Below are positions 1 through 64,000 of a stretch of 64,000 bases of DNA, piece by piece (position 1 is the first letter of the stretch; every line of letters starts with the position of its first letter). The translations under genes and the position numbers were made by a program. The notes under the pieces were generated by a model. It did not search any database. It was not told the origin of the DNA and worked only from the letters and a program-made list of their open reading frames with translations. The stretch comes from Spiribacter vilamensis (lineage in GTDB: Bacteria > Pseudomonadota > Gammaproteobacteria > Nitrococcales > Nitrococcaceae): NCBI RefSeq assembly GCF_004217415.1, contig NZ_SHLI01000001.1, positions 1,755,239 to 1,819,238 on the forward strand, given 5' to 3'.

Positions 1-1
1 G

Positions 2-1237
2 TACCGGCTCTACGATCTGATCTGGAAGCGCACCGTCGCCTGCCAGATGATTCACGCCACCATCGATACCGTCTCGGTGGATCTCGCCGCCGGTGACGTC
101 GCGAGCTTCCGGGCCACCGGCTCGACGATCCGCGATCCCGGCTTCATGGCCGTCTACCAGGAGGGCGCGGACGACCGGAGTGGCGATGCCAATGAACGCA
201 TTCTGCCGCCGCTCAGCGAGGGCGAGCGGATTCCGCTGACCGCGCTGCGGCCGGAACAGCATTTCACCGAGCCCCCGCCGCGGTACTCCGAGGCGAGCCT
301 GGTGCGCGCGCTCGAGGAGTACGGCATTGGCCGGCCGTCGACCTATGCCTCGATCCTCGCCACGCTTGAGGCGCGGAATTACGTGACCCAGGAGAACCGG
401 CGGTTCAAACCCACGGACACCGGGCGAGTGGTCACCAAATTCCTCACCGAGCACTTCGATCGCTACGTCGATTACGAGTTTACCGCCCGGATGGAGGACC
501 AGCTCGACGCCGTCTCCCGCGGCGAGACCGAGTGGGTGCCAGTGCTGCGCCAGTTCTGGGATCCCTTCCAGGAGCGTATCGAGGAAAAACAGCAGGTCTC
601 GCGCAGCGAGGTCATGAAGGCGCGCGAACTCGGCACCGATCCCCAGAGCGGCCGCCCGGTATCGGCCCGGCTGGGTCGCTACGGGCCCTTCGCCCAGCTC
701 GGTACGCGCGAGGATGAAGAGAAACCGAAATTCGCCAGTCTTCGGCCGGGACAGAGCATCGATACGATTACGCTGGACGAGGCACTGGCGCTGTTCACGC
801 TGCCCCGGGACCTGGGTACCACGCCGGACGGGCTGCCGCTCAGCGCCAACATCGGCCGCTTTGGTCCGTACGTGCGTTTCGGCGACCAGTTCGCATCCCT
901 CAAAAAGGACGACGACCCGTATACGATCGATCGCGATCGGGCCCTCGAACTGGTCGAGGAGAAAAAGGAGAACATCGCCAAACGCACCATTCAGAGCTTC
1001 GATGACGGGGCGTTGACGGTCATGAAGGGCCGGTTCGGGCCCTACGTCACCGACGGCCGCAAGCGTGTCAAAGTCCCCAAGGACCGCGAGGCGGAATCCC
1101 TTACGCAGGAAGAATGCCAGGCCCTGGTCGACGAGGCGCCGGAGCCCAAGGGCAAGGGCAAGGCCGCGAGCAAGAAGACCGGCACCGGAACCGGCAAGGC
1201 GAAGACCACCCGCAAGAAATCGTCCTCGAACCGCTGA
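2..1237 (+). CDS. topA: DNA topoisomerase I, C-terminal part (5' end outside window)
   Basis: This is the last 411 codons of type IA topoisomerase, which relaxes negatively supercoiled DNA. The frame is open from base 2, and the segment around the first ATG matches the family stretch just after the active-site tyrosine, which lies outside the window. Visible hallmarks are the EASLV motif followed by GIGRPSTYAS near residue 110, part of the DNA-binding core. The tail differs from the E. coli enzyme. There are no Cys4 zinc fingers; instead three glycine/phenylalanine repeats (cores GRYGPFAQLG, GRFGPYVRFG, GRFGPYVTDG) are followed by a Lys-rich end. Such repeats are the known Topo C-terminal repeat. 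tsaC follows after one base, so the two are probably co-transcribed. Identification is secure. Confidence 0.96.
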   Translation, partial: YRLYDLIWKRTVACQMIHATIDTVSVDLAAGDVASFRATGSTIRDPGFMAVYQEGADDRSGDANERILPPLSEGERIPLTALRPEQHFTEPPPRYSEASLVRALEEYGIGRPSTYASILATLEARNYVTQENRRFKPTDTGRVVTKFLTEHFDRYVDYEFTARMEDQLDAVSRGETEWVPVLRQFWDPFQERIEEKQQVSRSEVMKARELGTDPQSGRPVSARLGRYGPFAQLGTREDEEKPKFASLRPGQSIDTITLDEALALFTLPRDLGTTPDGLPLSANIGRFGPYVRFGDQFASLKKDDDPYTIDRDRALELVEEKKENIAKRTIQSFDDGALTVMKGRFGPYVTDGRKRVKVPKDREAESLTQEECQALVDEAPEPKGKGKAASKKTGTGTGKAKTTRKKSSSNR

Positions 1238-1238
1238 C

Positions 1239-1810
1239 ATGCGTGCGACCCGCCCGGCGCTGCGCCAGATCCGGGATTCCATCCTTGCCGGGGGTGTTGG
1301 CGCCTACCCCACCGAAGGTGTCTGGGGGCTCGGCTGCGACCCGCTCGATACCGCCGCCATTGAGCGCCTTATCCGACTCAAGGGCCGCGGTGCCGGCAAG
1401 GGCCTGATCGTGATCGCCGCGGATACCACGCAGCTGGACGGCCTGGTGCAATGGCCGAAACAGGCGCCAATCCGCGACACCATGCTTGCCACCTGGCCCG
1501 GCCCCGTCACCTGGGTCATGCAAGCCGCCGACGATCTGCCCGGACTGCTGACCGGCGGCCGATCCACCATCGCCGTGCGCGTTAGCCGACATCCACCGGT
1601 GATTGACCTGTGTCGCGGTATCGGTTCGGCGCTTGTCTCCACCAGCGCCAATCACAGCGGCAAGCCGGCGTGTCGGCGTCCCTGGCAGGTAAAGAAGGTG
1701 TTTGGCGACCGGCTCGACTGGTTCCTGCCGGGCCCGCTTGGCGGTCAGCGCGGTCCCTCCGAGATCCGCGAGGCGGAAACCGGACGCATCCTCCGCGCCG
1801 CGGCGCCGGC

Positions 1811-1814
<4 letters not shown>
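1239..1814 (+). CDS. tsaC: Threonylcarbamoyl-AMP synthase TsaC
   Basis: 191 residues. The YrdC/Sua5-family enzyme makes threonylcarbamoyl-AMP from threonine, bicarbonate and ATP, the first step of t6A37 modification of ANN-decoding tRNAs. Visible family motifs are AYPTEGVWGLGCDP near the N-terminus, LKGR plus KGLIVIA in the nucleotide-binding cleft, TWPGPVTW, and STSANHSG near residue 130. Length matches E. coli TsaC (about 190) rather than the longer two-domain Sua5. The start at 1239 is one base after the topA stop. A longer in-frame opening upstream lies inside topA in another frame and encodes a basic, low-complexity stretch, so it was not used. The gene ends tail-to-tail with moaE, sharing CTAG. 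Confidence 0.95.
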
Positions 1815-3256
<1,442 letters not shown>

Positions 3257-3461
3257 CGACCCGGTCACGAATCCTCACACGGCCTGTGCCTGTCAGTCCA
3301 AAATGGCAGGGCGACAACACGGACTATGTGGGGTAGCTTGATCTCACAGGGCGGCGCGCTTTTTTGCGCAGCGCAACAATAACCTACAGCGCTCAGGGGT
3401 CTGGTCACACGAAAACCGGACGGCTAGGCTGTGATTCAGAAGAAACCGAACGAGGTCAGAG

Positions 3462-6143
3462 ATGGCAGCAAAAATGACGCCCATACCGACGCCGGGCGAC
3501 CAGGATCCGCAGGAGACGCAGGAGTGGCTCGAGGCGATCGAGTCGGTCCTCGAGTACGAGGGCCCGGAACGGGCGCAGTTCCTGCTCGAACAGCTCGTGG
3601 ACAAGGCCCGACGCAGCGGTGGTCAGCTGCCCTTCAAGGCAACCACCGCGTACCAGAACACCATCCCGACCCAGCACGAAAAGCCTTTCCCGGGCGATCA
3701 GGCACTGGAATCGCGAATCCGCTCGATCATTCGCTGGAACGCCATGGCCATGGTGGTTCAGGCCAACCGCGACCGCGAAGGAATCGGTGGCCATATCGCG
3801 TCATTCGCCTCTTCCGCCACGCTCTACGAGGTCGGCTTCAACCATTTCTGGCGGGCCCCGAGCGAGGATTTCGGCGGCGACCTGGTGTTCATGCAGGGCC
3901 ACTCCGCCCCGGGGATCTACGCCCGTGCCTATCTTGAAGGCCGTCTCGACGACGATGATCTGCACAACTTCCGTGCCGATCTGGCCAAATCGGGCAAGCC
4001 CCTCTCCTCCTATCCGCACCCCTGGCTGATGCCCGATTTCTGGCAGCTCCCCACGGTGTCCATGGGACTGGGTCCCATCATGGGTGTCTACCAGGCCCGC
4101 TTCCTCAAGTATCTCCACAATCGCGGCATCGTCGACACCTCGGATCGCAAGGTCTGGGTGTTCTGCGGCGACGGCGAGATGGACGAGCCGGAGAGCCTGG
4201 GGGCGATCGGCGTGGCCGCCCGCGAGGGCCTCGACAACCTGATCTTCGTGATCAACTGCAACCTCCAGCGCCTCGACGGGCCGGTGCGTGGCAACGGCAA
4301 GATCATCCAGGAGCTGGAGGGCGAATTCCGCGGCGCCGGCTGGAATGTCCTCAAGGTGCTCTGGGGGTCCGCCTGGGATCCGCTGCTCGCGAAGGACACC
4401 CAGGGCTTTCTGCGGCGGCGCATGGACGAGGCCGTGGATGGCGAGTACCAGAATTTCAAGGCCAAGGGCGGCGCCTACACCCGCGAGCATTTCTTCGGTG
4501 AATACCCCGAGCTCAAGGCCATGGTGGCGAATATGTCCGACGAGGACATCTGGCAGCTCAAGCGCGGCGGCCACGACTCCACCAAGGTCTACAACGCCTA
4601 CAAGGCGGCCACCGAGCACGAGGGCCAGCCCACGGTCATCCTCGCCAAGACGGTGAAGGGCTACGGCATGGGCGAGGCCGGCGAAGGCCAGAACATCACC
4701 CATCAGCAGAAGAAGATGGCGGAAAACGCCCTCAAGGACTTCCGCGACCGCTTCCATATCCCGGTACCGGATGAACAGGTCGCCGAGGCGCCGTTCTACA
4801 AGCCGGCCGAAGATTCGCCGGAGATGAAATACCTGCATGAGCGCCGCCAGGCGCTGGGTGGCTACCTGCCGGAGCGGCGCATTACCGCCGAGCCGGTGAA
4901 AATCCCCGACCTCTCCGCCTTCGACGTGCTGCTCAAAGACAGCGGCGAGCGCGAGATGTCCACGACCATGGCCTACGTCCGCGCGCTGTCGATCATCGCC
5001 CGCGACAAGAGCCTCGCCTCGCGCCTGGTGCCGATCGTGCCCGACGAGGCGCGGACCTTCGGTATGGAAGGCCTGTTCCGCCAGCTCGGCATCTACGCCT
5101 CGAAGGGCCAGCTCTACGAGCCGCAGGATGCCGATCAGCTGATGTATTACCGCGAGGATCAGAAAGGCCAGATCCTGCAGGAGGGCATCAACGAGGCGGG
5201 CGCCATGTCCAGCTGGATCGCCGCGGCCACGGCCTACGCCAATCACGGCATCGAGATGATCCCGTTCTTCGCCTACTACTCCATGTTCGGCTACCAGCGG
5301 GTCGGCGATCTCTGGTACGCCGCCGGCGACATGCAGGCCAAGGGCTTTCTCATGGGCGGCACCGCCGGTCGCACGACGCTGAACGGCGAGGGCCTGCAGC
5401 ACGAGGATGGCCACAGCCACCTGATGACCGCGGCGCTGCCCAACTGCCGCTCGTTCGATCCGACCTTTGCCTACGAGATGGCGGTCATCATCCAGGACGG
5501 CATGAAGCGGATGTACGAGGAGCAGGAATCGGTCTTCTACTACATCACGATGATGAACGAGAACTACCACCAGCCGGCGATGCCGGAGGGTGCCGAGGAC
5601 GGCATCACCCGGGGTATGTACCGGTTCCGGCAGGGTGAGGCCGGCGAGCGTCGCGTACAGCTGATGGGCTCCGGCAGCATCCTCATCGAAGTGATCGCGG
5701 CGGCGGATCTGCTCAGGCAGGACTGGGGGGTCGAGAGCGACGTCTGGAGCTGCACCTCGTTCACGGAGCTTCGCCGTGACGGCATCGACTGCGAGCGCTA
5801 CAACATGCTGCATCCCGAGGACACGCCCCGCGTCCCCTACGTGCAGCAGTGCCTGGCGGAGCACGAAGGACCGGCCATCGCCTCCACCGACTACATGCGG
5901 GCCTTTGCCGACCAGATCCGGCCCTACATCGACCGCCACTACGTGGTGCTGGGAACGGATGGCTATGGTCGGTCCGACACCCGCGAGAACCTGCGACGCT
6001 TCTTCGAGGTGGATCGCTACTACGTGACCGTGGCGGCCCTCAAGGCACTGGCGGACGAGGGCACGATCAAGCCCGACCAGGTCAGCAAGGCGATCGCCCG
6101 GTACAACATCGACACCGACGCCCCTAATCCGGTCACGGTCTAG
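3462..6143 (+). CDS. aceE: Pyruvate dehydrogenase E1 component (homodimeric)
   Basis: 893 residues, the size of the single-chain E1 of Gram-negative bacteria. It uses thiamine diphosphate to decarboxylate pyruvate and reductively acetylate the lipoyl groups of E2. The ThDP/Mg motif is clear: GDGEMDEPES (236-245) followed by NCNLQRLDGPVRGN (265-278). The N-terminal segment rich in Asp/Glu, just before VLEYEGPERAQ, is usual for E1 proteins and helps bind E2. It opens a long co-oriented run; aceF follows after 29 bp. The 205-bp upstream gap must hold the promoter. The best I can find is TGGTCA-17-TAGGCT around 3400-3430, which is weak, and no PdhR-like operator is obvious. Confidence 0.98.
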   Translation: MAAKMTPIPTPGDQDPQETQEWLEAIESVLEYEGPERAQFLLEQLVDKARRSGGQLPFKATTAYQNTIPTQHEKPFPGDQALESRIRSIIRWNAMAMVVQANRDREGIGGHIASFASSATLYEVGFNHFWRAPSEDFGGDLVFMQGHSAPGIYARAYLEGRLDDDDLHNFRADLAKSGKPLSSYPHPWLMPDFWQLPTVSMGLGPIMGVYQARFLKYLHNRGIVDTSDRKVWVFCGDGEMDEPESLGAIGVAAREGLDNLIFVINCNLQRLDGPVRGNGKIIQELEGEFRGAGWNVLKVLWGSAWDPLLAKDTQGFLRRRMDEAVDGEYQNFKAKGGAYTREHFFGEYPELKAMVANMSDEDIWQLKRGGHDSTKVYNAYKAATEHEGQPTVILAKTVKGYGMGEAGEGQNITHQQKKMAENALKDFRDRFHIPVPDEQVAEAPFYKPAEDSPEMKYLHERRQALGGYLPERRITAEPVKIPDLSAFDVLLKDSGEREMSTTMAYVRALSIIARDKSLASRLVPIVPDEARTFGMEGLFRQLGIYASKGQLYEPQDADQLMYYREDQKGQILQEGINEAGAMSSWIAAATAYANHGIEMIPFFAYYSMFGYQRVGDLWYAAGDMQAKGFLMGGTAGRTTLNGEGLQHEDGHSHLMTAALPNCRSFDPTFAYEMAVIIQDGMKRMYEEQESVFYYITMMNENYHQPAMPEGAEDGITRGMYRFRQGEAGERRVQLMGSGSILIEVIAAADLLRQDWGVESDVWSCTSFTELRRDGIDCERYNMLHPEDTPRVPYVQQCLAEHEGPAIASTDYMRAFADQIRPYIDRHYVVLGTDGYGRSDTRENLRRFFEVDRYYVTVAALKALADEGTIKPDQVSKAIARYNIDTDAPNPVTV

Positions 6144-6160
6144 CGGCGAAGCACGGCGCA

Positions 6161-6166
6161 GGAGGA
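6161..6166 (+). promoter_or_regulatory. Ribosome binding site of aceF
   Basis: GGAGGA lies 6 bases before the GTG at 6173. It decides this non-ATG start: the encoded N-terminus then aligns with the lipoyl domain of E2 and mirrors the start of lpdA. Confidence 0.8.
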
Positions 6167-6172
6167 AATTGC

Positions 6173-7531
6173 GTGGCAGAGGTCAAGGAAATCACCGTCC
6201 CCGACATCGGCGACTTCGATGCGGTGGACGTCATTGAGGTACTGGTAGGGCCCGGCGACAGCGTCGCCGCGGAAGACTCGATCATCACCCTGGAGAGCGA
6301 CAAGGCAACCATGGAGGTGCCCTGCCCGGTGGCTGGCACCGTCACCGAGATGCTCATCAAGGCAGGTGACAAGGTCGCGGAGGGCACGCCGGTCGCCAAG
6401 GTCGAGGTGGCCGACGAGGCCGCTGGCGGCGGCGCCGGCGAGCCGGCGGCACCAGCCGCCGAGGCACCCGCCGAGGCCCCCGCCGAGGCGCCGTCGGCCG
6501 GGCTGGCCGCGGCGGCCGAGCCCGCGCCTGCAGCGGCGGAGAAGCCGACGCCGGCGCCGGAACCGGCACCGGCCGCATCGGCGCCCCTTTCCGCCGAGAC
6601 CCAGCGACTGGCGCATGCCGGCCCGTCGGTGCGGCGGTTCGCCCGCGAGCTCGGTGTCCCGCTCGACCAGGTCACGGGGAGCGGTCGCAAGGGTCGGATC
6701 AGCCGTGAAGACGTCCAGGCCTATGTCAAGTCGGTGCTCGAGGGGGGTGCGACCGCCGCGCCGGCACCGGCCACCGCACCCGCGGCCGAGGGCACGGGTA
6801 TCCCGCCGATTCCCGCGGTGGATTTCAGTAAATTCGGCGAGGTCGAGGAGATCGACCTGCCGCGTATCAAGCGCCTGTCCGGTCCGCATCTGCACCGCAG
6901 CTGGCTCAACATCCCGCATGTCACCCAGTTCGACGAGGCCGACCTCACCGAGCTCGACGCCTTCCGCAAGGCCGAGAAGGCCGAGGCGGAGAAGGCGGGA
7001 GTCAAGCTCACGCCGCTCGCCTTCATGGTCAAGGCATCGGCGCGGGCACTGCGCGAGTTCCCCGATTTCAACAGCTCGCTGCGCCCCGACGGGGCCGCCC
7101 TCATCCGCAAGCACTACATCAATATCGGTGTCGCGGTGGATACCCCCCAGGGCCTCGTGGTACCGGTTATCAAGGATGCCGACCGCAAGGGCATCTACGA
7201 CATCGCCGGTGATCTCGCCGAGCTCTCCGGCAAGGCCCGGGACGGGAAACTCGGCGCCGGCGACATGCAGGGTGGCACGTTCAGCATCTCCAGCCTCGGC
7301 GGCATCGGGGGCACGGCGTTCACGCCCATCGTCAACGCCCCGGAGGTCGCCATCCTCGGTGTCTCCAAGACCGCCACCAAACCGGTCTGGGATGGCAGCC
7401 AGTTCATGCCGCGGCTCATGCTGCCGCTGAGCCTCTCCTACGATCACCGGGTGATCGACGGGGCCTCCGCCGCGCGCTTTACCAATTACCTCGCGGGTGT
7501 GCTCGGCGATCTGCGCCGGCTCATCCTCTAG
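6173..7531 (+). CDS. aceF: Pyruvate dehydrogenase E2, dihydrolipoamide acetyltransferase
   Basis: 452 residues, GTG start. E2 is the core of the complex: it takes acetyl groups on its lipoyl arm and passes them to CoA. Domains in order: one lipoyl domain (residues 1-78, lipoylated Lys44 in ESDKATMEVP), an Ala/Pro/Glu-rich flexible linker (about 80-140), a peripheral-subunit binding domain (about 145-182, SVRRFARELGV), a second Ala/Pro linker, and the catalytic domain ending in SYDHRVIDG with His425 and Asp429. E. coli E2 carries three lipoyl domains; here there is one, but E3 carries a second (see lpdA). It lies between aceE and lpdA with gaps of 29 and 20 bp. Confidence 0.97.
   Translation: MAEVKEITVPDIGDFDAVDVIEVLVGPGDSVAAEDSIITLESDKATMEVPCPVAGTVTEMLIKAGDKVAEGTPVAKVEVADEAAGGGAGEPAAPAAEAPAEAPAEAPSAGLAAAAEPAPAAAEKPTPAPEPAPAASAPLSAETQRLAHAGPSVRRFARELGVPLDQVTGSGRKGRISREDVQAYVKSVLEGGATAAPAPATAPAAEGTGIPPIPAVDFSKFGEVEEIDLPRIKRLSGPHLHRSWLNIPHVTQFDEADLTELDAFRKAEKAEAEKAGVKLTPLAFMVKASARALREFPDFNSSLRPDGAALIRKHYINIGVAVDTPQGLVVPVIKDADRKGIYDIAGDLAELSGKARDGKLGAGDMQGGTFSISSLGGIGGTAFTPIVNAPEVAILGVSKTATKPVWDGSQFMPRLMLPLSLSYDHRVIDGASAARFTNYLAGVLGDLRRLIL
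6420..6590 (+). repeat. Ala/Pro/Glu-rich linker repeat in aceF
   Basis: Degenerate short tandem units encode runs such as EAPAEAPAEAP between the lipoyl and subunit-binding domains. This is the flexible swinging-arm linker typical of E2 and is also a stretch prone to replication slippage. Confidence 0.7.
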
Positions 7532-7551
7532 AACCGAGAGGATCGCGATTC

Positions 7552-9339
7552 ATGTCAGAAGCCAAGGAAGTTCGCGTCCCGGATATCGGCGACTTCGATG
7601 CGGTGGAAATCATCGAGGTGCTTATTGCCCCCGGTGACACCGTCGAGGCCGAGGGCTCACTGATCACCCTCGAGAGCGACAAGGCCACCATGGAGGTGCC
7701 GGCCCCGTTCGACGGGCGGATCGATTCCGTGCTGGTCAGTGTCGGTGACAAGGTGGCCGAGGGCGACCTGATCGCCATGGCCATCCCGGCCGAAGCGGCC
7801 GCCGACAGTGGCGGCGAAGAGCCCGCCACCGGCGAGGCACCCGCCGAGCCGGCGTCGACAACCGGCACCGCCGAACCGGCACCGGCAGCCGCTGCATCCG
7901 CCAGCGCCAACCAGGCCGCGCCCGATTCACCCGACTGCGATCTCCTCGTCGTGGGCGCGGGACCCGGCGGCTACAGCGCCGCCTTCCGGGCCGCGGACCT
8001 GGGGCTGAAGACGATCCTGGTCGAGCGTTATCCCAGTCTCGGCGGTGTCTGCCTGAACGTGGGCTGCATCCCGTCGAAGGCGCTGCTGCATGCGGCCAAG
8101 GTGATCGACGACGCCGCCTTCTTCGCTGACAACGGTATCGAGTTCGGCGAGCCGAAAATCGATCTGAAAAAGCTCGAATCGTGGAAATCCAGCGTGGTCG
8201 GCAAGCTGACCGGCGGCCTGGTGGGTCTGGCCAAACAGCGCAATGTCGAAACGGTGCACGGCCCTGCACAGTTCGTCGACGATTACCACGTCAAGGTCGA
8301 CACCGCCGATGGCGAGCGCTCGATCAGCTATCGCAATGTCATTATCGCCGCGGGCTCGCGGCCGATCGCCCCGCCCGGTTTCGATCTCGATCATCCGCGC
8401 ATCATGGACTCCACCGACGCGCTCAAGCTCGAGGAGGTACCGAAACGCATGCTCGTGGTGGGCGGCGGCATCATCGGTCTGGAAATGGCCTCGGTCTATC
8501 ACGCGCTTGGCAGCGAGATCACCGTCGTCGAGCTGGCGGACCGGATAATGACGGGGGCCGACGCGGACATCGTCAAGCCGTTCAAGAAGATCATCGACAA
8601 GCGCTACGCCAACATCTACCTCAATACGAAGGTCACCGCGCTGAAACCGGACGATGACGGCGTGAGCGTCGAGCTCGAGGGCGACAAGGCCCCCTCCGAG
8701 GATCGCTTCGACCGGGTGCTGGTCTCCGTGGGCCGGCGGCCGAACACCGATCGGCTCAATCTCGAGGCCACCAGCCTCGAGCTGATGGGTAACGGCTGCA
8801 TCCCCGCCGATGACCAGATGCGTACCCGCGTCGATCATATCTTCGCCATCGGTGATCTGATCGGCCAGCCGATGCTGGCACACAAGGCGGTTCACGAAGG
8901 CAAGGTGGCCGCCGAGGTCGCGGCCGGCGAGAAGAGCGCCTTCGATGCCCGGGTTATCCCGTCGGTGGCCTACACCGACCCGGAGGTTGCCTGGGTCGGT
9001 GTTACCCAGGAGCAGGCCAAAGCCGAGGGCATGGATGTCGAGATCGGCAGCTTCCCCTGGGCCGCCAATGGCCGCTCGCTGTCGCTCGGCCGCGACGAGG
9101 GCATCACCAAGCTGATCTTCGAGCGTGGCACGGAGCGCGTCGTCGGTGCCGGCATTGTCGGCCCCAACGCCGGTGACCTGATCGCGGAGGTCGGACTCGC
9201 GATCGAGATGGGTGCCGACATGCACGATATCGGCCTCACGATCCACCCGCATCCCACCATCTCCGAGACGGTGGGCATGGCGGCCGAGGCGGCGGCCGGT
9301 ACGCTGACGGACCTCTACATACCCAAGAAGAAACGCTGA
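7552..9339 (+). CDS. lpdA: Dihydrolipoamide dehydrogenase (E3) with N-terminal lipoyl domain
   Basis: 595 residues, about 120 longer than E. coli Lpd. E3 re-oxidises dihydrolipoamide with FAD and NAD+. The extra N-terminus is a full lipoyl domain almost identical in its first 50 residues to that of AceF (Lys44 in ESDKATMEVP), followed by an Ala/Pro linker to about residue 125. Then come the FAD motif VGAGPGG (134-140), the redox disulfide Cys167/Cys172 (GGVCLNVGC), the NAD fold (VGGGIIGLEMA) and the active-site His567/Glu572 in HPHPTISE. This lipoyl-E3 architecture is known in Neisseria and other proteobacteria. The position right after aceE-aceF assigns it to the pyruvate complex. Confidence 0.97.
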   Translation: MSEAKEVRVPDIGDFDAVEIIEVLIAPGDTVEAEGSLITLESDKATMEVPAPFDGRIDSVLVSVGDKVAEGDLIAMAIPAEAAADSGGEEPATGEAPAEPASTTGTAEPAPAAAASASANQAAPDSPDCDLLVVGAGPGGYSAAFRAADLGLKTILVERYPSLGGVCLNVGCIPSKALLHAAKVIDDAAFFADNGIEFGEPKIDLKKLESWKSSVVGKLTGGLVGLAKQRNVETVHGPAQFVDDYHVKVDTADGERSISYRNVIIAAGSRPIAPPGFDLDHPRIMDSTDALKLEEVPKRMLVVGGGIIGLEMASVYHALGSEITVVELADRIMTGADADIVKPFKKIIDKRYANIYLNTKVTALKPDDDGVSVELEGDKAPSEDRFDRVLVSVGRRPNTDRLNLEATSLELMGNGCIPADDQMRTRVDHIFAIGDLIGQPMLAHKAVHEGKVAAEVAAGEKSAFDARVIPSVAYTDPEVAWVGVTQEQAKAEGMDVEIGSFPWAANGRSLSLGRDEGITKLIFERGTERVVGAGIVGPNAGDLIAEVGLAIEMGADMHDIGLTIHPHPTISETVGMAAEAAAGTLTDLYIPKKKR

Positions 9340-9345
9340 CCGTCG

Positions 9346-10359
9346 ATGGCTCGGTCCGCCGCCGTCGTTGCCACCGGGCGCTATCTACCCGAGCGCCTTG
9401 TGAGCAACGACGAGCTGCGGAGCCAACTTGCCACCAGCGGTCATGCCGACATCATCGCCCGGCTCGAGGCCGGCTCCGGCATTCGTCAGCGCTACCGGGC
9501 GGCACCGGACCAGGCGACCTCGGACCTGGCGGTAGCGGCCGCTCGAAAGGCACTGGATCGCGCCGGTTGTCGGGCCGGCGATCTCGATCTCATTATCCTC
9601 GGCACCGACACCCCCGATCGGATCACCCCGGCGACCAGCGTGATCGTCCAGGCCAAACTCGGCGCCACGGGGGCGGGAACACTGGATATCGGCTGTGCCT
9701 GTGCATCGTTTCCAACCGCACTCGCCACCGCCACCGGGCTGATCGCCACCAATCGGTCGCTGCGACGCGTCATGGTGATCGGCGCCTACATGATGCAGCG
9801 CCTCGCCGACCCGGATGATCCGATGATCTTTTTCTACGGCGATGGCGCCGGCGCCGCCCTGATGATGCCGACCGACGGCCCCGGCCTGGTCACCAGCGCC
9901 TTCCTGGCCGACGGCCGATACGCCGATGACTGGGGCATCGCCGCTGGCGGGACCGCGGAGCCGGCCAGTCACGACGCCGTGGCCGCCGGCCGCACCCGGG
10001 TGCGCGTAAAGCGGCGCTATCCCCCCTCGATCAACGAGCAGGGCTGGCCGCGGATCATGCGACGCCTGGCCACCCAGGGAGATTTCCCGCTGGCGACCGT
10101 GAACCAGGCGGTATTCACCCAGATCAATGCCGCCAGCATCGATAATGCCTGTGCCACGCTGGACCTGGCCCCGGAACGCGCCCCGAAGCTCATGGATCGC
10201 TACGGTTACACGGGCTCGGCCTGCATCCCCATTGCCCTCGATCACATCATCGAGCATCGGCTCGCCGGCGCCGGGGATCTGGTCACGCTGGTGGGTTCCG
10301 GCGTAGGTTACAACATGGCGGGGGTCGCCCTGCGACTGGAGGAGAGAACGACCCGATGA
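9346..10359 (+). CDS. KAS III / FabH-like thiolase-fold protein lacking the catalytic His and Asn
   Basis: 337 residues with the thiolase fold of beta-ketoacyl-ACP synthase III. The nucleophile is in place: Cys119 in DIGCACASF. FYGDGAGAA near residue 163 and the C-terminal glycine loop are also family features. FabH normally completes the triad with His (in PHQAN) and Asn (in HGNTSAAS). The aligned stretches here read FTQIN and YGYTGSAC, so His becomes Thr258 and Asn becomes Tyr288. The protein can probably form an acyl-enzyme but not decarboxylate malonyl-ACP in the usual way. Function is unknown; an acyltransferase or hydrolase role is possible. It starts 7 bases after lpdA and overlaps the next gene by ATGA, so it belongs to the pyruvate dehydrogenase run. 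Confidence 0.8.
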   Translation: MARSAAVVATGRYLPERLVSNDELRSQLATSGHADIIARLEAGSGIRQRYRAAPDQATSDLAVAAARKALDRAGCRAGDLDLIILGTDTPDRITPATSVIVQAKLGATGAGTLDIGCACASFPTALATATGLIATNRSLRRVMVIGAYMMQRLADPDDPMIFFYGDGAGAALMMPTDGPGLVTSAFLADGRYADDWGIAAGGTAEPASHDAVAAGRTRVRVKRRYPPSINEQGWPRIMRRLATQGDFPLATVNQAVFTQINAASIDNACATLDLAPERAPKLMDRYGYTGSACIPIALDHIIEHRLAGAGDLVTLVGSGVGYNMAGVALRLEERTTR

Positions 10360-13300
10360 ACGATAATGCCGAAACCGCCCGCGAGCGGCAGATCGAGGCC
10401 CTCGAGCAGCTGGCCGACCAGCGCTGGCCGGATAGCGAGCGCGCGGTCATCCGCCGATTCCTCGACTGCTATTACGCGAGTACCGCCACCGAGGACCTGA
10501 CCTCGCGCCAGCCGGCCACGCTCTACGGGGCCGCCGTTTCCCACTGGCGCCTCGGTGACCGGCGGCCTGACGGCGAAATCGCATTGCGCGTCTACAACCC
10601 CGATCCGGAACAGGACGGCTGGGAGTCGACCCACAGCATCGTGCAGATCGTCGCCGACGATCAGCCATTCCTCATCGACTCACTCTCCATGGCGATGAAC
10701 GAGCAGGGGCTGATGATCCATCTCATCACCCATCCCGTGCTCGAGGTCACGCGTGACACCGACCGTCGCGCCACGGGGGTCAGTGACCAGTCCGCGAGCG
10801 ATGGCGATACCGAGGCCTGGATCCACATCGAGGTCGACCGCCAGGCCACCCCGGAGCAGCTCCAGTCACTGGAGGATGTCGTGCGCGATACGCTGCGCGA
10901 TGTCGAAGTGGCGGTGACCGACTGGCAGTCCATGCACCGCCAGGCCCAGCAGGCCCGGCGCTCCCTCAAACGCCAGGCGCCCGACACCGATGATGACTAC
11001 CTGGCCGAGGTGGACGCGTTTCTCGAGTGGATGCTCGATGAGCATTTCACCTTCCTCGGCTATCGCCGCTATGACCTGCGTCGCGTCGACGGGACCATGC
11101 GACTACAGGCGGTCAGGGACACGGGCTTGGGACTGCTGCGGGCGGAGCGCAACGCGCATCGACTGTCGCAGAGCTTCGAGGCGCTGCCCCCGGCGCTGCG
11201 TGAACAGGCCAGTGACCCCGATCCGCTGATCCTCACCAAGTCCAGCCACCGGTCGACCGTCCATCGGCACGGCTATATGGACACCATCGGCGTGAAGCGC
11301 TTTAACGCCCGGGGCGAGGTCATCGGCGAACACCGCTTCCTCGGCCTCTACACCTCGGGGGCCTACAGCCGCAATCCGCGCAAGATCCCGCTACTGCGGC
11401 GCAAGGTGGCGGCGGTACTCGAGCGCGCCGGCCTGCGCAGCAACAGCCACGCCGGCAAGGCGCTGGTGCATATTCTCGAGACCTATCCCCGCGACGAGCT
11501 CTTCGAGATCGACTCGCAGACGCTCTACGAGACCGCCCTCGGCATCCTCCAGCTCCAGGAGCGCCAGCGGGTGCGGTTGTTCCTGCGCCATGACCGCTTC
11601 GGGCGATTCGTCTCCTGCCTCGTCTACGCGCCACGGGACCGCTACGACACGACAACCCGGCAGCGCATGGAGAAAATCCTCATCGAGGCATTCAACGGCG
11701 CCCACTCCGAATTCACGGTGCAGCTCTCGGAAGCGGTGCTGGCGCGCATCCACTTCATCGTCCATTTCCGCGATACCGAGTCCCGGGCGGTCGACACCGA
11801 GGCCCTCGAGGCCCGGCTCGCGGCGACCACCCGATCGTGGTCCGACGACCTGGCACAGACCCTGCTCGAGCACTGCGGCGAGGCCCGCGGCACCGAGCTC
11901 CATCACCGCTACCGCGATGCCTTCAGCGCCGCCTACCGGGAGGATACCGGCCCTGGCAGCGCAACCCAGGACATCGAGCGGCTGGAAACCCTGGCCACGA
12001 ACAACGGCCTGGTGATCAGTCTCTATCGCCCGCTCGAGGCGCCCGTGGGCAGTCTGCGCCTGAAGCTCTATCACGCCGGACACCCGATCAGCCTCTCCGA
12101 TGTCCTGCCGGTGCTCGAGAACATGGGGGTGCGGGTCATCGACGAGCGCCCCTATGGCATCCGCCCCGATGAGGGCGAGCAATGCTGGATCCACGACTTC
12201 GGCCTGAGCCACGACCCCGATCTGACCCTCGATACCGGACGCCTGCGTGATGCGTTCCAGTCCGGGTTTGCCGCGATATGGCGGCACCGGACCGACGACG
12301 ACGGATTCAACCGGCTTATCCTGCTCGCCGGCCTGGCATGGCGTGACATCGTCGTGTTGCGGGCCTATGCCCAGTATCTACGCCAGGCCGGGACCGCCTA
12401 CAGCCAGCCCTACATGGAGTACACGCTGGCGGATCATCCCGCGATCGCGAGCGGACTCATCGACCTGTTCCGGGCGCGTTTCGATCCCGACAGCGCGGAC
12501 ACCGAACGCGCCGACCGGATCGCCGAGGATCTCACCCGGCAGCTCGATGCCGTCGAGAGCCTCGACGACGATCGCATCCTGCGCCGTCTGCTGGACGCGA
12601 TGCGCGCCACGCTGCGCACCAATTTCTTCCAGCGCGATGACGAGGACCAGGTCCCGGAGACCGTGGCCATCAAGCTCCGGCCGGACCGCATCCCGGGTGT
12701 CCCCAAGCCGGTGCCGGCATTCGAGATCTTTGTCAGCTCGCCCCGGGTGGAGGGCGTCCACCTGCGCGGTGGGAAGGTCGCCCGTGGCGGACTGCGCTGG
12801 TCGGAGCGTCGCGAAGACTATCGCACCGAGATCCTCGGCCTGATGAAGGCGCAGATGGTCAAGAACGCCCTGATCGTGCCGGTCGGGGCCAAGGGCGGGT
12901 TTGTCTGCAAGCGCCTGCCCCGCGAGCGAGGCGCTCAGCAGGCGGAGGTGCTGGCCTGTTATCGGCTGTTCATCCGCGGACTGCTCGACGTCACCGACAA
13001 TATCGTCGACGACGCCATCCAGCCGCCGGATCGCGTGATCCGCCATGACGACGACGACCCCTACCTGGTGGTGGCTGCCGACAAGGGCACCGCGAGTTTC
13101 TCCGACGATGCCAATGCCATCGCCGAGGAATACGGGTTCTGGCTGCATGACGGGTTCGCCTCGGGCGGCTCCACCGGTTACGACCACAAGGTCATGGGGA
13201 TCACCGCACGGGGCGCCTGGGTCGCCGTCCAGCGGCATTTCCGCGAGCGCGGTCGGGATATCCAGACCCAGCCCTTCACCGCGGTCGGCGTCGGCGACAT

Positions 13301-15188
13301 GTCCGGTGACGTGTTCGGCAACGGTATGCTCCAGTCCCCTACCACGCGGCTGATCGCCGCCTTCGATCATCGCCATGTCTTCATCGATCCGGATCCCGAC
13401 CCGGAACGCAGCTATATCGAGCGCGAGCGGCTGTTCGGGCAGGGCCCGTCGAGCTGGGCGGACTACGACAAATCGGTGATCTCCACGGGGGGCGGTGTCT
13501 GGCCCCGCAGCGCCAAGTCCATCACCCTCCCGGCGGCGGCCCGCGAGGCGCTGGGTCTCGACCGCGAACGCCTGACGCCCACCGAGCTCATCGCCGCGAT
13601 CCTCCGGGCCCCGGTGGACCTGCTCTGGAACGGCGGGATCGGTACCTACATCAAGGCGCGTTCCGAGAGCCATGCCGAGGTTGGAGACAAGGCCAACGAC
13701 AGCCTGCGCGTGGATGCCGAGGACCTTCGCTGCCAGGTCGTCGGTGAGGGCGGCAACCTGGGCGTCACCCCGCTCGGACGGGTGGCCTTCGCTCTCGCCG
13801 GTGGCCAGATCAACAACGACGCCATCGACAATTCCGGCGGCGTCGATTGCTCCGACCACGAGGTGAATATCAAGATCCTCATGAACGCCGTGGTCGATGA
13901 TGGCGACCTGACGGTCAAGCAGCGCAATCGTCTGCTCGGCGAAATGACCGATGCGGTTGCCGAGCATGTCCTCGCCAACAACTACCGCCAGACCCAGGGC
14001 ATCAGCCTGATGCTCGACCGGGCGGCGGAGCGCCTTTCCGAGCAGGGGCGCTGCATGCGTCGACTCGAGCGCGAGGGTCGCCTCGACCGGGTGGTGGAAC
14101 AGCTCCCCGACGACGAGACCCTCGCCGAGCGCGAGAAGCAGGGCCTGGGACTGACCCGTCCCGAGCTCGCGATCCTGCTCTCGTACACCAAGATCCGCGC
14201 TTTCGAGCAGCTCCTCGAATCACCGCTGGTGGAGGGCGAAGAGAATCTCCACGAGCTGGTCGGCTACTTCCCCGCGCCTCTGCGGGAACGCTTTGCCAAC
14301 CGCATCGATCAGCATCCCCTGCGGCGCGAGATCATTGCCAACCACCTGGCCAATCACGTCCTCAACCGCATGGGAGCCACCTTCCTGTTGCGCATGACCG
14401 AGGCCACCGGCGCCGATATCACCGAGGCGGTCCGGGCCTATCTGGCCGCGCGGGATATCTATGGCCTGCGCGGGCTCTGGTACGAGGTCGACCGGCTCGA
14501 CAACCGCGTGGCGACTCATCATCAGCAATCACTCCTGCACACCATCCGAGCGCTCCAGGAGCAGGCGACCCGCTGGCTGCTGCGCCATCAGTCGGGTCAC
14601 AACGGCGACGCGGTGACCACCCGCGCCATGCAGCAAGCCATCGGAACGCTCGATGAGGCCCTGCCCGCACTGCTCACCGACGCGGCCGCCGAACGCCTTG
14701 CCGCCGAGCGCGAGGAGCACGTCGAAGCCGGGGTACCGGAGGCGCTGGCCGAGCGCATGAGCCGGGTGCCGAAGCTGTATCCCGGGCTTGATATCAGCGC
14801 CGCGGCAACGCTCACCGGTGCCGGCCTGACCGATGCCGCCGGCGTCCATTTCCAGGCCGCTGATCACCTCGCACTCAACGAACTGCGGGCAGCGATCGAC
14901 CGATTCCGTGCCCTCGACGACTGGCAGGCGCGTTACCGCATCGGGCTGATGGAATCCCTCCACGAGGAGCATCGCCGGATTACCGAGGCCATCCTCCGCC
15001 ACACCGCGGCCGAGCCCGCGGACAAACGGGTCGAGACCTGCCTGGCGGCACAGGGCAATCGGGTCGACTACCTGCGCCAGATCACCGATCAGATCAGCGC
15101 CAGCGCCAAGCCCGATGCGGCAATGTTCGGGGTGGCGCTGCAGGCGCTCCGCCAGGTGGCCGCCGACGCCCAGGGGTCGAGGCAATGA
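10356..15188 (+). CDS. gdhB: NAD-specific glutamate dehydrogenase, large (180-kDa) type
   Basis: 1610 residues, the size of the GDH-180 family described in Streptomyces and Pseudomonas. It oxidises glutamate to 2-oxoglutarate and ammonium with NAD+, usually in a catabolic direction. N-terminal ACT-like regions occupy roughly the first 700 residues. The catalytic core around residues 800-1150 shows RGGLRWSERREDYRTE and PVGAKGGFVCK, which contains the catalytic lysine, then GDMSGDVFGNGML and GEGGNLG in the dinucleotide-binding part. A strong GGAGGAGAG precedes the ATG, which overlaps the previous stop (ATGA). Large GDHs are often allosterically controlled by amino acids. No small hexameric GDH gene is in the window. 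Confidence 0.95.
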   Translation: MNDNAETARERQIEALEQLADQRWPDSERAVIRRFLDCYYASTATEDLTSRQPATLYGAAVSHWRLGDRRPDGEIALRVYNPDPEQDGWESTHSIVQIVADDQPFLIDSLSMAMNEQGLMIHLITHPVLEVTRDTDRRATGVSDQSASDGDTEAWIHIEVDRQATPEQLQSLEDVVRDTLRDVEVAVTDWQSMHRQAQQARRSLKRQAPDTDDDYLAEVDAFLEWMLDEHFTFLGYRRYDLRRVDGTMRLQAVRDTGLGLLRAERNAHRLSQSFEALPPALREQASDPDPLILTKSSHRSTVHRHGYMDTIGVKRFNARGEVIGEHRFLGLYTSGAYSRNPRKIPLLRRKVAAVLERAGLRSNSHAGKALVHILETYPRDELFEIDSQTLYETALGILQLQERQRVRLFLRHDRFGRFVSCLVYAPRDRYDTTTRQRMEKILIEAFNGAHSEFTVQLSEAVLARIHFIVHFRDTESRAVDTEALEARLAATTRSWSDDLAQTLLEHCGEARGTELHHRYRDAFSAAYREDTGPGSATQDIERLETLATNNGLVISLYRPLEAPVGSLRLKLYHAGHPISLSDVLPVLENMGVRVIDERPYGIRPDEGEQCWIHDFGLSHDPDLTLDTGRLRDAFQSGFAAIWRHRTDDDGFNRLILLAGLAWRDIVVLRAYAQYLRQAGTAYSQPYMEYTLADHPAIASGLIDLFRARFDPDSADTERADRIAEDLTRQLDAVESLDDDRILRRLLDAMRATLRTNFFQRDDEDQVPETVAIKLRPDRIPGVPKPVPAFEIFVSSPRVEGVHLRGGKVARGGLRWSERREDYRTEILGLMKAQMVKNALIVPVGAKGGFVCKRLPRERGAQQAEVLACYRLFIRGLLDVTDNIVDDAIQPPDRVIRHDDDDPYLVVAADKGTASFSDDANAIAEEYGFWLHDGFASGGSTGYDHKVMGITARGAWVAVQRHFRERGRDIQTQPFTAVGVGDMSGDVFGNGMLQSPTTRLIAAFDHRHVFIDPDPDPERSYIERERLFGQGPSSWADYDKSVISTGGGVWPRSAKSITLPAAAREALGLDRERLTPTELIAAILRAPVDLLWNGGIGTYIKARSESHAEVGDKANDSLRVDAEDLRCQVVGEGGNLGVTPLGRVAFALAGGQINNDAIDNSGGVDCSDHEVNIKILMNAVVDDGDLTVKQRNRLLGEMTDAVAEHVLANNYRQTQGISLMLDRAAERLSEQGRCMRRLEREGRLDRVVEQLPDDETLAEREKQGLGLTRPELAILLSYTKIRAFEQLLESPLVEGEENLHELVGYFPAPLRERFANRIDQHPLRREIIANHLANHVLNRMGATFLLRMTEATGADITEAVRAYLAARDIYGLRGLWYEVDRLDNRVATHHQQSLLHTIRALQEQATRWLLRHQSGHNGDAVTTRAMQQAIGTLDEALPALLTDAAAERLAAEREEHVEAGVPEALAERMSRVPKLYPGLDISAAATLTGAGLTDAAGVHFQAADHLALNELRAAIDRFRALDDWQARYRIGLMESLHEEHRRITEAILRHTAAEPADKRVETCLAAQGNRVDYLRQITDQISASAKPDAAMFGVALQALRQVAADAQGSRQ

Positions 15189-15979
15189 CCGACTCCGTGG
15201 AACTCGCCAGCGCCGACAGTGGCGAAGGGCCCGCCCTTGTCATGCTGCATGGACTCTACGGGTCGGGGAACAACTGGCGCGGCATTGCCCGGCCGTTCGA
15301 GGCCAGCCATCGCGTGCTGCGCCCCGACCTGCGCAATCACGGCCAGTCGCCGCACTGCGCCGATATGGACTACCGGCGGATGGCCGCGGATATCGTCGCC
15401 CTGCTCGATCGCAAAGGCATCGACCGGGCGGATATCATGGGTCACAGCATGGGCGGCAAGGTCGCCATGACGCTGGCACTGACGGCGCCATCGCGGCTAC
15501 GTCGACTGATGGTGGTGGATATCGCGCCGATGGCCTACAACCACGAAGTCGAGCACGGCGGCATTATTCGGGCGATGCAGGCCATCGACCTCGCGGCGGC
15601 GCCGGGTCGCGATGCGGTCGATCGCGAACTGGCAACCACGATCAGTCACCCGATGATCCGGCAGTTCCTGCTGACCAACCTGCAGCGGCGGGACAACCAG
15701 TGGGCCTGGCGTATCCCGCTGGATATCCTCGCCGACCAGCTGCCAGTGATCCAGGGCTGGCCCGAGGGCCTCGGCAGCCTCGCGGACCGGCCGGTCCGCT
15801 GCCTCCACGGGGGCGCGTCGGACTATGTCGCCGCCGCGGGCCGCGCGGCGATCGCCCGGCATTTCCCGGCCGCCGGGATCATCCGCTACGACGGCGTCGG
15901 GCACTGGCTGCATGCGGAGGCCCCGCAGCGATTCACCGACGATCTGAAAGATTTTGTGGCCGAAGACGACCACCCCTGA
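15185..15979 (+). CDS. Alpha/beta-hydrolase, YbfF-like esterase
   Basis: 264 residues with the alpha/beta-hydrolase fold. The oxyanion region LHGLYGSGNNW, nucleophile Ser88 in GHSMGG, acid Asp213 (GGASDYV) and His240 (GVGHWLHAE) form an apparent full triad. The whole resembles the acyl-CoA/short-chain esterase YbfF group, whose physiological substrate is not settled. There is no signal peptide, so it should be cytoplasmic. It overlaps gdhB by ATGA and precedes maeB by 18 bp, so it is co-transcribed with central carbon enzymes; a thioesterase-like housekeeping role is inference only. Confidence 0.85.
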   Translation: MTDSVELASADSGEGPALVMLHGLYGSGNNWRGIARPFEASHRVLRPDLRNHGQSPHCADMDYRRMAADIVALLDRKGIDRADIMGHSMGGKVAMTLALTAPSRLRRLMVVDIAPMAYNHEVEHGGIIRAMQAIDLAAAPGRDAVDRELATTISHPMIRQFLLTNLQRRDNQWAWRIPLDILADQLPVIQGWPEGLGSLADRPVRCLHGGASDYVAAAGRAAIARHFPAAGIIRYDGVGHWLHAEAPQRFTDDLKDFVAEDDHP

Positions 15980-15997
15980 CCACCCAGAGGGACCACC

Positions 15998-18285
<2,288 letters not shown>

Positions 18286-18289
<4 letters not shown>

Positions 18290-19263
18290 CCGAGGCGATT
18301 CGCATCCATCGCTTCGGCGGGCCCGAGCAGCTCCAGCTCGCCACTGTGCCGACCGGTGAACCGGCGTCCGGACAGGTCCACATCCGGCAAACCCATATCG
18401 GTGTCAATTACATCGATATCTACTTCCGGACCGGTCTCTACCCGCCCGCCAGCATGCCGTTCACGCCGGGGCTCGAGGGCGCCGGCGAGGTCGTGGCTGT
18501 GGGCGACGGCGTCACCGGGCTGAGCCCGGGGCAGCGAGTCGCGTACGTGGGCGGACCGCCCGGTGCCTATGCCAGCGAGCGGATCATCGCCGCCGACCGC
18601 GTCGTCGCACTGCCGAACGCGGTCAGCAGCGAGCAGGCCGCGGCAATGATGCTCAAGGGGCTGACGGCGCATATGCTCCTGCAGCGCGTCTGTGCCGTGC
18701 AGTCGGGGGATCGGGTGCTGATTCATGCCGCGGCCGGCGGGGTCGGGCTATTACTCTGCCAGTGGGCCCATCACCTCGGCGCCACGGTGATCGGCACCGT
18801 CGGCAGCCCGGAAAAGGCCGAACTGGCCCGGGCCAACGGCTGTGATCACCCGATTCTCTACCGCGACGAGGATGTCGCGGAGCGGGTCCGTGCGATTACC
18901 GGGGGTGCCGGCGTGCGGGTAGCCTATGATTCCGTGGGTGCCGACACGCTCGCCACATCGCTGGGATGCGTGGCAAAGCGCGGGCTGCTGGTGAGCTTTG
19001 GCCAGTCATCGGGGATACCGCCAGCCATTGCCGTCGGTCAGCTGGCCGCCGGCGGGTCGCTGTTCCTGACCCGGCCGTCGCTATTCGACTACATCGGCAC
19101 GGCAGAGGAGCTGCAATCCGCCGCCAGGGCGCTCTTCGCCAGGGTGGCGGACGGTTCCATACGGGTCCGCATTGACAGCGAGTGGCCGCTCGCCGAGGCC
19201 GCCGGTGCGCATGAACGACTGGCGTCGCGTCAGAGCAGCGGGTCGATCATCCTCCGCGCCTAG
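18286..19263 (+). CDS. qor: Zinc-free medium-chain dehydrogenase, quinone oxidoreductase type
   Basis: 325 residues, the length of NADPH:quinone oxidoreductase (Qor). The N-terminal GroES-like domain has GVNYIDIYFRTGLY, the signature of zinc-free members, and PGLEGAGEV. The Rossmann part has AAAGGVGLLLCQWA near residue 150. The typical zinc-ligand set is absent. Qor-like proteins reduce quinones or other electrophiles with NADPH. It overlaps maeB by ATGA, so NADPH made by MaeB and this reductase are co-expressed; a functional link is inference. It ends tail-to-tail with hemY, sharing CTAG. Confidence 0.88.
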
Positions 19264-20477
19264 TCGGCGCCGGCGTCCATTCGCGGCAGGCTGTTGCCGA
19301 TCGGATCGAGGCCCAGGGCCTGGCGATAGGTCTTGCGAGCGCGGTCATGCTCACCCAGGCGTTCATAGAGCTCGGCGAGCATGCGCGCCATCGCCGGGTC
19401 ATTACCCCGGGCCACCGCGGCCTCGAGGTGGTTCCGGGCCGGTCCCCAGCGCTCGCAGCGCGCCGCCTGCCGGGCCGCCGCATAGAGTAGCGCCGGATCC
19501 TCCGGTCGCTGGTTGAGCCACGACGTCAGGCGGTTGTAGATGCGCTCGGGCTCCAGCGGTAGCTCGCCGTACACCGCCACCAGCGCGGGCTCCCAGCGCT
19601 GGCGCAGCCAGCCACGCAGCTGCCGCTCCGCGGTGACCGGGCAGTCGGCGGCGATCAGCGCCCGCGCGTAACGCGCCTGCAGTGCCGGATCGCGCTGCCG
19701 GGCCTTGGGCAGTGACTTCCAGATGCGGCCCAGGCTGTCGGCGTTCGCCGACGTGCCGAGTTCGCCGATGCGCTCATCCAGGGCGCGCTGCTCGATCGCG
19801 GTCAGCTCCGCGCTCGGCAGCGACTGCTCGCGGCGCAGGTCCGGCAACAGATCGAGCAGCCCGGCGTAGTCGTCCACCGCCTGCATGGCGCGTGCCTGCA
19901 GCATCAGCACCCGATGATTGCGCGGGGCCTTTTCCCGCAGCCAGCCCAGGGTGGCAAGCGCCTGTTCCCACTGCTCGGCATCCACCTGCAACTGCGCCTG
20001 CAGCAGGCCCACCGCCAGCCGTGCCCGGGGGTTGGCGGCATCCGCCTCGGCAAGCAGATCGTCGCGACGCTGCCATTCACCCCGGCGCTGCGCGGCAATC
20101 GCCGCCAGCAGGTGATGCATCAGCGGCTGATCCGAGATCCGACTGGTTCCCTCCAGGTGGCGCTCCGCCTGGGCGTAGCGGCCCTCGGCGAGTTCGATGA
20201 GGCCGTCGATCAGCTCGCGCTGCGCCTTGCGCGTCCGCCGACCTGCCAGCCGGTCACGGACCTGTCCCGGCGCCTGCGCAGTCCGACGCAGCAACCCGAA
20301 GGCCAGGGTCACCAGCGCCCACAGGGCGATAAATGCGAGCACCGCCACGAACAGGCTCGTCTGGATGGTCCACTCGCCGACGCGGACCATCAGAAAGCCG
20401 CCCTCGTTGGCGAACCACTGCGCCGCCAGCACACTCGCCAGCAGCAGGACGATAAAGCCGATGAGCCGCCGGATCAT
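19260..20477 (-). CDS. hemY: HemY-like membrane protein with TPR repeats
   Basis: 405 residues. Two N-terminal transmembrane helices (about 5-22 and 40-65) separated by a short loop, then an alpha-helical TPR domain; the last repeat is clear near the C-terminus (ELYERLGEHDRARKTYRQAL). This is the proteobacterial HemY of the hemCDXY cluster, not the protoporphyrinogen oxidase that shares the name in Gram-positives. Its biochemical role is unresolved; a scaffold for haem enzymes at the inner membrane has been proposed. It starts within the hemX stop (ATGA) and is the last gene of the hemC operon. Confidence 0.93.
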   Translation of the reverse strand: MIRRLIGFIVLLLASVLAAQWFANEGGFLMVRVGEWTIQTSLFVAVLAFIALWALVTLAFGLLRRTAQAPGQVRDRLAGRRTRKAQRELIDGLIELAEGRYAQAERHLEGTSRISDQPLMHHLLAAIAAQRRGEWQRRDDLLAEADAANPRARLAVGLLQAQLQVDAEQWEQALATLGWLREKAPRNHRVLMLQARAMQAVDDYAGLLDLLPDLRREQSLPSAELTAIEQRALDERIGELGTSANADSLGRIWKSLPKARQRDPALQARYARALIAADCPVTAERQLRGWLRQRWEPALVAVYGELPLEPERIYNRLTSWLNQRPEDPALLYAAARQAARCERWGPARNHLEAAVARGNDPAMARMLAELYERLGEHDRARKTYRQALGLDPIGNSLPRMDAGAD

Positions 20478-21619
20478 GACCGGCCACCATCATTGAGCAC
20501 GGGCGCCAGTGTCTCGCCAATCGGCGGACGCTCGACTCGAACCGTCTCATCCATCAGCCCGGCCAGCCGGTCCCTGACGGCGGTGACGCTATCGGCACTG
20601 GAGTCGAAATAGGCATCGACCCAGCCATCCACCCGCTCGAGGGCATTGGCATAGGTCTCCGGCTCGCCCCGCAGTGCCGCCAGTCGGGCCGACTCGATCT
20701 GCAGGCGCAGATTCTGCTGGAGAAGAAAGCGGGACTCCGGTTCCGGCAGCGGCTCGACCTGGCGATCCCGGCTGACCGTGACCAGCTCGCCCAGGCCGGC
20801 CATCAGGCGGTCGCCGGCCCGGTCCAGGCGCTGGCGCCAGCCACCGGAGGTCGGCTCGTCACCGGTCGCCACGTCGCCATCGGCGGTCTGGAAACGCTTG
20901 ACGCCCGCCGCCAGTGGCAATGTACCGAGCTGATCGGCCACGCGATCAAGACCGCGATTGACGCTCACGAGGTCGACCTGGTCGACGGCCAGCAGCTGAT
21001 CGACGGCCCGGCCAATCGCCTCACGCCGGTCGATGCCGACACCGCCCAGCCCGGAGAGCAGGATATCGGCGGCCTCGAGGGCCTCGAGGGCGCCGGGGAT
21101 ATCACCGTTGAACTGCAGCCGGTGCACCGCCATCCGCGCCAGGTAGCCGGCCTCGGCGATCCGCCAGTCGTCGGTCTCGGAATTCATGCGCCGGTAGAGC
21201 TGATCGACACGATCGGCCAGTTCATTGCGGGCGCTGGCCTGGTCCGCCACGCGATTCTCGAGCTTGGCCAGCGACTGCAGGCGCGACTCGAGCTGCTCGT
21301 TGAGGTTGGTGATACGGCCGTTGAGCTCGCCGGCAGTCTCCTGCTGATCACTACTCAGTGCCTCGAGCTCGCGCTGCGTCGCCAGGCCGGACTGGGCCTC
21401 GGTGAGTTGCTGCATCTGCCAGTAGAGATAAGCGCCTCCGCCGGCACTCAGCAGCAGGACCAGGATGGCGATGACCAGCGCTACATGTCCTGACGTGCGG
21501 CCGGCCGGTGGCGTCGCAGCCGCCTCGCCGTCACCCTTGCCACCGCCGGTGCCGCCGCCCTTTTTGCCCGGTGAGGCGGCCTCGAGGGCGTTATCGGTAT
21601 CCTTGTCTGTCTTGCTCAT
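20474..21619 (-). CDS. hemX: HemX-like membrane protein
   Basis: 381 residues. A Lys/Gly-rich cytoplasmic start is followed by one transmembrane helix (VALVIAILVLLLSAGGGAYLYW, about 42-63, quoted here as two parts: VALVIAILVLL then LSAGGGAYLYW), then a periplasmic coiled coil (EALSSDQQETAGELNGRI onward) and a helical domain. This is the HemX family (PF04375). Its old annotation as uroporphyrinogen methyltransferase is not supported by any SAM motif here. The start is the ATG at 21619, which overlaps the hemD stop by one base (TGATG), with GAGAGAG upstream; a longer open frame extends into hemD and was rejected. Confidence 0.9.
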   Translation of the reverse strand: MSKTDKDTDNALEAASPGKKGGGTGGGKGDGEAAATPPAGRTSGHVALVIAILVLLLSAGGGAYLYWQMQQLTEAQSGLATQRELEALSSDQQETAGELNGRITNLNEQLESRLQSLAKLENRVADQASARNELADRVDQLYRRMNSETDDWRIAEAGYLARMAVHRLQFNGDIPGALEALEAADILLSGLGGVGIDRREAIGRAVDQLLAVDQVDLVSVNRGLDRVADQLGTLPLAAGVKRFQTADGDVATGDEPTSGGWRQRLDRAGDRLMAGLGELVTVSRDRQVEPLPEPESRFLLQQNLRLQIESARLAALRGEPETYANALERVDGWVDAYFDSSADSVTAVRDRLAGLMDETVRVERPPIGETLAPVLNDGGRS

Positions 21620-22377
21620 CAGATCTCTCTCTGCAGCGCGGCACACACCGCGCGTGTAATGGCCGAATCGTCTGCACCGCTGGCAACGACCGGCCTGTCG
21701 AATCCGGCGCTGGTCGCGGCCGTCGCGACACGCTCGCTGACAGTGACCAGCCTGCTCTCCGCCAACCACTCTAGCGCGGATGCTCCCGCCATGCCGAGTA
21801 GGCAGGACAGGCCACTCACGCTGGTGATAATTGTGCAGTCAAGCGGCTGCGCCTGCCACTCCCGAGGGATATCGAGTTGACTCGCGGCATGAATACGACG
21901 GTAGACAATACTTTCATGCACGTCGGCGCCACGCGCCCGGAGCGCCGCGGATAGCCGCTGGCGGCCGTTTTCACCGCGAACGATCAGTACGCTCGTCGCC
22001 TCGCCCGGATCGAAGGCGGTTTCCGCCAGGAGATCGTCCGCACCTCCGCCGACACTCGGCGCCACGTCCACGCTCCGACCTCGCTGTTCGATCGCCGCCG
22101 CGGTACCCGGGCCGACCGCGGCAGTGCGAGCGCTCCGCCACATCGACGCCGGCAACCAGTCCACCCCGTAGCGGACAGCATTGGGACTGGTAAAGACCAG
22201 CCAGTCGGGATGGGCGGGAAACGCGTCGATGGCGGGGGGCACGGCGACAATGCGCAGGGTGGGTCGATGCAGCACCGCCGCACCCGCGGCCTCGAGGCGA
22301 TGGATCAGCCCCTCCGCCTGGCCGGCAGGGCGGGTCACCAGGATCCGTCGACCGGCGAGGGCGTCGCGTTCCGTCAC
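21619..22377 (-). CDS. hemD: Uroporphyrinogen-III synthase
   Basis: 252 residues, GTG start inside the hemC stop (GTGA). The enzyme closes hydroxymethylbilane to uroporphyrinogen III while inverting ring D. The family is poorly conserved; supporting signs are ILVTRPAGQAEGL at the N-terminus, the two-domain length, LVFTSPNAVRYG near residue 60, VGPGTAAAIEQRG near 90, and the CTIITSVSGLSCLL stretch near 185 corresponding to the second-domain TS motif. Its place directly between hemC and hemX makes the call firm. Confidence 0.92.
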   Translation of the reverse strand: MTERDALAGRRILVTRPAGQAEGLIHRLEAAGAAVLHRPTLRIVAVPPAIDAFPAHPDWLVFTSPNAVRYGVDWLPASMWRSARTAAVGPGTAAAIEQRGRSVDVAPSVGGGADDLLAETAFDPGEATSVLIVRGENGRQRLSAALRARGADVHESIVYRRIHAASQLDIPREWQAQPLDCTIITSVSGLSCLLGMAGASALEWLAESRLVTVSERVATAATSAGFDRPVVASGADDSAITRAVCAALQREI

Positions 22378-23297
22378 TCGATAGCGGCGAGGATCTCGCC
22401 GGCCCCCTGGCCGAGCAGATCTTCGGCGACGGCATGCCCCAACGCCGGTCCCTCCGACCGTGCCGCACGCCCCTCGGCGGTCAGCACCCGACGGCCGTCG
22501 CGGTTCGCCACCAGGCCGCGAAGCCAGAGCGTTTCGCCCTCGAGCATTGCATAGGCGGCCAGCGGCACATGGCAGCTGCCTTCGAGGCGGGCATTGACGG
22601 CCCGCTCCGCCGCCACCCGATCGTGGGTGTCCGGATCATCAAGCCCCCGAATCAGTGCCGCCACGTCGGGATCGTCGGCCCGGCACTCGATCCCCAGCGC
22701 TCCCTGGCCCACCGCCGGGAGGCTCTCCTCCGGTGCCATGACCTGCGTGATCTGCCCGGCCATGCCCAGCCGCTGCAACCCTGATGCCGCCAGCACAATG
22801 GCATCGAAGTGCCCCGCATCGAGTTTGCCCAGACGGGTCTGCACATTGCCGCGCAGCGACTCCACGACGAGATCCGGACGCCGCGCCCGGATCTGGCATT
22901 CACGACGCAGACTGGCGGTGCCCACCCGGCCACCGGCGGGCAGTTCGGCAATCGCCGCGTAGCGGCGTGACACCAGCGCATCGAAGGGATCCTCCCGGGC
23001 CAGGATCACCGGCAGGCGGAATTCGTCCGGCACCACCGCCGGCACATCCTTCATGGAGTGCACGGCGATATCCGCCTTGCCCGCCAGCATTCCCTCCTCG
23101 AGCGCCTTGACGAACAGGGCCTTGCCGCCCACCGCCATGAGCGGGCGATCGGTGATCTCGTCCCCGCGCGTCGAGAGGCGAACCAGCTCGACGGCCAGAT
23201 CCGGATATCGCGCCCGCAGGCGGTCGGCGACATGCTCGGCCTGCCAGACGGCGAGCGGACTGCGACGGGTAGCAATGCGGAGGTGCGTGATGGACAT
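22374..23297 (-). CDS. hemC: Hydroxymethylbilane synthase (porphobilinogen deaminase)
   Basis: 307 residues. It joins four porphobilinogens into hydroxymethylbilane using a covalently bound dipyrromethane cofactor. The cofactor cysteine is Cys242 in LEGSCHVPLAAYA; the substrate-binding stretches RIATRRSPLAVWQAEHV, HSMKDVP (about 80-86) and GTASLRREC are intact. The start at 23297 (MSITHLRIATRR) matches the family; the open frame runs 26 codons further 5' but that extra sequence lacks similarity. It follows the AlgR-like gene by 82 bp, as in Pseudomonas algR-hemC. Confidence 0.97.
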   Translation of the reverse strand: MSITHLRIATRRSPLAVWQAEHVADRLRARYPDLAVELVRLSTRGDEITDRPLMAVGGKALFVKALEEGMLAGKADIAVHSMKDVPAVVPDEFRLPVILAREDPFDALVSRRYAAIAELPAGGRVGTASLRRECQIRARRPDLVVESLRGNVQTRLGKLDAGHFDAIVLAASGLQRLGMAGQITQVMAPEESLPAVGQGALGIECRADDPDVAALIRGLDDPDTHDRVAAERAVNARLEGSCHVPLAAYAMLEGETLWLRGLVANRDGRRVLTAEGRAARSEGPALGHAVAEDLLGQGAGEILAAIE

Positions 23298-23379
23298 GGG
23301 TGCCGGTGCCTGAAAACGACCGTGACGGCCAGTTGCAATGGTCTGCAACGATACCGCCTGACGGCCGACAGGCAAAACC

Positions 23380-24120
23380 TCAACCCGGCGTCGCGGCTGT
23401 CCTCATCCAGCGCCGGACGGTGGGCAGGCGGCGTCGACTGACCGGCAACGGATCGTCGCTGCCATCCACCAGGGCCCGGGTCTGGCCATCGAGATCCTTC
23501 TCCAGCCCGCGGAGCGCGTCGCGGGCGACCAGCGCACTGCGATGGACACGCAGGAAGCGTGGACCGAACTCGGCCTCGAGGCGACACAACGACTCCTCGA
23601 TCAGATCCTCGCCGGCATCGTGCTGGACGGTGACGTACTTGTGATCGGCCACGAAACAGCGCACGTCATCCACCGGGATCAGGCTCAGGCCGTTGCGCCG
23701 GCGGCAGAGAATATGGCGGCGCTCATCACCGGCACCGGGGGCCTGGAGCCGCGCGATCTGACTCACTCCCAGCGGGCGCGCCGCCTGCAGGGCCGTCGCG
23801 AAGCGGGTCGGCTGCGCGGTATCGACGACATAGTCCACGCCGCTCTCCTCGAGTCGCGGGATGATCGGGTCGGCGAGTTCACCCGCCAGCAGAATCGCCG
23901 GTGCCGGCGTCATATTGGCCAGGTCCACGGCGACGGCCAGGTGGGCCTCGTCGCGGACACCCAGCACCACCACGTCCACCGGATCGCGACCATGGCTGGC
24001 CGGCGCCTCGGCAGGCGTCTCGAGGACGGCCGCCACGCAGCATCCGGCGCTGGTTGCCGCCAGCGCCGCCAGTCGTTGTCGCAGCGCAGGCTGCTCGCAG
24101 GCAATCACGATCTTCATCAT
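23380..24120 (-). CDS. AlgR-like LytTR regulator with degenerate receiver domain
   Basis: 246 residues with the layout of AlgR: receiver (1-115) plus LytTR DNA-binding domain (about 130-243; landmarks ILCRRRNGLSLIPVDDV, HKYVTV, FLRVHRSALV). The receiver has lost its phosphorylation site. The Asp expected at position 54 is Gly (VVVLG54V), the first acidic-pocket residue is Cys, only one Glu remains, and the conserved Lys is Asp100. It therefore should not act as a phospho-switch. In Pseudomonas the order is argH-algZ-algR-hemC; here argH and hemC flank it but the sensor algZ is missing. Start at 24120 has AGGGGAGG about 7 bases upstream. The DNA target is unknown; control of hemC or argH is plausible. 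Confidence 0.85.
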   Translation of the reverse strand: MMKIVIACEQPALRQRLAALAATSAGCCVAAVLETPAEAPASHGRDPVDVVVLGVRDEAHLAVAVDLANMTPAPAILLAGELADPIIPRLEESGVDYVVDTAQPTRFATALQAARPLGVSQIARLQAPGAGDERRHILCRRRNGLSLIPVDDVRCFVADHKYVTVQHDAGEDLIEESLCRLEAEFGPRFLRVHRSALVARDALRGLEKDLDGQTRALVDGSDDPLPVSRRRLPTVRRWMRTAATPG

Positions 24121-24232
24121 TGCTGTCCCTCCCCTGGGATCATCGAATGGAGGATCGAGCATGCAAAAACGCGACGACGCCCACCGCCAACCGGTTCACA
24201 GACCGGGCATCCGGCGCGGAGGACCGGTCGGC

Positions 24233-24241
24233 TGCTATAAT
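24233..24241 (+). promoter_or_regulatory. Extended -10 promoter of argH
   Basis: TGCTATAAT: a perfect TATAAT (24236-24241) preceded by TGn, an extended -10 element of the housekeeping sigma factor, with no good -35 at the right distance. Predicted start of transcription is near 24248, leaving a short leader before argH. Confidence 0.65.
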
Positions 24242-24270
24242 GCGACGTTCACACGAAAGGGATGCACGGC

Positions 24271-25674
24271 ATGAGCGAGTCTGACGCCAAGGGCCTCTGG
24301 AGCGGCCGGTTCACCGAGGCCACCGATGCCTTCGTCGCGGCCTTCAGCGCCTCCGAACACTACGACCGGCGCCTCTACCGGGAGGACATCCGCGGCTCCC
24401 GGGCCCACGCCCGGATGCTTGCCGACTGCGGCGTGATCAGCGCCGACGACGCGGCGGCCATCGATACCGGGCTGGACGCCATCGAGGCGGAGATCGAGGC
24501 CGGCGGCTTCCCCTGGGATCCCGCCCTCGAGGATGTCCACATGAACATCGAGGCGCGACTGACCGAGCGCATCGGCGAGGCCGGCAAGCGCCTGCACACC
24601 GGGCGCTCGCGCAACGACCAGATTGCCACCGACATCCGCCTGTGGCTACGCACGGTCATCGACACCAACATCACCCTGTTGCGCCGCTTTCAGCGCGGAC
24701 TCGTGGATCTTGCCGAGCGCGAGGCGGACACGGTCATGCCCGGCTTCACCCATCTGCAGGTGGCCCAGCCGGTGAGTTTCGGCCACCACATGCTGGCCTG
24801 GTACGAGATGCTGGTACGTGACGAGGCCCGGCTGCGGGACGCCCGCGGGCGAGTCAATCAGATGCCGCTGGGATCGGCGGCGCTGGCCGGCACGACCTTC
24901 CCCATCGACCGCGATCAGACCTGTGCGGCGCTGGGCTTCGACGCCCCTACCCGCAACTCCCTCGATGCCGTCTCGGATCGGGATTTCGCCATCGAGTTCG
25001 TCTCCGCCGCGGCGCTCACCATGACGCATCTCTCGCGGATGGCCGAGGAGCTGGTGATCTGGGCGTCGCCGCTCACCGGCTTTATCGATCTGCCCGACCG
25101 GTTCTGTACCGGCAGCTCGATCATGCCGCAGAAAAAGAACCCGGATGTGGCCGAACTGGTCCGCGGCAAGAGCGCCCGCGTCCATGGCGCCCTGCATGCG
25201 CTGCTGACGCTGATGAAGGGACAGCCACTCGCCTACAACCGCGACAACCAGGAAGACAAGGAACCGCTGTTCGACGCCGCCGATGCGCTGCGAGACAGCC
25301 TACGGGCGTTCGCCGACATGGTGCCGGCGCTGACGGTCAATCGCGATCGCACGCGGGCCGCCGCCCGCGAGGGATTCGCGACGGCCACCGACCTGGCCGA
25401 CTACCTGGTCCGTCGGGGCGTGGCCTTCCGGGACGCCCACGAAATTGTCGGCAAGGCCGTCGCCTTCGGCGTGACCGAGGGGCGGGACCTCGCCGAGATG
25501 TCACTGGCGGAGCTGCAGGGCTTTTCGGCCACCATCGGCGAGGATGTCTTCGAGGTGCTGACCCTCGACGGCTCGCTGGCGGCACGCGACCACACCGGCG
25601 GGACGGCGCCGGCCCAGGTACGGCGCCAGGTGGTCGCGGCAAGGGACCGGCTCGGCACCGGCGCCGGCGACTAG
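24271..25674 (+). CDS. argH: Argininosuccinate lyase
   Basis: 467 residues. It cleaves argininosuccinate into arginine and fumarate, the last step of arginine synthesis. The fumarase-superfamily signature [12 protein letters not shown] is near residue 285; [14 protein letters not shown] near 110 and [10 protein letters not shown] near 158 are family motifs. Two ATGs are possible, 24262 and 24271. The GAAAGGG motif ends at 24261, which leaves no spacing for the first but nine bases for the second, so 24271 is preferred. The gene is divergent from the AlgR-like regulator and converges with the esterase gene, sharing a CTAG stop. Confidence 0.97.
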
Positions 25675-26345
25675 CGGTCCAGTACGCGACCCAGCCACGC
25701 GCCGATGTCGACGATCTCCTGCATGCACACCTGGTGCGCCATCGGGTAGTCGTGCCACTCCACGGGATAACCGAGGCCCTCCAGGGCGTCGCGGGAGCCG
25801 GTGCCCAGCTGATAGGCGAGCACCGGGTCGTGGTGACCATGAGCGAGGAAGATCGGCGTGCGGCGGTTGGCGGCGGCATGGGCCTGGGCGAGGTGGTCGG
25901 CCAGTGGCAGATAGGTGGACAGCCCCATAATGCCGGCCAGCCCCGACGCATAGCGCAGTCCGGCATGGAGGGCCAGCGCACCGCCCTGCGAGAACCCGGC
26001 CAGCACCAGCCGCCCGGGCGGAACGCCGCGGCGTTCCTCGCGCTCGATCAGCGCCTCGATCCAGCCCGCCGCCCGATCGAGCCCCTGTTCATCCTGCGGC
26101 GTGCCCGGGGCCAGGCCGTAAATGTCGTACCACGAGGGCATGGCCATGCCGCCGTTGAGCGTCACCGGCTGCACCGGGGCATGCGGAAACACGAATCGCA
26201 CCGCCTCCGGCACGGGCAGCCCCAGCTGCGGGACGATAGGCTCGAAATCATGACCGCTGGCGCCCAGCCCGTGCAGCCAGATGACGCTGTATCGGGCGTC
26301 CTGGCCGCCGGTTTCCACGGTCTCGAGTTGTTCCTGCTCGACCAT
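25671..26345 (-). CDS. Carboxylesterase / phospholipase family hydrolase
   Basis: 224 residues of the bacterial carboxylesterase family (PF02230; Pseudomonas EstB/YpfH-like). [13 protein letters not shown] supplies the oxyanion region; Ser119 in GFSQGG, Asp in AHGHHDPV and His in DYPMAHQVC form the triad. No signal peptide, so cytoplasmic. The start at 26345 has GAGGAAAGAG upstream; an in-frame extension of 14 codons begins inside the parS-like site and was not used. It is divergent from lptM, so one promoter region serves both. Substrate unknown: known members hydrolyse short acyl esters, some acting on acyl-protein thioesters. Confidence 0.9.
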
Positions 26346-26362
26346 CGTCTCTTTCCTCTGTT

Positions 26363-26368
26363 TATACT
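26363..26368 (+). promoter_or_regulatory. -10 element of the lptM-lysA operon
   Basis: TATACT with no clear -35. Transcription would begin around 26375, that is inside the parS-like palindrome at 26371-26386. Confidence 0.4.
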
Positions 26369-26370
26369 GA

Positions 26371-26386
26371 TGTTCCACATGAAACA
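26371..26386. promoter_or_regulatory. Candidate third parS (ParB-binding) site
   Basis: TGTTCCACATGAAACA differs from the widespread parS TGTTTCACGTGAAACA at two positions, one of them the central G of CACGTG. The mismatch makes it weaker than the two sites in recF. It lies between the esterase and lptM genes, at the presumed start of transcription, about 27 kb from dnaA. Function is inference. Confidence 0.4.
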
Positions 26387-26396
26387 CCGAGTCTGC

Positions 26397-26525
26397 ATGA
26401 CCCCACGTATCCTGCCCTTTCTGGCACTGATCACGCTAATCCTGGTCACCGGCTGCGGCGTCAAGGGCGATCTCTACCTACCCGACGACCGGGACGCCGC
26501 GGACAGTGAGGAGGGCATGTCGTGA
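26397..26525 (+). CDS. lptM: Small LPS-assembly lipoprotein LptM (YifL-like)
   Basis: 42 residues (48 if the ATG at 26379 is used). A hydrophobic signal peptide ends in the lipobox LVTGC, with the lipidated Cys followed by GVKGDLYLPDD. The CGxKGxLYxP pattern is the mark of YifL/LptM, an outer-membrane lipoprotein that helps LptD mature. It lies directly upstream of lysA, as in many gammaproteobacteria, and its stop overlaps the lysA start (GTGA). It is too short to be found by most gene finders. The ribosome-binding site is poor for either ATG, so the exact start is uncertain. Confidence 0.85.
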   Translation: MTPRILPFLALITLILVTGCGVKGDLYLPDDRDAADSEEGMS

Positions 26526-27763
26526 TCAGGCACAACAACGGCACCCTGACCATCGAGGATTGTCCGGCGCCGGTCCTCGCCGAGCGTTTCGGGACGCCGC
26601 TCTATGTCTACTCGCGTGCCGCCATCGAGTCGGCCTGGCGGGCCTATGACCAGGCCTTTGCGGCGTTCGATCACCAGATCTGCTATGCGGTGAAGGCCAA
26701 CGGCAGCCTCGCGATCCTCCAGCTCCTTGCACGGCTGGGCAGCGGTTTCGATATCGTCTCCGGCGGCGAGCTCGCCCGGGTCCTGCGGGCCGGCGGCGAT
26801 CCGGGCAAGGTCGTGTTCTCCGGGGTCGGAAAGAGCGAGGAAGAGATCGAGCAGGGGCTGGCTGCCGGTATCCTGGCGTTCAACATCGAATCCGAGGCCG
26901 AGCTCGAGCGCATCAGTGCCGTGGCCGCACGCACCGGCCGCACGGCGCCGGTGTCGCTGCGGGTCAACCCGGATGTCGACGCCCGCACCCATCCCTACAT
27001 CTCCACCGGGCTCAAGGAGAACAAATTCGGCATCGATATCCATGCCGCCGAGGCCCTCTACCACCGGGCGGCGGCGATGCCGGGTGTCGCCGTTTCGGGG
27101 ATGGACTTCCATATCGGCTCCCAGCTCACCGAGCTGGATCCGCTCGCGGACGCCCTGTCGCGCAGCCTCGCCCTGGTCGACCGGCTCGAGGCCGCCGGCA
27201 TTCATCTCGAGCATCTCGATATCGGCGGCGGTCTGGGGATCCGCTACGAGGACGAGACCCCGCCCTCACCGGCGGCACTGGCCGAGCGGCTCGGCCCGCT
27301 GCTCGCCGGTCGCCGACAGAAGCTGCTCATGGAGCCGGGTCGCGCCCTCGTAGGCGAGGCGGGGCTTCTGCTCACCCGGGTCGAATACCTCAAGCCCGGG
27401 CACCGCGATTTCGCTGTCGTCGACGCGGCAATGACCGATTTGCTGCGCCCGGCGCTCTATAACGCCTGGCAGGGCATCGAGACCGCCGAGCCGGTGGACG
27501 CCGAGGCGCGGCTCTACGATGTAGTGGGACCGGTCTGCGAGAGCGCCGACACCCTGGGCCGCGAGCGCTCCCTGGCCCTGCTGCCCGGCACCCTGCTGGC
27601 GATCCACGCCACCGGCGCCTACGGCTTTGTCATGGCGTCGCAGTACAACGCCCGGCCGCGTCCCGCCGAGGTGCTGGTGGACGGCGACCGTGCCCACCTG
27701 ATCCGTGAACGCGAAACCCTCGAAGCGCTCTGGCAGGGGGAGCACCTCCTGGATACGCCGTGA
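26522..27763 (+). CDS. lysA: Diaminopimelate decarboxylase
   Basis: 413 residues, GTG start overlapping the lptM stop. This PLP enzyme of fold III converts meso-diaminopimelate to lysine. The PLP lysine is Lys58 in CYAVKAN; other marks are SGGELARV, GLKENKFGI, FHIGSQ, the glycine-rich IGGGLGIRY near residue 235, EPGRALVGEAG and GPVCESADTLG. It precedes dapF, so two steps of lysine and peptidoglycan precursor metabolism share one operon. The next gene overlaps by GTGA. Confidence 0.97.
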   Translation: MIRHNNGTLTIEDCPAPVLAERFGTPLYVYSRAAIESAWRAYDQAFAAFDHQICYAVKANGSLAILQLLARLGSGFDIVSGGELARVLRAGGDPGKVVFSGVGKSEEEIEQGLAAGILAFNIESEAELERISAVAARTGRTAPVSLRVNPDVDARTHPYISTGLKENKFGIDIHAAEALYHRAAAMPGVAVSGMDFHIGSQLTELDPLADALSRSLALVDRLEAAGIHLEHLDIGGGLGIRYEDETPPSPAALAERLGPLLAGRRQKLLMEPGRALVGEAGLLLTRVEYLKPGHRDFAVVDAAMTDLLRPALYNAWQGIETAEPVDAEARLYDVVGPVCESADTLGRERSLALLPGTLLAIHATGAYGFVMASQYNARPRPAEVLVDGDRAHLIRERETLEALWQGEHLLDTP

Positions 27764-28599
27764 GCCTCGCGTTCACCAAGATGCAGGGCCTGGGCAACGA
27801 CTTCGTCGTCTTCGACGCGATCAACCAGTCCCTGGACCCGACCCCGGCATGGATCCGGCGGATCGCCGATCGACGCTACGGCGTCGGTTGCGACCAGGTC
27901 CTGGTGGCCGAAGCCGCGCGCCGGCCCGACGCCGACTTCCGCTACCGGATCTGGAACGCCGACGGCCACGAGGTCGAGCACTGTGGCAACGGCGTCCGCT
28001 GCCTGGCCCGTTTCCTGCGCGACCAGGGATTGCATCGAGGAGGCCACGTCAGCCTCGAGACCGATGCCGGCCTGACCCGGGTCGAACTGATGGACGACGG
28101 CCGGGTTCGCGTCGACATGGGAGCGCCGATCCTCGAGCCGTCGGCCATCCCCTTCGAGGCCGCCGAGCGCCGGATACAGTACGAACTGACCGCGGCCGGT
28201 GTGAATCACGACGTTGCCGCCGTATCGATGGGCAACCCCCACGTGATTCTGCGCGTCGACGATGTCGAGACCGCACCGGTGGCAACACTGGGCCCCGCAC
28301 TCGAGTCCCACCCGCGCTTTCCGAACCGCGTCAATGCCGGCTTTCTCGCGGTGGATAGCCGCTCCCGCGGTCATCTCCGCGTCTACGAGCGCGGTGTCGG
28401 CGAGACCCCGGCCTGCGGAACCGGTGCCTGCGCGGCGGCGGTGGCCGGCATCCTCAACGACTGGTTCGACCCCACTGTCACCCTGAGCCTGACCGGTGGC
28501 GAGCTGGTGCTACACTGGCAGGGTGAAGGCCAGCCGGTCTGGATGACTGGCCCGGCCGACACCGTGTTCGAGGGCAGACTGGCAACGGGAGCGACATGA
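27760..28599 (+). CDS. dapF: Diaminopimelate epimerase
   Basis: 279 residues, GTG start overlapping the lysA stop. It interconverts LL- and meso-diaminopimelate, needed for lysine and cell-wall cross-links. The two catalytic cysteines are present: Cys75 in HCGNGVRC and the second in ACGTGACAA near residue 220. KMQGLGNDFVVFD at the N-terminus is diagnostic. The order dapF-DUF484-xerC downstream is the same as in E. coli and Pseudomonas. It overlaps the next gene by ATGA. Confidence 0.97.
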   Translation: MSLAFTKMQGLGNDFVVFDAINQSLDPTPAWIRRIADRRYGVGCDQVLVAEAARRPDADFRYRIWNADGHEVEHCGNGVRCLARFLRDQGLHRGGHVSLETDAGLTRVELMDDGRVRVDMGAPILEPSAIPFEAAERRIQYELTAAGVNHDVAAVSMGNPHVILRVDDVETAPVATLGPALESHPRFPNRVNAGFLAVDSRSRGHLRVYERGVGETPACGTGACAAAVAGILNDWFDPTVTLSLTGGELVLHWQGEGQPVWMTGPADTVFEGRLATGAT

Positions 28600-29297
28600 G
28601 CGGTCAGACAGGCGAATCAGCGATGTCGGCGCATCCGATCGACGAACAGGCGGTACTGGACTACCTGCAGGCGCATCCCGATCTGCTGCAGCGGCACCCG
28701 GATCTCGTCAGCCGGTTAGAGGTCCCCCACCCGACCGGCGGCGTAACCTCGCTGATCGAATACCAGGTATCGATCCTGCGCGAAGAGAACCATGCCCTCG
28801 CGGAGCGCCTGGATCAGCTCCTCCAGGTGGCGCGCGACAATGATCGGCTGGTCGAGCAGATCCATCGCTTCACCCTCGAGCTGCTCGCCGCCGACGATCT
28901 CGACAGCGTGCTGGTCGCGATCCGTGACGGGCTGCGGCACGACTTCCGGGCAGACGTGGTCGAGGTCATCCTTATTGGTGAGTGGCTGAGCGCTGCCGGT
29001 GCGCCGGTCCTCGCGCCCGACGATCCCCGGGCGCAGCAGCTCGAAAGCGCCCTCGCCGGCGATCAGCCGGTCCTCGGCGAACTGGATGCCGAGCACCGGA
29101 CACTCATCTTTGGCGACCAGGCGGAGGGCCTGGGGTCAGTCGCGGTGATCCCGATGGACGAACCTCCGGTGCGCGGGTTCATCGCCATCGGCAGTCGCGA
29201 TGCCGATCGCTACCACGATGAACAGGGCACGATCTTCCTCGGCCAGCTGGGCGCCCTGGCGGCGCGGGTCCTGCGCCGGTCCTGCGCCGGTCCGTAA
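28596..29297 (+). CDS. DUF484 family protein (YigA-like)
   Basis: 233 residues. N-terminal helical part with VLDYLQAHPDLLQRHPDL, the DUF484 hallmark, then a short coiled coil and a GAF-like C-terminal domain (from about residue 95). The function is unknown; it is conserved next to xerC in many gammaproteobacteria, and a regulatory role is often assumed. The start overlaps dapF by ATGA; an internal ATG at 28623 is also possible and would remove nine residues. The 3' end contains an 11-bp tandem duplication that shapes the last codons (see repeat at 29267). Confidence 0.88.
   Translation: MSGQTGESAMSAHPIDEQAVLDYLQAHPDLLQRHPDLVSRLEVPHPTGGVTSLIEYQVSILREENHALAERLDQLLQVARDNDRLVEQIHRFTLELLAADDLDSVLVAIRDGLRHDFRADVVEVILIGEWLSAAGAPVLAPDDPRAQQLESALAGDQPVLGELDAEHRTLIFGDQAEGLGSVAVIPMDEPPVRGFIAIGSRDADRYHDEQGTIFLGQLGALAARVLRRSCAGP
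29267..29288 (+). repeat. 11-bp tandem duplication at the DUF484-xerC junction
   Basis: Two exact copies of GGTCCTGCGCC. Because 11 is not a multiple of three, removing one copy would put the DUF484 frame directly in frame with the xerC ATG, without a stop between. It looks like a slippage product. Confidence 0.75.
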
Positions 29298-29299
29298 CC

Positions 29300-30220
29300 A
29301 TGCCCCCGCGCCCACCCCTCTGGACCGATCTTGATCGCTATCTTGTCCACCTGCGCGATGAAAGACGGCTGGCGTCGCTGACACGGCAACACTACGCACG
29401 CGATCTCTCCGGCCTGGGGCAATATCTGGCCACCATCGATATCGATGACTGGGCACGCGTGCGCAGCGATCACATCCGGGCCTGGATCAGCCAGTGCCAT
29501 CGCCGCGGGCTATCACCCCGCTCGTTGCAGCGCCAGCTGTCCGCGGCCCGCGGCCTGTATCGCTTCCTGCAGCGCGAGGCCCGCCTCGATACCGACCCCA
29601 CCGCGGACATCCAGGCGCCACGCGCGAAGCAGACGCTGCCGGCCACCCTGGATGTCGACGGCGCCGCGCAGCTCCTTGATCCGCCGGCGCGGGCCACCGA
29701 CCAGGCCGATCCGCTGCGGCGCCGTGACCGCGCGATTTTCGAGCTCATCTATGGCGCCGGGCTGCGACTCGCCGAGGCAGCGGCACTCAATCTCGATGAC
29801 ACCGGTCGGGCACCACGCGAGCTTCGCGTCGTCGGCAAGGGGGCCCGCACGCGCATCGTCCCGGTGGGCCGCAAGGCGCGCGAGGCGGTCGGTGACTGGG
29901 TCGCGGTCCGCGATACCGTGGCCGCCGCGGAGGAGACCGCGCTGTTCGTGAGCCGCCGGGGTCAGCGCCTGTCGCACCGGGCCATTCAGACCCGCCTCAA
30001 CCAGCTGGCACGCCTGCAGGGCCTGGATCGACCGGTCCACCCGCACATGCTGCGGCACGCGTTTGCCACCCACCTGCTCGAGTCCAGTGGCGATCTGCGC
30101 GCCGTCCAGGAGCTGCTCGGCCATGCCGACATCGGGACAACCCAGATCTACACCCACCTCGACTTCCAGCACCTGGCCGAGGTCTATGACCGGGCTCATC
30201 CGAGGGCGCGCCGAAGGTAA
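29300..30220 (+). CDS. xerC: Tyrosine recombinase XerC
   Basis: 306 residues. With XerD it resolves chromosome dimers at dif at the septum. A SAM-like N-terminal DNA-binding domain (about 8-95) is followed by the catalytic domain with the complete set: Arg156 (GAGLRLAE), Lys180 (VVGKGAR), His249 and Arg252 ([10 protein letters not shown]), His275 (LGHADIGT) and nucleophile Tyr284. The genomic position after dapF and DUF484 favours XerC over XerD or an integrase. The gene starts two bases after the DUF484 stop. Confidence 0.96.
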
Positions 30221-30280
30221 CCCCGAGGCGTCCGGCTGCGTTAACATTGGCGGTCAGGCAACCACTATCCAGCAACGTCC

Positions 30281-30286
30281 GGAGAG
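30281..30286 (+). promoter_or_regulatory. Ribosome binding site supporting the TTG start of hslV
   Basis: GGAGAG five bases before TTG at 30292. It selects that codon over the more upstream TTG at 30247, which has no site and adds unrelated residues. Confidence 0.6.
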
Positions 30287-30291
30287 CAGTC

Positions 30292-30840
30292 TTGCAGCAG
30301 TTTGATGGAACCACCATTCTGGCGGTCCGTCGTGACGGGCAGGTGGCCGTCGGCGGTGACGGCCAGGTCACCCTTGGCGACACGGTCATGAAAGGCAATG
30401 CCCGCAAAGTCCGACGCCTTTACCACGATCAGGTGCTGGCCGGGTTTGCCGGCGGTACGGCCGATGCCTTCACGCTGTTCGAGCGATTCGAGGGTCAGCT
30501 CGAGCGCCACGGCGGACGCCTGACCCGCGCCGCGGTGGAAATGGCCAAGGACTGGCGCTCGGACCGTGCCCTGCGCCGCCTCGAGGCGTTGCTCATGGTG
30601 GCCGACGCCGAAACCCTGCTGATGATCTCGGGCAACGGCGACGTGGTCGAGCCCGAGCGCGAGCTGATGGCGATCGGCTCCGGGTCGGGCTATGCCCAGG
30701 CCGCCGCCCAGGCGCTGGTCGCCGAGACGGACCTGGATGCGGCATCGGTTGTCCAGCGATCGCTGGATATCGCGGCCGATATCTGTATCTACACCAATCA
30801 CACGCTGACCATCGAAACCCTCGGTGACGGGAAGGCCTGA
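30292..30840 (+). CDS. hslV: HslV, ATP-dependent protease subunit
   Basis: 182 residues from a TTG start. HslV is the proteolytic dodecamer of the HslUV (ClpYQ) proteasome-like machine. The mature N-terminus should be the first Thr of TTILAVRR, after removal of a six-residue leader (MQQFDG). Other marks: [31 protein letters not shown] and the C-terminal DICIYTNH. E. coli HslV starts directly with MTTI, so a short leader is a difference but is seen in other bacteria. It overlaps hslU by one base (TGATG). Confidence 0.95.
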
Positions 30841-32165
30841 TGAGCGAAATGACGCCCCGCGAAATCGTCCAGGAACTGGACAAGCACATCGTTGGACAGA
30901 GCGACGCCAAGCGCGCGGTGGCCAATGCCCTGCGCAACCGCTGGCGGCGGCTGCAGGTGGATGAGGCGCTGCGCCCCGAGATCACGCCCAAGAACATCCT
31001 CATGATCGGCCCCACCGGTGTCGGCAAGACCGAGATCGCGCGGCGCCTGGCAAAACTGGCGAATGCCCCGTTCATCAAGATCGAGGCCTCGAAGTTTACC
31101 GAGGTGGGCTATGTCGGCCGCGACGTCGAATCGATCATCCGCGATCTCACCGACAATGCGCTGCGGATGATCCGCGAGCAGGAGATGCAGCGCCAGTCCG
31201 GGCGTGCCGATGATGCCGCCGAAGACCGCATCCTCGACGCCCTGTTGCCACAGGCCCGGGGCAGCGAGAACGAGGACCGCGGCCAGGACAGCACGCGCCA
31301 GAAGATGCGCAAGAAGCTGCGCGAGGGCGACCTCGACGATCGCGAGATCGAGATCGAACTCCGCGGTCAGCAGTCGGGCATGGACATCATGGCGCCGCCC
31401 GGCATGGAGCAGCTCACCAGCCAGCTCCAGGGGATGTTCCAGAACCTCGGCAATCAGCGTAGCGAGCGCCAGCGGCTGACCGTCGCCGAGGCATGGCGGG
31501 TGCTGCGCGAGGAAGAGGCGGCCAAACTGGTCAACGAAGAGGAGATCAAGCAGAAGGCCATCGATTCGGTCGAGCAGAGCGGCATCGTATTCATCGACGA
31601 GATCGACAAGGTGGCCCGGCAGACCGAGCAGAGCGGGAGCGGCGAGGTCTCGCGCGAGGGCGTCCAGCGCGACCTGCTGCCGCTGATCGAGGGCAGCACC
31701 GTCTCGACGCGCTCGGGCATGGTGAACACCGACCACATCCTGTTCATCGCCTCCGGCGCCTTCCATGTCGCGAAGCCCTCGGACCTGATCCCCGAGCTGC
31801 AGGGCCGCCTGCCCATCCGTGTCGAGCTTTCATCGCTGGCGGTGGAGGACTTCGTGTCCATTCTCACCGACCCCGACGCCTCGCTGGTACGCCAGTACCA
31901 GGCGCTGCTGCGCACCGAGGGGGTGGAACTGGTGTTCACGACGGATGGCGTCGATCGCCTTGCCCGGATGGCCTGGCAGGTCAACGCCCACACCGAGAAT
32001 ATCGGCGCGCGGCGTCTGCACACCATCATGGAGCGCCTGCTGGAGACGATCTCGTACAGCGCGGCGGATCACAGCGGCGAGACCGTGACCATCGACGCCG
32101 ACTACGTGGACGCCCAGCTCGCGGATCTTGCCGGCAACGAAGATCTGAGCCGCTATATCCTCTGA
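30840..32165 (+). CDS. hslU: HslU, ATPase subunit of HslUV protease
   Basis: 441 residues (443 in E. coli). AAA+ unfoldase that feeds substrates to HslV. Walker [10 protein letters not shown] at about residue 58, an intermediate (I) domain from about 110 to 240 rich in charged residues, Walker [12 protein letters not shown] near 250, the sensor regions, and the C-terminal hydrophobic tail ending LSRYIL that docks into HslV. It starts within the hslV stop. Heat-shock control is known for the E. coli operon; I see no sigma-32 promoter that I would defend here. Confidence 0.97.
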
Positions 32166-32172
32166 GGTCGCC

Positions 32173-32565
32173 ATGAAACGCCCCGAGCGCCGCGATACCG
32201 GCCGTGTGCCCACGCAGATTCGTCTGCATCGCCAGTCCCGCACCCTGGCGGTGAGCTTTGACGACGGCCGCCACTTCGATCTGGGCGCGGAATACCTGCG
32301 GGTCCACTCGCCCTCCGCCGAGGTGCGCGGCCACGGCCCGGGCCAGGCCATCCTCCAGGTGGGCAAGGCGGCGGTGGGCATCGAGCGCATCGAGCCGGTG
32401 GGCCAGTATGCGCTGCGCATCCACTTTGACGACGGCCACAGCACCGGGCTCTATTCCTGGGACCTGCTCTACGACCTGGGCGAGAACGCCGAGGACTACT
32501 GGCAGGACTATCTCGATTCACTGGCCGCCGCCGGCGCACGGCGCGACCCCGGAGACAGCGCATGA
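32173..32565 (+). CDS. DUF971 (GBBH-like N-terminal domain) protein
   Basis: 130 residues. Single domain resembling the N-terminal domain of gamma-butyrobetaine hydroxylase (PF06155): PTQIRLHRQSRTLAVSFDDG, LRVHSPSAEVRGH, and YALRIHFDDGHSTGLYSWDLLY. Related proteins in other bacteria include iron-sulfur carrier or assembly factors, but no cysteine cluster is visible here, so no function is claimed. It is linked to hslVU (7 bp) and overlaps ubiE by ATGA. The same order is common in Pseudomonas. Confidence 0.88.
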   Translation: MKRPERRDTGRVPTQIRLHRQSRTLAVSFDDGRHFDLGAEYLRVHSPSAEVRGHGPGQAILQVGKAAVGIERIEPVGQYALRIHFDDGHSTGLYSWDLLYDLGENAEDYWQDYLDSLAAAGARRDPGDSA

Positions 32566-33326
32566 ACGAACCTGATCCAACCCGGCAGGACGAAACGCAT
32601 TTCGGTTATCAGAGCGTGCCGATCGAGGACAAGGCCCGCCGGGTCGGCGAGGTCTTCAGCTCGGTTGCCAGTCGCTATGACGTCATGAACGACCTGATGT
32701 CGGCAGGACTGCACCGGCTCTGGAAACGTCAGGCCCTGCGGCTGATCAACGCCCGGCCGGGTCAGCGGGTACTCGACCTGGCCGCGGGGACCGGCGACCT
32801 CGCCGAGGGCATGGCGGCGCAGGTCGGTTCCACCGGCCAGGTCATCGTCTCCGATATCAACCCGGCCATGCTCGAGACCGGCCGCGACCGGCTGCTCAAC
32901 GAGGGCGTCACGGGCAACCTCGACTACGTCATTGCCGATGCCGAACAGCTGCCGTTCCCGTCGCGGTGCTTCGATCGCATCAGCATCGGATTCGGCCTGC
33001 GCAACGTCACCCGGATCCCGGCGGCGCTGCAGGCCATGCGCGCGGCCCTTCGACCCGGCGGCCAGGTCGTTGTCCTCGAGTTTTCATCGCTCTACCTGCG
33101 CGCCCTGCAACCGGTCTATGACCTCTACTCGTTCCGCATGCTGCCGCTGATGGGGCACCTGGTCGCGCAGGATGCCGACAGCTATCGCTACCTTGCGGAG
33201 TCGATCCGCCAGCATCCCGACCAGGAGACACTGAAAGCGATGATGGAAACCGCGGGCTTCGAGGATGTCGACTACATCAACCTGAGCGGAGGGGTGGTTG
33301 CGCTCCACCACGGCCATGTCTACTGA
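32562..33326 (+). CDS. ubiE: Ubiquinone/menaquinone biosynthesis C-methyltransferase UbiE
   Basis: 254 residues. SAM-dependent methyltransferase that C-methylates the benzoquinol (or demethylmenaquinol) ring. FGYQSVPIEDKARRVGEVF and YDVMNDLMSAGLHRLWK at the N-terminus, SAM-binding VLDLAAGTGDLAE near residue 66, and FGLRNVTRIPAAL are signature segments. It overlaps the DUF971 gene by ATGA and leads the ubiE-ubiJ-ubiB set, all for quinone synthesis. Confidence 0.97.
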   Translation: MNEPDPTRQDETHFGYQSVPIEDKARRVGEVFSSVASRYDVMNDLMSAGLHRLWKRQALRLINARPGQRVLDLAAGTGDLAEGMAAQVGSTGQVIVSDINPAMLETGRDRLLNEGVTGNLDYVIADAEQLPFPSRCFDRISIGFGLRNVTRIPAALQAMRAALRPGGQVVVLEFSSLYLRALQPVYDLYSFRMLPLMGHLVAQDADSYRYLAESIRQHPDQETLKAMMETAGFEDVDYINLSGGVVALHHGHVY

Positions 33327-33927
33327 GTGGCTGCCGCTGGGACTGATCGAGTCGGGCATCAACCGGATCCTGCACCTGGATCCGGCCACCCCCGAGCGCC
33401 TGGCGCCGCTGAACGGCCGCGAACTGGGACTACGACTGACCGAACCGGCGGTGGCACTGCGGGTGGCGTTCAGCGACGAGGGGCTGACACTGATCAGCGA
33501 CGGGACCGACATGAATGACTGCGATGTCGTGCTCGAGGCGTCCCTCGCCGGCCTGACCGGATTGATCCTGTCACGCGGTCGGCGCAGCCGCGATGTCTCC
33601 TTCAGGGGTGATATCGGCACCATCCAGGAGGTGCGGACGCTGTTCAGTGAGCTCGATGTCGATCTCGAGGCGCAACTGGCACAGCTGGTCGGCGAAGCCG
33701 GCGCCGCACAGGTCGCCACGGGCCTGCGCGAGGGCGGTCGCTGGGGCCAGCGCAGTGCCGATACCCTGCTGCGCAACGCGGTGGAGCTTGCCACCGAGGA
33801 GCGCCGCTGGCTGCCCACCGCCATCGAGGTGCGGCATTTCCTTGCGGATGTCGATCATGTCCGCGAAGACGTGGATCGTCTGGAGGCTCGGCTGCGACGG
33901 CTCGAGCGGCGCGGGGGGCGATCATGA
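33316..33927 (+). CDS. ubiJ: Ubiquinone biosynthesis accessory factor UbiJ
   Basis: 203 residues. N-terminal SCP2 lipid-binding domain ([25 protein letters not shown], split here as [13 protein letters not shown] and [11 protein letters not shown]) and a helical C-terminal region with coiled-coil character ([19 protein letters not shown], then [10 protein letters not shown]). UbiJ with UbiK binds hydrophobic ubiquinone intermediates in the soluble Ubi complex. The ATG at 33316 lies within the end of ubiE (11-bp overlap). The order ubiE-ubiJ-ubiB is the conserved one. Sequence conservation of UbiJ is low, so the call rests on both domain and context. Confidence 0.92.
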
Positions 33928-35594
33928 TCCGACGCGCACGGCTGCTGCTGCGCCTGGCACAGATCAACCTCGTGCTGCTGCGCCATGGCCTCGACGAGGT
34001 ACTGTTCGCCACCCGCTGGTTCCGGCCGTTCCGCTTCCTGCGGCTCTTCATGCCCTGGGCCTGGTTCGAGCGCCATCAGCGCCCCCGTGGCGAGCGTATC
34101 CGCACGGCGCTGGAGGATCTCGGTCCGATTTTCGTCAAGTTCGGCCAGATCATCTCCACCCGGCGTGACCTCCTGCCACCGGATATCGCCGCCGAGCTGG
34201 CCCGCCTCCAGGACAGCGTACCGCCATTCCCGGGCGAGGAGGCGCGCGCCATCATCGAGGCGGAGTACCAGCAGCCGGTGGATTCCTGGTTCGCCCATTT
34301 CGATACCGAGCCGATGGCCTCGGCGTCCATTGCCCAGGTGCATGCGGCCCGCCTGCACGGCGGCGAGGATGTCGTGGTCAAGGTGGTACGGCCCGGCATC
34401 GAGCAGGCCATTGCCCGCGATCTCGGCGTGCTCTACCTGTTCGCACGACTCGCCCAGCGCTACTGGTCCGAGGGCTTTCGCCTGCGGCCGGTGGAGGTGA
34501 TCCGCGAGTTCGACACCACCCTGCACGATGAACTCGACCTGATGCGCGAGGCGGCGAACGCCACGCAGCTCAAGCGCAATTTCCGCGACTCCGATCTGCT
34601 CTATGTCCCCGAGGTCCACTGGTCCGGCACTCACCGACGGGTCATGGTCATGGAGCGTATCTACGGCCTGCAGATCAGCGACATCGAGGGGCTCCACCGC
34701 GCCGGCGTCGACATGAAGGTGCTCGCCGAACGCGGCACCGAGATCTTTTTCACGCAGGTATTCCGGGACAGCTTCTTCCACGCCGACATGCACCCCGGTA
34801 ACGTCTTCGTGGATGTCCGCGATCCCGCCAATCCGCGCTACGTGGCGGTGGATTTCGGCATCATGGGCTCACTCAACCCGGTCGATCACCGCTACCTCGC
34901 CGATAACTTCATGGCGTTCTTCAACCGCGACTATCGCCGCGTGGCCGAACTGCACGTGGAATCGGGCTGGGTGCCGGCGGATACCCGCATCGATGAGTTC
35001 GAAAGCGCCATGCGCACGGTCTGCGAGCCGATTTTCGAGCGGCCGCTGGGGGAGATCTCGCTGGGTGCCCTGCTCATGCGGCTGTTCCAGACCGGACGTC
35101 GGTTCGACATGGAAATCCAGCCCCAGCTGGTCCTGCTTCAGAAGACGTTACTGGCGATCGAGGGACTGGGCCGCCAGCTCTACCCGGAGCTCGATCTCTG
35201 GGATACGGGCAAGCCCTACCTCGAGCGCTGGATGCGGGACCAGGTAGGGCCCGGCGCCTTTCTGAAGAAGGCCCGTCAGGAGCTCCCGCACCTGGCCGAG
35301 ACGCTACCGACCCTGCCCCGTCGCATCGACGAGGCCCTCGGCGAGGTCGGCCGCACCCGCGAGCAACTCGTCGAGCAGCAACATCAGCTTGCCGCCATGC
35401 GTCGGGAAATCCGCCAGGGCGGCCGGCGCGGCTTTGCCACCGGTGTCGGCGCAGCGCTGGTCGTCTCGGCGTTTATCGTCGCCGCGCTCGACGGCCGCAG
35501 TCCCGTCATGCTCGGCGAGGCACCGCTGGTGAGCTGGGTCGTGGGCAGCCTCGGAGTCGTAATCTGGGTGGCCGCCTGGCCACGCAAGGATTAG
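33924..35594 (+). CDS. ubiB: UbiB, atypical kinase/ATPase of ubiquinone synthesis
   Basis: 556 residues (546 in E. coli). ADCK/UbiB family, membrane-anchored, thought to extract quinone intermediates from the membrane by ATP hydrolysis. Visible: the KxGQ motif in [16 protein letters not shown] near residue 72, the Ala-rich nucleotide loop ([14 protein letters not shown]), HADMHPGN and DFGIMG in the kinase-like core, and two C-terminal hydrophobic helices (about 505-530 and 535-553). It overlaps ubiJ by ATGA and ends in a TTAG shared with the ctpA stop on the other strand. Confidence 0.96.
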
Positions 35595-36877
35595 TTACCG
35601 AGGATCGTCAGCCCCTTGAGCAGATTCAACGCCTCGGCGAGGGCATAATCCCGGGTCGCCAGTGGCGACGCCGGCGCATCCGCCGGTAACTCACCCTCAT
35701 CGGTCTCGCCGCGCAGATGGCGCGGCAGGTTCGACTCGCGCAACCGGGCCGGATCCCCTTCGGCGTCACTGACCCGCAGGTTGGCCACTTCGACATCCGG
35801 CTGGATGCCCTCCGCCTGGATCGAACGGCCATCCGGCGTGTAGTACCGGGCGGTGGTCAGCTTGACCGCGTCGCCATCGCGCAGCGGCAGGATGGTCTGC
35901 ACCGAGCCCTTGCCGAAGGTGGGCTCGCCCATGATCACCGCACGCTGATGGTCCTGCAGGGCCCCGGCGACAATCTCCGCCGCCGAGGCCGAGCCGGCGT
36001 TCACGAGCACCACGAGCGGCGCGCCGTTCAGGGCATCGTTCGGCGTCGCCGTGAACGCACCGCGGGAGCGCGCTATACGACCGTTCGTGGAGACGATCTG
36101 ACCGCGGCTGACGAAGGCATCGGCCACGGCGACGGCGGCATCGAGCACACCGCCGGGGTTGTTGCGAAGATCCAGCACCAGCCCGTCGAGCGGGTCGGCT
36201 TCGCGGCTGAGCCGATCCACCGCCTCGAGGACATCCTCGCCGGTTCGCGACTGGAACTGGCTGATGCGTACGTAGCCGAAGGCATCGTCGAGCAACCGGG
36301 CGCGCACGCTGTCCACTTGGATCACCGCCCGCTCGAGGGTGACCTCGATCGGGGCCTCGGCGCCGTCGCGCAGAATACTCAGGGTCACCGATGTGCCGGT
36401 CTCGCCGCGCATGCGCTCCACGGCCGCCTGCAGATCCAGGCCCTTCACCGACTGACCGTCGATGCGAATGATCAGATCGCCGGGTCGGATATCCGCGGCC
36501 TCCGCCGGTGTGCCGTCAATGGGGGCGATGACCTTGATCAGTCCGTCCTCGGTACCGACCTCCAGCCCCAGGCCACCGAACTCGCCACGGGTGCCCTCCT
36601 GGAGCCGCTCGTAGGCCGACTGATCGAGATAGGCCGAATGCGGGTCGAGCCCGGAGAGCATGCCGCGAATGGCATTCCGGATCAGTTGCTCGTCGTCCAC
36701 CGACTCCACGTAATCACGCTGGATACGCTCGTAGACCTCGGTGAAACGCTGCAGCTCTTCCAGCGGCAGATCGTCGTCGGCCGATGACTGCGCCGTCACG
36801 GTCTGGATACTGGCGAGCAGCAGCGCCATCAGCACCCCGACCGTCAGCGCCTGTAGCAGTCCGGGTATCCGCATCAT
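35591..36877 (-). CDS. ctpA: Carboxy-terminal processing protease (S41)
   Basis: 428 residues with an N-terminal signal peptide (cleavage plausible after TVTAQ, about residue 30), so periplasmic. PDZ domain around residues 98-180 ([24 protein letters not shown]). The Ser/Lys dyad is intact: Ser298 in AGSASAAE and Lys323 in [10 protein letters not shown], with Gln327. CtpA trims C-termini of periplasmic proteins, including peptidoglycan hydrolases. The start at 36877 follows GAGGGTGGA. It sits 7 bp after envC in the same operon, a conserved pair that controls cell-wall hydrolysis. The open frame extends far upstream through envC and was rejected. Confidence 0.95.
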
Positions 36878-36884
36878 TCCACCC

Positions 36885-38033
36885 TCACCCCTGATTGTCG
36901 CGCGACCGCAGCCAGACCAGCGGGTCGACTGGCTCGCCATCGGCGCGCAGTTCGAAATAAAGCGCCGGCTCGGCGCGACCGCCGCTACGACCCACGGTGG
37001 CGATGACATCGGTGGCCGCCACCCGATCGCCGACATCGACGTAGAGCGACTCGTTGCGGCCGTAGAGACTGAGATAACCCGCACCGTGGTCAATAATGAG
37101 CAGCAAACCCGACCCGCGCAACCAGTCGGCAAACACCACCTGCCCGGGCGCGACGGGTCTGACCGGGTCGCCGGACTCGCCACCGATCAAAAGCCCCGTC
37201 CACTCCAGATCACCCGCGCGCTGACCGCCATACTGCGCGAGGAGCGGCCCTTCATGCGGCCAGGCCAGCGCGCCGGTCGCCATCTCCGCGTCCCGCCCCG
37301 GTGCCGGGCCGGTGGACGCCAACTGCTCGCGCAGATCCTCGATCAGCCCGTTCAGGGTCTCCGCCTCGTCGCGGCGGGCTTCGAGCCGGGTGTCGCGGTC
37401 GCGGATCCGCCCGCGAATCTCGGCCAGCAGGGCATCGCGCTCGGAAAGATCGGCCTCGAGTTTACTCAGGCGCGTCTCGCGTTCGTCGCGATCGGCCTGC
37501 TGTGCATCAAGCGCCGCCTCGCGCTCGGCGCGCTGGTCGCGAAGTCGACGAATGGCCGACTCGGCCTGGCGAACCTGCTCGCTCCGTGCCCCGGCCAGCA
37601 CCTGCTGGTAGACCAGCAGCCGCTGCAGACGCGCGGGATCCTCGGCGTTCAGCACCAGCCGTAGCGCGGTCGACTCGCCCTGCCGGTGAGTGGCCCGCAG
37701 GCTCTCCGCAAGCCGCTCGCGATGCGCCTCGCTACGACGCGACTGGGTGGCAATCGCCGATTCCAGTTCGGCAATCCGCTGCTCGCGGCTACGGATCTGC
37801 GCATCGAGCTCGCTGAGCGCCTGGCGCTCGCGGCCGATCCGCTGCTCGAGTTCCGCCAGTTCCGCCTCCAGGCCGCCGGCGCGTTCGCGATCCTCGGCGA
37901 GGCGGTCCTGGAGCTCGCCGATCTGCTCGCGCAGGGTCTCGAGCCGCGCCTCGCGCGATTCGAGCTCGTCGGTCTGGGCCAGCGCGGTAGCGATCGGCAA
38001 CAACAGACACACGGTCAGAAGGCATCGGGTCAT
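36885..38033 (-). CDS. envC: EnvC-like murein hydrolase activator
   Basis: 382 residues. Signal peptide (cleavage near LAQT, residue 20), a long coiled coil (about 22-225) and a C-terminal LytM/M23 domain. The zinc-ligand histidines of active M23 peptidases are missing: the stretches read WTGLLIGG and LYFELRADG, like E. coli EnvC (GLVLAA and LYFEIR). It therefore should not cut peptidoglycan itself but activate amidases (AmiA/B type) at the division site. Paired with ctpA. Promoter probably in the 61-bp gap shared with the divergent rhodanese gene. Confidence 0.93.
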   Translation of the reverse strand: MTRCLLTVCLLLPIATALAQTDELESREARLETLREQIGELQDRLAEDRERAGGLEAELAELEQRIGRERQALSELDAQIRSREQRIAELESAIATQSRRSEAHRERLAESLRATHRQGESTALRLVLNAEDPARLQRLLVYQQVLAGARSEQVRQAESAIRRLRDQRAEREAALDAQQADRDERETRLSKLEADLSERDALLAEIRGRIRDRDTRLEARRDEAETLNGLIEDLREQLASTGPAPGRDAEMATGALAWPHEGPLLAQYGGQRAGDLEWTGLLIGGESGDPVRPVAPGQVVFADWLRGSGLLLIIDHGAGYLSLYGRNESLYVDVGDRVAATDVIATVGRSGGRAEPALYFELRADGEPVDPLVWLRSRDNQG

Positions 38034-38051
38034 CGGCGTGGCGTCTCGACT

Positions 38052-38059
38052 GGTATACT
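38052..38059 (+). promoter_or_regulatory. Extended -10 promoter of the rhodanese-secB-gpsA run
   Basis: TGGTATACT: TATACT preceded by TGn. The GTATAC core is palindromic, so it could also serve the divergent envC gene. No convincing -35 in either direction. Confidence 0.5.
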
Positions 38060-38094
38060 CTGCAGCTCAATTCGCATCCTAACAGCGCCGGGTC

Positions 38095-38523
38095 ATGGAT
38101 AGAGTCATAGAATTCAGCACCAACCATCCGCTGCTCATCGCATCGCTGCTCGTCATACTGGCCGCCCTGGTAGCCAATGAGTACCTCAGTTACCGGCGTA
38201 GCCGCCAGGCGGTCGATGCCACCGAGGCGACGCGGCTGTACAACCGCGATGCCGCGGTATTCGTCGACATTCGCGACGAGAATGCCTTCCAGGGCAGCCA
38301 TCTGCCCGGGGCCATCAACCTGCCGATGGCCCATATCGATAAGCGTCAGGACCGACTGAAACGCTTCCGTGACCGCAAGATCATCGTCTACTGCGATAAC
38401 GGCCAGCGCACCCTCAAGGCCATCCAGGCCCTTGAGGCACAGGGCTGGGCGGACGTCAGTCAGCTGCGTGGCGGCATCGACGCGTGGCGCGAGGCGAGTC
38501 TTCCCACGGAAGGTCGCGGCTGA
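38095..38523 (+). CDS. Membrane-anchored rhodanese-domain protein (YibN-like)
   Basis: 142 residues. One N-terminal transmembrane helix (about 12-30) and a single rhodanese domain facing the cytosol (from about 40). The active-site loop begins at Cys100 in VYCDNGQR, so a persulfide could be carried. FVDIRDENAFQGSHLPGAINLP is the typical CH2A-like region, written here as FVDIRDENAFQ and GSHLPGAINLP. Located upstream of secB as E. coli yibN, but grxC, which usually lies between, is not present. Recent work ties YibN to YidC, but no such function can be read from sequence. Confidence 0.9.
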   Translation: MDRVIEFSTNHPLLIASLLVILAALVANEYLSYRRSRQAVDATEATRLYNRDAAVFVDIRDENAFQGSHLPGAINLPMAHIDKRQDRLKRFRDRKIIVYCDNGQRTLKAIQALEAQGWADVSQLRGGIDAWREASLPTEGRG

Positions 38524-38562
38524 CCGCTACCCCATTCCCCACACCGACTCCAGGGAGACGAA

Positions 38563-39090
38563 ATGGCCGAGACAACGAACGGAGACGCCCGCGGCGCCAG
38601 TGAACAGGGCGCCGGCGAGGCGACCAATCCGCAGCAGTTCACCATCCAGAAGATCTATCTCAAGGACAGCTCGGTAGAGACCCCCGGCGCCCCCGAGGTC
38701 TTCACCCAGTCGTGGAAGCCCGAGGCCAGGGTCGAGCTGAATACGCGGCGCAACACCGTGGGCGAGGGCCTCTACGAGGTCGTACTCACGGTGACCGTCA
38801 CCGCCACCGTGGAAGAGCGCACCGCCTATCTCTGCGAGGTCCACCAGGCGGGGCTGTTCACCGTCGCCGGCTTCGAGAGCAACGCCACCGACCAGCTGCT
38901 CGGGGCGTATTGCCCGGGCGTGCTCTTCCCCTATGCCCGCGAGGCGGTGAGCGACCTGACCGGCAAGGCCGGGTTCCCGCCCATGACCCTCTCGCCGGTC
39001 AACTTCGACGCCCTCTACGCCCGTCAGCGCCAGCGGGAAGCGGCCAGCGCCGAGTCGGCCGACGACCAGGAAACCGATAACCCGGGCTGA
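38563..39090 (+). CDS. secB: Protein-export chaperone SecB
   Basis: 175 residues (155 in E. coli). Tetrameric chaperone that keeps preproteins unfolded and hands them to SecA. The core is well conserved: FTIQKIYLKDSSVETP, VLTVTVTATVEERTAYLCEV (20 residues), GLFTVAGF, LLGAYCPGVLFPYAREAVS and FPPMTLSPVNFDALYA. The ends are longer and acidic, including a tail rich in Glu/Asp, which fits a salt-adapted proteome but is not proof. RBS GGGAGA precedes the ATG. gpsA follows after 4 bp. Confidence 0.97.
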   Translation: MAETTNGDARGASEQGAGEATNPQQFTIQKIYLKDSSVETPGAPEVFTQSWKPEARVELNTRRNTVGEGLYEVVLTVTVTATVEERTAYLCEVHQAGLFTVAGFESNATDQLLGAYCPGVLFPYAREAVSDLTGKAGFPPMTLSPVNFDALYARQRQREAASAESADDQETDNPG

Positions 39091-39094
39091 GGGA

Positions 39095-40102
39095 ATGGCG
39101 GAGTATGCCGTGCTGGGCGCCGGCTCGTGGGGCACGGCGCTCGCCCTGGTGCTGGCGCGCAGTGGCCGCGACGTCCGCCTCTGGGCCCATGATCCCGACA
39201 TGGCCCGTGCCATGTCGGCCACCGGCTACAATCCCCGTCATCTGACCGATATCCCGCTCCCGGCGGCGATCCGACCGGAAAGCGACCTGGCCACCAGCGT
39301 CGCCACCGCCACGACCGTCCTGGTCGCGGTACCGAGTCATGCCTTTGCCGCAACGCTGCAGGCCCTGGCGCCGGTCATCGCCGCCGGGACGCCGGTGATC
39401 TGGGCGACCAAGGGACTCGACAACGCCGGCGGCGGACTCCTCCACGACGTGGCAGCGGCCACCCTGCCGGATCATCCGCTCGCGGCACTGTCCGGGCCCA
39501 GCTTCGCCGGGGAGGTCGCCCGCGGCCTCCCCACCGCCATCGTGCTCGCCTGCCGCGATCGCGCGGTCGGTGCCCGCCTCTGTTCCGACTTCCACGACGA
39601 ACGCTTCCGGGTGTACCCGAGCGATGACCTGATCGGTGTCGGCCTCGGCGGCGCGGTCAAGAATATCCTCGCGATCGCCACCGGTATCGCCGACGGGCTC
39701 GGGTTCGGGGCCAACGCCCGCAGCGGACTGGTCACCCGGGGGCTCGCCGAGGTTCGACGGCTGGGGGCCGCGCTCGGCGCCGACGACCGGACCCTCACGG
39801 GCCTCGCCGGGCTCGGCGATCTGATGCTTACCTGCACCGATGACCAGTCACGAAACCGGCGCATGGGGCTCGCGCTGGGCCGCGGGGAGTCCATCGACAC
39901 CGCGACGGCCGGGATCGGCGCGGTCGTGGAAGGCATCCGCACCGCCGTCGAGGTGGGCGAACTCGCGCGGCGGCTGGGCGTGCAAATGCCGATCTGCGCG
40001 GCGGTCGAGTCGATCATCACCACCGGGCAATCGCCGCTGAGCGCCGCGGAGGCGTTGATGGAGCGCCGCCCGGGTGCGGAATTCGACGACCGTCCGGACT
40101 GA
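39095..40102 (+). CDS. gpsA: Glycerol-3-phosphate dehydrogenase [NAD(P)+]
   Basis: 335 residues. It reduces dihydroxyacetone phosphate to sn-glycerol 3-phosphate for phospholipid synthesis. Dinucleotide-binding VLGAGSWGTALA at the N-terminus, ATKGLDNAGG near residue 108, SGPSFAGEVARGLPTA near 130, and the catalytic Lys in GGAVKNILAIATG near 190. Next to secB as in E. coli. Its end faces trmL across a single base. Confidence 0.97.
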   Translation: MAEYAVLGAGSWGTALALVLARSGRDVRLWAHDPDMARAMSATGYNPRHLTDIPLPAAIRPESDLATSVATATTVLVAVPSHAFAATLQALAPVIAAGTPVIWATKGLDNAGGGLLHDVAAATLPDHPLAALSGPSFAGEVARGLPTAIVLACRDRAVGARLCSDFHDERFRVYPSDDLIGVGLGGAVKNILAIATGIADGLGFGANARSGLVTRGLAEVRRLGAALGADDRTLTGLAGLGDLMLTCTDDQSRNRRMGLALGRGESIDTATAGIGAVVEGIRTAVEVGELARRLGVQMPICAAVESIITTGQSPLSAAEALMERRPGAEFDDRPD

Positions 40103-40103
40103 C

Positions 40104-40580
40104 TCAGTCGATGGCGACGCTGCCCGCGAAGTCGACCTGGCGCCAGGCCTCGTAGACCGTGACGGCGACACTGTTGGATAGATTGAGACTGCGATTGCCG
40201 GGTTGCATGGGCAGTCGCAGCCGCCGTGCTGCGGGGATCTGCGCCATCACCGCCTCCGGCAGTCCGGCGGTCTCGCTGCCGAACAGCAACGCGTCGTCGG
40301 GCTGGTAATCCGGTCGATCGAAACGGACCCGGCCACCAGTGGTCAGTGCCCAGACTCGGCCGGGTGCCACGGCGTCGAGGAAGGCCGCGTAATCGTCATG
40401 CACCCGCATCGAAGCGAACTCGTGGTAATCCAGCCCCGCCCGGCGCATCCGCCGGTCATCGAGCGCGAACCCGAGCGGCCGGATCAGGTGCAACCGCGCA
40501 CCGCTATTGGCGCAGAGCCGGATGACGTTGCCGGCGTTGGGCGGGATCTCGGGGCGATGGAGGACGACATGGGGCAGCAT
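40104..40580 (-). CDS. trmL: tRNA (cytidine/uridine-34 2'-O)-methyltransferase TrmL
   Basis: 158 residues. SPOUT-class methyltransferase that 2'-O-methylates the wobble base of tRNA-Leu isoacceptors. Marks: [21 protein letters not shown] at the start (quoted as [11 protein letters not shown] and [10 protein letters not shown]), [12 protein letters not shown] near residue 100, and the knot segment [21 protein letters not shown] near 125 ([21 protein letters not shown]). It follows ntrC by 9 bp on the same strand, so it may be the last gene of the glnA-ntrB-ntrC unit. Confidence 0.96.
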
Positions 40581-40589
40581 GAGCGTCGA

Positions 40590-41993
40590 TTATACCCGCA
40601 TCTGTAGATCCCGGATCTTGCGTGTCAGGGTGTTGCGCCCCCAGCCGAGCAGGCGAGCGGCATCCTGGCGTCGGCCGCCGGTGCGCCGCAGCGCCGCTTC
40701 GATCAGGACCCGCTCCAGGCGCCCATGGGCCGCGGCGAGCGCGCCATCACTCTGGCTCTCCGCCTGCTGATCGGCCCAGCGCGCCAGTGCGCTCTCCCAG
40801 TCCGCAGGGCCACTGACGGGGGTGGTGTCATCCACGCCGGCGAGCTCCGGCGGCAGATCCTCGAGCTGTACCGTGCGACCACTGGCCATGACCGTCAGCC
40901 AGCGGCAGGTGTTCTCCAGCTCGCGGACATTACCGGGCCAGGGCAGCGCCTGCAGCCGCCGTTCCACCTCCGGGGCGAGCTGCTTGGGTTCGACATTGAG
41001 CTCGCGGGCGGCGCGGCGCAGGAAGTGATCGGCCAGTGACGGGATGTCCGCCTGGCGCTCGCGCAGGGCGGGGCAGTGGATGCGAATGACATTGAGCCGA
41101 TGGAACAGGTCCTCGCGGAAGCGCCCGTCCGCGACCAGCTGATCCAGGTTCTGATGCGTGGCGGCGATGATGCGTACATCCACCCGCATCGGCGTATGCG
41201 CCCCCACGCGATAGAATTCGCCGTCGGCAAGCACTCGCAACAGCCGGGTCTGCAGCTCGGCCGGCATATCACCGATTTCGTCGAGGAAGAGTGTGCCGCC
41301 GTTGGCCTGCTCGAAGCGGCCGCGCCGAATCTGGTGCGCGCCGGTGAACGCCCCCTTTTCGTGACCGAAGAGCTCGGATTCCATCAGATCGCGCGGGATG
41401 GCCGCCATGTTGAGGGCGATGAACGGGTTCTCCGCCCGTGGGCTGTGGCGGTGCAACGAACCCGCCACCAACTCCTTGCCGGTCCCCGATTCACCGTTGA
41501 TCAGCACGGTGATATTGGAGCGCGACAGGCGACCGATGGCACGGAAAACCTCCTGCATCGCCGGCGCTTCGCCGATGATCTCCGGCATTTCCCCGCCCGG
41601 GTCGACCGCCGGGGCACTGCTGCGAACCACCGCGGCGGCCCGCCGAACCAGATCGATCGCCTCCTCGACATCAAAGGGTTTGGGCAGGTATTCGAACGCC
41701 CCGCCCTCGTAGGCCGACACGGCCGCGTCGAGATCGGAGTGCGCGGTCATAACGATAACGGGCAACTCGGTATCGAACTCGTGGATCCGCTTCATCAGCG
41801 TCAGCCCGTCGAGCCGCGGCATGCGGATATCGGTGATCAGCACATCGGGAGACCCGTCCGCCATCGCCGCCAGTGCCGCCTCGCCGGACTCGAATTCCAC
41901 CGCCTGCAGGCCGTCCCGCTCCAGCGCCTTTTTCAGAACCCAGCGCATCGAGCGGTCGTCGTCGATAATCCATACATTGATTGCGTCAGCCAT
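40590..41993 (-). CDS. ntrC: Nitrogen regulatory response regulator NtrC (sigma-54 activator)
   Basis: 467 residues. Receiver domain with phospho-acceptor Asp55 (LITDIRMP) and Lys105, AAA+ sigma-54 interaction domain with Walker A GESGTGKE (167-174), GAFTGA (214-219) and FLDEIGDMP, and a Fis-type helix-turn-helix at the end ([20 protein letters not shown]). It activates sigma-54 promoters when nitrogen is limiting. The start at 41993 overlaps the ntrB stop (TGATG) with GAGG upstream. A sigma-54-like promoter and NtrC-like site upstream of glnA in this window are obvious targets. Confidence 0.97.
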
Positions 41994-43051
41994 CAGGCAT
42001 CCTCCAGCGGTAACCAGACGGTGAAGACCGTGTGCCCGGGCTCGCTGGTGCACTCGATCAACCCGCCATGCTGATTCACCAGGTTCTGGGCAATCGGCAG
42101 GCCAATGCCGCTGCCCTCCGCGCGTCCCGTCACCATCGGGTAGAAAATCTGATCCTGCATCGCCGGGGTAATGCCCGGTCCGTTATCAATCACATCGACC
42201 CGTGCCACCAGCCGGTGCTGACGATCGCCGATCGTGAAACGCCGCTGTGTACGGGTCTGCAGCGTGATTCGCCCGCGGTCACCGACCGCCTGCAGGGCGT
42301 TGCGTACCAGGTTGAGCAGGGCCTGGATCAGCTGATCACTCGCCGCCTCGATGACCGGAATACTCGGATCGTAGTCGCGCTCGATCCTGACCCCCTCGGG
42401 GGCCTCCACCACGGCCAGGCTGCGGACATGCTCGAGGACCTCGTGGAGGTTGGTGGGCGTGTGCTCGATCCGCGAATCGGGCCCGAGCAAGCCATTGACC
42501 AGCGTCCGCAGCCGGTCGGCCTCGCTGATGATGATCCGGGTATACTCGCGCTGGTCATCGTCATCGAGTTCCGACTCCAGCAGCTGTGCCGCCCCGCGCA
42601 GGCCACCCAGCGGGTTCTTGATCTCGTGCGCCAGGCCGCGGATAAGCTCGCGAATCGCCTGGTTCTGCGCGATCAGCCGGTGCTCGCGGGAGATGCGCAG
42701 GTGGCGATCGAGCTGCTCGAACTCGAGCAGCAGCGTTGCCGTCTGCTCCAGGGGCGTGATTGCGCAGTCCACGGTAATGGTGCGATCGAGCCCGAGGGTG
42801 AGGCGCATCTCGCGCTCGGTATAGCCCGCCGCCTGGGCAAAGGCCTGTTCCACCGGTTCCTCGAGAACGGCCAGGGCCGGGACGAGATGCGTGAACCGCT
42901 CACCCAGCGCCTGTCGACTACTGATATGCAGAAGCGATTCCGCCGCTGCGTTCATGCGAACGATCCGCCGCTCGGTATCGATCACCACCACGGCACGGGT
43001 CAGGTTATCGAGGATCTCGCCGGCATCGATTGTCGCCGCACTGGTCATCAT
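41993..43051 (-). CDS. ntrB: Nitrogen regulation sensor kinase NtrB
   Basis: 352 residues. Cytosolic histidine kinase without transmembrane segments: a PAS domain (about 8-115), dimerisation helix with His142 in GLAHEIKNPLGG, and an ATPase domain with N-box LLNLVRNALQA, DNGPGI and GSGIGLPIAQNLVNQHGG. In enterics its kinase/phosphatase balance is set by PII protein; glnB/glnK is not in the window. The second ATG (43048) is equally possible. It lies after the glnA terminator; read-through or its own promoter must express it. Confidence 0.96.
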   Translation of the reverse strand: MMTSAATIDAGEILDNLTRAVVVIDTERRIVRMNAAAESLLHISSRQALGERFTHLVPALAVLEEPVEQAFAQAAGYTEREMRLTLGLDRTITVDCAITPLEQTATLLLEFEQLDRHLRISREHRLIAQNQAIRELIRGLAHEIKNPLGGLRGAAQLLESELDDDDQREYTRIIISEADRLRTLVNGLLGPDSRIEHTPTNLHEVLEHVRSLAVVEAPEGVRIERDYDPSIPVIEAASDQLIQALLNLVRNALQAVGDRGRITLQTRTQRRFTIGDRQHRLVARVDVIDNGPGITPAMQDQIFYPMVTGRAEGSGIGLPIAQNLVNQHGGLIECTSEPGHTVFTVWLPLEDA

Positions 43052-43062
43052 TACCCTCGATT

Positions 43063-43094
43063 AAAGAAAAAGACCCCCGCAGGTGCGGGGGTCT
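43063..43094 (-). terminator. Rho-independent terminator of glnA
   Basis: Ten-base stem AGACCCCCGC / GCGGGGGTCT with a four-base loop (43071-43094), followed on the minus strand by TTTTCTTTAA. Placed between the glnA stop (43125) and ntrB (43051), like the attenuating terminator between glnA and glnL in enteric bacteria. Confidence 0.9.
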
Positions 43095-43124
43095 CTGGTC
43101 GAACATCCTCGCACCGCGAGCGGA

Positions 43125-44540
43125 TCAGACGCTGTAGTAGAGGTTGAACTCGATCGGATGGGTGGTCATCCGCAGCTGCTGAACGTCCTCGCGCTTGATA
43201 TCTATATACCCGTCGATGGCGTCATCGCTGAATACACCCCCCACCTTGAGGAAATCGCGGTCGGCATCGAGGGCGTCCAGCGCCTCCTCCAGCGAGAAGG
43301 CCACCTTGGGAATATCCGCCTCTTCCTCCGGCGGCAGGTCGTAGAGGTCCTTGTCCATGGCATCGCCGGGGTGGATCTTGTTCTGGATGCCGTCGAGACC
43401 GGCCATCAGCATCGCGGCAAAGCACAGGTACGGATTGGCGGTGCTGTCCGGGAAGCGCAGCTCGATGCGCCGGGCCTTGGGGTTGGCCACCCAGGGGATA
43501 CGCACGGAAGCGGACCGGTTACGCGCCGAATAGGCCAGCAGGACCGGCGCCTCGAAACCCGGGACCAGCCGCTTGTAGCTGTTGGTCGACGCGTTGGCGA
43601 AGGCGTTGATCGCCCGGGCATGCTTGATCAGCCCGCCGATGTAGTAGAGCGCCGTCTCCGAGAGACCCCCGTACTGGTCACCGGCAAACAGCATGTCGCC
43701 AGTCTTGCCGATCGACTGATGGACGTGCATGCCGCTGCCGTTGTCACCGACAACCGGCTTGGGCATGAACGTGGCGGTCTTGCCGTAGGCCGCGGCGACG
43801 TTATGTACCACGTACTTCAGCGTCTGCACCTCGTCGGCCTTTTTGACCAGGGTGTTGAAGCCCACCCCGAGTTCGCACTGCCCGGCGGTGGCGACCTCGT
43901 GGTGATGCACCTCGGTGGTCATGCCCAGGTCCGTCAGGCACTCGAGCATCGCCGAGCGCATGTCGTGGAGGCTATCCACCGGCGGGACCGGGAAGTAACC
44001 GCCCTTGACGCCCGGGCGATGGCCCATATTGCCGTCGGGATAGACCTTCTCGGTATTCCAGTCCGCTTCCTCGGAATCGATCTTGTAGAACGAGCCGCTC
44101 ATGTTGGTGCCGTAGCGGACATCGTCGAACACGAAGAACTCGTTTTCGGGGCCGAAGTAGGCGACATCGCCGATCCCGGTCGACTGCAGATAGGCCTCGG
44201 CACGCTGGGCGATGGATCGCGGATCACGGCCGTAACCCTGCATGGTGTTCGGCTCGATGATCTGGCAGACCAGGTTGAGGGTCATGTCGTCGAAGAACGG
44301 ATCGAGCATCGCCGTTTCCGGATCGGGCAGCAGGATCATGTCCGACTCGTTGATGCCCTTCCAGCCATCGATCGATGAGCCGTCGAACATCTTCCCCTCG
44401 GCGAAAAGGTCCGCGTCCACGGCCTGGGCGGGGAGTGTGACGTGCTGCTGTTTGCCCTTGGGGTCGGTGAAACGCAGGTCCACGAAGCGGACCTCGTTGT
44501 CCTTGATCATTGCAAGAACGTCGTCGGCGGTTTGAGCCAT
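43125..44540 (-). CDS. glnA: Glutamine synthetase type I
   Basis: 471 residues (469 in E. coli). It condenses glutamate and ammonia with ATP into glutamine; dodecameric. Marks: [17 protein letters not shown], the ATP-binding [16 protein letters not shown] near residue 262, NRSASVRIP, and adenylylation Tyr400 in DLYDLPPEE, the site used by GlnE. The start at 44540 has GGAGG 7 bases upstream; a longer open frame was rejected because it runs through the sigma-54 promoter. Followed by a terminator, then ntrB, ntrC. Transcription probably depends on NtrC and sigma-54 (see 44585 and 44646). Confidence 0.97.
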
Positions 44541-44584
44541 CGTTTGGCCTCCAGTCATGTCCGTTAAAAAGTCCCCCGGAGTGA

Positions 44585-44600
44585 AGCATTTTCCGTGCCA
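44585..44600 (-). promoter_or_regulatory. Sigma-54 promoter of glnA
   Basis: On the minus strand TGGCACGGAAAATGCT; the sigma-54 consensus is TGGCAC-N5-TTGCW, so there is one mismatch. The -24 GG and -12 GC are exactly spaced. Transcription would start near 44573, giving a leader of about 33 bases. Confidence 0.8.
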
Positions 44601-44645
44601 ATCCATCGGGGCGCACCAAATCGGGCCCCGACTGAACCCATACCA

Positions 44646-44662
44646 GGCATCATCGGGGTGCA
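44646..44662. promoter_or_regulatory. Candidate NtrC-binding site upstream of glnA
   Basis: GGCATCATCGGGGTGCA matches the dyad TGCACC-N5-GGTGCA at 10 of 12 positions. It is centred about 81 bp upstream of the predicted start. It overlaps the exact 12-bp palindrome GGTGCATGCACC at 44657-44668, which offers a further pair of half-sites. Confidence 0.55.
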
Positions 44663-44729
44663 TGCACCATCGTAACGCTTTTACGTGATCAAGCGCACCA
44701 AACCCGTGCGCCAGGCGGCGAAGCGCGGC

Positions 44730-44759
44730 CTGACAGGGGCGCCGTGCGCGGGCTATACT
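44730..44759 (+). promoter_or_regulatory. Sigma-70-type promoter of glyQ
   Basis: CTGACA (44730-44735), an 18-bp spacer and TATACT (44754-44759). Start expected near 44766, 27 bases before the glyQ ATG. It is divergent from the glnA control region. Confidence 0.65.
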
Positions 44760-44792
44760 TCAGGCCTTTCGCCGTTTCGCTGGAGAGCCCCC

Positions 44793-45698
44793 ATGACCTT
44801 TCAAGCGCTGATTCTCGCGCTCCAGAAATACTGGGCCGATCGCGGCTGTGTGCTGATGCAGCCCCTCGACATGGAAGTTGGGGCGGGTACCTTCCACCCC
44901 GCCACCTTCCTGCGCTCGATTGGCCCGGAGCCGTGGCGCGCCGCCTATGTACAGCCATCAAGGCGACCCACCGACGGCCGCTACGGCGAAAACCCCAATC
45001 GACTGCAGCACTATTACCAGTTCCAGGTCGCGTTGAAGCCGTCGCCGGCGGATATCCAGGAGCAGTACCTGGGATCACTCGAGGCCCTGGGTATCGACCC
45101 ACTGGTCCACGACATCCGCTTCGTTGAAGACAACTGGGAGTCGCCCACCCTCGGTGCATGGGGACTGGGCTGGGAAGTCTGGCTGAATGGCATGGAAATC
45201 ACCCAGTTCACCTATTTCCAGCAGGCGGGTGGACTCGACTGCCGACCGGTCATGGGCGAGATTACCTACGGCCTCGAGCGGATCGCCATGTATCTCCAGG
45301 AGGTCGAGAGCGTCTTCGACCTGGTCTGGACCGAGGGCGTTGACGGGCCGGTGACCTATGGCGATGTCTACCTGCAGAACGAGCGGGAGCAGTCCCGGTA
45401 CAACTTCGAGGAGGCCGATGTCGACAGCCTGTTCGGGTGGTTCGATACCTGCGAGCGCGAGGCCCTGCGGCTCGTGGACCAGGGGCTGGCGCTGCCCGCC
45501 TACGAAATGACCATGAAGGCCTCGCACGCCTTCAACCTGCTGGATGCCCGGCACGCCATCTCCGTGACCGAGCGGCAGGGCTATATCCTGCGGGTTCGCA
45601 CCATGGCGCGGGCATCGGCCCGTGCCTACTACGACTCGCGCGAGGCGCTGGGCTTCCCGCTTAACGCCACAACCCCGGCCGCGCGGGGTGCGGCATGA
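44793..45698 (+). CDS. glyQ: Glycyl-tRNA synthetase alpha subunit
   Basis: 301 residues (303 in E. coli). Catalytic class II chain of the tetrameric bacterial GlyRS. Motifs: [52 protein letters not shown] near residue 55 and [11 protein letters not shown] near 160. Start 44793 has GGAGAG before it; the longer open frame upstream spans the promoter and was rejected. It overlaps glyS by ATGA. Confidence 0.97.
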
Positions 45699-47785
45699 GT
45701 GACGAAACCGCAACGCTGCTATTCGAACTGGGCATGGAGGAGCTGCCACCCGGCGCCCTGGACGATCTCAGCGACCGTCTTGCCACCGCCATCGCGGGGG
45801 GGCTCGAGCGGGCCGGTGTCGAGCACGCGGCAGTCAGGGCGCTAGGCGCACCGCGTCGCCTCGCCGTCCAGATCGAGGCGGTGGCGCGACGTCAGCCGGA
45901 TCGCGACTTCGAGCGTCGCGGCCCGGCCCGGTCCGTCGCTTTCGATGACAACGGCGCACCAACCCGTGCCGCCGAGGGATTTGCCCGCTCCTGCGGCGTC
46001 ACGGTGGACGATCTGCAGACCCTGGAGACGGACGAAGGTGCATGGCTCGTGCATCGCGGCACCGAGACCGGTCGCGATACCCGCGAGCTGCTGCCCGGCA
46101 TCATCGAGCATGCGCTGAGTCATCTACCGATCCCCAAGCGGATGCGCTGGGGGGATCAGTCCAGTGAGTTCGTGCGACCGGTCCACTGGGTGGTACTCAT
46201 GCTCGATGAGGCGGTGGTGCCGGTGACGGTTTTCGGAGTCAATAGCGGCCATGAGAGCCGCGGGCATCGTTTCCACCACCCGGCGCCGGTGGCACTGAAG
46301 CACGCCGATGACTACACGGCGGCGATGCGTGGTGCGCATGTGCTCGTCGATCGCGCCGAGCGGCGTAATCACATCCTCGAGGGCGTCCGTGCCGAGGGCG
46401 AGGCCATTGGAGGCCATGCGGTTATCGACGCCGAACTGCTCGACGAGGTCAACGCCCTTGTCGAATGGCCAGTCGTCCTGTCGGGGAGTTTTGACGAGGC
46501 GTTCCTGCGGGTACCGCCGGAGGCGCTGATCTCGAGCATGGAGGGCCACCAGCGCTATTTCCCGGTCCGTGATGCCAATGGCCATCTGCTGCCCCGGTTC
46601 ATTACCGTCGCCAACATCGAGAGCCGCGACCCGGCCCGGGTCATTGCCGGTAATGAGCGGGTGATACGGCCCCGGCTGGCCGATGCCGCTTTCTTCTGGG
46701 ACCAGGATCGGGCGCGGACCCTGGAATCGCGCCGATCGGCCCTCGGGCAGGTAGTGTTCCAGAAACAGCTCGGCAGCCTCGCGGACAAGTCGGAGCGCGT
46801 CGCCGACCTGGCCGCGCGCTACGCCGATCGCTTCGAGACCGATGCCGGGCAGGCGCGGCGCGCCGCACAACTGGCGAAGGTCGACCTGGTCACCGAGATG
46901 GTCGACGAATTCCCCGAGCTGCAGGGGATCATGGGCCGCTATTACGCCACCGAGGATGGCGAGGCCCCGGCCGTCGCTGTCGCCCTCGACGAGGTCTATC
47001 AGCCACGATTCGCCGCCGATGCCATTGCCGCGTCGCCGCTCGGCCGGCTATTGGCCGTTGCCGAGCGCGCCGATACGCTCACCGGGATTTTCGCCATCGG
47101 CAAGGCCCCTACCGGTGCCAAGGATCCGTTCGCGCTGCGTCGGGCCGCGGTCGGTCTGCTGCGCAGCCTCATCGAGGGGCAGCATCCGGTCGATCTGACA
47201 GCCCTCCTCCACGATGCCGCGGCAAGGCAGCCGGCCGGGCTCGATGCCGAGGCCCAGGTCAAGCCACTCGTCGAGTTCTGCCTGGAGCGCCTGCGCGGGC
47301 TCTACCACGAGGCGGGCTACGGCGCCGAGCTTTTCGAGGCGGTGCGCTCGGTCCGCCCACTCGATGCCATCGAGCCACTGGACTTCGATCGACGGCTGCG
47401 TGCCTGTCACGATTTTGCCCGGCTACCGGCTGCGGGCAGTCTCGCCGGCGCCAACAAGCGCATTCGCAACATCCTCCGCAAGGCCGACTGCACGCCGCCG
47501 GCGGAAGTGGATGCCGAACGCCTGACGGAGCCGGCGGAACGGGCGCTTTACACGGCCATGGAGGAGCGCGCTCCGGCGGTGGAGGCACTGATTGCGGAGG
47601 GCGCCTACAGCGAAGCCCTTGCACGCCTCGCAGAGCTGCGTGAGCCGGTGGATCGGTTCTTCGACGGGGTCATGGTCATGAGTGATGATCCGGCCGTGCA
47701 GGCGAACCGCCTGGCGCTCCTGCAACGCCTCCAGCACATGTTCCTGGCAATCGCCGATGTATCGGCGCTCCCGGACTCGGGCTGA
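45695..47785 (+). CDS. glyS: Glycyl-tRNA synthetase beta subunit
   Basis: 696 residues (689 in E. coli). Non-catalytic, tRNA-binding chain required for charging. The N-terminus [31 protein letters not shown] near residue 150 and FISVEGHQ-like [12 protein letters not shown] near 285 are standard; the C-terminal DALR-type anticodon-binding region ends the chain ([18 protein letters not shown]). Starts inside the glyQ stop and is followed by gmhB after 3 bp. Confidence 0.97.
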
Positions 47786-47788
47786 ATC

Positions 47789-48318
47789 ATGCGCCCCGGC
47801 TGCGTGCTCCTCGACCGGGATGGCGTCATCAACGAAGATGCGGACAGTTATATCCTCAGTGTCGAGGCGTGGCGGCCAATCGCGGGTAGCCTCGAGGCGA
47901 TCGGGCGTCTGACAGCCGCCGGCATTCCGGTCGCAGTCTGTACCAACCAGTCGGCAATCGCCCGGGGCATGCTCTCGAACGAGGGACTTGCAGCCATCCA
48001 TCACCACATGCGCACGGCCGTCGCCGGAATCGGTGGAGCACTGGCGGGGATTTTCTTCTGCCCGCATGGCCCGGAGGCCGGTTGCGGCTGCCGCAAACCG
48101 GCACCGGGCCTGATCAATGAGGCCCTGCGGCAACTCGGCTGCCAGCCCGCGGATGCCATCATGATCGGCGACAGCCGACGGGACATCGATGCGGCGTTGC
48201 GTGCCGGCGTCCCGGCCTGGCTGGTCCGGACCGGAAATGGCCGTCATACCGAATCGCGGCAGTCCGATAATATCCCGGTCTACGACGACCTGGCCGCCGC
48301 CGTGGACGCGCTGCTCGC

Positions 48319-48322
<4 letters not shown>
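47789..48322 (+). CDS. gmhB: D-glycero-D-manno-heptose-1,7-bisphosphate 7-phosphatase
   Basis: 177 residues. HAD-superfamily phosphatase of the LPS-core heptose pathway. Motif I LLDRDGVINEDADSY with the two catalytic Asp, motif II VCTNQSAIARG, the Cys/His zinc site CPHGPEAGCGCRKP (about 92-105), and motif IV MIGDSRRDIDAA. Other heptose genes (gmhA, hldE) are not in the window. glyS-gmhB-plsC is a common order in gammaproteobacteria. It overlaps plsC by ATGA. Confidence 0.94.
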
Positions 48323-52635
<4,313 letters not shown>

Positions 52636-52637
52636 CC

Positions 52638-53738
52638 CTAGAGGCGCATCGGCATGACGACGTAGCGGGCGTCGCGCATCGTCTCGCCCAGGATCAATGC
52701 GCTGCTGTTGGCATCGCGGACATGTAGCTGAACCGTTTTCTCATCGATCGCCGCCAGCGCATCGAGCATGTAGCTGGCGTTAAAACCGATCTCCATCGCC
52801 TCGCCGTTGTAGGTTGCCGGTACCTGCTCCTCGGCCTCTTCCTGCTCGGGATTGTTCGACTGGATTCGCAGCTGATCGGCCTCGAACCCGAAACGCACGC
52901 CCCGATACTTTTCATTCGCGAGGATGGAGGCCCGTACAAGCGCCTTGCGCAGAGTTTCCCGATCAACGACCGCAAAACTGCCCTCTTCTTCGGGAATAAC
53001 CCGCTGATAATCCGGGAAACGTCCATCAATCAGCTTCGACGTAAACCGGATCCCGGCCAAAGTGACCTGCACATGCCCTGCCCCCAGGTCGATCTCGACG
53101 GGCTCGTTGTCATCATCGAGTAGTCGCAGCATCTCCTGGACACCCTTGCGGGGAACGATCACCTGTGCGTCTTCGCCCAGTTCATCGCTGGATGATACCG
53201 CGGATAACGCAAGCCGATGCCCATCCGTTGCCACCGCCCGCAGATGCTGACCTCCAAGCTCGATCAGCAGACCATTGAGGTAGTAGCGGACATCCTGCAG
53301 CGCCATCGCGAAATGGGTTTTCTCGATTAGCCACCGGAGCTGCGACTGCGGCAGCGCGAAGCGATGCGAGGGCTGGATGTCGTCCGCGGTCGGGAAATCA
53401 TCGGCCGGTAATGTCGCGAGGGAGAATCGGCTCGGGCCTGCCTTGACGACAATTCGATCCTGTTCCTGCCTGAGATGCAGTGTCGCGTCGTCCGGCAGAT
53501 TGCGGACGATGTCCATCAACTTGCGTGCCGGCACGGTTATCTGCCCCGGTTCCCCACCTTCGAGCGTCGATTCGGTTTTCAACTCTACTTCAAGATCAGT
53601 GGCTGTCAGGCAGAGTCGATCCTCGGTTTTCTCGATCAGCACGTTGGCGAGGATCGGTAGTGTCTGTCGTCGCTCGACAACACCGATGATCGATTGCAGC
53701 GGTCGGAGGAGGGTTTCCCGTTCAGTCTGGAATTCCAT
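52638..53738 (-). CDS. dnaN: DNA polymerase III beta subunit (sliding clamp)
   Basis: 366 residues (366 in E. coli). Dimeric processivity clamp of replication. Typical segments: LPILANVLIEKTEDRLCLTATDLE near the N-terminus (quoted as LPILANVLIEK and LCLTATDLE), ATDGHRLAL near residue 173, and the C-terminal YVVMPMRL that forms part of the partner-binding pocket. It lies between dnaA and recF in the standard order. The 215-bp gap to dnaA is the candidate origin. Confidence 0.98.
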   Translation of the reverse strand: MEFQTERETLLRPLQSIIGVVERRQTLPILANVLIEKTEDRLCLTATDLEVELKTESTLEGGEPGQITVPARKLMDIVRNLPDDATLHLRQEQDRIVVKAGPSRFSLATLPADDFPTADDIQPSHRFALPQSQLRWLIEKTHFAMALQDVRYYLNGLLIELGGQHLRAVATDGHRLALSAVSSSDELGEDAQVIVPRKGVQEMLRLLDDDNEPVEIDLGAGHVQVTLAGIRFTSKLIDGRFPDYQRVIPEEEGSFAVVDRETLRKALVRASILANEKYRGVRFGFEADQLRIQSNNPEQEEAEEQVPATYNGEAMEIGFNASYMLDALAAIDEKTVQLHVRDANSSALILGETMRDARYVVMPMRL

Positions 53739-53953
53739 GGTCTGTCTCGTTCTTCTCTTATTACAAGAGTGTGTATTAAAGATTGTTGTAGTGACAAGGA
53801 ACGCGCCAATCGCTGGATAAGCGGATTAGGTCGCTGATTTTAAACCGTTTCTTTTGCCTAACATCCTGTTTATGAATGCTGCTGGAGCGGGGATGACTGT
53901 TGGATAACCTGTGGACGGAATCCGGTCTTATTTTTGCACACAGGTTATCCACA
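53739..53953. other. Candidate replication origin (oriC) between dnaN and dnaA
   Basis: This gap has much more A+T than the rest, for example 53750-53795 and 53835-53875. It holds one perfect DnaA box, TTATCCACA at 53945-53953, and weaker ones in the opposite orientation: GTTGGATAA (53899-53907) and GCTGGATAA (53812-53820), each 7 of 9, and TGTGGACGG (53910-53918), 6 of 9. Genes on both sides point away from the region. Pseudomonas uses the dnaA-rpmH gap instead; here that gap has only one 7/9 box (TTATCGACC, 55431-55439). The region must also contain the dnaN promoter. Confidence 0.6.
53945..53953 (+). promoter_or_regulatory. Consensus DnaA box
   Basis: TTATCCACA, a 9 of 9 match, immediately after the dnaA stop codon. 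Confidence 0.8.
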
Positions 53954-55294
53954 TCATGATGACAAGGTTCTCGACAGGTTGTGATAGTCCTCATCGAACC
54001 GGGCATCCGACTCTCTGAGCTCCTGGACCTTGCGACAGGCATGCAACACCGTGGTGTGATCCCGGCCTCCGAAAGCATCACCGATTTCCGGCAGGCTGTG
54101 ACTCGTCAGTTCTTTTGCAAGCGCCATCGCCATCTGTCTCGGCCGGGCGATGGATCGACTCCGCCGCTTGGAGAGCAGATCGGAGACACGGACCTTGTAG
54201 TACTCGGCGACGGTCTTCTGGATGTTCTCGGTGGTAACGAGCTTGTCCTGTAGCGCGAGCAGGTCCCGCAGGGCCGATTTCGCGAAGTCGACGGTGATTG
54301 CCGATCCCGTGAAATGGGCGTTCGCCGTCACCCGACGCAGCGCGCCCTCCAACTCGCGGATATTCGAACGGATACGCTTGGCGATGAAGAATGCGACTTC
54401 GGGCGGCATGTCGATGCCGGCCTGATCCGCTTTGCTGAGCAGGATCGCGACCCGGGTCTCGAGCTCGGGTGGGTCGATGGCAATGGTCAGCCCCCAGCCG
54501 AAACGCGATTTCAGCCGCTCCTCGAGACCGTTGATCTCCTTGGGGTAGCGGTCGCAGCTCATGACGACCTGCTGGTGCCCCTCGAGAAGCGCATTGAAGG
54601 TATGGAAGAACTCCTCCTGGGAGCGCTCCTTGCCGGCAAAGAACTGGATATCGTCGATGAGTAGTGCATCCACGCCCCGGTAGTGGCGCTTGAACTCGTT
54701 GATCGCGTTGTGCTGCAGCGCCTTGATCATGTCTGCGACGAAGCGCTCGGAGTGGAGATACAAGACCCGGGCATCCGGGCGAGCGCTTACCAGCGCGTTG
54801 CCGATAGCGTGCATCAGGTGCGTTTTACCGAGGCCGACGCCGCCGTAGATAAATAACGGGTTATAGGCCTGTCCCGGGTTATCGACCACCTGTAGGCTCG
54901 CGGCGCGGGCGAGCTGGTTCGATTTGCCCTCGACGAACGTATCGAAGGTGAAATCGCGGTTGAGATTGGCGTTGTGCGGCGTTGATGCCGGCGCGCTGGT
55001 CCGGGCCCGCGATTCGCGCTCTTCCGATGCCGCGGCCCGGGGGGCGGATGGCTGGACGCCGATCTCCATGATCAACTGCGGCGGCGCATCCGGGAACTGG
55101 CTTGCCAGCAGCTCCTCGATGCGGGGTGAGAAATGCTCTTTCACCCAGTCGAGGACGAATCGGTTGGGGGCGAACAGTCGCAACTGGTTGCCCTGCTCCT
55201 CGGCCTGGAGGGGGCGGATCCAGGTGTTCAGCTGCTGATCGGGGAGTTCTTTCTCCAGCCGTTGCAGGCAGACCTTCCAGAGTGATTCGGACAA
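53954..55294 (-). CDS. dnaA: Chromosomal replication initiator protein DnaA
   Basis: 446 residues from a TTG codon. Domain I (1-80) begins [15 protein letters not shown], a short domain II linker rich in Ala/Ser follows (80-112), then the AAA+ domain III with Walker A GGVGLGKT (151-158) and Walker B LLIDDIQ (about 211-217), and domain IV with [14 protein letters not shown] and [12 protein letters not shown], the DnaA-box-binding signature. No ATG or GTG gives a better start; GAGGAAG seven bases before the TTG supports it. It opens dnaA-dnaN-recF-(gyrB). A slow TTG start may limit DnaA levels. Confidence 0.97.
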
Positions 55295-55301
55295 GAATGG
55301 G

Positions 55302-55308
55302 CTTCCTC
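55302..55308 (-). promoter_or_regulatory. Ribosome binding site deciding the TTG start of dnaA
   Basis: GAGGAAG on the minus strand, seven bases before the TTG at 55294-55292. Confidence 0.65.
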
Positions 55309-55390
55309 AAGATCGTGGACAGACGGCGTCGAGTCTATCGTCTGGCCTGTTCGTGTACCAGCGAGACCCGACCGGACCGGAATGGCATAA

Positions 55391-55420
55391 TTGACACCGG
55401 GCAGATCGCCGCAGTACCTT
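55391..55420 (+). promoter_or_regulatory. Promoter candidate of rpmH
   Basis: Perfect TTGACA (55391-55396), 18-bp spacer and a weak -10 TACCTT (55415-55420). Start near 55427, about 39 bases before rpmH. A CATAAT just upstream overlaps the -35 and could be an alternative -10. Confidence 0.4.
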
Positions 55421-55465
55421 TTGCGGCTGTTTATCGACCAACCATTCAAATAAGGCGGCACCGTC

Positions 55466-55600
55466 ATGAAGCGGACGTTTCAACCCAGCGTGATCAAGCG
55501 CAAACGCAATCACGGCTTCCGTGCCCGGATGGCGACCCGGAACGGTCGCAAGGTGATCGCGCGTCGTCGCGCGAAAGGACGCGCCCGGCTGACGCCCTGA
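55466..55600 (+). CDS. rpmH: 50S ribosomal protein L34
   Basis: 44 residues, the usual size. [18 protein letters not shown] and [19 protein letters not shown] are almost the consensus for bL34. It is too short for most ORF filters but unmistakable. It is the first gene of the run leading away from the origin, and rnpA begins two bases after its stop. Confidence 0.98.
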
Positions 55601-55602
55601 TC

Positions 55603-55977
55603 TTGGCCGAGGCAGCGGCGAGTTGTCGGCGGTTCCCCCGCGCTGCGCGACTGACGCAGTCACGGGAATTCCGCGGCGTTTTCGCCGATGCCCGCCGCCA
55701 TGGCGATCGCCAATTCACCATCCTGGTCGGCCAGGGGGGTGCAGGGCGGCCGAGGCTCGGGCTCGCGGTTTCCAAACGCGCCGCTCCCCGAGCGGTGGAT
55801 CGCAACCGGCTCAAGCGGCTTATCCGTGAGCGTTTCCGGCACCATATCGCGGATCTACCGATTGTGGATGTGGTGGTAATGGTCCGCCCGGTTGCCCGGC
55901 AGTGCGATAATTCGGTGCTGATTCGATCACTCGACAAGCTCTGGCAACGGATATCCGATTCATGCGAATCATCCTGA
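55603..55977 (+). CDS. rnpA: Ribonuclease P protein component
   Basis: 124 residues from TTG at 55603. Protein cofactor of RNase P, which matures tRNA 5' ends. [17 protein letters not shown] near the N-terminus and the RNR motif [16 protein letters not shown] near residue 68 are diagnostic. No ATG or GTG occurs in frame before the conserved region, so TTG is the likely start, though no clear Shine-Dalgarno is seen and coupling to rpmH is probable. Its 3' end overlaps yidD by 16 bp. Confidence 0.93.
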
Positions 55978-56198
55978 TCGGCCTCCTTCGCGCCTACCGC
56001 TATTGCATCAGTCCGCTGTTCGGGCCCTGTTGCCGATTTCACCCTACCTGCTCGTGCTACGCGATCGAGGCGGTCGAACGCCACGGTGCCCTGCGCGGCG
56101 GCTATTACGCGATCCGGCGCGTTCTGCGCTGCAATCCTCTCCACCCCGGCGGCATCGATCCGGTTCCGGGCAGTGAAACCACGAGTCGTCACTCATGA
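55962..56198 (+). CDS. yidD: Membrane protein insertion efficiency factor YidD
   Basis: 78 residues. Small amphipathic membrane-associated protein that assists YidC-dependent insertion. [33 protein letters not shown] with conserved cysteines, and [13 protein letters not shown] are the family hallmarks. Overlaps rnpA by 16 bp and yidC by ATGA, the conserved arrangement. Confidence 0.96.
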
Positions 56199-57868
56199 TG
56201 GACAACCAACGCCTATTCCTGGTCGGGGCGCTTGCCCTGGTGCTCCTGCTGATCTGGACCACCTGGCAACGCGACTACGGGACCGAGCCGGCACCGCAAC
56301 AGGCCGAATCCACCCAGACAACCAGTGGCTCGGCGGAACCTGCAGCGGAAGCGCCGCCGTCCTCTTCATCGCAGGATGATTCGGAGACGGCACCGGATCG
56401 CGGTCCGGGCGGCGAGACGGCAAATGTGGCAACGAGCGGCGAGGATGTCATCCACGTCGAAACCGATACGCTGTCGATCAGCATCCCGTTGCAGGGCGGC
56501 AACATCAGCCAGGCGCAGTTGCTGAAACATTCGGTTTCCGAGGATGATTCGTCGCCGTTCACGCTTCTCAGTCCGTCCAGCCCACTCTTCATGGCCCAGA
56601 CAGGCCTGGTGAGCGATGGCGGCGAGGCGCCCGATCACCGGGCCCGGTGGGAGGCGAGCGCCGATCGTTACGTACTCGAAGCCGGCCAGGATACGCTCGA
56701 GGTCCCGATCCGCTGGCGCAGTGGAGACGGTGTGACCGTGACCCGCCGGTACATCTTCGAGCGCGACAGCTATGTCGTGCGAATGGTCCACGAGGTCGAA
56801 AACAGCGCCGATTCGCCATGGCGCGCCTATCAGTACAGCCAGCTGCTGCGTTCGGCGGAGACCGAGGGTCCCGGCTTCCTGGGCGCCGCGAGCTATACCG
56901 GTGGCGTGATTTACAGCCCCGCCGAGAAGTACGAAAAAATCGACTTCGGCGATATGGAAGACGAAAATCTCTCGCGGGATATTGGCGATGGCTGGCTGGC
57001 GATGATCCAGCATTACTTCCTCGCCGCCTGGGTCCCGCCGCGGGACCAGGAAATGCGCTATTACACTCGCTTCGATGATGGCGAGTACGTGCTCGGCCAG
57101 AGCTCCCCGTGGCAGACGGCGGCCTCTGGTGAGACCGCCACCTTCGAGAACCGCCTGTTCGTCGGTCCCAAGGAGCAGGATCGCCTTGACGCAGTCGCCG
57201 CGGGTCTGGAACTGACGGTCGACTATGGCTGGCTGACGATTATCTCCAAGCCGCTGTTCATCGCCCTGAGCTGGATTCACGACGTCGTGGGCAACTGGGG
57301 CTGGTCCATCATCCTGCTGACGCTGGGCATCAAGCTGGTCTTCTACAAGCTCTCCGAGACCAGCTACAAGTCGATGGCGCGGATGCGCAAGCTCCAGCCG
57401 GAAATGCAGAAGCTGCGCGAGCGCTACTCCGAGGATCGTCAGCAGATGAACCAGGAGCTCATGCAGCTCTACAAGAAAGAGAAAGTTAACCCGCTCGGTG
57501 GCTGTCTGCCGATCCTGATCCAGATCCCCGTATTCATCGCCCTCTACTGGGTGCTGCTGGAGAGCGTCGAGCTGCGCCAGGCGCCCTGGATCATGTGGAT
57601 CCAGGATCTGTCGGTGCGTGATCCGTTCTACGTCCTGCCTTTGCTGATGGGCGGATCGATGTTCCTCCAGCAAAAGCTGAATCCGGCGCCCATGGATCCG
57701 ATTCAGCAGAAGATCATGATGGGATTGCCGTTCGTGTTCACGATTTTCTTCATGTTCTTCCCCGCCGGGCTGGTGCTCTACTGGGTGACCAACAACAGCC
57801 TGTCCATCGCCCAGCAGTGGTTCATTACCCGAAAGATCGAGGCGGGCGACAAGAAGGCGAATGCCTGA
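56195..57868 (+). CDS. yidC: Membrane protein insertase YidC
   Basis: 557 residues (548 in E. coli). Inserts and folds inner-membrane proteins, alone or with SecYEG. N-terminal helix (about 5-22), an acidic Ser/Gln/Glu-rich linker (about 30-80), the periplasmic beta-super-sandwich domain (about 85-340), then five transmembrane helices in the conserved C-terminal part, with the cytosolic coiled coil ([20 protein letters not shown], exactly 20) near residue 405 and [20 protein letters not shown] near 437. The mnmE start overlaps its last codons by 8 bp. Confidence 0.97.
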
Positions 57869-59204
57869 CACCACGATCTGCGCGGTGGCGACGCCACCCG
57901 GTCGCGGTGGCATCGGCGTCATCCGGGTGTCCGGGCCGACCACCGCTAGCCTGATCGAGACGGTCGTCGGCCCGCTGCCGTCGGCCCGCCGGGCCAGCTT
58001 CCGCCGCTTTGCCGGCGATGATGGCGTGGCGATCGACGAGGGGCTGGTGCTCTGGTTCCCCGGACCCCACTCGTTTACCGGCGAGGATGTCGCCGAGCTC
58101 CACGGCCATGGTGGTCCCGTCGTCATGGATCGGTTGCTCCAGCGCCTCCTGGGACTGGGCGCCGAGCTGGCGTCACCGGGCGAGTTCAGTCAACGCGCCT
58201 ACAGCAATGGCCGGATCGACCTCACCCGGGCCGAGGCCATCGCCGATCTCATCGAGGCCGGCAGTGAATCCGCCGCCCGAGCGGCAGTGCGCTCGCTGCA
58301 GGGTGAGTTCGCGCAGACCGTCGAGCGGCTGGTGCGGCGTCTTACCGACCTGCGTGTCCACCTGGAAGCGGGGATCGACTTCGCTGATGAGCCGCTGGAG
58401 GGCCTCGCGCTGGACGGCGTGGTGCAGCGGATCGAGGCGATCGCCGCGGAGGTTGCCGAGACCCGTCGGGCCGCCGGTCGAGGCCAGCGACTCCAGGAGG
58501 GACTGACGGTCGTGATCGCCGGTCGTCCCAACGCCGGCAAGTCGAGCCTGCTCAACGCGCTGGCGGGGCGCGACGCGGCGATCGTGACGGCGCTCGCAGG
58601 CACCACCCGCGACGTGCTCGATACCTACCTGCATATCGACGGCCTGCCGCTGCGGGTGCTGGATACGGCCGGCCTGCGCCAGGGGGGTGACGTGGTCGAG
58701 CAGGAAGGGGTCCGAAGGGCCCGTCAGGCAATGCGCGAGGCCGATCGTATCCTGCTGGTGACGGACGACACGGCGCCGGCGCTGGCAGCGGACGATTCCG
58801 AAATAACGGATCTGCAGGCGGAGCTCCCTGCGTCGGTGCCTGTGACCACGGTCGTCAACAAAATCGATCTCAGCGGCCGGACGCCGGGTGTCGCGAACGA
58901 CGGGTTCGCCGTTTCCGCGCTGACCGGGGACGGGATGGCGGCGCTGCGCGAGCATCTGCGTGCCAGTCTCGGCGAAGACGACACCGAGGCGGTATTCATC
59001 GCCCGTCGGCGCCACCTCCAGTCGCTCGATGCCGGTGCCGCGGCCATCGACGAGGCCCTCGAGGCCGCCCATGCCGGCGCGGGGGAGGAGCTGGTCGCGG
59101 AGTCGCTGGGCGAGGCACAGCGGGCGCTCGGCGAGATTACCGGCGCGGTCACGCCGGAGGATCTGCTGGGACGGATCTTTTCGACATTCTGTATCGGTAA
59201 ATAG
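57861..59204 (+). CDS. mnmE: tRNA modification GTPase MnmE
   Basis: 447 residues. With MnmG it makes the cmnm5 or nm5 group of wobble uridine-34. N-terminal tetrahydrofolate-binding domain (TICAVATPPGRGGIGVIRVS, GPHSFTGEDVAELHGHGG), helical domain, and inserted G domain with G1 GRPNAGKSS (about 220), G2 GTTRD, G3 DTAGLR, G4 NKID. The C-terminal CIGK motif carries the catalytic cysteine. mnmG follows after 15 bp, so both partners are co-expressed. Confidence 0.97.
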   Translation: MPDTTICAVATPPGRGGIGVIRVSGPTTASLIETVVGPLPSARRASFRRFAGDDGVAIDEGLVLWFPGPHSFTGEDVAELHGHGGPVVMDRLLQRLLGLGAELASPGEFSQRAYSNGRIDLTRAEAIADLIEAGSESAARAAVRSLQGEFAQTVERLVRRLTDLRVHLEAGIDFADEPLEGLALDGVVQRIEAIAAEVAETRRAAGRGQRLQEGLTVVIAGRPNAGKSSLLNALAGRDAAIVTALAGTTRDVLDTYLHIDGLPLRVLDTAGLRQGGDVVEQEGVRRARQAMREADRILLVTDDTAPALAADDSEITDLQAELPASVPVTTVVNKIDLSGRTPGVANDGFAVSALTGDGMAALREHLRASLGEDDTEAVFIARRRHLQSLDAGAAAIDEALEAAHAGAGEELVAESLGEAQRALGEITGAVTPEDLLGRIFSTFCIGK

Positions 59205-59219
59205 CGGTAGGATCAGGGC

Positions 59220-61106
<1,887 letters not shown>

Positions 61107-61754
61107 ATGACGACCCGCGGCGATCGTGACGCGGCCCGGTTGCGGGACGGCCTCGAGCAATGGGATCTGGACCCGGCGGTCGTGCCCGACCTGATCGCCT
61201 ACCGCGATCTGCTGGCGCGCTGGAATCGGGTTTACAACCTCTCGGCGGTGCGCGATCCACAGGCCATGATCCCGCGCCATCTGCTCGACAGCCTCGCCGT
61301 GGTGCCCTGGCTGCCCGACGGGCGCCTGGTGGATATCGGCACCGGCGCCGGACTGCCCGGCCTGCCGATCGCGATTGCCCAGCCGCAGCGCCCGGTGACC
61401 CTGGTTGAACCGAGCGGCAAGAAGGTGCGGTTCCTGCGCCAGGTCTGTCTGACGCTGGCGCTTGAGAACGTCACCATTGCTCCGGTGCGGGTCGAGGATG
61501 TCGTCGTGGACGAACCCTGCGCCGCCGCCATCTGCCGCGCCTTTACCGATGCCGCGGGGTTCTGGGCCCTCGCCTCGCGGCTGGTTGACGATGCCGGCCA
61601 GGTGATCGCCATGAAGGGACGACCCGGAACCGAGCCATTGCCAGGGCTCGAAACCGCCGGCGTATCCTGTCGTCGGCAATCCCTCGAGGTGCCCGGGCTT
61701 GATGCGTCGCGACATTTGCTCATCATGGAACGATCGGTAGCCGCCACAGGATGA
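61107..61754 (+). CDS. rsmG: 16S rRNA (guanine-527 N7)-methyltransferase RsmG
   Basis: 215 residues. SAM-dependent methylation of G527 in the 530 loop of 16S rRNA; loss gives low-level streptomycin resistance in known species. Marks: LLARWNRVYNLSAVRDP near residue 36, RHLLDSLAVVPWLP, and SAM motif LVDIGTGAGLPGLPIAI near 73. Its ATG follows the mnmG stop directly (TGAATG). parA follows after 4 bp. Confidence 0.96.
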   Translation: MTTRGDRDAARLRDGLEQWDLDPAVVPDLIAYRDLLARWNRVYNLSAVRDPQAMIPRHLLDSLAVVPWLPDGRLVDIGTGAGLPGLPIAIAQPQRPVTLVEPSGKKVRFLRQVCLTLALENVTIAPVRVEDVVVDEPCAAAICRAFTDAAGFWALASRLVDDAGQVIAMKGRPGTEPLPGLETAGVSCRRQSLEVPGLDASRHLLIMERSVAATG

Positions 61755-61758
61755 CTGC

Positions 61759-62556
61759 ATGAATCAGACACTGGCCATCGCCAACCAGAAAGGCGGTGTC
61801 GGCAAGACCACCACCTGCGTCAATCTCGCCGCGTCGCTCGTCAGCAATGGCCGACGGGTGCTGCTCGTCGACATGGACCCGCAGGGCAATGCCACTGTCG
61901 GCTCCGGGGTCGACAAGGACACGCTCGAGGCCAGCAACTACGAGCTCCTGATGGGCGAGGCATCGGCGCGCAGCGTGCGCTGCCGGGAGGTTCGCGGCGG
62001 GTTCGATCTGCTGCCGGCCAACGGCGACCTCACGGCGGCCGAGGTCGGTTTGATGGCCGCGGGCGAGGGTCGCGAAAAGCGCCTCCAGACGGCGATTGCG
62101 ACCTGTCGCGATGACTATGACCACATCCTTATCGACTGCCCGCCATCGCTGAACCTGCTCACCCTCAATGCCTTCGTGGCGGCCGATCACGTCCTCATTC
62201 CCATCCAGTGCGAGTACTACGCCCTCGAAGGGCTGAGCGCGTTGCTCAACACCATCCACCGGATCCAGCAGACGGTTAATCCGGCGCTCGAGATCGAGGG
62301 ACTGGTGCGCACCATGTTCGATGGCCGCAATAATCTCTCCAACCAGGTGGGGGCCCAGCTGCTCGCGCACTTCCCGGGGCAGGTCTATCGCACCCAGATC
62401 CCGCGTAACGTTCGTCTCGCCGAGGCCCCGAGCCACGGCCTGCCGGTATTGCAGTATGATCGGTCGTCGCGCGGCGCGGTCGCCTATCTCGCTCTCGCCG
62501 CCGAGTTGCTGCGGCGCCAGCGGGCCGCGGGTGCCGATGCAGGAGGATTGCGATGA
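61759..62556 (+). CDS. parA: Chromosome partitioning ATPase ParA (Soj)
   Basis: 265 residues. Deviant Walker A ATPase that binds nonspecific DNA as an ATP dimer and moves ParB-parS complexes. NQKGGVGKTTTCVNLA (about 8-23) holds the signature lysine; DMDPQGNAT near 37 and IDCPPSLNLLTLNA near 124 follow. No N-terminal DNA-binding domain, so it is the chromosomal (type Ib-like, Soj) form. Overlaps parB by ATGA. Confidence 0.97.
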   Translation: MNQTLAIANQKGGVGKTTTCVNLAASLVSNGRRVLLVDMDPQGNATVGSGVDKDTLEASNYELLMGEASARSVRCREVRGGFDLLPANGDLTAAEVGLMAAGEGREKRLQTAIATCRDDYDHILIDCPPSLNLLTLNAFVAADHVLIPIQCEYYALEGLSALLNTIHRIQQTVNPALEIEGLVRTMFDGRNNLSNQVGAQLLAHFPGQVYRTQIPRNVRLAEAPSHGLPVLQYDRSSRGAVAYLALAAELLRRQRAAGADAGGLR

Positions 62557-63416
62557 CCAATCGACGCAAGGGGCTGGGTCGCGGGCTGGATGCCCTGCTT
62601 GGCGAGGCGGGCGCTGCAGCGGACAGCGCCGTCGCCGACGATCTTCGCGAGCTGCCGCTCGATCAGCTCGAGGGCGGGCGCTACCAGCCGCGCCGCGAAT
62701 TCGACCCGGCCGCCCTCCAGGCGCTGGCCCAGTCGATTCGCACCCAGGGGGTGGTCCAGCCGATCGTCGTGCGTGCCATTCCGGAGACCGACCGCTACGA
62801 GATCATCGCCGGTGAACGCCGCTGGCGCGCCGCGCAGCTGGCAGAGCTGGAGACGATCCCGTCAATCATCCGCGATATCTCCGACGAAATGGCGGTGGCG
62901 GTCGCGCTCATCGAGAACATACAGCGTGAAGACCTCAACCCGCTCGAGGAGGCCAACGCCCTGCAGCGGCTGACCGGGGAGTTCGGGATGACGCACCAGG
63001 CGATCGCCGAGGCGGTGGGGCGCTCACGGGTCGGGGTATCGAACCTGCTGCGCCTGCTCGAGCTGACCGCCGAGGTCAAGGCGTACATCGGCGACGGGGC
63101 GCTGGAGATGGGGCATGCCCGGGCGCTGCTGGCGCTCGATCCCGCGGCCCAGGCCGAAGCGGCGGCGCGCGTAGTAAGTCGTGGCCTGACCGTGCGCCAG
63201 ACCGAGGCACTGGTTCGGCAGCTGCTCGCCGGCGAGTCCGGGGAATCCGTGGACCCGCCCCGCCCCGACCCCAATATCCGCCGGTTGCAGGACGATCTCG
63301 CCGATCGGCTGGGCGCCAGTGTGCGCATCGAGGCGGGCCAGCAGGGCAAGGGGCGGCTGGTGATACGCTATAACAGTCTCGACGAGCTCGACGGCATTCT
63401 CGAGCACATCCGTTGA
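62553..63416 (+). CDS. parB: Chromosome partitioning protein ParB (Spo0J)
   Basis: 287 residues. CTP-dependent DNA clamp that loads at parS. N-terminal start MTNRRKGLGRGLDALLGE is the ParA-stimulating motif region; the CTPase domain has GGRYQPRREFD and GERRWRAAQLA; the helix-turn-helix is in MTHQAIAEAVGRSRVGVSNLLRLL (quoted as MTHQAIAEAVG and RSRVGVSNLLRLL); the C-terminal dimer domain ends LDELDGILEHIR. Its binding sites are the two palindromes in recF, 10-12 kb away. Confidence 0.97.
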   Translation: MTNRRKGLGRGLDALLGEAGAAADSAVADDLRELPLDQLEGGRYQPRREFDPAALQALAQSIRTQGVVQPIVVRAIPETDRYEIIAGERRWRAAQLAELETIPSIIRDISDEMAVAVALIENIQREDLNPLEEANALQRLTGEFGMTHQAIAEAVGRSRVGVSNLLRLLELTAEVKAYIGDGALEMGHARALLALDPAAQAEAAARVVSRGLTVRQTEALVRQLLAGESGESVDPPRPDPNIRRLQDDLADRLGASVRIEAGQQGKGRLVIRYNSLDELDGILEHIR

Positions 63417-63441
63417 AGCGAATGGGTGACTTCTCTATACT
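63413..63441 (+). promoter_or_regulatory. Promoter of the atp operon
   Basis: TTGAAG (63413-63418, overlapping the parB stop), exactly 17 bp, then TATACT (63436-63441). Start near 63448, 27 bases before atpI. Confidence 0.6.
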
Positions 63442-63474
63442 CCAACGACTTTCGCAGGGCGTTGCGACGGCGAT

Positions 63475-63840
63475 ATGTCGCTGAGACGCGTCGCGCTGCG
63501 GGTCATCCGGATACAGATGGCCATCGGGCTTGCCGCTGCGGCGATCTGGACACTGTCCAGTGGGATCGGAGCCGGGCTCGCGGCCGTATCGGGAGCAGGC
63601 ATCAGCGCGTTCATGACGTTTTACGTCGCCGCACGCTGGCGTCTGAGAAGCGCCGCGGAGACTGACCCGAAGGTAATCCTCGGGACGTTCTACCGCGCCC
63701 AGATGATGAAGCTGCTGCTCGGATCGGTACTCATCGTCACCGCCGTCTACGCCTTTCGGGACGAAGCGGCTGCGCTGGTGACAACGCTGGCCCTGACACT
63801 GGTCGCCTACGGCCTGGTGTTACTGGGCGACATCGACTGA
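63475..63840 (+). CDS. atpI: ATP synthase subunit I
   Basis: 121 residues with four predicted hydrophobic helices (about 13-30, 33-50, 72-92, 96-118). AtpI is a poorly conserved assembly factor for the c-ring, identified by its place just before atpB. FYRAQMMKLLLGS in the loop before helix 3 is typical. Its start follows a short promoter-bearing gap after parB. Confidence 0.88.
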   Translation: MSLRRVALRVIRIQMAIGLAAAAIWTLSSGIGAGLAAVSGAGISAFMTFYVAARWRLRSAAETDPKVILGTFYRAQMMKLLLGSVLIVTAVYAFRDEAAALVTTLALTLVAYGLVLLGDID

Positions 63841-63868
63841 ACGTGGACGCAACGGGACAGAAACGATT

Positions 63869-64000
63869 ATGGCAAGCGGTTCGGCCACGGAATACGTCAC
63901 CCACCACCTCGAGCATCTCACGGTGGGCGAAGGGTTCTGGACGTTAAACATCGATACGCTCATCGTCTCCTGGGTGCTGGGCCTTATCTGGCTTGGCCTT
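63869..64000 (+). CDS. atpB: ATP synthase F0 subunit a (5' part, runs out of window)
   Basis: The first 44 codons of atpB. MASGSATEYVTHHLEHL and the following FWTLNIDTLIVSWVLGLIWL match the start of proteobacterial a subunits (TFWTINIDSMFFS in E. coli), including the first transmembrane helix. Starts 28 bp after atpI. The remainder of the atp operon lies beyond the window. Confidence 0.94.
   Translation, partial: MASGSATEYVTHHLEHLTVGEGFWTLNIDTLIVSWVLGLIWLGL

Follow-up and report, generated by a model that had tools for sequence, protein, structure and literature searches.

The KAS III fold has been studied very thoroughly, and proteins related to it are easily annotated as starter enzymes of fatty-acid synthesis. 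In FabH, the active-site cysteine takes the acyl group, while a histidine and an asparagine mediate decarboxylation, both being required in the E. coli enzyme (PMC4807248, available part). Other proteins of this fold carry a changed triad and carry out acyl transfer: CerJ passes the acyl group to a sugar hydroxyl and ChlB3 to a carrier protein, with ChlB3 using Cys113, His296 and Asp301 and CerJ a similar pair (PMC9573744, available part). As analogues, CerJ and ChlB3 show that a changed triad can accompany acyl transfer. In a literature search that covered titles and the openings of abstracts, with subscription papers mostly outside its reach, no KAS III with Cys-Thr-Tyr in place of Cys-His-Asn was found described.

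We analyzed a gene of this type in a 64,000-nucleotide stretch of DNA from the salt-loving bacterium Spiribacter vilamensis, referred to here as the window. The sequence of the gene is best explained as that of a KAS III paralogue belonging to an old clade of its own, one whose active site appears to have had its malonyl-decarboxylating half replaced. Since this rebuilt active site is conserved in many distant bacteria, it probably serves a different reaction on short acyl groups.

The gene, its locus and its predicted fold

The sequence-only reading had placed the gene between lpdA and gdhB, and the coordinates were confirmed (Table 1). The lpdA stop codon occupies positions 9337-9339 and is followed by a 6-bp gap (9340-9345), and the stop codon of the KAS III-like ORF overlaps the gdhB start at 10356 as ATGA. 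Pfam recognized two KAS III domains, PF08545 and PF08541, in the 337-aa protein. The NCBIfam scan listed 17 families, none of them above its cut-off; PRK09352 reached 192.5 bits (cut-off 249) and TIGR00747 (fabH) 161.3 bits (cut-off 292.1).

Table 1. Coordinates of the KAS III-like gene, selected codons and neighboring genes in the window.
Feature	Position	Strand	Basis or remark
aceE, pyruvate dehydrogenase E1	3462..6143	+	ORF; name read from translation; homologues adjoin the gene in relatives
aceF, E2	6173..7531	+	ORF; name read from translation; homologues adjoin the gene in relatives
lpdA, E3, upstream neighbor	7552..9339	+	ORF; name taken from the sequence-only reading
Protein of predicted KAS III fold, Cys-Thr-Tyr type	9346..10359	+	ORF, ATG start, 337 aa
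Codon of Asp88	9607..9609	+	Clade-fixed; Thr/Ser in FabH
Codon of Cys119, nucleophile position	TGT 9700..9702	+	Cys in clade and FabH rows
Codon of Thr258, FabH His position	ACC 10117..10119	+	Alignment rows
Codon of Tyr288, FabH Asn position	TAC 10207..10209	+	Alignment rows
Codon of Cys293, 5 residues past Tyr288	10222..10224	+	Clade-fixed; Ser in FabH
gdhB, NAD-type glutamate dehydrogenase, downstream	10356..15188	+	ORF; name taken from the sequence-only reading
Alpha/beta hydrolase after gdhB	15185..15979	+	ORF; Pfam Abhydrolase_1, 94.6 bits; follows gdhB in relatives too

The genome itself (2.08 Mb, 2 contigs) contained one other match, L002, at 35% identity, which is an ordinary FabH with FabH-type motifs around Cys, His and Asn. 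Because this separate FabH is encoded in the same genome, the Cys-Thr-Tyr gene is a paralogue. A frameshift or annotation error was ruled out by the open frame and the conservation of the protein, and a decaying FabH copy was ruled out by the fixed residues together with the intact separate FabH.

A KAS III fold was predicted by an AlphaFold2 model of the 337-aa protein, built from a 57-row alignment, with a pLDDT of 95.2. Comparison of this model by Foldseek/VIA-align matched FabH and BioZ over the whole length, with TM scores of 0.86-0.90 for the best few structures; superposition on 4dfe gave Z 46.2 and 2.0 A over 322 residues. The PDB profile search returned no clade member; its top chain was an ordinary FabH (238 bits), and thus no solved structure of the clade was found.

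A conserved Cys-Thr-Tyr active site

The sequence-only reading had proposed that Cys119 is kept, that Thr258 and Tyr288 stand in for His and Asn, and that these are substitutions and not an artifact of misalignment. HMMER alignments to solved FabH chains bore this out, placing Thr258-Gln259 opposite His-Gln, or in the same column, and Gly287-Tyr288-Thr289 opposite Gly-Asn-Thr. By reading of the scores, 38 of 59 relative genomes (its own included, two of them partial) hold the gene, and the locus was retrieved from 30 of them. Every one of these 30 same-order orthologues contains Cys119-Thr258-Tyr288-Cys293, and the normal Cys-His-Asn triad was found in none of these close relatives.

A scan of one genome per species confirmed at least 249 relatives, of which the best 80, at 52-80% identity, were kept, so that counts from this set lean to the closer ones. 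Cys-Thr-Tyr was present in 79 of these best 80, and the remaining homologue (L091) has Cys-Ser-Tyr. By record label, many of the records being metagenome bins, the same best 80 of at least 249 fall into six phyla: Acidobacteriota (34), Pseudomonadota (31), Myxococcota (10), Bacillota (2), Chloroflexota (1) and Actinomycetota (1), with one unlabelled. The same triad was found farther out in L116, L117 and L118, at 37-38% identity, and in L148, at 31%; the 22 KAS III loci taken from the search that gave L116-L118 (L119-L140, 29-34% identity) are Cys-His-Asn.

Residues were compared across one alignment that combined the clade (81 rows) with FabH (23), the sisters (4) and proteins of PRK06840 type (4). 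Cys119 is present in 81/81 clade and 23/23 FabH rows. At position 258 the clade has Thr in 80 rows and Ser in one, and at position 288 it has Tyr throughout (81/81); FabH has His and Asn at these positions in every row, so that its triad is Cys-His-Asn in 23/23. These results support the view, as far as aligned sequences can tell, that Thr258 and Tyr288 are real substitutions conserved in a clade. The claim that the flanking HQAN and GNT positions are intact held in part: the Gln of HQAN is fixed (81/81) and Gly287 and Thr289 lie opposite the Gly and Thr of GNT, but the Asn of HQAN is kept in only 21 of the 81 rows, the window's among them, and is Arg in 59 and Ser in one. The 57-row alignment contains no invariant His, which speaks against a displaced His in the pocket.

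We placed these proteins in a tree of 47 rows, comprising the window's protein with 30 of the best 80 scan loci, 8 of 24 Cys-His-Asn proteins, 4 sisters and 4 proteins of PRK06840 type. In this quick build, with SH-aLRT support and no bootstrap, and with L148 on a long branch, the 31 clade rows formed one branch with a support of 100, which bears on the question raised in the sequence-only reading whether the Thr/Tyr pair is conserved as a clade. The clade joined the sisters at 94, and the Cys-His-Asn rows were set apart at 95.

Besides Tyr288, eleven positions are fixed in 81/81 clade rows and different in FabH (FabH residue in brackets): Asp88 (Thr/Ser), Cys117 (Ala), Tyr148 (Glu), Trp196 (Leu), Pro226 (Val), Asn230 (Ala), Trp234 (Leu/Met), Gly290 (Ser), Cys293 (Ser), Ser318 (Phe/Val) and Asn323 (Thr). 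Asp88 was found in none of the 23 FabH rows, and all 23 have Ser at the place of Cys293. The four sisters, which came from a profile search and not from the scan patterns, share Asp88, Tyr148, Pro226, Asn230, Trp234, Phe257, Thr258, Tyr288, Gly290, Cys293 and Ser318 (4/4 each). Both scan patterns avoid the triad, but since Asp88 falls in one of them and part of the YGDGAGAA stretch in the other, conservation at these places was partly selected in. That eleven more positions are fixed and differ from FabH points to a new function and not to decay, and from its residues the active site looks refitted rather than decayed.

The CoA-site residues of E. coli FabH are Trp32, Arg36 and Arg151, and a KAS III of A. 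baumannii likewise lacks the residues at the Arg36 and Arg249 places (PMC8036411, available part). In the clade, the place of Trp32 is Lys or Arg in 75/81 rows, Arg36 is kept in 5/81, Arg151 is a gap in 81/81, and Arg249 is Arg in 9/81. With Trp32 and Arg151 lost, CoA binding, if any, must differ from that of FabH. Three of the four sisters have Trp32 and three of the four have Arg249, so that the loss of these two is a trait of the clade and not of the sisters; taken with the A. baumannii losses, this indicates that such losses are neither general to the triad change nor unique.

Gene context across lineages

Neighbors in the 80 scan loci were identified by their similarity to selected seeds, with short-contig loci scored as lacking the neighbor, and genes in GC-rich loci were called by a simple codon-position score. 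Within 1.5 kb, an lpd homologue lies upstream in 18/30 same-order loci and a gdhB homologue downstream in 22/30; both are present in 14, gdhB only in 8, lpd only in 4 and neither in 4, some of the contigs being short. Among the best 80 of at least 249 relatives, 18 of the 31 pseudomonadotal loci have pyruvate dehydrogenase genes within 5 kb, as against 0 of the 49 other loci, and 21 of the 31 have gdhB. The position beside pyruvate dehydrogenase is thus a lineage trait. The sequence-only reading had guessed at a non-decarboxylating acyl-enzyme acting on acyl donors made by pyruvate dehydrogenase. Its first half remains the natural reading of the residues; the second does not carry over to the family, given the 18/31 against 0/49 and the same-order loci without lpd.

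A strict link to a helical protein of about 210 aa, protein X, was ruled out, as it was found in 15/59 relative genomes, 14 of them clade carriers, and was absent from 14/14 genomes of the window's genus. Protein X had no PDB fold match at E 0.001 or better, with weak ones to TenA/heme-oxygenase-like folds.

Other lineages surround the gene with different neighbors, several of which favor a substrate from C4 (3-hydroxybutyrate or PHB-type) metabolism. The usual acidobacterial order is outer-membrane receptor, SDR, KAS III-like gene, alpha/beta hydrolase, AMP-dependent acyl-CoA ligase and second hydrolase. An SDR, an alpha/beta hydrolase and an AMP-dependent ligase all occur within 5 kb in 28/34 acidobacterial loci, receptor homologues, some of them weak, in 25/34, and a thiolase homologue, searched with one seed, in only 1/34 (all from the best 80 of at least 249). 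A PhaZ7-type depolymerase (400 bits against a cut-off of 450) belongs to the operon of L059, and a fragment of a PhaZ7-like one lies in L091. In the Bacillota loci L099 and L104, a CoA transferase and a thiolase flank the gene and an SDR is found upstream; the hydrolase of L099 has a native-PHA depolymerase as its nearest model (116.7 bits, cut-off 300). The Paucimonas lemoignei locus contains a 3-hydroxybutyrate dehydrogenase (374.2 bits, cut-off 258) and a hydrolase, and its neighbors have homologues at the same place in L058, L060 and L071. On the Chloroflexota plasmid CP069395.1, the annotated neighbors include a beta-ketoacyl-ACP reductase, an acetyl-CoA hydrolase/transferase, an OB-fold zinc-ribbon protein, a hydrolase and a branched-chain-type ABC transporter; a further neighbor annotated as hypothetical is thiolase-like by Pfam. 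The homologue on this plasmid carries the annotation 'ketoacyl-ACP synthase III'. In L106, L088, L059 and L073, or 4/80 loci (best 80 of at least 249, some contigs short), the gene has another KAS III-like gene next to it.

The window genome also favors a C4 substrate in that it has PhaC, a 3-hydroxybutyrate dehydrogenase (314.3 bits, cut-off 307.05) and a canonical thiolase (best 490.9 bits), and CoA thiolysis of PHB, by PhaZ1, is a known type of reaction (PMC3430594, available part). A PhaZ7 model was matched at 400 bits or more in 3/20 clade genomes tested, versus 1/398 pseudomonadotal genomes at E 1e-60. As two of those three clade genomes come from related betaproteobacteria, the enrichment is no more than suggestive. 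Against a C4 substrate, no PF06850 depolymerase was found in the window genome, the acidobacterial SDR scanned (L047) is FabG-like and not of the 3-hydroxybutyrate dehydrogenase type, and the operon co-occurrences are raw counts in which SDRs, hydrolases and ligases are very large families. Nor do the 10 myxococcal loci (best 80 of at least 249) favor it: the only seed neighbor in them was one second KAS-like gene. Pfam assigned 10 neighbors from 8 of these loci to unrelated families, except for a beta-lactamase-fold hydrolase beside L105, and L067 has an alpha/beta hydrolase and a sodium:solute symporter alongside.

The distribution of PhaC likewise speaks against a simple tie. PhaC scored above cut-off in 50/59 relatives, including 11 of the 12 genomes of one family (f5) that by scores lack the clade, and two carriers of the clade, G025 and G007, lack it, the G007 genome being 74% complete. 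Among 20 clade genomes tested, PhaC_N was above cut-off in 9, four of them by weak partial matches of 34-42 bits, and no PhaC was found in the 9 acidobacterial carriers. Because PhaC is spread in this way among carriers and non-carriers, the gene does not follow PHA synthesis, and a strict link to PHA synthase was ruled out. Altogether, association with PHB genes is present in several lineages, was not seen in Myxococcota and is not tied to PhaC; the most that the gene contexts suggest is a role in using 3-hydroxyacids.

Candidate reactions and comparison with described enzymes

With the cysteine kept and both decarboxylation residues replaced, a non-decarboxylating acyl-enzyme is the simplest reading of the active site, and we infer that such a Cys acyl-enzyme would act in short-chain hydroxyacyl metabolism of the 3-hydroxybutyrate/PHB type. 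Cys119 would bind a short acyl group in thioester linkage, hydroxyls in place of His and Asn may come from Thr258 and Tyr288, and Asp88 and Cys293 are possible acid/base groups. The acyl group would then be passed on, without decarboxylation, between CoA and an ester or thioester of a hydroxy- or ketoacid in C4 metabolism (3-hydroxybutyrate/acetoacetate, PHB-derived), an example being the CoA-dependent release of 3-hydroxybutyryl units from small oligoesters. Taken as a whole, acyl transfer without decarboxylation by a Cys119 enzyme, most likely between CoA and a C4 hydroxy- or ketoacid ester or thioester, is a tentative reading to which we give somewhat less than an even chance; the last step, from ester to CoA, is the least certain part and is doubtful. 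A bolder version seems to us rather unlikely, namely that an ancient, undescribed branch of the thiolase/KAS III superfamily, with Cys-Thr-Tyr plus the fixed Asp and second Cys in its active site, carries out a reaction new for the fold and that Acidobacteriota, Chloroflexota, Bacillota and Proteobacteria use it to assimilate oligomers of 3-hydroxyacids. The reaction would be either a CoA-dependent transfer or release of 3-hydroxybutyryl-type units or a retro-aldol cleavage of some short 3-hydroxyacyl-CoA.

Carbon-carbon bonds between short acyl-CoAs might instead be made or broken without decarboxylation, in the manner of a thiolase or HMG-CoA synthase; the base would be Asp88 or Cys293, and the oxyanion hole would be formed by the Thr258 and Tyr288 hydroxyls. 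The fixed acid at position 88 (81/81), 31 residues ahead of the nucleophile, would fit this if it aligns with the HMG-CoA synthase Glu; the second fixed cysteine, Cys293, and the acetoacetyl-CoA chemistry of some gene contexts point the same way, as does PhlA, in which the places of the Glu and Cys of these enzymes are 83 and 115, a spacing of 32 (PMC6392133, available part). We nevertheless consider such an enzyme unlikely. The thiolase model TIGR01930 matches 59/59 relative genomes, 58 of them above cut-off and the window's own included, and L099, L104, L098 and the plasmid each have a thiolase close to the gene, so that the thiolase step is already covered; by the same TIGR01930 matches, a role of the gene as the only acetyl-CoA acetyltransferase was ruled out. 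Moreover, the Pfam scan gave only the two KAS III domains, with no PF00108 or PF02803, and the HMG-CoA synthase model PRK04262 reached 55.1 bits (cut-off 244). Cleavage of a 3-hydroxyacyl-CoA by Tyr288 and a cysteine, as in a thiolase-fold retro-aldolase, is very unlikely in our view. Tyr288 and Cys293 are both fixed, and thiolase-like and OB-fold/zinc-ribbon proteins meet in the plasmid operon CP069395.1, but this is the one annotated operon from which the OB-fold partner is known. Tyr288 also sits at the FabH Asn position, which presumably differs from the place of the YDCY motif. The steroid aldolases of this fold, with a DUF35 partner, use Tyr and Cys (CtSal) or two Tyr (TcLtp2), but CtSal has Gly at the place of the thiolase nucleophilic Cys (PMC12329534, available part), the equivalent of which, Cys119, is fixed here.

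Loss of activity and retention of the ancestral reaction were weighed as well. PqsB lacks all three FabH residues (PMC4807248, available part) and PhlA the catalytic Cys and Glu (PMC6392133, available part), and both belong to complexes. A like role here, as a non-catalytic, structural subunit supporting a partner enzyme, could draw on the second KAS III-like gene that adjoins in L106, L088, L059 and L073; since those subunits lost the nucleophile while Cys119, Tyr288 and Cys293 are fixed in 81/81 rows, and since the second gene occurs in just four of the 80 loci, we regard it as quite unlikely. It is highly improbable that the protein is a condensing enzyme that still decarboxylates, with Thr and Tyr doing the work of His and Asn. 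It does have the fold and nucleophile of FabH, and PqsC works without the Asn, but both residues required in E. coli FabH are gone (PMC4807248, available part), Trp32, Arg36, Arg151 and Arg249 are mostly not kept, and an ordinary FabH (L002) is encoded in the same genome.

Acyl transfer without decarboxylation by Cys119 remains our preferred, if tentative, reading, and the operon contexts make the question of the reaction directly testable with hydroxyacid oligomers and a few short acyl-CoAs. A different active site, fixed throughout a branch with record labels from six phyla, would mean that a large set of proteins is loosely named and that the fold perhaps has a new chemistry, and the clade might add an unrecognized enzyme to the breakdown of the bioplastic PHB and of 3-hydroxybutyrate.

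Among described systems, FabH (4dfe, 4ryb, 1hn9) resembles the model over its whole fold (Z 44.9-46.2, rmsd 1.6-2.0 A) and shares the Cys nucleophile, the Gln after the catalytic position and 25-33% identity, but the clade has Thr and Tyr for His and Asn and does not reach the NCBIfam cut-offs. BioZ, the 3-oxopimeloyl-ACP synthase (6kue, 9w96), has the KAS III fold as well (TM 0.90), but PRK05963, which we take to be the BioZ model, was matched at 142.5 bits against a cut-off of 437. The four superfamilies of the OleABCD olefin pathway meet in the acidobacterial operons. Membership in that pathway, with the protein as OleA beside OleB, OleC and OleD, is conceivable but not supported by the model matches of the neighbors: acyl-CoA ligase PRK06187 was the best match of both ligases scanned (461.4 and 471.2 bits against a cut-off of 476), and FabG that of the one SDR.

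PqsC and PqsB are KAS III-like with an incomplete triad, PqsC keeping Cys-His without the Asn and PqsB none of the three (PMC4807248, available part), whereas in the clade the Cys is kept and the others are replaced by fixed residues. CtSal and Ltp2 use a Tyr as catalytic group on a thiolase fold, a role that Tyr288 might share, but they belong to another subfamily, with a DUF35 partner and, in CtSal, Gly for the nucleophilic Cys (PMC12329534, available part). CerJ and ChlB3 differ in having His and, five residues on, Asp where the clade has Tyr288 and Cys293 at that spacing and no invariant His; judged by spacing only, their His would fall at the FabH Asn position. The PRK06840-type neighbors (L106, L088, L059 and L073; 415.5 bits to the PRK06840 model for L106) keep the Cys in 4/4 and have His at 288 and Asp at 293 in 4/4, which resembles the CerJ/ChlB3 spacing, and these proteins form a branch of the tree separate from the Cys-Thr-Tyr clade.

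Protein X and its fold

In betaproteobacteria and Ectothiorhodospiraceae, a family of all-helical proteins of ~210 aa (protein X) is encoded close to the Cys-Thr-Tyr gene, frequently with an adjoining hydrolase. Searches with protein X returned no matches in Pfam (E 0.001), in NCBIfam (three members, threshold 0.5) or among PDB sequences. The AF2 model had a pLDDT of 91.8, and the fold search gave only weak, TenA/heme-oxygenase-like matches.

Cys-Thr-Tyr genes and features near them (L, locus)
Feature	Position	Strand	Remark
Protein X	L082:6133-6789
Protein X	L048:4153-4830	(-)
Protein X	L068:9043-9657	(-)
Protein X	L043:10033-10668	(-)
Distant Cys-Thr-Tyr relative	L148:3453-4463
Clade gene copy	L078:6796-7785
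Clade gene copy	L078:8001-8990
Second KAS III-like gene	L106:6917-7954		PRK06840 model match
Second KAS III-like gene	L088:4370-5401
Second KAS III-like gene	L059, about 11411-12412
Second KAS III-like gene	L073, about 765-1769	(-)
MNIO-type RiPP maturase	L106:11258-12130		PF05114, 289.7 bits

Relatives, duplicates and neighbors

Genome G272 carries both the distant relative L148 and a standard clade member (L114). One alpha/beta hydrolase, recognized by Pfam, is encoded immediately downstream of L148, and a second is likely encoded farther downstream, as judged by tblastn. An acidobacterium (L078) has the clade gene in tandem, with Cys-Thr-Tyr in both copies. In Geothrix (L106), an MNIO-type RiPP maturase lies 2.3 kb downstream of the clade gene.

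Second KAS III-like genes

At four loci (L106, L088, L059 and L073), another KAS III-like gene adjoins the Cys-Thr-Tyr gene. Its products keep the Cys, have His in place of the FabH Asn, and have Asp 5 residues later. Judged by spacing, this His...Asp arrangement resembles that of the acyltransferase ChlB3 (Cys113/His296/Asp301; PMC9573744).
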